The notes under the pieces: model-generated
What the model was told of the DNA's origin: nothing
Database searches by the model: none
Seen by the model: only the letters and a program-made list of their open reading frames with translations
Made by a program: the position numbers and the translations under genes
Origin: a virus
Direction: 5' to 3' (one strand)
IMG/VR virus record: IMGVR_UViG_3300049729_000057
Location: 1 to 23,159 of that record
DNA: 23,159 nt
Part shown: positions 1 to 23,159 of the stretch, piece by piece
Position numbering within the stretch: position 1 is the stretch's first letter
Layout of the letters: each line of letters opens with the position of its first letter

Positions 1-1
1 C

Positions 2-46
2 ACAGTGGCCGCTACCTGGGCGAAGAAGGAGAAGGAGACCAAATGA
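2..46 (+). CDS. C-terminal end of an upstream gene (partial)
   Basis: An open frame enters from the left edge and stops with TGA at 44-46. The last visible residues are TVAATWAKKEKETK, a lysine and glutamate-rich tail. The stop overlaps the next ATG at 43 in an ATGA junction, the same arrangement used between most genes here. Function cannot be judged from 14 residues. Confidence 0.5.
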   Translation, partial: TVAATWAKKEKETK

Positions 47-291
47 CCCCGCCCAATAAATTTCCAACCTCCGTCAATCTCAACTCTTCTTGGGTCCGAC
101 CGGAGCCTGGCAAGAAAACTGACAAACAGAAGACCCAGGAATTCTGGGGGTTGTGTGTCCCGGCTGGGTTTGGCGCGGCGGTTATTATTGCTCTGCTCTG
201 CGGGTCACCAGAGGTCTTCTTACCGGCGTGGCCGGTGCTTAGTATTATCATTTGGGGGTTAAAATCTGGGTTGGATGGGGAGAACGGGTGA
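43..291 (+). CDS. small two-helix membrane protein, unknown function
   Basis: 82 residues. A strong SD (AAGGAGAAGGAG) precedes the ATG. The first 35 residues are polar and basic. Two hydrophobic stretches follow, at about residues 36-53 and 57-73, separated by a short CGSPEV turn, so a hairpin in the inner membrane is likely. The stop overlaps the GTG start of the DNA polymerase, so the two are probably translationally coupled. No family is recognised. Position just before the polymerase does not by itself assign a replication role. Confidence 0.72.
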   Translation: MTPPNKFPTSVNLNSSWVRPEPGKKTDKQKTQEFWGLCVPAGFGAAVIIALLCGSPEVFLPAWPVLSIIIWGLKSGLDGENG

Positions 292-2435
292 CCGAACTTC
301 ATTGGGACGTAGAAACTCGAAGTGAAGCTGACCTCGATGAGGTCGGTCTTGCCAATTATTTCGACCACCCCAGTACCGAACTCATACTGAGCCAACATGC
401 CATCGACGAAGGTAAAGTTCATCTGTGGCAGCCGCATTTAGACCCAAATCCACCCATTGAACTTATCGACGCCCTGAACGACCCATTCATAATCGCAAAT
501 TCCTGGGGAGCCGCATTTGAAAGAAGCGCGGCTCTACGGTTTTTCAAGATAGACAAGCCGCTCCCGGAGTGGCGGTGCTCGATGGTTCGCGCCAGGTACT
601 TGTCCCTCCCGGGAGGTCTGGACGAAGCGGGGCGCATCTTAGGGCTCAAGGAATCAGAAGCCAAGATAAAAGACGGTAAACGGCTCATACGAAAGTTTTG
701 TTCCCCCGAAGAACCCGGAGGGGCTGAGACTTTGTTTGGAAAGAGTCTACCAACTTTCAGGAACTGGGCGACCGACCCCGAAGATTGGGGACGATTCTGC
801 GAATATGCTGTTCGAGATGTAATTGCCGAGAGAATTATCGCCACCAAAAAACTCAAGAAATTTCCGCTTCCGGATCGAGAATGGGAAAACTGGTTTTTAG
901 AGCAGCAGGTGAATTCCACCGGCTGGAGTGTAGACATGGACCTGGTGAGGGGGGCTCAATTCATTGTTGGAAAAGAGATGGAGCGGCTCGCCCACAGGCT
1001 TCACGAACTCACAAAGCTAGAAAACCCCAACAGCGTTACACAACTGCAACCGTGGCTTCAGGAACGAGGGTATACTTTCTCTTCTGTCGATAAAAACTTC
1101 GTTGCCCGGGCAATGTCCGGAGAGTGCGATCTGACGGAGGAAGCCCGAGAAGTTCTGATCCTGCGGGGACAAACCTCGAAATCTTCTATTCGCAAGTACA
1201 CAAACATCGCGGACATGGTAAGCTCGGACGGGCGTCTGCGACACCAATACACTTTTATGGGGGCCGCGCGCACCGGCAGGGAGGCCGCACACGGCGTAAA
1301 CATGGGGAATTTGCCGAAACCGGTGAAGTCTGTTGAAGATCGTATGCCTGAAGCAATTCATCTTGTCCGGATAATGGACTACGAAGGAGTTAAACGAGAA
1401 TTTGAGAAGCCCTTAGACGTGGTGGCTTCCACTGTTCGTGCCTCTTTCCGCGCACCGGAAGGAAAGAAGTTGGTCGTAGCAGACTTGTCTGCAATCGAAA
1501 ATGTTGGTGCGTGCTTCTTGTCTCGGTGCGAGGCGGGAATGAACGTGTTTAGAGAAAACCGCGACCCCTACTTAGATTTTGCGATGCACTTTTACAAGCA
1601 AACGTACGAAGAACTAGCCGCAGAATATGACGAGGGTCGGGGTAACAAGTCCAAACGAACGATGTGTAAACCTGCCACCCTGGGCTCGGGTTTTGGATTG
1701 GGTCCGGGCAAGGAAGTAATCGACCGCAAGACTGGAGAGACGACCTGGGAAGGGCTACTAGGCTACGCAAGGTCCATGAACGTCGTTATGACACAGGAGG
1801 AAGCAGTCAAAGCCATACAGGTCTTTCGTTCCGTCTACCCCGAGATTCCTCAGACGTGGAAGGATTTGGAGCGTGCCGCGCGCCGGGCAATTAAAAACCC
1901 GGGGAAGGTAGTTGGCGTCGGAATTCCGGCTACGGAGAGGGAGAAAGAGTGGTTTGCGGAGAAGGGCCGCAAAATCTACAGCGACCCCCTCTTGTCGTTT
2001 TTATGCCACGGAACCAAAGTCCTCGAATTACGTCTTCCGAGTGGGAGAAGCCTTCACTACATCGATCCTACTGTGGAGGAAGAAGAATACGAATGGAAGG
2101 ACAAAAAGCTGAAAGGGGAGAAAATCTCCTACTACGGCAAGGAGCAGAATTCAACCCATTGGGGGAGGGTACCAACGCATGGAGGAAAACTTTTTGAGAA
2201 CAGTGATCAGGCGTGGGCCCGAGATATTTTGTTCAACGGAATGCAGGAAGCGAACAAAGCTGGGTTTGAGATTATGGGCTCGACCTACGACGAAATTATC
2301 ACGTTGGTGCCGGAAGACTCTCCACTGACTGTGGATCGGCTATGCGAATGTATGACAAAGAAACCGGACTGGATGCCAGACGGCGTGCCACTAAAGGCGG
2401 CGGGGTACGAGGCAAAGGAATACAAGAAGGAATGA
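288..2435 (+). CDS. family A DNA polymerase with 3'-5' exonuclease domain
   Basis: 715 residues from GTG at 288. That start is preferred over TTG at 252 because GGGGAG lies just upstream and it forms a GTGA overlap with the preceding stop. The N-terminus carries a DnaQ-type Exo I motif (D7, E9 in WDVETRS) in a phage-type proofreading domain. The palm has motif A with D399 in ADLSAIEN, motif B around R457 and K461 (RTMCKPATLGSGFG), and motif C as Y667-D668-E669, where most family A enzymes have H-D-E. It would copy the phage genome with the primase-helicase at 21144. The coding region contains a copy of the 15-bp dispersed element at 1365. No 5'-nuclease domain is present. Confidence 0.95.
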   Translation: MTELHWDVETRSEADLDEVGLANYFDHPSTELILSQHAIDEGKVHLWQPHLDPNPPIELIDALNDPFIIANSWGAAFERSAALRFFKIDKPLPEWRCSMVRARYLSLPGGLDEAGRILGLKESEAKIKDGKRLIRKFCSPEEPGGAETLFGKSLPTFRNWATDPEDWGRFCEYAVRDVIAERIIATKKLKKFPLPDREWENWFLEQQVNSTGWSVDMDLVRGAQFIVGKEMERLAHRLHELTKLENPNSVTQLQPWLQERGYTFSSVDKNFVARAMSGECDLTEEAREVLILRGQTSKSSIRKYTNIADMVSSDGRLRHQYTFMGAARTGREAAHGVNMGNLPKPVKSVEDRMPEAIHLVRIMDYEGVKREFEKPLDVVASTVRASFRAPEGKKLVVADLSAIENVGACFLSRCEAGMNVFRENRDPYLDFAMHFYKQTYEELAAEYDEGRGNKSKRTMCKPATLGSGFGLGPGKEVIDRKTGETTWEGLLGYARSMNVVMTQEEAVKAIQVFRSVYPEIPQTWKDLERAARRAIKNPGKVVGVGIPATEREKEWFAEKGRKIYSDPLLSFLCHGTKVLELRLPSGRSLHYIDPTVEEEEYEWKDKKLKGEKISYYGKEQNSTHWGRVPTHGGKLFENSDQAWARDILFNGMQEANKAGFEIMGSTYDEIITLVPEDSPLTVDRLCECMTKKPDWMPDGVPLKAAGYEAKEYKKE
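1365..1379 (+). repeat. 15-bp dispersed element copy (GTCCGGATAATGGAC)
   Basis: Matches the consensus GTCCRGATAATGGAC exactly. It lies inside the polymerase gene and is read as residues LVRIMDY, so it is not limited to gene borders. Confidence 0.75.
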
Positions 2436-2445
2436 AAAATAGTTG

Positions 2446-2473
2446 TTGACACAACCCGACCTCGTGGTATAAT
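2446..2473 (+). promoter_or_regulatory. sigma70-like promoter, TTGACA-16-TATAAT
   Basis: A perfect -35 (TTGACA, 2446-2451) and perfect -10 (TATAAT, 2468-2473) are 16 bp apart in the 63-base gap after the polymerase. The -10 is extended (TGG before TATAAT) and shares CGTGGTATAATG with three other sites in the window. It would give a leader of roughly 20 bases before the gene at 2499. Confidence 0.85.
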
Positions 2474-2498
2474 GGGGTCTGAATAGGAGGAACAAGAG

Positions 2499-2705
2499 AT
2501 GGCCAAAACTAAATGGGGGTACGAAACTGTAATTGGCAAACGCCGGGTCTACGCCCGCATGGGCCGAAGTGAGATCGTCGTCCGAGTTGAGAACGACGGA
2601 GATACCACCAAGTATGCCGAATGGGGGTACCCCAAAATAGTGGGGCTGATTCTTGCCACACAACTGGCGGCAGCAGAAGTCCCCGAGGAAGACATCATCC
2701 CGTAA
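2499..2705 (+). CDS. small hypothetical protein
   Basis: 68 residues, first gene after the 2446 promoter, with AGGAGG nine bases before the ATG. The N-terminal half is basic and beta-prone (GYETVIGKRRVYARMGRSE). The C-terminal half has a hydrophobic helix (IVGLILATQLAAAEV) and an acidic end. It looks like a small soluble, strongly expressed early protein. No family is recognised. Confidence 0.75.
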   Translation: MAKTKWGYETVIGKRRVYARMGRSEIVVRVENDGDTTKYAEWGYPKIVGLILATQLAAAEVPEEDIIP

Positions 2706-2708
2706 CCC

Positions 2709-2723
2709 GTCCGAGTAATGGAC
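2709..2723 (+). repeat. 15-bp dispersed element copy (GTCCGAGTAATGGAC)
   Basis: Begins three bases after the stop at 2705 and is followed directly by TGAAGGAGGA and the ATG at 2736. The same element-plus-SD cassette recurs at 3818. Confidence 0.85.
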
Positions 2724-2735
2724 TGAAGGAGGAGC

Positions 2736-3146
2736 ATGAAAATCGTAATCAACATATGCTACGGAGGCTTTGGGCTAAGTGCCCTGGCCACCAAGAGACT
2801 GGCCGAGCTACAAGGCCGGGAGTGCTATTTCTTCAAGCAGGAATATCCCAACCGGAAGTATGTCCCGATCTCCGTAGAGGAGGCCGACAAAGCATTTATG
2901 TTCCACGCCTGGGATATTCCTAACCCTGATTCAAACTCAGACCAACACAATCATTTCATCTACTATCCTATGAGCATTGATCGCACAGACCCGAAGTTGA
3001 TTCAAGTGGTCGAGGAGTTGGGTGAGAAAGCCAACGACCAAAATGCGGAGTTAAAAATCATCGAGATTCCGGACGGCGTCGATTATGAGATCGACGAGTA
3101 CGACGGAGTAGAATCTGTCCACGAACGTCACAACTGTTGGAGCTAA
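2736..3146 (+). CDS. conserved phage-type hypothetical protein (MKIVIN..GGFGLS type)
   Basis: 136 residues with a strong SD. The N-terminus (MKIVINICYGGFGLSALA) and the acidic C-terminus (YEIDEYDGVESVHERHNCWS) resemble a hypothetical family I recall from many tailed phages. The middle (residues about 30-100) is hydrophilic and rich in His, Asp and Asn. No catalytic motif is evident and the function is unknown. The stop TAA is followed directly by the SD of the next gene. Confidence 0.85.
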   Translation: MKIVINICYGGFGLSALATKRLAELQGRECYFFKQEYPNRKYVPISVEEADKAFMFHAWDIPNPDSNSDQHNHFIYYPMSIDRTDPKLIQVVEELGEKANDQNAELKIIEIPDGVDYEIDEYDGVESVHERHNCWS

Positions 3147-3154
3147 GGAGGAAC

Positions 3155-3439
3155 ATGGACCACGAAACTTTCGTAGAAGAAATCATTGAAGCCTTCGAGG
3201 ATGAGCCCGAGTACGATTTTCCCACCGAAAGGGAAAACCGATGGGCGCGCGCGCAGGGAGTACGCTCCCGGCTCCTAACCCTGCTTGAGGAGTTCGAGGA
3301 ATCCGGGGTACCAATAGAATCGGACCTGGCACAGGCCGACGACGAGGTCTTCGAGCTCGAAATGAGAAATGACGCCCTGCTGGACGAAAACGAGAAACTA
3401 CGGCAGCGTGTAGCTGAGTTGGAGGAGGCGGCAAAATGA
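3155..3439 (+). CDS. acidic coiled-coil hypothetical protein
   Basis: 94 residues. ATG 3155 is chosen over TTG 3137 because AAGGAGG lies just before it. The protein is strongly acidic. The C-terminal 35 residues (around DENEKLRQRVAELEEAAK) have heptad spacing typical of a coiled coil, suggesting dimerisation. It overlaps the next gene in an ATGA junction. Function unknown. Confidence 0.78.
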   Translation: MDHETFVEEIIEAFEDEPEYDFPTERENRWARAQGVRSRLLTLLEEFEESGVPIESDLAQADDEVFELEMRNDALLDENEKLRQRVAELEEAAK

Positions 3440-3633
3440 CATGGGCTGAAAAATACGTCCTTCGGCGGCGTATCAAGGTCTTCGGTCTTTGGGTGCTCGT
3501 GGCGGGGTTCCTACTTGGGATACTTGACTACCCGCTTCAAGCGCTTGTCTGCTTTTGTGCGGCCTTCATTATGGTAGGCTGGGCGCTGAATGACGAGAAC
3601 AATGAACGACAAGGTCCTACGGGAACGGCATGA
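3436..3633 (+). CDS. small two-helix membrane protein
   Basis: 65 residues. A basic N-terminus (VLRRRIK) precedes two hydrophobic segments, about residues 14-30 and 32-50, with a short DYP turn. The tail is polar. The positive-inside rule places both ends in the cytoplasm. It overlaps both neighbours by four bases, so it belongs to a coupled cluster. No family recognised; lysis functions are possible but nothing specific supports them. Confidence 0.72.
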   Translation: MTWAEKYVLRRRIKVFGLWVLVAGFLLGILDYPLQALVCFCAAFIMVGWALNDENNERQGPTGTA

Positions 3634-3818
3634 CGGACGAAGAACTAATTCGGGAACTAGACATCATTGTTAGGAAACAGGACAAACATATCCAGCGACT
3701 GAAGAAACGATTGTTGGAGAAGAAGAAGTATGAGATTGAATTTTTGAAGATGGCCGGGGCCTGTACCGACTATATGCGGAACATCGACACGAAAGACGCG
3801 GCGGCTTTGGCCGGGTAG
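3630..3818 (+). CDS. small coiled-coil hypothetical protein
   Basis: 62 residues. Residues 1-40 are highly charged and helical (IVRKQDKHIQRLKKRLLEKK), most likely a coiled coil. The C-terminal third is less charged. Its TAG stop shares its last base with the dispersed element at 3818. Function unknown. Confidence 0.72.
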   Translation: MTDEELIRELDIIVRKQDKHIQRLKKRLLEKKKYEIEFLKMAGACTDYMRNIDTKDAAALAG

Positions 3819-3832
3819 TCCAGATAATGGAC
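3818..3832 (+). repeat. 15-bp dispersed element copy (GTCCAGATAATGGAC)
   Basis: Perfect consensus with 5-bp inverted arms GTCCA/TGGAC around GATAA. It starts on the last base of the upstream stop codon and is followed by TGAAGGAGGA, identical to the context at 2709. Confidence 0.88.
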
Positions 3833-3845
3833 TGAAGGAGGAATA

Positions 3846-4613
3846 ATGCGAGAACTAAATAAGCAGGACTTGAACTGGGCTGTGAGATTGCTTCCGCCCA
3901 GACTGCGTAACCAGATGCTTGAGTATGGGCCCCGCCTGGTTCTTGGTGGGGGATACATTCGCTCCACGGTCTCAGGGGAGAAACCCAACGACTTGGATTT
4001 ATTTACGCAGGTAGCGGAGGACGCAAAACTCTTCGCGTCCGCATTAGCCAAAGAAGCAAAGAAAGGAGACCCGCACGAGACGGGCAATGCGCTGTCCGTA
4101 AAGCTGTCTCCTCGGCATTTCGTTCAGTACATTCATCGGTGGACTTTTCCCTCCCCGGCCTATCTGATAGAGTCCTTCGACTTTACCATTGCTTGTGCTG
4201 CAATTTGGTTTGAATCCGGGAAATGGACAAGTCTCGTGGATGATGAATTTTATGCAGACCTGGCGGCCAAGCGACTCGTGTATAGGTCCCCGCAGCGAAA
4301 CGAGGACGCCGGAGGCTCCATGCTCCGCGTTCTGAAATTCTATCAGCGTGGCTTCCGGATTCCTTTGGATTCTCTCGGGGCCGTAATTGCCCGGTTGGTG
4401 GACGAGGTAGACTTGAACGGAGTAGCCACAACTAGCTACAAAGACGGCCACGATCTTGGGGGAACGAGTATCGGGATTACCACTGAACAACGCTGGGCAA
4501 GCGTTATCACCGGGCTTCTGCGTGAAGTGGACCCGCAAATCGACCCAGAGCATTTCTCCCATCTTCCCAGCATACCAACAGAAGTGAAAGCTGCGGAGGA
4601 AATAGATGAGTAA
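3846..4613 (+). CDS. nucleotidyltransferase-fold protein (pol beta superfamily, tRNA-NT-like head)
   Basis: 255 residues with SD GGAGGA. Residues 34-51 hold the signature LGGGYIRS ... NDLDLF: a glycine-rich loop, R39 and the metal-binding pair D49 and D51. A third acidic candidate is D112 in SFDFTIA. This is the layout of CCA-adding or poly(A) polymerase head domains. The following AAKRLVYRSPQRN ... LRVLKFYQRGF segment resembles the helical neck of that class. Phage homologues exist without a known target, so RNA end repair or NMP transfer is inference. Its end overlaps the clamp-loader gene by eight bases. Confidence 0.8.
   Translation: MRELNKQDLNWAVRLLPPRLRNQMLEYGPRLVLGGGYIRSTVSGEKPNDLDLFTQVAEDAKLFASALAKEAKKGDPHETGNALSVKLSPRHFVQYIHRWTFPSPAYLIESFDFTIACAAIWFESGKWTSLVDDEFYADLAAKRLVYRSPQRNEDAGGSMLRVLKFYQRGFRIPLDSLGAVIARLVDEVDLNGVATTSYKDGHDLGGTSIGITTEQRWASVITGLLREVDPQIDPEHFSHLPSIPTEVKAAEEIDE
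4214..4228 (+). repeat. degenerate copy of the 15-bp element (ATCCGGGAAATGGAC)
   Basis: Two mismatches to the GTCCGGGTAATGGAC form seen at 10941. It lies inside the nucleotidyltransferase gene, so it may be chance or a decayed site. Confidence 0.3.
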
Positions 4614-5535
4614 CCTCGCCCTAACAATGCGTCCTGAGAAACTCTCGGACGTGCTCGGTAACGAGTCCGCCAAGCGCGCCATCCAGTCTTGTATCGACAA
4701 GAACAGCTTTCCCAACGTCTGGCTGTTCTCCGGGCCGCCCGGCACCGGAAAGACGACGCTCGCCCAGATCGTGGCGCGCGCGGCGGGGGGCGACGACGAC
4801 TGCATCCACGAGATCAACGGGTCGGACAAAAATGGGGTAGACGACGCCCGGGAACTCGCTGAGATGGCGATCAGCCGTCCATTTAACGGACGACGCCGGG
4901 TGTTCATTCTAAATGAGTTCCACCAAATGACGCCCAACGCACAGGACGCACTCAAAGACCCGATGGAGAAGACTGAGGCTCTCTGGTTGATAACCACCGA
5001 CAGGCTTGAGAAGGTACAACCGGCCATTAAGTCCCGGGCAGCGGCAGCGACGTTCGACCTGAAGCCGCTGAACCAAGAACAAATTGACACGCTCATTTCT
5101 CGCGCCGGGGCCGACAACCTGATGGACAGGGACGCCGTGGGGAAGTTCCTGTGGTCGCACAAAGTCACCGCGCCCCGAGAAATCCTCGGGGTACTCGACC
5201 AGTACCTGGCGGGGGTGCCGTTGGAAGAAGCGATTCACGGGTCGGAACATGAACCCCTGTACCCGGAAATCGCAACCGCTGTTCTGTCCGGGAACTGGAC
5301 AAAGTCTTCGATGCTACTCAAGAAAGTACCAACCGCTGACTATCGCGCTATGGTGGCGGTGGTCTCCGCAAAACTAAGCTGGGCTCTACTCGACTCCGAT
5401 TTCGGGCCGAGGGCCGACGCTCTAGCAACCTGCCTCGTGGGCTTGGGAAACTCTGGGTTCGCTGACGGGGTGGCCTACTCCAGCCTCAAGGGGCTGCTCT
5501 ACAAATGCGCTAAGGCGCTAGGAGGAACAAAATGA
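4606..5535 (+). CDS. AAA+ clamp-loader-like ATPase (RFC/DnaX type)
   Basis: 309 residues. Walker A is GPPGTGKT at 43-50. The Walker B position reads VFILNEFHQM, with N103-E104 in place of the usual D-E. Sensor 1 lies near LITTD (129-132) and the S143-R144 pair occupies the SRC arginine-finger position. The order matches small RFC or DnaX subunits that load sliding clamps on DNA. A C-terminal helical region (about 200-309) would be the collar. No clamp gene is visible in the window. The start overlaps the nucleotidyltransferase stop and uses GGAGG upstream. Confidence 0.88.
   Translation: MSNLALTMRPEKLSDVLGNESAKRAIQSCIDKNSFPNVWLFSGPPGTGKTTLAQIVARAAGGDDDCIHEINGSDKNGVDDARELAEMAISRPFNGRRRVFILNEFHQMTPNAQDALKDPMEKTEALWLITTDRLEKVQPAIKSRAAAATFDLKPLNQEQIDTLISRAGADNLMDRDAVGKFLWSHKVTAPREILGVLDQYLAGVPLEEAIHGSEHEPLYPEIATAVLSGNWTKSSMLLKKVPTADYRAMVAVVSAKLSWALLDSDFGPRADALATCLVGLGNSGFADGVAYSSLKGLLYKCAKALGGTK
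4877..4891 (-). repeat. 15-bp dispersed element copy, inverted (GTCCATTTAACGGAC)
   Basis: Reverse complement GTCCGTTAAATGGAC keeps GTCC and AATGGAC. It is inside the clamp-loader gene (residues RPFNGR). Confidence 0.55.
5286..5300 (+). repeat. degenerate 15-bp element (GTCCGGGAACTGGAC)
   Basis: Keeps the GTCC-N7-GGAC frame but differs at two central positions. Lies inside the clamp-loader gene (residues LSGNWT). Confidence 0.35.
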
Positions 5536-5813
5536 ACTGGAAATTCTGGAAGAAAACACCGGAGCCTTTGAACATAGCTCCGCAGCAGGCACAAATCCCC
5601 GGCCTCCCCTCGAAAGTAGTAGCGGAGTGCCGGAGGGTCCTCGGAAAAAAATCATGGGGGCTTACCCAGAACGGAAATTTTTACCCGTTCGGTGGGGATA
5701 AGAAACACGCCGAGAGACTGTGGGCCTATACAACCCCAGGAGTGGACCTGGACGACAAGAAGTATATGGGATTTCCCATCGAAGACTGCCCGCTGGCGGA
5801 GGAGTCCGAATGA
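5532..5813 (+). CDS. hypothetical protein
   Basis: 93 residues with SD GGAGG and an ATGA overlap with the clamp-loader gene. The N-terminus is basic and tryptophan-rich (MNWKFWKKTPE). Residues 30-75 include KSWGLTQNGNFYPFGGD and look like a small folded domain. The tail is acidic. No family recognised. The tight coupling to the clamp loader could mean a related role, but that is only context. Confidence 0.72.
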   Translation: MNWKFWKKTPEPLNIAPQQAQIPGLPSKVVAECRRVLGKKSWGLTQNGNFYPFGGDKKHAERLWAYTTPGVDLDDKKYMGFPIEDCPLAEESE

Positions 5814-6022
5814 AACTCGTTAAGCTGACAGATACCCAAGGGGTGGCTGTATACGTCAACCCCGAATTTGTGATAATGCTGGGTGGGTCCCTAGCCAACG
5901 GTGTGGTCGCGGTCAATCAAGCAGCGGTGGTGCTCAACGGTGGGCTCCAAGTAACTGTTGCCGGGTCTCCGGGTGACATCCGGACAAAGCTGGAGAGCCC
6001 GGATTCTTCCGTGCTCGTGTGA
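5810..6022 (+). CDS. small beta-rich protein resembling the FlbD-like fold
   Basis: 70 residues from ATG 5810, which overlaps the previous stop (ATGA) and has GGAGGAG upstream. The pattern LTDTQGVAVYVNPEFVIML ... VVLNGGLQVTVAGSP follows the strand order of FlbD-like small proteins (LT..G..v.VNP..I, then v.L..G..~~V). The same arrangement occurs in many phage proteins of unknown role. The assignment rests on pattern only. Confidence 0.68.
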   Translation: MKLVKLTDTQGVAVYVNPEFVIMLGGSLANGVVAVNQAAVVLNGGLQVTVAGSPGDIRTKLESPDSSVLV

Positions 6023-6033
6023 AAATAAATATG

Positions 6034-6061
6034 TTTCCAGAGCCTGAAACCGTGGTATAAT
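6034..6061 (+). promoter_or_regulatory. promoter, TTTCCA-16-TATAAT with extended -10
   Basis: The -10 (6056-6061) lies in GAAACCGTGGTATAATG, nearly identical to the sites at 13629 and 19726. A weaker -35 (TTTCCA) lies at exactly 16 bp, the same spacing as at 2446. It begins a leader of about 150 bases before the gene at 6215. Confidence 0.8.
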
Positions 6062-6120
6062 GGGGGTAGTTTGAAAGCTCAGTTGGTGGTGACGATTGCG
6101 GGCGAGGACTCCCGTCCTGA

Positions 6121-6149
6121 TTGACAACGCAACGATGGGTCGCTACCAT
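6121..6149 (+). promoter_or_regulatory. possible second promoter, TTGACA-17-TACCAT
   Basis: A perfect -35 and a 4/6 -10 at 17 bp lie inside the leader. The -10 lacks the GTGGTATAATG context shared by the stronger promoters, so support is moderate at best. Confidence 0.3.
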
Positions 6150-6218
6150 GTACCGCTTCGCGGCGGGCCACCATCGACTGTATTTTCTGTCCATTATCCG
6201 GACGAAGGAGGGGTATGA
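6135..6218 (+). CDS. possible 27-residue leader peptide
   Basis: An ATG frame starting MGRYHVPLRGGPPSTVF runs to a TGA that overlaps the ATG at 6215 in the ATGA pattern used elsewhere. The start lies inside the 6133-6176 stem and has no clear SD, which argues against strong translation. It could be a short upstream frame that couples to the next gene, or chance. Confidence 0.28.
   Translation: MGRYHVPLRGGPPSTVFSVHYPDEGGV
6189..6203 (-). repeat. 15-bp dispersed element copy, inverted (GTCCATTATCCGGAC)
   Basis: Exact reverse complement of the copy at 1365. It is followed immediately by GAAGGAGGGGT and the ATG at 6215, so an inverted copy can also occupy the pre-SD position. Confidence 0.85.
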
Positions 6219-6472
6219 GGGTTGGTTGGGAAGAAAAAGACATTAAACCCGGACGCAGATTTAAGGGGCGTAGTGGCTCCGAAGTTTGGATGATTGGGTA
6301 TATTAATGGAGGGGAGGGGGATACCTTCTTCACCGTGATTAGCCTGTTAGATGGAATGGTGAACGGGAAGCTGAAAACCAGAGGGGACGTGGCTGAGTTC
6401 CTCAACCAAAATATGGATTTGCCCTTGGAGTTGACAGATGACTCCTGGAGAAAGGAAGCAGAGAAACAATGA
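6215..6472 (+). CDS. hypothetical protein
   Basis: 85 residues after a very strong SD (AAGGAGGGG). The N-terminal two thirds look like a small beta domain (PGRRFKGRSGSEVWMIGYI ... FFTVISLLDG). The end is helical and charged. It is the first full gene after the 6034 promoter and leader, so it may be tightly regulated. No family recognised. Confidence 0.75.
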   Translation: MRVGWEEKDIKPGRRFKGRSGSEVWMIGYINGGEGDTFFTVISLLDGMVNGKLKTRGDVAEFLNQNMDLPLELTDDSWRKEAEKQ

Positions 6473-6750
6473 CCCACCTATTTCTCTTCTTGATGCTCGC
6501 CGCGCACCCCGCTAAACCGGACTACGCCAAGATTATGAACGCTCAACAACAGATCATTCAGGACCTTACAGCCGAGAACCGAAAGCTAAAGAATGCGTTG
6601 TTCGGACCGCCGGGTACCACGGTGCGCGCTCTGCAAACCAATGAGGGCAAGGCGTACTGTCCACCGGACGGCTTCGCGCTTATGTACGAGGTCAAGCCAG
6701 GACCGGAACCGAGAAAATTTCAACCGTTTTGTGTACGAGTTTTGAAATAG
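6469..6750 (+). CDS. small protein with hydrophobic N-terminus, possibly exported
   Basis: 93 residues. MTHLFLFLMLAAHPAKPD looks like a short signal peptide with possible cleavage after an Ala. Next comes a helical, coiled-coil-like segment (IIQDLTAENRKLKNALF). A C-terminal part with two cysteines (C64, C88) follows. A periplasmic or membrane-tethered location is plausible. It overlaps the previous gene by ATGA. Function unknown. Confidence 0.7.
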   Translation: MTHLFLFLMLAAHPAKPDYAKIMNAQQQIIQDLTAENRKLKNALFGPPGTTVRALQTNEGKAYCPPDGFALMYEVKPGPEPRKFQPFCVRVLK

Positions 6751-6761
6751 GAGAACCAACG

Positions 6762-6932
6762 ATGTCCAAAATAAAGAAGCTGAAAGCGATACGTCAACCC
6801 GGCGGAGCCTACGATCTCAATACCACGCGAACGGCGACGGGTTTGAAGCGCGCCGCGAAGTTCGCAGAACCTACCGACGAGCGGGTTGCGGAGTACGCAA
6901 GGACGAACGGGATGTCGTGGGAAGTATTCTAA
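6762..6932 (+). CDS. small basic hypothetical protein
   Basis: 56 residues. ATG 6762 with TAGGAGA upstream is preferred over GTG 6729. The N-terminal half is basic (MSKIKKLKAIRQPGG) and the C-terminal half is mixed. It ends just before the dispersed element at 6938. No family recognised. Confidence 0.65.
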   Translation: MSKIKKLKAIRQPGGAYDLNTTRTATGLKRAAKFAEPTDERVAEYARTNGMSWEVF

Positions 6933-6937
6933 ACAAT

Positions 6938-6952
6938 GTCCAGATAATGGAC
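6938..6952 (+). repeat. 15-bp dispersed element copy (GTCCAGATAATGGAC)
   Basis: Perfect consensus in the short gap before the Bet-like gene, followed immediately by GAGGAGAGCTA and ATG 6964. Confidence 0.88.
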
Positions 6953-6963
6953 GAGGAGAGCTA

Positions 6964-8295
6964 ATGAGTAATCTTGAGTTTACAGACAAGGAACTGGCGG
7001 CGATCAAAGCGGAGTTCTGCCCGGGGTTCAACGACACCCAATTTGAGGTCTGCATGACCTTCTGCCGGGTCCGCAACCTCCTGCCCGGAAAGCATGTGGT
7101 CTTCCAGCTTCGAGCTTCCAAGGAGTGGGACGAGGCGGCGGGTGCCAAGGTCGCCACCACCAAAATCATCTTCATCACCACCATTGACGCCTCGCGCCTT
7201 ATCGCTCAGAGGACTGGACAGTACGGTGGCCAGGCCCCCGAGCAGTACATTTACCTCGATGCAAACGGAGCCCCCGGGATCGTGTCGGAGGTCCCTCTTC
7301 CCCAACTTCCGATGACGCCGGGCGTACAAGCCCTTCCCCGGGAGCCCTGGGCTGTCCGCACGACTGTCTATCGCAAGGATTTTGACCAACCAGTGTCAAG
7401 CGTAGCGAGGTTCGACGCATACGCCGCCACCTATAGCACAAAAGAAGGTCCGGTTCTAAACAGCATGTGGGCTCGCAGAGGCCCAGAACAGTTGGCCAAA
7501 TGCAGTGAAATGTTGAGCTTACGCAAAGCCTTCCCAGAAGAACTAGGTGGCCTGTACCTCGCTGAAGAGTTCAAACCCGGGGAGGACGACAAGCCCGCCC
7601 CGGTCACTCCCGCCTCCGTCGTGCCTCTACCTCCCTCAGTCCCCAAGGTAGATCACACCCCAGCCGAAGGGAAGCAAGAGCCGAGACCGGGGGAGACCAA
7701 AACAGAATTTCACACCACAGAGGTTCCGGCCACCCTCCCCGAGCATAGTGGAGAAACCTTGGTCGCCAAGGAGACCCCCAAGGAGAAGGTGCTCGCAGCC
7801 GTGCCCGGACTGAAGACCGCTTCCGCCCTTCCCCCACCAGAGGAGAAGAAAAAGAGAGGCCGACCGGCAAAGAAAAGTCCAGATAATGGACGGGACCTGG
7901 CCGCCGAGGGCGGGATCACTGACGCAGACATAGCCAATGCCGGAACCCCTCCACCGGTCGTGGACGAAGCCGCCAACCTCGCCGCCGCCCAAGAGTTCGT
8001 GGCTTCGGTCTCGGAGTTCACGGCAACAGAAGCCGCCGCCCAAGGCCTTCCCGACCCCCCGGACTATGGCAAAATACCGGAGGGGGAACAGAAAGACGGG
8101 TTCATTGCCCGATTCCGAGAGTTGGAGAAAATAAACGGGGTAACCAACAAAGCCCTCGGTGACTACATCAAAAGTCAGACAGGCAAATCAGGCTCTAAAA
8201 CGCTGACGGTCAGGGAGTGGACTGAAACGCTGGCAAAACTGGAATCCGCTAAGGAAAACGGAACTCTAAAAGAATTGGTAAAAGGAACGAAATGA
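6964..8295 (+). CDS. bet: Bet/RecT-type single-strand annealing recombinase with long tail
   Basis: 443 residues from ATG 6964 (SD GAGGAG). Residues 1-205 match the phage Bet family: an N-terminal LTD-ELAAIK helix, then VARFDAYAATY (148-157), WARRGPEQLAKCSEMLSLRKAFPEEL split over 169-194, and GLYLAEEF. Such proteins anneal complementary strands during recombination, usually with an exonuclease (here 15858) and SSB (9609). Residues 205-360 form a Pro/Glu/Lys-rich tail with an AT-hook-like KKKRGRPAKK (295-304). A short C-terminal helical domain follows. A perfect 15-bp element lies inside the tail at 7877. The tail is unusual for the family. Confidence 0.88.
   Translation: MSNLEFTDKELAAIKAEFCPGFNDTQFEVCMTFCRVRNLLPGKHVVFQLRASKEWDEAAGAKVATTKIIFITTIDASRLIAQRTGQYGGQAPEQYIYLDANGAPGIVSEVPLPQLPMTPGVQALPREPWAVRTTVYRKDFDQPVSSVARFDAYAATYSTKEGPVLNSMWARRGPEQLAKCSEMLSLRKAFPEELGGLYLAEEFKPGEDDKPAPVTPASVVPLPPSVPKVDHTPAEGKQEPRPGETKTEFHTTEVPATLPEHSGETLVAKETPKEKVLAAVPGLKTASALPPPEEKKKRGRPAKKSPDNGRDLAAEGGITDADIANAGTPPPVVDEAANLAAAQEFVASVSEFTATEAAAQGLPDPPDYGKIPEGEQKDGFIARFRELEKINGVTNKALGDYIKSQTGKSGSKTLTVREWTETLAKLESAKENGTLKELVKGTK
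7877..7891 (+). repeat. 15-bp dispersed element copy inside bet (GTCCAGATAATGGAC)
   Basis: Perfect consensus within coding sequence (residues KSPDNGRD), just after the AT-hook-like motif in the disordered tail, where an inserted copy would be easily tolerated. Confidence 0.85.
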
Positions 8296-8786
8296 CCTCC
8301 TCAACATGCGACCACAAGAACGCTGTCTACACTATACCTCTCCCTGGACTGGGAACCTTTGTTACCCGGTGCAGCGCGTGTATGCTGCTGGGAGATGTAT
8401 GTAAGAACCCGGACATTTCTATGCTCTCTTTCTATGAAAAAGTAGCGAACAGGGAGAAACCCATGTACGTACCAGCCAATCCACACGAAGCCTACAAGAT
8501 GGGGGTGGAAAATGCACTCAACTTAATGGCCGCGCACAATTTTTCAAACCCAAGCGTCACACCCACCTTGGAGGAAATCCGCAAGGCCCTGTTGACCGAG
8601 AAGGTGACCAAGTGGGCGAACGTGTACATGGACGGAACGAGAGTCTCAATCGACCCAACCACCTTTGATACGAGGCAGAATGCCGAAGCGGGGGCAAACC
8701 CAAAAGGAGTTCCAGCAGAGATATTTGGTACGCCTATAGGAACCTACCAGAAATCCGTGCCCATCGAAATCGAGGTCTCGCTTTGA
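8292..8786 (+). CDS. hypothetical protein with possible zinc site
   Basis: 164 residues overlapping bet by ATGA. C6, H8, C27 and C30 (CDH and CSAC) could bind one zinc. A helical middle (EAYKMGVENALNLMAAHNF) and a Leu/Glu helix (LEEIRKALLTEKV) follow, then a loop-rich C-terminus ending in an alternating hydrophobic strand (KSVPIEIEVSL). No family recognised. Position between the annealase and SSB suggests replication or recombination context only. Confidence 0.75.
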   Translation: MTSSTCDHKNAVYTIPLPGLGTFVTRCSACMLLGDVCKNPDISMLSFYEKVANREKPMYVPANPHEAYKMGVENALNLMAAHNFSNPSVTPTLEEIRKALLTEKVTKWANVYMDGTRVSIDPTTFDTRQNAEAGANPKGVPAEIFGTPIGTYQKSVPIEIEVSL

Positions 8787-9028
8787 TCCGACATGATGTA
8801 TGGCTCAAAGATCAGGATACACCCATGCCCATAGATGCCGACCAACTGACGTGCAGCGAGCGGGGGTATGTGATATTCCTGGCGCGCCCCGCGCCCGGCG
8901 AGAAGTTCGAGGAAGTAGCGAGGTTCAAATCGTCCAACATAGCCCGGGTGGTTGAAAAACCCGAGGCTCCGAAACCCAACCCAAAGAAGTCAAAAACCGT
9001 CCGGAAAATGGACAAGGAGCTAAAATGA
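8783..9028 (+). CDS. small hypothetical protein, TTG start
   Basis: 81 residues. The start is TTG 8783, in a TTGA overlap with the preceding stop and with GAGG upstream; ATG 8825 is an alternative that would remove the conserved-looking front. The body (LTCSERGYVIFLARPAPGE) looks beta-rich and the tail is lysine-rich and disordered. The 15-bp element at 8999 encodes its last residues. Confidence 0.6.
   Translation: MIRHDVWLKDQDTPMPIDADQLTCSERGYVIFLARPAPGEKFEEVARFKSSNIARVVEKPEAPKPNPKKSKTVRKMDKELK
8999..9013 (+). repeat. 15-bp dispersed element copy (GTCCGGAAAATGGAC)
   Basis: One central change (A for T) from the consensus. Lies at the 3' end of the 8783 gene (residues VRKMD), followed directly by AAGGAGCTAAA and ATG 9025. 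Confidence 0.8.
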
Positions 9029-9612
9029 TCTACCATGTTATTGCCAATGATGGCCGCATAACCGGAATCGAAGCTGATTCCTACGCTCTTTTAGGAAACG
9101 GCGTATATTCCTTCACCAACAACAAAGCTGAGGACCAGGCCGGAGTCAGAGGGAACCAAGTAGCTATAATAAATGCGGGGGCTACGTTTGCTGTCGTGGA
9201 AGATGACGCTCTTCTTGGGTCTTTCTACCCCGAGGATGAGGGTCCGGACGATCAAGACCAGGACGATGTATGTCCCGACTGCCAGATACTGGAACTGCTT
9301 GACACCGAGGAATTCACCGAGGCCGTGATTGACGTGATCGACAGCTACTGCTGCGCGCGCGAAGAAGACGAAGACACGCCGCCGGAGGACGAGCCTCCTA
9401 CTTCACAGATACCAATTGTTCCGAAGGTGGAACACCGAAAGTACGTCGGGGGTGATATTTGGGGCTTTGTGCCCCCTTCGGACACAACTCGGTTCGTTCA
9501 TTACAGTAATGAATATTATGCCAGATGCGGTGCTCAGAAGTATGCAGCAGGTTTGTACGATTGGAGTACAATACCCGTGTCTGAAACCACGCTTGTGGAG
9601 GACGGACAATGA
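9025..9612 (+). CDS. acidic hypothetical protein
   Basis: 195 residues with SD AAGGAG and ATGA overlaps on both sides. Residues 1-70 look like a small beta domain. Residues 70-130 are very acidic and contain CPDC and a CC pair. Residues 135-195 are aromatic-rich (HYSNEYYARCGAQKYAAG). No family recognised. Direct coupling to the SSB gene raises the possibility of a DNA-mimic or SSB partner, but that is inference. Confidence 0.75.
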   Translation: MIYHVIANDGRITGIEADSYALLGNGVYSFTNNKAEDQAGVRGNQVAIINAGATFAVVEDDALLGSFYPEDEGPDDQDQDDVCPDCQILELLDTEEFTEAVIDVIDSYCCAREEDEDTPPEDEPPTSQIPIVPKVEHRKYVGGDIWGFVPPSDTTRFVHYSNEYYARCGAQKYAAGLYDWSTIPVSETTLVEDGQ

Positions 9613-10049
9613 GCACTGGGTTCAGTTATGCACAAGTGGGCGGATTTCTAGCCAGCGACCCAGAGATTCGCTCCACCCCCTCTGGGGTCAAGGTAGTGAA
9701 TTTCGGAGTCGGGGTGGGTAAAGGATTCGGTGATAAATCCTCCACCTCCTGGTTTAACGTTGTTTGTTTCAAGGACATAGCTGACTTCGCTGAGAAATAT
9801 CTGAAGAAGGGCAAGTCCGTCCTCGTATCTGGCGATCTTCAGGTCCGAAGCTGGGATGACAAAACCACCGGGCAAAAGAGGACAACCACCGAGATCGTCG
9901 CCTACAAAATCGATTTCATGGACACTGGGGGGTCGAAGTCCGAGTCCGCACCGCGCGCGACATCCACCCAAGCCCGGCGCGAAACTCCGGCCCCGGCACC
10001 GAGAGCGTCGGCCCCCGAGCCAGAACCGTTTAATGAAGAACCATTTTAA
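9609..10049 (+). CDS. ssb: single-stranded DNA-binding protein
   Basis: 146 residues. The N-terminal OB-fold (about 1-105) shows GFLASDPEIRSTPSGVKVVNF, SSTSWFNVVCF, FAEKYLKKGKSVLVSGDLQ and the typical RTTTEIVAYKIDFM strand. A disordered Pro/Ala/Glu tail ends in EPFNEEPF, a version of the acidic tip that recruits partner proteins in bacterial SSBs. It coats ssDNA at the phage fork and assists Bet. The stop codon forms part of the next gene's SD (TTTTAAGGAGA). Confidence 0.93.
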   Translation: MSTGFSYAQVGGFLASDPEIRSTPSGVKVVNFGVGVGKGFGDKSSTSWFNVVCFKDIADFAEKYLKKGKSVLVSGDLQVRSWDDKTTGQKRTTTEIVAYKIDFMDTGGSKSESAPRATSTQARRETPAPAPRASAPEPEPFNEEPF

Positions 10050-10057
10050 GGAGAATT

Positions 10058-10297
10058 ATGCAAACCTACTGGTATGTGTACAAGACGTATGGCGGTCCTC
10101 CGAAGCATCGTCACAACTTCTATGAGGACGCCATCGAGGAAGCCAAGCGGTTAGTAGACACAGTCGGCGGGGAGTACGAAATCCTTCAGGCCGTGTCTGT
10201 GGTCAAGGCCGCTCCGAAGTACGTGGTTGACTCCTGTCGTCCGGTTGTTCCTCCAATCCGGGTAATCACAGAGGACGACGAAAATATCCCATTTTAA
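10058..10297 (+). CDS. small phage-type protein ending in an SSB-like acidic tip
   Basis: 79 residues. The N-terminus (TYWYVYKTYGGPPKHRHNF) and the following helix resemble a hypothetical protein I recall from tailed phages. The last residues, ITEDDENIPF, closely match the DDDIPF tip of bacterial SSBs. The gene follows ssb directly. The stop and SD (CCATTTTAAGGAGA) repeat the ssb end almost exactly. It may bind the same partners as SSB, or the tip may have been copied with the junction. Confidence 0.78.
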   Translation: MQTYWYVYKTYGGPPKHRHNFYEDAIEEAKRLVDTVGGEYEILQAVSVVKAAPKYVVDSCRPVVPPIRVITEDDENIPF

Positions 10298-10304
10298 GGA
10301 GACT

Positions 10305-10484
10305 ATGATTGTCTGCGAAAATTGCGGATGTAGGGTGTACAATGGACTGTGTGTACATTGTGACGAGGAAAACTACATCGAGGACCAGTACTTGGCATGG
10401 GAAGGATCATGCCCAGAAACAATATCGCTGGCCGCCGCAGAGCAACGAAAGCAGCGAGACCTCCGAAGGAGAGAAGCAGAATGA
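10305..10484 (+). CDS. 59-residue zinc-knuckle protein
   Basis: Short gene with SD AAGGAG and an ATGA overlap with the next gene. Cysteines C4, C7, C9, C16 and C19 (CENCGC and CVHC) form a compact zinc ribbon. An acidic stretch and an Arg-rich C-terminus (AEQRKQRDLRRREAE) follow. This could contact nucleic acid or protein. Function unknown. Confidence 0.72.
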   Translation: MIVCENCGCRVYNGLCVHCDEENYIEDQYLAWEGSCPETISLAAAEQRKQRDLRRREAE

Positions 10485-10732
10485 AAATCCAAGTCACTCA
10501 ACACCACATCGACACCGGGTTGAGGGGGTCTTGCACCGGAGACCCCATAGCCCTGGCCATGCTTGAGGCGGGGTACGAAGAACCGTGGGTGTCGCCCGTG
10601 CGGATTGTATGGACCGACCGGTTTGCCCATCCGTATGATACGGCGACCCCGGAGAGCGTTCTGGAGTTTATGACAACATTTGACAACGGAGGGTATGTTC
10701 GTCCGTTCGAGTTTGAATTGGAGGGAGCATGA
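10481..10732 (+). CDS. conserved phage-type small protein (VTQHHIDTG..CTGDPIALA)
   Basis: 83 residues from ATG 10481, overlapping the previous stop, with SD GGAGAG. The pattern VTQHHIDTGLRGSCTGDPIALAM near the N-terminus resembles a small family I recall from many phages. The body holds several aromatic strands (VRIVWTDRFAHPY, GGYVRPFEFELEG). No catalytic residues stand out and the function is unknown. Confidence 0.75.
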   Translation: MKIQVTQHHIDTGLRGSCTGDPIALAMLEAGYEEPWVSPVRIVWTDRFAHPYDTATPESVLEFMTTFDNGGYVRPFEFELEGA

Positions 10733-10941
10733 CCCGACCGTATGAAGAAAAATCTGACGCCCAGCTTGTAAAGAGTCTACGAGATGCTCGGTACACAGAC
10801 TCCCCTGGCGTGACAATACCGATCCTGGCTGAGGCTCTTGCCCGGCTACTTGAAGCCAAGCCCCCGTCCCCGCCATTTGTGCAGATGAGGCAGGAAAAGA
10901 GCTTCGTCCCGTTTCACTACAGTTTTAGTCACCGAGATTAG
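10729..10941 (+). CDS. small hypothetical protein
   Basis: 70 residues overlapping the previous gene by ATGA, with GGAGG upstream. A helical N-terminal half (KSDAQLVKSLRDARY ... LAEALARLLEAK) is followed by a proline-rich, aromatic C-terminus. The TAG stop shares its last base with the 15-bp element at 10941, the same arrangement as at 3818. No family recognised. Confidence 0.7.
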   Translation: MTRPYEEKSDAQLVKSLRDARYTDSPGVTIPILAEALARLLEAKPPSPPFVQMRQEKSFVPFHYSFSHRD

Positions 10942-10955
10942 TCCGGGTAATGGAC
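10941..10955 (+). repeat. 15-bp dispersed element copy (GTCCGGGTAATGGAC)
   Basis: Starts on the last base of the preceding stop codon and is followed directly by GGAGGAGGG and the lipoprotein start. Confidence 0.85.
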
Positions 10956-10967
10956 GGAGGAGGGATG

Positions 10968-11198
10968 ATGCGAATTCTGTGTCTGGGACTTTTACTGCTG
11001 ACCGGCTGCGGGCGGGACAACAGCGACTACCGCTATAATGTTATGGGAACCGCCTCTATGTTTTACTACACCGACAAGATCGAAATCGGAAGTCCGGATC
11101 AGAGAGACAATGCAAACTGCATCAACTTCGTAAATATGGACGGTAGACACATAACCCTTTGCGGAAGCTACGAAATCATAGACAAACATGCCCGCTAA
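10968..11198 (+). CDS. putative small lipoprotein
   Basis: 76 residues. ATG 10968 is chosen because GGAGGAGGG sits at the right distance; 10950 and 10965 are in-frame alternatives. MRILCLGLLLLTGCGRD is a short lipoprotein signal with a lipobox (LLTGC), predicting a lipid-anchored protein outside the inner membrane. The mature part (about 62 residues) has two cysteines (CINF and LCGSYE) that could pair. A surface role such as blocking superinfection is possible but unsupported. It overlaps the helicase gene by 11 bases. Confidence 0.72.
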   Translation: MRILCLGLLLLTGCGRDNSDYRYNVMGTASMFYYTDKIEIGSPDQRDNANCINFVNMDGRHITLCGSYEIIDKHAR

Positions 11199-12210
11199 GA
11201 AACCAACCCCCAAGCCGATCTCACTGAATGAGGAGCAACAGGCGGTGGTGTCCGCGCGCGAAGGATACTGGTGCTGCCTCGCCGGGCCGGGCTCGGGAAA
11301 ATCAGCATGTGTCGTATCTAGGTTTGCTGAGCTTATCAAAGAAGGCGTGTCGCCAGACGACATATTGTCCCTTAGCTTCACCAAAGTTGCGGCCAAAAAT
11401 CTACGCGACCGGGTCGAAGCTCAAGTAGGGAAACTAAATCTAACCCGTATGGCAGGCGCGGTGACGTTCCATAGTCTGGGCTTGAGCTTTGCTCAATTGG
11501 AGAAAGATGAGTTCCCATTCAAATTGGCAGACGATTTACCCCTTGCCACAGAGCCCGTCGCTGGAAAATTATCAGCAATTGCCGCCAGACGATTCGACGT
11601 TGATCCCCGTCGCCTTCGGGCCGTGGCAAGTCTTTATCGAAGAAAGAGGGTGGGTCCTACTCAAGCGGTACGAGATGCTGAGAATCATATCGATGCTGGG
11701 GAACTAAAACTTGCTCTCGCCTACAAGGATTATTGCAAGCGGCAGGAAGCCGAAGGCTTGCTCGATTTCGATTCGTTAATTTTTCACATGGTTCAGATAC
11801 TGGACAAAAAATCAGAGGTGAGGGGGCGATGGAAAAGAGATTGGCTGCAACTGGACGAGAGCCAAGACATGAGTCAAATCGAGTGGGACCTTGCACGGCT
11901 CGTCAGCGGGAAATCGGTCCTTACGGTAGGGGATACGTCGCAGGGTATCTATGGCTTCCGGGGGAGCGACTCCAAATTATTTGCCTCGATGAGCGACTTA
12001 TTCCCGGGCACCCAAACTATGTACCTGGCTTGCAACTACAGGTCAACTCCAGAAATCATTGACTTCATCCGACCTATTTCATCGTCGCAGGACCTGGCTT
12101 TGAAGTTTCACACTCCAAATGCCTCGGGCCCGGCCCCCGTGGTTAAGGGATTTTTGACACCATTTGCCGAGGCTGAATGGGTTGTGAAACAAATCAAGGA
12201 GGGAAAATGA
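11188..12210 (+). CDS. UvrD/Rep-like helicase, N-terminal half (split gene)
   Basis: 340 residues. Motif I GPGSGKS (33-39), Ia LSFTKVAAKNLRDRV (62-76), motif II LDESQD (222-227), motif III GDTSQGIYGFRGSD (248-261) and motif IV NYRST (283-287) are in the order of superfamily 1A helicases. The chain ends after EAEWVVKQIKEG, within domain 2A. Motifs V and VI are missing here but are found in a separate gene at 12823. Two small genes lie between the halves. The two chains probably assemble into one ATP-driven DNA helicase. No strong SD precedes the ATG; translation may couple to the lipoprotein gene. Confidence 0.9.
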   Translation: MPAKKPTPKPISLNEEQQAVVSAREGYWCCLAGPGSGKSACVVSRFAELIKEGVSPDDILSLSFTKVAAKNLRDRVEAQVGKLNLTRMAGAVTFHSLGLSFAQLEKDEFPFKLADDLPLATEPVAGKLSAIAARRFDVDPRRLRAVASLYRRKRVGPTQAVRDAENHIDAGELKLALAYKDYCKRQEAEGLLDFDSLIFHMVQILDKKSEVRGRWKRDWLQLDESQDMSQIEWDLARLVSGKSVLTVGDTSQGIYGFRGSDSKLFASMSDLFPGTQTMYLACNYRSTPEIIDFIRPISSSQDLALKFHTPNASGPAPVVKGFLTPFAEAEWVVKQIKEGK

Positions 12211-12542
12211 AACTTTCAGGGGAGGACGGATGGTGTATGTGGATGTACGAAGCCCCTCCGTTTGGGGCTCTGATTCAGATATGCAGAGAGGAATGGGAGG
12301 AGCCCTCCCTCGCTAAAAGAGAAGACTGCCGCCCGGAGCTTAATATCTACGGCTTGTACTGGAGACTGACAGGGATCGGAAGGATGTATCTTGAGTCTCA
12401 TCCGGTCCGCACAGCTTATCAACAAATGAATGGGTATAAAGGGTCCGTACAAATGGGCAGCTTTATGTCAAATTTGCTCGGTATGTTAGGCGAGGTTGGG
12501 GACTGCATTTCCGACGCCGGATTGATAGAGGAGTCCAGATAA
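12207..12542 (+). CDS. hypothetical protein between the helicase halves
   Basis: 111 residues from ATG 12207, with SD AAGGAGGG and an ATGA overlap with the first helicase half. The N-terminal half is tryptophan-rich (DGWCMWMYEAPPFG). The C-terminal half is a Gly/Met-rich helix (SFMSNLLGMLGEVGDCISD). No HNH, GIY-YIG or LAGLIDADG motif is visible, so it does not look like a homing nuclease. Its stop lies inside the 15-bp element at 12533. Confidence 0.72.
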   Translation: MKLSGEDGWCMWMYEAPPFGALIQICREEWEEPSLAKREDCRPELNIYGLYWRLTGIGRMYLESHPVRTAYQQMNGYKGSVQMGSFMSNLLGMLGEVGDCISDAGLIEESR

Positions 12543-12547
12543 TGGAA
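12533..12547 (+). repeat. 15-bp dispersed element copy (GTCCAGATAATGGAA)
   Basis: One mismatch, in the last base. It contains both the TAA stop of the upstream gene and the ATG start of the next one (TAATG). Confidence 0.75.
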
Positions 12548-12823
12548 AACTGCGAATGCAGATGCCACAGCGATGTCTCTTCAAATAAATCCTACGGTGG
12601 GTGGTTCTGCTGGAAATGCAAGGAGAACCATGAACCCATAAAGGCGGTGGTCGGACAATATGCAGACTACTTTGACACCGGTATCTGGTCAATGGATTGT
12701 GGTCGTATTGTTGCCCCAGAGGACCTCACTATTTCGCAACTCAAGGACTTCCTGTTAGCCTCCGGCGGAGCGGTATATCTGAGGCAAGACGGGAAGATTG
12801 TCTGGATTCCGGGAGAACGATAA
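12542..12823 (+). CDS. cysteine-rich small protein between the helicase halves
   Basis: 93 residues starting inside the 15-bp element. C4, C6, C8, H9, C23, C26 and H30 (CECRCH ... CWKCKENH) suggest a zinc-binding N-terminus. The C-terminal part contains a helix (LTISQLKDFLLASGG) and two strands ending VYLRQDGKIVWIPG, a compact fold. It overlaps the second helicase half by one base. Function unknown. Confidence 0.72.
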   Translation: MENCECRCHSDVSSNKSYGGWFCWKCKENHEPIKAVVGQYADYFDTGIWSMDCGRIVAPEDLTISQLKDFLLASGGAVYLRQDGKIVWIPGER

Positions 12824-12836
12824 TGGACACGACGGC
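12822..12836 (+). repeat. half-site of the 15-bp element at the second helicase start
   Basis: GATAATGGAC, the right part of the consensus, is intact, while the GTCC arm is missing. It spans the TAA stop and the ATG start, like the copy at 12533. It may be a decayed copy. Confidence 0.35.
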
Positions 12837-13644
12837 AATCTTGTCGAGGACCAATCTCGGGCTCCGACCGTTCGAGCAGGCGTTGACAGAAGCTAACGTC
12901 CCCTACCACCTTCTTGGGCGCGCAGGTTTCTGGGCACAAAATGAGGTTCGCACAAGTCTCGCTTTTCTGGGTTGTTCCTTGTACCCGTCTGACTACCTCC
13001 TCTCCCAGGCGATTCGAGCACCGTTCGCGGTCACTAAGTTCTTGCCCAAGACGAAGCTCGCGGCACGTCTCAAGGAATTGAAGGACGAGGATACTTCGTA
13101 TTGGAAGCTGCTCACACAAGAACCGCACTCGCTCGTCGAGAACAAGAACCTGGAAGCTCTTAACAACTTTGTCCAGTTCATTCACGCACTCAGCCGGTAC
13201 CGCGATCTTCCCCCGGGTGACGCCCTCAAGAAAATTCTGGAGTCTTTGCGCGCGTGGGATTACTATGCCGAGGAGGAAAGCAGTGGGCTGGACAATGATC
13301 CTGTCGCCAACCTCGTCGAGCTTTGCAAGCTGGCCGCGAAACACCAGACGGTCAAAGAATTTTTGGATTATTGTCGGAAGGTAACTGCGGCCTCGAAGTC
13401 GAAGAAGGGCGTTGCTTTAAGCACAATTCACGGCGCGAAAGGGCTTCAGTGGTCACATGTTTTCCTTGTGGGCTGCCAGGAAGGTATGATCCCGCATTCG
13501 AAATCAGACGATCTGCCGGGGGAACAGAACTGTTTCTTCGTGGCCTGTAGTCGAGCGGAACGGGAATTAACAATTAGTTACAGCGGACAGCCCTCCCCGT
13601 TCCTAAAAGATTTTCTGAGCAAGAAACCGGAAACTGTGGTATAA
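12823..13644 (+). CDS. UvrD/Rep-like helicase, C-terminal half (split gene)
   Basis: 273 residues with its own SD (GGGAG) and ATG. It begins with TTAILSRTN, the segment that directly follows the end of the 11188 protein in unsplit UvrD, PcrA and Rep. A 2B-like region (FEQALTEANVPYHLLGRAGF ...) follows. Motif V is STIHGAKGLQW (200-210) and motif VI is FFVACSRAERELTIS (238-252). The parts do not overlap and nothing obvious is missing, so this looks like a working two-chain enzyme. The last codons and stop (E-T-V-V-TAA) form the -10 of the next promoter. Confidence 0.88.
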   Translation: MDTTAILSRTNLGLRPFEQALTEANVPYHLLGRAGFWAQNEVRTSLAFLGCSLYPSDYLLSQAIRAPFAVTKFLPKTKLAARLKELKDEDTSYWKLLTQEPHSLVENKNLEALNNFVQFIHALSRYRDLPPGDALKKILESLRAWDYYAEEESSGLDNDPVANLVELCKLAAKHQTVKEFLDYCRKVTAASKSKKGVALSTIHGAKGLQWSHVFLVGCQEGMIPHSKSDDLPGEQNCFFVACSRAERELTISYSGQPSPFLKDFLSKKPETVV

Positions 13645-13645
13645 T
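13629..13645 (+). promoter_or_regulatory. extended -10 promoter overlapping a gene end
   Basis: GGAAACTGTGGTATAAT with TATAAT at 13640-13645 and TGG before it. No convincing -35 is seen at 16-17 bp, so it relies on the extended -10. The TAA of the helicase gene is part of the hexamer. It would express the genes from 13663. Confidence 0.65.
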
Positions 13646-13662
13646 GAATCTGAGGAGACAAA

Positions 13663-14214
13663 ATGAACAAGCCTAAATTCAACTTCGGAGACTATGTCTT
13701 CCACGCCTACCTCCAATCCTCTACGAAGTGGGTGCCCTGCATAAGCTGCTCTGGTAAAGGATATGTGACCATTATCCTTGAAGGCGAGACCTTCACAATT
13801 GACTGCGAAGACTGTAAACGAGGGTACGAAGGATCGAACGGGAGCAGAAGCGGGTACGTTTACGAACCGGCAACCAGAGAAGGGCCAATTTGCGGGGTGG
13901 AAAAGCAAACCTCCGAACCGTGGGATTTCGAGTATCGAATCTCCGCCGGGAGCAATAGCTGTTGGTGCTTGAAGGAACCAGACGTTTTCGCCACGAAAGA
14001 GGAGGCTCTTGCCCGAGCAGAAGTTCTGAAACAGGAACGGGACGCCGAAGAAACGGAAAGACTCCTCTCCAAAACCAAGCCCGACAAATCGTGGGTTTGG
14101 AACGTCCGCTACTACCAAAGTCAGATTCGAGAAGCACAAGAAACAATCGAACGAGTGACTCTACAATTGAATGCCGCAAAAAAGCACGTCAAAGAGGAGA
14201 AAAATGTTTCCTGA
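13663..14214 (+). CDS. DnaJ-like zinc motif protein with C-terminal coiled coil
   Basis: 183 residues, with SD GAGGAG after the 13629 promoter. C26, C29, C48 and C51 (CISCSGKGY ... CEDCKRGYEGS) have the CxxCxGxG spacing of DnaJ-type zinc fingers. Residues about 95-183 are helical and charged, with a likely coiled coil at the end (QIREAQETIERVTLQLNAAK). No J domain is present. Such zinc modules are common in small phage proteins and may mediate protein or nucleic acid contacts. Confidence 0.78.
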   Translation: MNKPKFNFGDYVFHAYLQSSTKWVPCISCSGKGYVTIILEGETFTIDCEDCKRGYEGSNGSRSGYVYEPATREGPICGVEKQTSEPWDFEYRISAGSNSCWCLKEPDVFATKEEALARAEVLKQERDAEETERLLSKTKPDKSWVWNVRYYQSQIREAQETIERVTLQLNAAKKHVKEEKNVS

Positions 14215-14536
14215 ACAAGACAGCATTTGGTACAAGTACCCATTGATGAGCAAGCTGGAGAAGCTCATGCCAAAGAAGCCGGAGCCGACGTGGACGCCCG
14301 GCGATGGAATGTTCCGTATCCAGTGCGAACCTATCAGATACTGCGCGGAAGCGTTTGTCCATTGTCTGGACAAAGACCTGCCGGTAGATGGGAAAGAGCT
14401 TCGAGATGTCCTCTGGGTCTTTGGAGAACTTCTTTGTGGCGACATGGAGAAGATGGTGAATGTCTACATGAGGCACGCAGAGGACCTCATCGCTCTCCAA
14501 ACCAATCCGATCTACATAGTGAAGGAGAAAATATGA
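14204..14536 (+). CDS. hypothetical protein
   Basis: 110 residues. ATG 14204 has GAGGAGAAAA upstream and overlaps the previous gene by 11 bases. The chain is mostly helical from residue 40 on (CAEAFVHCLDKDLPVDGKEL, MEKMVNVYMRHAEDLIALQ). The 15-bp element at 14357 encodes part of the first helix. No family recognised. Confidence 0.72.
   Translation: MFPEQDSIWYKYPLMSKLEKLMPKKPEPTWTPGDGMFRIQCEPIRYCAEAFVHCLDKDLPVDGKELRDVLWVFGELLCGDMEKMVNVYMRHAEDLIALQTNPIYIVKEKI
14357..14371 (-). repeat. 15-bp dispersed element copy, inverted (GTCCATTGTCTGGAC)
   Basis: Reverse complement GTCCAGACAATGGAC, one base from consensus. Inside the 14204 gene (residues VHCLDK). Confidence 0.65.
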
Positions 14537-14790
14537 AGCCTGTATCGCCTGTCATGCCTGGGTTTTCAGAGCCCTATGAATTCCTCTTGGCAAAGGATCA
14601 ACCAGAGTACCTACCCATACCCGCCGTCTTGGCCGAGGGGGATGACAAACGGATGTACAGCCGATGGGAATTCACGGACGAAGAGCGGGCAACAATTGCC
14701 AACGGGGGAAGCCTACTTTTCTCGCAACTTACTTTCGGGCGTCCTTTCCAACCCGTGTACTTCCAGATCGTCACCAAGGAGACCAAATGA
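14533..14790 (+). CDS. hypothetical protein
   Basis: 85 residues with SD AAGGAG and an ATGA overlap. The N-terminus is loop-rich (MKPVSPVMPGFSEPYEFLLA). The middle contains WEFTDEERATIANGGSLLFS, a short helix followed by a Gly turn. The end is a strand pair (PFQPVYFQIVTKE). The pattern of EER..IA.G....L...TFG.P..PV.~~V is seen in small phage proteins of unknown role. Confidence 0.72.
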   Translation: MKPVSPVMPGFSEPYEFLLAKDQPEYLPIPAVLAEGDDKRMYSRWEFTDEERATIANGGSLLFSQLTFGRPFQPVYFQIVTKETK

Positions 14791-15065
14791 CCTGGTGGAA
14801 CCGTAAATCAAGACCGAGTGACGATCCTCGAATTTGTCCGTTATCTGGACACACCGAAACCGAGGAGGAAAAAGAAATGAAATACAAACTGAAGACAGAC
14901 ATCCTCCATGAAATAGATCAGCGCATTCAGGGGAACGAGCCCTTCCTGTCGTTCCAATATCGTCCGAGGATGATTGTCCAGCTTAGTGGAGGCTTCTCCG
15001 GATCACATATCTTCTTTGAAGGATACACCGACTACTTGACCAAACTCATGCCGGGGACACCTTGA
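14787..15065 (+). CDS. hypothetical protein with two possible starts
   Basis: 92 residues from ATG 14787 (ATGA overlap, SD GGAGA), or 62 residues from ATG 14878, which has a stronger SD (GAGGAGG). The 15-bp element at 14836 lies between the two starts. If the later start is right, the element is again upstream of an SD and the first 30 codons are untranslated or part of another small gene. The core has strands and aromatics (FLSFQYRPRMIVQLSGGFSG). No family recognised. Confidence 0.6.
   Translation: MTWWNRKSRPSDDPRICPLSGHTETEEEKEMKYKLKTDILHEIDQRIQGNEPFLSFQYRPRMIVQLSGGFSGSHIFFEGYTDYLTKLMPGTP
14836..14850 (-). repeat. 15-bp dispersed element copy, inverted (GTCCGTTATCTGGAC)
   Basis: Reverse complement GTCCAGATAACGGAC, one base from the perfect consensus. 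Lies about 15 bases before the GAGGAGG of the internal start at 14878. Confidence 0.72.
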
Positions 15066-15145
15066 GATTTCAGATGTGCCGCATATCTCTGGTTCCGACG
15101 ACCTGGTATGAGCGCCTGTGGTCTTGGGCAAGAGGTGTGAAGTGA
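15062..15145 (+). CDS. possible 27-residue peptide
   Basis: A TTG start in a TTGA overlap with the 14787 stop leads to a frame ending TGA at 15143-15145, which overlaps the GTG start at 15142. The peptide is basic and tryptophan-rich (TTWYERLWSWARGVK). It fills the only gap in this gene run and fits the overlap rule on both sides. The SD is weak, so it remains uncertain. Confidence 0.3.
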   Translation: MRFQMCRISLVPTTWYERLWSWARGVK

Positions 15146-15480
15146 TACCCGTCGTCTATTCGTCGTGCTTCATAAAACCGATCGCGGGGCTTCCTAATCC
15201 GTCTTTGGAGCTATCTGATTATATTCACGATTATCGTTTGCTCTTCCAGTTGCAGTTTGACGGAAACTATCGTCCTGTGGAGGAATGGGGCAGTCACAAA
15301 TACTGCTATCAGTGTATGAGTTGCTATTTGGCTTGCGGAACTAAAGAAGAGGTTTTCACCACCGACTACGCCGAGGCCAAAGACCTGAAGGACGGACCAA
15401 CGAAAGACCAACAGGAACAAATCAGACAGCACACCAAACAACACCAGATCATGTTACAATGGGCAAGGAGTGTGAAATGA
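15142..15480 (+). CDS. cysteine-rich hypothetical protein
   Basis: 112 residues from GTG 15142, chosen for AAGAGG six bases upstream and its GTGA overlap; GTG 15118 is an in-frame alternative. The middle contains YCYQCMSCYLAC, four cysteines spaced CxxCxxCxxxC, which could hold a metal. The C-terminal third is helical and Gln-rich (KDQQEQIRQHTKQHQIML). No family recognised. Confidence 0.65.
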   Translation: MIPVVYSSCFIKPIAGLPNPSLELSDYIHDYRLLFQLQFDGNYRPVEEWGSHKYCYQCMSCYLACGTKEEVFTTDYAEAKDLKDGPTKDQQEQIRQHTKQHQIMLQWARSVK

Positions 15481-15656
15481 GTGAAGAATCAGTAGAAAAA
15501 GCGTGCCACTCCGCCCGGGTGCAACTGGACGACCTGTGGAGAAAGTGGATGGAAGAATACCCAGAAACAGTGGATCAGACTCTCTTTGACTTGGTAAAAA
15601 CCGGAATCGAGCAACTAAAAATTTTAGTCCGTCTCGCCAAGGAGGTAAAGGAATGA
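15477..15656 (+). CDS. small helical hypothetical protein
   Basis: 59 residues from ATG 15477, with AAGGAG upstream and ATGA overlaps at both ends; ATG 15459 is less likely. Predicted to be almost all helix with mixed charge (QLDDLWRKWMEEYPETVDQT, IEQLKILVRLAKEV). Function unknown. Confidence 0.7.
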   Translation: MSEESVEKACHSARVQLDDLWRKWMEEYPETVDQTLFDLVKTGIEQLKILVRLAKEVKE

Positions 15657-15874
15657 CCGCCATCGGAATTCCTCTGGGTCAGGATTGTTGGTGGGAGCAC
15701 TGTACGTGGTCTGACGGGTCCCCCGCACACCTTATGACCATCAAAGAATATGGGGACCTCTGGGCAGAAGAGTACAAAACCGAAATGGAGGAACTGGCAC
15801 AGATTTTTATTAAGCGAATGACCGAGACTTTGAATCAGGTACTTGAGGAGGAAAAATATGAGCTTGTATCATAG
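15653..15874 (+). CDS. small hypothetical protein
   Basis: 73 residues after AAGGAGG. The N-terminal third has two Cys and several Trp (QDCWWEHCTWSDGSP). The C-terminal half is an acidic helix (YKTEMEELAQIFIKRMTETL). It overlaps the exonuclease gene by 17 bases, its end carrying the exonuclease SD. No family recognised. Confidence 0.7.
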   Translation: MTAIGIPLGQDCWWEHCTWSDGSPAHLMTIKEYGDLWAEEYKTEMEELAQIFIKRMTETLNQVLEEEKYELVS

Positions 15875-17057
15875 CGCAGGTGGGCACGATGTCAACCACG
15901 CCTCCAGTTCCGCGCTGGATTCTTTCCGGTTCTGCCGCCGCAAGTTCCGGCTTTCAAAGATCGACGGCTGGAGGGAGAAGGACAAGAAGGCCAGTTTGGA
16001 ATTTGGAAAGTGCGTAGAATCCGCGATTCAGTTCTATCACGAGAATGGCCTGAAGCCGGGTGAAGCTGTCTCTGAATTCGAGCGGCTGTGGCTGAAGTGG
16101 TCCGAGAACAAAGAACTGGTTTACACCGCTCAGGAGAACAACTTTTTCGACTTGTACACAATGGGCAAAGAGATGCTGAAGCTCTACGAGATCATGCTGC
16201 CCTCCCTGCCCATCAAGAGTCCGAAATTCCAGCTTCAGTTCTCGAAGCCCTTGTGGCCGGGGACGAACCTTGGGGAGCTTACCTTCCTTGGGTACATCGA
16301 CATCCTGTCAACGCTGGAGGACGGCAGCCGGGTCATCATTGACGTGAAGACGGCGAAGACCGCGCTCGACGCCACTCCCGGGATGCTGTCGATGGATGGA
16401 CAGCTTAGAAAGTACGCCTGGGTCTCTGGAATCCGCGACGTGGGGTTCCTGAACTTTGTAAAGTCCGGGCACCCGGACGAGTTCAAAAAAGGAGCGTCTG
16501 TTACGTTACTGGCTGACACCCGTGACTGGAAAGCGGGGCAGGAGCTAGTTGTAGCAAAATTCGTTGAACCCAAACCAGCCATCGAACCCTCAGAAGGGGT
16601 CAAGGCCACACCCGAAGTTTTGTGGTTGATGTGGTTGGGCCAGGAAAAAGATGTCCAGTTAATGGACGAGGAACTCAAGCTCATTAAGGGAAAAGGAGCA
16701 GAGGCTCTCAAGGAGCAAACCGTGGCCCGGTACTTGGGTGATGGTCGGCTGTGCTCCGTGGATCGAGACGCTGTCACCAAGACCCGCCTGCAATACATCC
16801 AGACCATAATTCCTGAAGAGGAAATGAGCGAAGTAGGCCAGCAAATAGGCGACGACATGATAGCCGTCAAGACCGCAGCAGAAACTGGCCGCTTTCCCCA
16901 GGACGGTGGAGTAAGATTTCCAAATGCGATCTGCTCGTGGTGCAATTTCCGTGGAATTTGCCTGAAAGATGACAAGCTGCGTGACGAGTTACTAATCCAA
17001 ATCAAGCCACAGAAACCGGAAGAAGACTTCCTGGCGGACCTGGAGGAAACGGAATGA
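15858..17057 (+). CDS. RecB/Cas4-like PD-(D/E)XK exonuclease with Fe-S-type cysteines
   Basis: 399 residues from ATG 15858 (SD GAGGAGG). The nuclease core shows GYIDIL (145-150, D148), VIIDVKTAK (159-167, D162 and K164) and QLRKYA (182-187). C26 in FRFCRRKF and C359, C362 and C368 in CSWCNFRGIC have the arrangement of the Fe-S cluster in Cas4 and AddB. It probably resects DNA ends to make ssDNA for the Bet-like protein at 6964. Residues 240-300 hold an extra segment containing a 15-bp element copy. Confidence 0.87.
   Translation: MSLYHSAGGHDVNHASSSALDSFRFCRRKFRLSKIDGWREKDKKASLEFGKCVESAIQFYHENGLKPGEAVSEFERLWLKWSENKELVYTAQENNFFDLYTMGKEMLKLYEIMLPSLPIKSPKFQLQFSKPLWPGTNLGELTFLGYIDILSTLEDGSRVIIDVKTAKTALDATPGMLSMDGQLRKYAWVSGIRDVGFLNFVKSGHPDEFKKGASVTLLADTRDWKAGQELVVAKFVEPKPAIEPSEGVKATPEVLWLMWLGQEKDVQLMDEELKLIKGKGAEALKEQTVARYLGDGRLCSVDRDAVTKTRLQYIQTIIPEEEMSEVGQQIGDDMIAVKTAAETGRFPQDGGVRFPNAICSWCNFRGICLKDDKLRDELLIQIKPQKPEEDFLADLEETE
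16653..16667 (+). repeat. 15-bp dispersed element copy inside the exonuclease gene (GTCCAGTTAATGGAC)
   Basis: One central change from consensus, with perfect GTCCA/TGGAC arms. Read as residues VQLMDE in a segment between the nuclease core and the Fe-S end. Confidence 0.78.
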
Positions 17058-17308
17058 ACGGATGTCGTATACCACCCGAAGGTTGGATGTGCTCCCGCGA
17101 GCAAGGGCATGATGGACCTTGTGCGGCTTCTGTTGATTTCCCGGAAGCAAAGTTTCTCAAGCTTCCTCTGCGGCCCCGTGAGATCATTACTAGCCTGGTC
17201 CGGTTAGGCGATAGCCTCTATGTCTGCACTGACGAACGAGTTTTTGAACTCCGACAGAAAGTTCCGTGGTACAATAAGCTGTGGAGGAAAATATGCGGTT
17301 GGTTCTAA
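17054..17308 (+). CDS. small zinc-motif protein
   Basis: 84 residues overlapping the exonuclease by ATGA. C4, C13, H19 and C23 (CRIPPEGWMCSREQGHDGPC) form a compact CxxxxxxxxC-H-C site of a kind seen in many actinophage and other phage small proteins. The rest is a beta-rich segment (DSLYVCTDERVFELRQK) with a tryptophan-rich, basic end. It overlaps the next gene's start. Function unknown. Confidence 0.72.
   Translation: MNGCRIPPEGWMCSREQGHDGPCAASVDFPEAKFLKLPLRPREIITSLVRLGDSLYVCTDERVFELRQKVPWYNKLWRKICGWF
17270..17275 (+). promoter_or_regulatory. possible extended -10 element (TGGTACAAT)
   Basis: CCGTGGTACAATA differs by one base from the GTGGTATAATG shared by the four stronger promoters. It sits 17 bases before ATG 17293. 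TTGAAC lies 20 bp upstream, too far for a good -35. Support is moderate. Confidence 0.35.
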
Positions 17309-18063
17309 TTTCAGACACACATGGTATGCACCGCCGGTTCACGATTCCGGAAGGAGACGTGCTAATTCACTCCGGGGACTTCATGTGCAACGGAAACAGC
17401 GCCGCTGACGTGCTAGACTTCAATGCCTGGCTAGGGACTCTACCTCATCCTCGAATAATTGTTGTAGCTGGTAATCACGACCGAATGTTTGAGGAAGACA
17501 GGAGACTCGCACGAAGTTTCTTGACCAACGCGACCTACCTGGAAAACTCGGGTGTTGAAATTGATGGAGTAAAATTCTGGGGATCGCCCGTACAACCAGA
17601 ATTCTGCAATTGGGCCTTCAACGTCAAACGCGGACCTAACATCAGGAAGTACTGGGACATGATACCTGACGACACAGATGTGCTCATCACGCACGGGCCT
17701 CCCTGGGGCCTCTTAGATCAAATCAAACCGGGACGGGAAGTCGAGCACCTGGGGTGTGGAGAGCTTCTCAAAGCCGTGCGAAGAGTTAAACCTAAGCTGC
17801 ACGTCTTCGGGCACATCCACGGCGGGTACGGGTCATTCAAAGAAGGACCTACTCAGTTTGTAAACGCTTCCCTCTTGAATGAAGCGTACAAGCCGGTGAA
17901 TGCACCAATTGTAGTAGACTTTCAAAGTGAAAAAGACTTGGTAGCCGAACTCCCAGAGTTTCCCCTACCCCGGAAGAAGGAACTTACTGGCCGGGAGCTT
18001 GCACTGTTAGTTGACATGCTCAAAGAAGAGCCGAAAATTTTAGGTGGAAAGTTGTCCAGTTAA
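17293..18063 (+). CDS. MPPED/UPF0046-like metallophosphoesterase
   Basis: 256 residues from ATG 17293 (SD GGAGG); GTG 17281 is less likely. Calcineurin-fold motifs are complete: D8 and H10 (ISDTHG), D29 (HSGDF), N61 and H62 (AGNHD), H134 (ITHGPP) and GHIHGG (173-178). The string HLGCGELLKAV ... KLHVFGHIHGGYG and the NASLLNEAYKPVNAPIVVDF end closely follow the MPPED-type family. The substrate is unknown; family members hydrolyse phosphodiesters. A second, unrelated-looking phosphoesterase follows directly. Confidence 0.87.
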   Translation: MRLVLISDTHGMHRRFTIPEGDVLIHSGDFMCNGNSAADVLDFNAWLGTLPHPRIIVVAGNHDRMFEEDRRLARSFLTNATYLENSGVEIDGVKFWGSPVQPEFCNWAFNVKRGPNIRKYWDMIPDDTDVLITHGPPWGLLDQIKPGREVEHLGCGELLKAVRRVKPKLHVFGHIHGGYGSFKEGPTQFVNASLLNEAYKPVNAPIVVDFQSEKDLVAELPEFPLPRKKELTGRELALLVDMLKEEPKILGGKLSS

Positions 18064-18068
18064 TGGCA
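18054..18068 (+). repeat. 15-bp dispersed element copy (GTCCAGTTAATGGCA)
   Basis: The right arm ends in GGCA. It contains the TAA stop of one phosphoesterase gene and the ATG of the next, as at 12533. Confidence 0.65.
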
Positions 18069-18572
18069 AATTTGTTTGTAATCTCCGACACCCATTTTGG
18101 GCACGCAAACATCTTGTCTTTTAAGAAACAAGATGGGTCCCCGGTCCGAAACTTCTCCTGCGTGGAAGAAATGGATCAATACATAGTAGACAAATGGAAC
18201 TCTGTGATTCGCCCACAAGACCACGTCTACCATCTAGGAGATGTTTCCATGAAGCGCCCCGATTTGGAGACGGTGTCCCGTTGCAACGGGCATAAGAGGC
18301 TCGTACGCGGAAACCATGATATATTTCGGACCAAGGACTATCTGAAATACTTTGATGAAATCTACGCCTCACGGGTTTTGGATGGTTTGATTTTTACACA
18401 CATACCGATCCACCCAGAGAGCTTGGGAAGATTCCGTGCTAATGTACATGGACACGTTCATAACAATGCTCCGGCTGGATTCTTTGGTCCTCGGTATTTC
18501 AACGTAAGCGTGGAAGTGATTGATTACACGCCGGTTTCATTGGAAGATTTGAAGAAAAGGTTGTCCGAATAA
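18063..18572 (+). CDS. metallophosphoesterase (short phage-type)
   Basis: 169 residues starting inside the 15-bp element, one base overlap with the upstream gene. Motifs: D9, H11 and H14 (ISDTHFGHANI), D60 (HLGDVS), GNHD (83-86), H113 (FTHIPIH) and HGHVH (129-133). The size and the ISDTHFGHxxI start match short phosphoesterases found in many phages and bacteria. Likely a cytoplasmic phosphodiesterase of unknown substrate. Its stop lies inside the element at 18563. Confidence 0.87.
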   Translation: MANLFVISDTHFGHANILSFKKQDGSPVRNFSCVEEMDQYIVDKWNSVIRPQDHVYHLGDVSMKRPDLETVSRCNGHKRLVRGNHDIFRTKDYLKYFDEIYASRVLDGLIFTHIPIHPESLGRFRANVHGHVHNNAPAGFFGPRYFNVSVEVIDYTPVSLEDLKKRLSE

Positions 18573-18577
18573 TGGAC
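18563..18577 (+). repeat. 15-bp dispersed element copy (GTCCGAATAATGGAC)
   Basis: Contains the TAA stop of the phosphoesterase gene and is followed directly by AGGAGAAG and the GTG start at 18590. Confidence 0.85.
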
Positions 18578-18589
18578 AGGAGAAGCTAG

Positions 18590-19741
18590 GTGGCGGATCA
18601 AAAAGGCATATATCAACCGTGGAGCCATGAAGAGTTTATGGCGGACAGAAAGGTGCGTCGGATGAGCACCACGGAAGCCAAAACTTATATGATGCTCCTG
18701 CACGAGGCTTTCATCTGCTCAACACGTCCTAACCTCCCAGACGACGAAGAAGAACTATACCTGATGGCGTATTGTACGGATCGAAGAGAGTGGGATTCCG
18801 TCAAGGATGCCGTTTTAGGGATGTTTGACAAAGATGTAGTTGAGGGCGTGCCCGTGTTGACCAATAAACGTCTTGTCAAAGACTGGGCGCGTCTACAAGA
18901 GATTAGGGAAGCTAGGTCAGAGGCAGGAAAAGCCAGCGCGGCTAAACGCAAGTCAACAAATGTTCAACAAACCTCAACAATTGGCAACAAGGAAGTAAGT
19001 AAGGAAGTAAAGGAAGTAAGAGAAGAGAAGGAAGAAAGCACTCCCGAACCTCTCTCTTTTGAAAACGAAGACGGACAAGGAGAGGATATGAACCTGAAAA
19101 CCTTCAAAGCGGAGATGACCGGCGTCGGAGTTCGGTGTGGACAAAAAGTAAAGGGGTACGACAATACCTGGGACGAACTCAGGATTCTCGGGATTGCCCA
19201 CGGGTATTCGGCTGTTGTCCGGGATTTTGAGGAGTTTCTGAACGAGACTCCGGGAAACGAGTACCCCAAGGGTGCTTTAGTGGCTTACTCCTGGGCTGCG
19301 GCAGATCGCCTTCGCGCGGATTCCCCGGTACAAGCGTCCGCCAAGGACCCGGAGGTAGTTTCCCTTGCCCGGGAGCTTACCTACCTCTCAGACGGGCAAA
19401 TCAGCTTCGGGGACAAGCATCGGGTACGCCTGGCCGAGGTGTTGAAAGAGTTCACGGCTGTGGAAATCCAATCGGTGTTCCGGACCTGGCTCCAGGATCA
19501 AGACCTGACTGACCCCAAGAACCTGGGGTATCTACCGGGGAACTTTGTTCAGAAAGTGGACGGCCTGGCCTACACCTCCCGGCGTAAGGCTGAGGAGGCT
19601 AAGCAGGCCCAAAAGGACCGGGACACAGCCGTCGCTCGGCTTCAGGCCGAAGCGGAGGCCGACCGCTTAAAACGAGAAGGGACCAAAAACCAAGAAAATA
19701 ATTTGGTGGACCCGGTTTTTGGGGGAGAAACTGTGGTATAA
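18590..19741 (+). CDS. putative replication initiator or helicase loader (DUF1376-like)
   Basis: 383 residues from GTG 18590 with AGGAGAAG upstream. Residues 1-122 follow the DUF1376-type pattern: a FMADRKVRRMSTTEAKTYMMLLHEAF helix pair, an LPDDEEELYLMAYC segment, a WDSVKDAVLGMF helix, then EARSEAGKASAAKRKS, the Ala-rich end seen in phage replisome organisers. A Lys/Glu linker, a second helical domain (about 160-330) and a coiled-coil tail follow. The final codons E-T-V-V-TAA form part of the promoter at 19726. It lies beside the tandem repeat at 20107, which could be its target. Confidence 0.68.
   Translation: MADQKGIYQPWSHEEFMADRKVRRMSTTEAKTYMMLLHEAFICSTRPNLPDDEEELYLMAYCTDRREWDSVKDAVLGMFDKDVVEGVPVLTNKRLVKDWARLQEIREARSEAGKASAAKRKSTNVQQTSTIGNKEVSKEVKEVREEKEESTPEPLSFENEDGQGEDMNLKTFKAEMTGVGVRCGQKVKGYDNTWDELRILGIAHGYSAVVRDFEEFLNETPGNEYPKGALVAYSWAAADRLRADSPVQASAKDPEVVSLARELTYLSDGQISFGDKHRVRLAEVLKEFTAVEIQSVFRTWLQDQDLTDPKNLGYLPGNFVQKVDGLAYTSRRKAEEAKQAQKDRDTAVARLQAEAEADRLKREGTKNQENNLVDPVFGGETVV
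19547..19561 (+). repeat. weak 15-bp element look-alike (GTTCAGAAAGTGGAC)
   Basis: Three mismatches to consensus within the initiator gene (residues VQKVDG). Probably chance, listed because spacing and ends are kept. Confidence 0.18.
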
Positions 19742-19742
19742 T
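19726..19742 (+). promoter_or_regulatory. extended -10 promoter overlapping a gene end
   Basis: AGAAACTGTGGTATAAT, with TATAAT at 19737-19742. The -35 region is poor. Its TAA ends the initiator gene. A 15-bp element starts at 19751, about where transcription should begin, giving a classic promoter-operator layout. It would drive the genes from 19805 to the primase-helicase. Confidence 0.68.
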
Positions 19743-19750
19743 GCAAATAT

Positions 19751-19765
19751 GTCCGAATAATGGAC
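19751..19765 (+). repeat. 15-bp dispersed element copy at the 19726 promoter (GTCCGAATAATGGAC)
   Basis: Begins eight bases after the -10, covering the expected start point. Here it is not next to an SD; the SD of the next gene is about 30 bases further on. This copy best supports an operator role. Confidence 0.85.
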
Positions 19766-19804
19766 CAAATGTCAACGCAACATCAACCGCACCAAGGAGG
19801 GTGT

Positions 19805-20071
19805 ATGAAACAGATTGTAACGGTTACTGAGGTGGATGGGGAAGGGCTGGAAGCTCTTCTTGGACAAAACGTTTTGTTGTTCTGCCTGAACTACATCTAC
19901 ACCGGAAAATTGGTGGGGGTAAATGCGACCTTCGTCAAACTTGAGGGGGCACAGATTGTCTATGATACTGGTCCGTTTTCCAACAAAGAATTCAAAGATG
20001 CGCAATCCCTGCCTGTTTCTGAGTGGTACGTCCAAACTTCAGCCATTGAGTCCTTTGGCCTCAGAAAGTAG
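19805..20071 (+). CDS. conserved phage-type small beta protein
   Basis: 88 residues from ATG 19805 with SD AAGGAGGG. The pattern QNVLLFCLNYIYTGKLVGVNATFVKLEGAQIVYDTG, spread over residues 21-57, and the later VQTSAIESFG resemble a small hypothetical family I recall from many tailed phages. The strand-rich first half hints at an Sm-like or other small barrel. Function is unknown. It is the first gene after the 19726 promoter. Confidence 0.78.
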   Translation: MKQIVTVTEVDGEGLEALLGQNVLLFCLNYIYTGKLVGVNATFVKLEGAQIVYDTGPFSNKEFKDAQSLPVSEWYVQTSAIESFGLRK

Positions 20072-20078
20072 GCCAGAC

Positions 20079-20225
20079 ATGCGTCGATCAATAAAACAGA
20101 AATATCGGTCGGGGTCGGGGTCGTGGTCGCGGTCGGGGTCGGGGTCGTGGTCGGGGTCGGGGTCGGGGTCGTGGTCGCGGTCGTGGTCGGGGTCGTGGTC
20201 GTGGTCGTGGTCGGGGTCTTATTAA
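20079..20225 (+). CDS. possible 48-residue low-complexity protein over the tandem repeat
   Basis: ATG 20079 opens a frame MRRSIKQKYR followed by an 18-unit Ser-(Gly/Trp/Arg) run ending SY. In this frame every repeat variation changes an amino acid, which argues against it being the selected frame for the repeat part. The basic first ten residues could be a real start if a +1 shift leads into the Gly-Arg frame. No good SD is seen. Confidence 0.25.
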   Translation: MRRSIKQKYRSGSGSWSRSGSGSWSGSGSGSWSRSWSGSWSWSWSGSY

Positions 20226-20244
20226 ACACACTTTGTTCAGATAA
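20095..20244 (+). pseudogene. Gly-Arg repeat frame without a start codon
   Basis: Reading from 20107, all 18 GGTCGN units encode Gly-Arg and all variation falls at the Arg third base (G, T or C). The frame ends GLIKHTLFR with TAA inside the 15-bp element at 20235, the same ending style as real genes here. However, a TAA at 20092-20094 precedes it with no ATG, GTG or TTG between. Options are a +1 frameshift from ATG 20079 (MRRSIKQKY), an indel or assembly error, or a broken gene. Confidence 0.4.
20107..20214 (+). repeat. hexanucleotide tandem repeat GGTCGN, 18 units
   Basis: Eighteen uninterrupted units; the sixth base is G nine times, T seven times and C twice. A nineteenth, altered unit GGTCTT follows. 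It lies between the putative initiator gene and the primase-helicase, in the only larger gap of this region. It may be coding (Gly-Arg), a set of initiator-binding iterons, or a G-rich structured tract (GGGG runs). Confidence 0.92.
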
Positions 20245-20249
20245 TGGAC
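20235..20249 (+). repeat. 15-bp dispersed element copy (GTTCAGATAATGGAC)
   Basis: One mismatch (T in the first arm). It provides the TAA for the Gly-Arg frame and lies 18 bases before ATG 20267. Confidence 0.75.
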
Positions 20250-20266
20250 AGAATTGAGAGGGAACC

Positions 20267-20668
20267 ATGCTTTACTTTGGGGTTAAAAATCCGTGGCGTG
20301 TTTTTTGTTGGTGTTGGTGGAAGCACGCCTTCAACCCCCTTCGGTACTGGAACGCATTTGTGTACTTCTGGCAGAGGGGAACTCGGGGGTACGCAGATTG
20401 TGATATTTGGAGCCTGGATATGTACTTGAGTCAGTGGCTTCCGTCGGCTCTGAATTCTCTTAAGGGCGGCCCTTATCCGGGACAGAGGGGAATGACTTCC
20501 AAGAGATGGGACGAGATTCTCGACAAAATGGCAGAGGGGTTCAAATCTTCCTACCTGATCTCTAACATGGAATATGATTCGTCCACTGATGAAGAAAGTA
20601 AACTCCAGAAACAAGAAGAAGTTGGGTTGAAATTGTTTGCCCGACACTTTGGAAGTCTTTGGAATTGA
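20267..20668 (+). CDS. conserved phage-type hypothetical protein
   Basis: 133 residues from ATG 20267 with GAGAGGG upstream. An aromatic-rich start (NPWRVFCWCWWKHAFNPLRYW) is followed by RGYADCDIWSLDMYLSQWLP, WDEILDKMAEGFK and an end of GLKLFARHFGSLW. The order RGY.D.D.WSLD.YL...., WDEILDKM, LF...F..LW resembles a hypothetical protein I recall from many tailed phages. Function unknown. Confidence 0.83.
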   Translation: MLYFGVKNPWRVFCWCWWKHAFNPLRYWNAFVYFWQRGTRGYADCDIWSLDMYLSQWLPSALNSLKGGPYPGQRGMTSKRWDEILDKMAEGFKSSYLISNMEYDSSTDEESKLQKQEEVGLKLFARHFGSLWN

Positions 20669-20676
20669 GAGGAAAA

Positions 20677-20964
20677 ATGAACGCAATCGAAGAAATTCTT
20701 GAGAAGTTCAAATTCGAGTTGGTCTATGACTACATGTGCCGGGTGGGGTGGACGTACTTTGACAATCCTCAAACTCCAACCATCGCGCGGTTGAAGGAAA
20801 CGGCTAGGAGTCTTCTCACAGAGGTAAGAAAAGAGAATGGAGCAGTGCTTGAGTCCGGAGGATTCAGAGCTAAGTACTCGGTCGATGAGTGTTCGGGGCC
20901 GGAACTAGAATTGGAATTCATCCTGACACCCTCTTTGGCATACGTTACTGAGGATCAACCATGA
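20677..20964 (+). CDS. conserved phage-type hypothetical protein
   Basis: 95 residues from ATG 20677 (SD GAGAGG); TTG 20659 is less likely. VGWTYFDNPQTPTIARLKET, a helix (ARSLLTEVRKENG), then ESGGFRAKYS and ELELEFILTPS form a pattern I recall from phage proteins of similar size. No active site is evident. ATGA overlap with the next gene. Confidence 0.78.
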   Translation: MNAIEEILEKFKFELVYDYMCRVGWTYFDNPQTPTIARLKETARSLLTEVRKENGAVLESGGFRAKYSVDECSGPELELEFILTPSLAYVTEDQP

Positions 20965-21143
20965 AAATTGATTTCAACTCGACGCAGCAAAAAAACTTTA
21001 TGGAGGAGGCCCTCGGCCTGCCCAGCTACCCTCTGGACAGCGCGGTGACCTGGATTCAGGACAACCTGGAACCAGAAGAAGTGTTCACCCAAAAGCAACT
21101 CGAAGACTGGGCATACGACGCTGGATTCAAGAGGTTTGAGTAA
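20961..21143 (+). CDS. small hypothetical protein upstream of the primase
   Basis: 60 residues overlapping its neighbour by ATGA. It is helical, with the C-terminal pattern PEEVFTQKQLEDWAYDAGFK, similar to small phage proteins placed near replication genes. Its stop codon directly adjoins the GTG of the primase-helicase, and its 3' end carries that gene's SD. Function unknown. Confidence 0.75.
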   Translation: MKIDFNSTQQKNFMEEALGLPSYPLDSAVTWIQDNLEPEEVFTQKQLEDWAYDAGFKRFE

Positions 21144-23015
21144 GTGGAAGACCTGGACGCGCTGAAAGAAAATCCGCAGGTGCTGTCGTTGTACGGCAGG
21201 TACACCAAACTGAAGAAGGACAGCAGCAAGTCCTACGTTGGTTTGTGTCCATTAGTCGGACACACGGAGAAGACCCCTAGTTTCCATGTCTATGACGACA
21301 TGAGGTTTCAGTGCTTCGGATGCTCTAAAAACGGCAACATTTTCCAGTTTTTGCAGGATGTCGATAATTCCGATTTCAAAGCAGCGGTGGAGAAAGTGAA
21401 AGCACAGGTAGGCGAGTCATCTTGGGAATCTTCGAAACGAAAAGTCGAAGAGACGTTTAAGCCGGTCGCCGAGCCCAAGACCTACAAGACCATCTCCCTG
21501 GAACAGTACTCGAAGTTGGAGACCGCGCTTGAAAATTCACTGGCAGCCGTAGCGTGGCTACGACAAGAGCGCGGAATCGAAATCGAGACCGCCAAGCGCC
21601 TGCACCTGGGCTTCGCTCAGAACATTGGGCAACTGGCGGGCGAGGCCGGTGCCGACATCGCCGACAAAGGCTGGATAGCTTTTCCGTGCGTAGAGGGGGA
21701 CAAAGTAGCCTCGATCAAATACAGGTCCATTATCCGGAAAAAGCCGGGGGGCTTCGCGCGCCAGCCGGGCATGGCAACGGCACTTTTTAACACTGAAGAC
21801 ATTGATGTTTTTGAACCAGTCTATGTCCTGGAGGGTGAGTTCGATTGCGCGGTAATGTGCCAAGCCGGATTCCGTGCTGTGTCCGTTCCTTCTGCGGGAA
21901 CAAAACTGACTCCCAGTATGAAGGATCAGTTGATGCAGGCGAGTACGGTTATCCTAGCCGGAGATACCGATGCTGCTGGAACCTCCGCCTTTCAGAAACT
22001 CTGGAATGAGCTTGGGGAAAAAACTTATTTGTTGGCCTGGCCGTCCGGAATGAAGGACGCTAACCAGACCTTCCTTGAGCACTGCGGACGAAACATCGAC
22101 AAATTCAAGACACTGGTCGAGGAATTGACGGCTAAGGCTAAGTCCACACCCATGCCCGACATCTACTCCATCCAGGAAGTCATGCGTACGGGCGAGGACA
22201 CAAGCCTTGTTGACAGGCAGGACCGTCTCAGGTTCCCGTGGAAGTCTGTGGATGAAATGGCCATCTTGCTCCCCGGGTCCGTGCTAGGTGTGATGTCTAC
22301 GTCCACCGGCCAGGGCAAGACTTGCTACTCCCTGCAATTCAGTTTGTTCGGTGCGCGCAAATACAATGAGACGGTCGTGAACTGGCAGTGCGAGTTGTCA
22401 CCCTCTGAAATCGCCACGATGGTTGCGGCTCAGGTCCTGCACAAGAACAGGAATTTTCTGAAGAAGGAAGACCTGAAGGAAGCTGCTGACGAACTGGACG
22501 GCGTGAGCTACTACGTGGGGAACAATCCCACCATCAACAGCGTCATGGATGTACTTGACTTGATGGAGGCTGCTGTCCGCAGATGTGGAGCTACGGTGTG
22601 CGTTCTGGACAACCTGCATTTTTATACGACGGGAATTGATGATGAGGTCCGCGTGCAGGCCGCCGCGATGAAGCGCATCAAGCAGATGGCTGTGCAGTAC
22701 GGACTGAAGTTTATTGTTGTGTCTCAACCAAGAAAAGCCAACGCTCAGTCCAGGGGGAAGAAGACCGTAATAGCCGACGCAAAAGGATCAGCATCTCTTG
22801 GAGACACTTGCGATAGCTTCATGGCTATACACCGAGAGCTATCTAAAGACACAGACGGAACCGGAGTCAACGATCCATACGAAGAAAAGACGCTGGTCGA
22901 GATGCTAAAAACTCGGTCCAAGGGCCTGGGTAAGTCCAGTGCGTTCCTCCAGTTCTTCGGAGAGTTCGCCGAGTTTTCAGCAATTGAACACAACTACGAG
23001 GAGGCACCAGAATGA
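21144..23015 (+). CDS. bifunctional DNA primase-helicase (T7 gp4-like)
   Basis: 623 residues from GTG 21144 (AAGAGG upstream). A CHC2-type zinc finger uses C35, H40, C57 and C60 (CPLVGH ... CFGC), with four residues between the first Cys and His rather than two. A TOPRIM-like core has E230 (VLEGEFDCAV), D274 and D276 (LAGDTDAAG). A RecA/DnaB-type helicase follows: Walker A STSTGQGKT (385-393), Walker B VCVLDN (D489), VVSQPRKA, and a C-terminal KTRSKGLGKS loop. It unwinds DNA and makes primers for the polymerase at 288. Two inverted 15-bp elements lie in its front half. Confidence 0.94.
   Translation: MEDLDALKENPQVLSLYGRYTKLKKDSSKSYVGLCPLVGHTEKTPSFHVYDDMRFQCFGCSKNGNIFQFLQDVDNSDFKAAVEKVKAQVGESSWESSKRKVEETFKPVAEPKTYKTISLEQYSKLETALENSLAAVAWLRQERGIEIETAKRLHLGFAQNIGQLAGEAGADIADKGWIAFPCVEGDKVASIKYRSIIRKKPGGFARQPGMATALFNTEDIDVFEPVYVLEGEFDCAVMCQAGFRAVSVPSAGTKLTPSMKDQLMQASTVILAGDTDAAGTSAFQKLWNELGEKTYLLAWPSGMKDANQTFLEHCGRNIDKFKTLVEELTAKAKSTPMPDIYSIQEVMRTGEDTSLVDRQDRLRFPWKSVDEMAILLPGSVLGVMSTSTGQGKTCYSLQFSLFGARKYNETVVNWQCELSPSEIATMVAAQVLHKNRNFLKKEDLKEAADELDGVSYYVGNNPTINSVMDVLDLMEAAVRRCGATVCVLDNLHFYTTGIDDEVRVQAAAMKRIKQMAVQYGLKFIVVSQPRKANAQSRGKKTVIADAKGSASLGDTCDSFMAIHRELSKDTDGTGVNDPYEEKTLVEMLKTRSKGLGKSSAFLQFFGEFAEFSAIEHNYEEAPE
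21247..21261 (-). repeat. 15-bp dispersed element copy, inverted (GTCCATTAGTCGGAC)
   Basis: Reverse complement GTCCGACTAATGGAC. It encodes PLVGH of the primase zinc finger, so protein constraint could partly explain it. Confidence 0.55.
21725..21739 (-). repeat. 15-bp dispersed element copy, inverted (GTCCATTATCCGGAA)
   Basis: Reverse complement TTCCGGATAATGGAC, one mismatch at an end. Inside the primase domain (residues RSIIRK). Confidence 0.65.
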
Positions 23016-23159
23016 ACAAGTACCGTTACACCCGCCCAGAAACTATGGAGTTGGATGACTACCATGAGTTCCAATCCAATTTCGACAAAGAGGATGGAGA
23101 ATGGCTGGCTGAAGCCGCCGCCGAGAATTACCACCACTACCACGATGGATGGGAGTCCT
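23012..23159 (+). CDS. conserved phage-type small protein (partial, runs off the end)
   Basis: ATG 23012 overlaps the primase stop (ATGA), with GAGGAGG upstream. At least 49 residues are visible, with an acidic body (ELDDYHEFQSNFDKEDGEW) and then LAEAAAENYHHYHDGWE, a pattern I recall at the end of short phage proteins of unknown role. The C-terminus is outside the window. Confidence 0.72.
   Translation, partial: MNKYRYTRPETMELDDYHEFQSNFDKEDGEWLAEAAAENYHHYHDGWES

Follow-up and report, generated by a model that had tools for sequence, protein, structure and literature searches.

A UvrD-type helicase encoded in two genes around a variable slot in a clade of uncultured phages

How can the gene of a helicase be cut in two, hold other genes at the cut and stay conserved? 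This question is raised by a 23,159-base virus record, called the window throughout, for which a reading made from the sequence only had proposed a UvrD-like helicase lying in two genes around two small ones. To answer it we took together domain and motif searches, predicted structures, a survey of related loci (denoted L003 to L056) and the phylogeny of both gene parts.

Two chains of one helicase

Pfam searches, the coverage of PcrA and the helicase motifs all confirmed this proposal, and the open reading frames at 11188-12210 and 12823-13644 are the N- and C-terminal parts (N-half and C-half) of one UvrD/PcrA/Rep-type (SF1A) helicase. The features of the locus are as follows.

11188..12210, plus strand: helicase N-half, 340 aa, with RecA-like domains 1A and 1B, the start of 2A and motifs I-IV
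12196..12210, plus strand: left seam, AAGGAGGGAAAATGA, with a Shine-Dalgarno (SD) sequence in the last codons of the N-half, the stop TGA overlapping the ATG of the first cargo gene
12207..12542, plus strand: cargo gene 1, 111 aa, no assigned function; the family recurs in the slots of L010, L011, L014 and L019
12528..12547, plus strand: module, GAGGAGTCCAGATAATGGAA, with SD, stop TAA and start ATG
12542..12823, plus strand: cargo gene 2, 93 aa, Cys-rich N-terminus, no assigned function; homologue in L011, 77% identical
12811..12828, plus strand: right seam, GGGAGAACGATAATGGAC, with a half element (TAATGGAC), the stop TAA overlapping the start ATG of the C-half
12823..13644, plus strand: helicase C-half, 273 aa, with the remainder of domain 2A plus 2B and motifs V and VI

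The N-half matches PF00580 (4.5e-41) and reaches 141.8 bits for the UvrD-helicase domain of Pfam against a cut-off of 23, and the C-half reaches 86.9 bits for the UvrD_C domain against a cut-off of 25.6 (2.4e-24). The UvrD_C profile (PF13361) is shared between the two chains, with positions 2-63 in the N-half and 72-348 in the C-half (2-65 and 70-348 in a second search). PcrA is covered from residue 11 to 341 by the N-half and from residue 355 by the C-half, which also matches residues 350-617 of UvrD. Therefore little or nothing was lost or duplicated at the break, as had been claimed from the sequence. The N-half ends with ...EAEWVVKQIKEGK* and the C-half starts with MDTTAILSRTN. All six motifs are found in order across the two chains and with the distribution originally described, namely I (AGPGSGKS), II (DESQD), III (GDTSQGIYGFRG) and IV (NYRSTP) in the first protein and V (LSTIHGAKGLQ) and VI (FFVACSR) in the second. 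Sequence, motifs and predicted fold are the same as in UvrD, PcrA and Rep, but here they are found in two chains with a break matching PcrA residues 342-354. In two solved PcrA structures, 1qhh and 2pjr, a single chain is likewise divided over several deposited fragments, but with fragment ends different from this break. The surroundings in the window are a phage replication and recombination region, the phage encodes RecT, SSB and a nuclease, and the gene of a PD-(D/E)XK nuclease is located downstream of the helicase locus in the window, in L003 and in others, showing that the neighbourhood is kept.

For the structural context of the break we used the predicted model of the intact helicase from L026 (pLDDT 91.3), which aligns with PcrA (1qhg) over 551 residues with Z 40.6 and an rmsd of 3.6 Å. 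The break site corresponds to residues 325-329 of this model, a loop of five residues between helix 314-324 and strand 330-334, so that in the predicted fold the break lies at the surface, within a loop of the second RecA-like domain (2A). The AlphaFold model of the window N-half alone (pLDDT 90.0, TMq 0.85 against PcrA) has helix 325-338 as its last helix, which is the counterpart of L026 helix 314-324 and reaches the chain end. As the N-half model ends at that helix, the C-half must supply the rest of 2A, 2B and motifs V-VI, and judging by the helicase family a single chain by itself cannot be a complete helicase. Seen against the secondary structure, the last residue of the N-half lies within about two residues (a few) of the end of the helix, and 2-6 residues precede the strand in the C-half.

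Split and intact relatives

Two alignment-based scans of IMG/VR together with an HMM map across all loci revealed the split helicase in 19 contigs including the window, representing 15 distinct sequences. Earlier queries with single proteins had returned one locus each, and alignment queries were needed to reach the relatives. The split members are L006, L007, L008, L010, L011, L013, L014, L015, L019, L023, L024 and the window, as well as L016 (with its near-copies L017, L018 and L020), L021/L022, and L004, which was counted on its C-half alone because its contig ends inside the first cargo gene and the N-half is not visible. A survey of relatives for the same split had been suggested from the sequence, and as 18 other contigs carry it, chance can be excluded as its cause. 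An assembly artefact was also rejected, the split being common to independent contigs. Identity among the split members is about 50-70%, and the C-half of L004 is 91% identical to that of the window. An intact helicase is present in L003, L026, L027-L032, L034-L038, L039 and L053-L056, with L029, L031 and L039 being cut by contig ends. L026 carries an intact homologue at the same locus (~50% identity), as does L003 with the same PD-(D/E)XK nuclease gene downstream. A scan of cellular genomes gave distant helicases alone and nothing nearer.

In the phylogenetic trees the split members form one clade, supported by 98/97 in the joint tree, 99/96 with the N-half alone and 93/95 with the C-half alone. 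L026 is its intact sister, and L003, L027-L032 and L053-L056 in the tree are intact as well. L023 branches first within the split clade in the joint tree, the remainder having a moderate support of 86/88. These trees are most simply read as a single split event, and the split is an old trait shared within a clade of uncultured phages. The N-half of L010 pairs with L023 (100/99) and its C-half with L011 (100/97), and within the clade the identities of N- and C-halves show a correlation of 0.11. The identity correlation within the N-half itself is also low, general mosaicism therefore being inseparable from exchange at the slot, and we do not claim reassortment specifically at this position.

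Both parts of the helicase are under purifying selection. The medians are pN 0.305 and pS 0.805 for the N-half (91 pairs) and pN 0.344 and pS 0.825 for the C-half (105 pairs), and no pair shows a pN vs pS above 0.53; as pS is mostly saturated, these values show the constraint and not its strength. For the C-halves, dN and dS are 0.076 and 0.25 between the window and L004, and 0.083 and 0.72 between L010 and L011. All 15 distinct sequences have open frames and kept motifs in both halves. With 15 open and conserved sequences and the predicted structures, a two-chain helicase, which the sequence-only reading had called likely, is the best-supported reading.

The slot and the module at its seams

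From the stop of the N-half to the start of the C-half the window has 612 nt (12211-12822) with ORFs of 111 and 93 aa; two small genes had been described for this interval before, and its length had been given as 613 bases. No useful Pfam or PHROG match was obtained for the two cargo proteins (P0003 and P0004), and a shorter recombinant form of cargo gene 2 is found in L004. The four genes of the window overlap in series, with ATGA at 12207, TAATG at 12540 and TAATG at 12821, an arrangement of stops and starts that suggests translational coupling along the operon. Three weak terminator-like sites were counted in the scanned region vs 4.9 expected in shuffles, none of them standing out between the halves.

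Among the split members the size of the slot ranges from -1 nt in L023 to 2,272 nt in L006, and its contents are small genes that differ in most phages, with some families recurring. Endonucleases (GIY-YIG, HNH or endonuclease VII-like) are present in four of the slots. L006 encodes a 340-aa GIY-YIG homing endonuclease (phrog_314, 1.6e-31) immediately 5' of the C-half and overlapping it with its 3' end, the slot of L011 has an HNH nuclease, and those of L016 and L021 contain endonuclease VII-like ORFs (phrog_3322). The Pfam/PHROG search detected no free-standing endonuclease in the window slot, in agreement with the sequence-only reading. The slot of L015 encodes a DUF4326 protein. A low-molecular-weight phosphatase assigned by eye to the cargo of L008 was dropped, as it had no Pfam match. 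Many cargo proteins end with KESR, KESE or KESS, with the next protein beginning with MD.

The genes in the slot are joined by a module of 20 nt, AAGGAGTCC-NNN-TAATGGAC (also written out as AAGGAGTCCATTTAATGGAC), which encodes a C-terminal K-E-S-x-stop, a Shine-Dalgarno sequence 8 nt before the ATG and then an M-D start (ATGGAC). It is composed of AAGGA and a 15-bp element, giving AAGGAGTCCNNNTAATGGAC. The near-palindromic element itself, GTCCNNNWAATGGAC, is dispersed in these phages in both orientations, with 25 to 63 matches per record in five records measuring 60-106 kb and 0 with a reversed pattern as control, the counts covering both strands and perfect palindromes thus being counted twice. 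The records of L003, L027 and L030 gave 0 matches. With loose matching, the sampled loci gave 18 copies of the module in the slot (15.2 kb in all) vs 2 in the flanks (171.6 kb; p = 4e-18), a density in the slot about 100-fold over that of the flanking DNA. A few exact copies outside the slot link other small genes of these phages, the module being rare and not exclusive to the helicase, and across IMG/VR 50 stretches match it, some share of them by chance.

At the left-seam position L008, L014 and L023 read AAGGAGTC(C).., and module parts are retained in the left seams of L008, L013 and L014. The right seam is a full module in L010, L013, L014, L016 and L023 and a module minus its AAGGA part in L024 (GAGTCCGAATAATGGAC). 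With module parts at left seams and full modules at right seams, module-like repeats lie on either side of the cargo in these slots. In L023, which has no cargo, the junction reads ATCAAGGAGTCCATTTAATGGACAAG, and one module, the sole exact one in its 104,680-base record, makes up the entire split. Module and element are both absent from the break site of the sister L026, and in the split members L008 and L021 no recognisable module is present today. From the two element copies originally reported for the window, the one at 12533 is indeed a near-perfect copy of the genome-wide 15-bp element (GTCCAGATAATGGAA), but the one at 12822 is not a full copy and consists of the right half only (TAATGGAC). 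The homology between the window and L004 stops within a few bases of an element at 12549 and resumes just past an element in L004.

Short repeated sequences are also known from other phages. The SAS/ESAS of Cluster K mycobacteriophages (GGGATAGGAGCCC) are located 3-7 bp before start codons, about half of them with extra inverted repeats (PMC3203893). The module likewise is a short repeated phage sequence containing AGGAG at gene starts and is similar to them in role and position, but it differs in its sequence (AAGGAGTCCNNNTAATGGAC vs GGGATAGGAGCCC), spans the stop codon of one gene together with the start codon of the following one, and is located within a gene that was formerly single. In Cluster A mycobacteriophages a short site, the stoperator, is scattered across the genome in tens of copies (PMC6550527, PMC9283540). 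The 15-bp element shares with them the many dispersed copies but is near-palindromic, occurs in both orientations and has no known repressor. As far as we found, neither this phage-specific translation module nor the dispersed palindromic element has been described earlier.

Origin of the split and its meaning

We regard it as likely that the locus encodes a two-chain helicase, the gene of which was split once by a stop-start module, the seam then gathering gene cassettes. Accordingly, a single ancestral helicase gene would have been cut once, in the helix-strand loop of domain 2A, within the uncultured phage clade, most likely by a short SD/stop/start sequence that landed in the loop and at which ribosomes would stop and restart. 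The seam would then have become a landing site for small-gene cassettes, some of them with homing-type nucleases, and the loading and swapping of cassettes probably took place by recombination between module copies, possibly with RecT, SSB and the nuclease of the phage. Both chains would be made from one operon via the overlapping stop-start codons and would fold together as one active helicase. As L023 pairs with the cargo-bearing L010 in the N tree and its basal position has moderate support, L023 may have lost its cargo; this could have occurred by recombination between two modules, instead of L023 never having had cargo.

The cut might also go back to the insertion of a free-standing homing endonuclease, lost or replaced later in most lineages including the window. 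T4-like phages have genes in pieces split by such nucleases, as in Aeh1 nrdA/mobE, T4 gene 60/mobA and gene 43 of phages 25 and 44RR, the route being documented for the first two (PMC2988022). The helicase resembles them as an essential nucleic-acid enzyme gene found in two neighbouring genes with a nuclease in the gap of some relatives, in stop-start overlaps suggesting translational coupling, and probably in products that act as one enzyme. It differs from them in being a UvrD-type helicase with a clade-wide split, a variable multi-gene slot and a stop-SD-start module at the seams. With nucleases in four slots, that of L006 even adjoining the C-half, the homing route may have caused the cut. 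However, the nuclease families differ between phages, most slots are without any, and L023 consists of the module alone with no trace of a nuclease. Moreover, the nucleases could equally have entered a seam that was already there. The same is allowed for gene 43 of phage 25, itself split, since 44RR has the split without a nuclease (PMC2988022), as does L023. We therefore consider an origin by nuclease insertion unlikely. The product is a two-chain helicase in either case.

Two further explanations deny such a product. A decaying or non-functional gene, or one half kept for a non-helicase function, could be suspected from the divergent patch over motifs V-VI in the L004 C-half relative to the window and from the variation of motif V among the members. 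Yet the exchanged patch of L004 still encodes good motifs, the 15 sequences show, over deep divergence, open frames, intact motifs and a pN far lower than pS for either half, and the intact relatives are sister and outgroup to these conserved halves, which makes decay very improbable. Even less credit can be given to a rejoining of the halves into one chain via intron, split intein, frameshift or ribosome bypass. A frameshift is conceivable in L023, where the halves overlap at TAATG, and related SPO1-type phage helicases carry an intein annotation. But no Rfam family of group I or II introns matches the window or 12 relatives, in line with the sequence-only reading, to which no intron-like feature was apparent, and the junction has no intein residues, the N-half stopping near the helix end and the C-half starting near the strand. 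The break has neither the N and C parts of a split intein nor the space that an intein would need. Other members hold 0.4-2.3 kb of complete genes between the halves, and bypass was rejected because this is too long. Fractured genes with split inteins, in which a phage gene is found in two parts with a nuclease between, have been reported from metagenomes. The helicase differs from these in having no intein parts at its break. The term for such genes occurs in PMC3653736, where ribonucleotide reductase examples of split phage genes are reviewed.

Split phage genes are thus a known kind, and new here, as far as we found, are the split of a UvrD helicase, for which our search of a limited set of literature gave no report in phages, and a seam module different from SAS. 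More tentatively, the module might be a portable seam that cuts a gene into two coupled genes without loss and between the copies of which KESx/MD cassettes swap; the helicase might then be a two-subunit enzyme with an open slot, its halves reassorting between phages.

Usually split phage genes are isolated cases and are read as results of nuclease insertion. Here a whole clade keeps the stages, from the intact gene (L026) and the bare module (L023) to one or several cargo genes (the window and others) and a homing nuclease (L006), which makes the passage from a single-chain enzyme to a heteromer a directly testable question. The break point is also a natural site at which to engineer a split UvrD/PcrA helicase, and in this case one can follow, stage by stage, the division of a gene that nevertheless stays conserved.

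Dispersed element and stop-SD-start module

The genome as a whole is strewn with a 15-bp near-palindromic element, GTCCNNNWAATGGAC, which occurs in both orientations and most commonly at gene borders, with some copies located within genes.

Copies of the 15-bp element in the window (further copies exist)
1365, 2709, 3818, 6938, 7877, 8999, 10941, 12533
16653, 18563, 19751, 20235
6189(-), 21247(-)

We found tens of copies in the relatives L023, L026, L007, L016 and L014 and none in the more distant relatives examined, and the preferred variant differs from genome to genome. In appearance the element resembles a binding site of the stoperator or operator type. The 20-nt stop-SD-start module between the helicase halves, which contains this element, also links other small gene pairs in these phages in identical form, and at these junctions KESx ends the upstream protein and MD starts the downstream one.

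Module copies outside the helicase
L100 1882; L078 1296
L116 12145(-), L117 2575(-), L088 1424(-), L072 2203(-), numbered from the 5' end of the minus strand

Other repeats and an intein-like insert

Further features
Window 2435-2477, 6023-6065, 13627-13646, 19724-19743: promoter-like sequence ending in GTGGTATAATG, one of the four copies overlapping the helicase C-half at its 3' end
Window 20107-20218: GGTCGT/GGTCGG tandem array, period 6/12, about 112 bp; L007 carries a similar repeat coding Asp/Pro/Arg at about 2050-2397
L007 12995-14836: C-5 cytosine methyltransferase whose conserved PCQ motif holds an intein-like insert (Hint_2 1.3e-6, LAGLIDADG_3 3.3e-5)

Divergent patch in the helicase C-half

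The C-terminal helicase genes of the contig L004 (1022-1840) and the window (12823-13641) are near-identical, apart from one divergent patch across motifs V-VI. This patch is probably a recombination tract exchanging catalytic motifs, which stay functional-looking.
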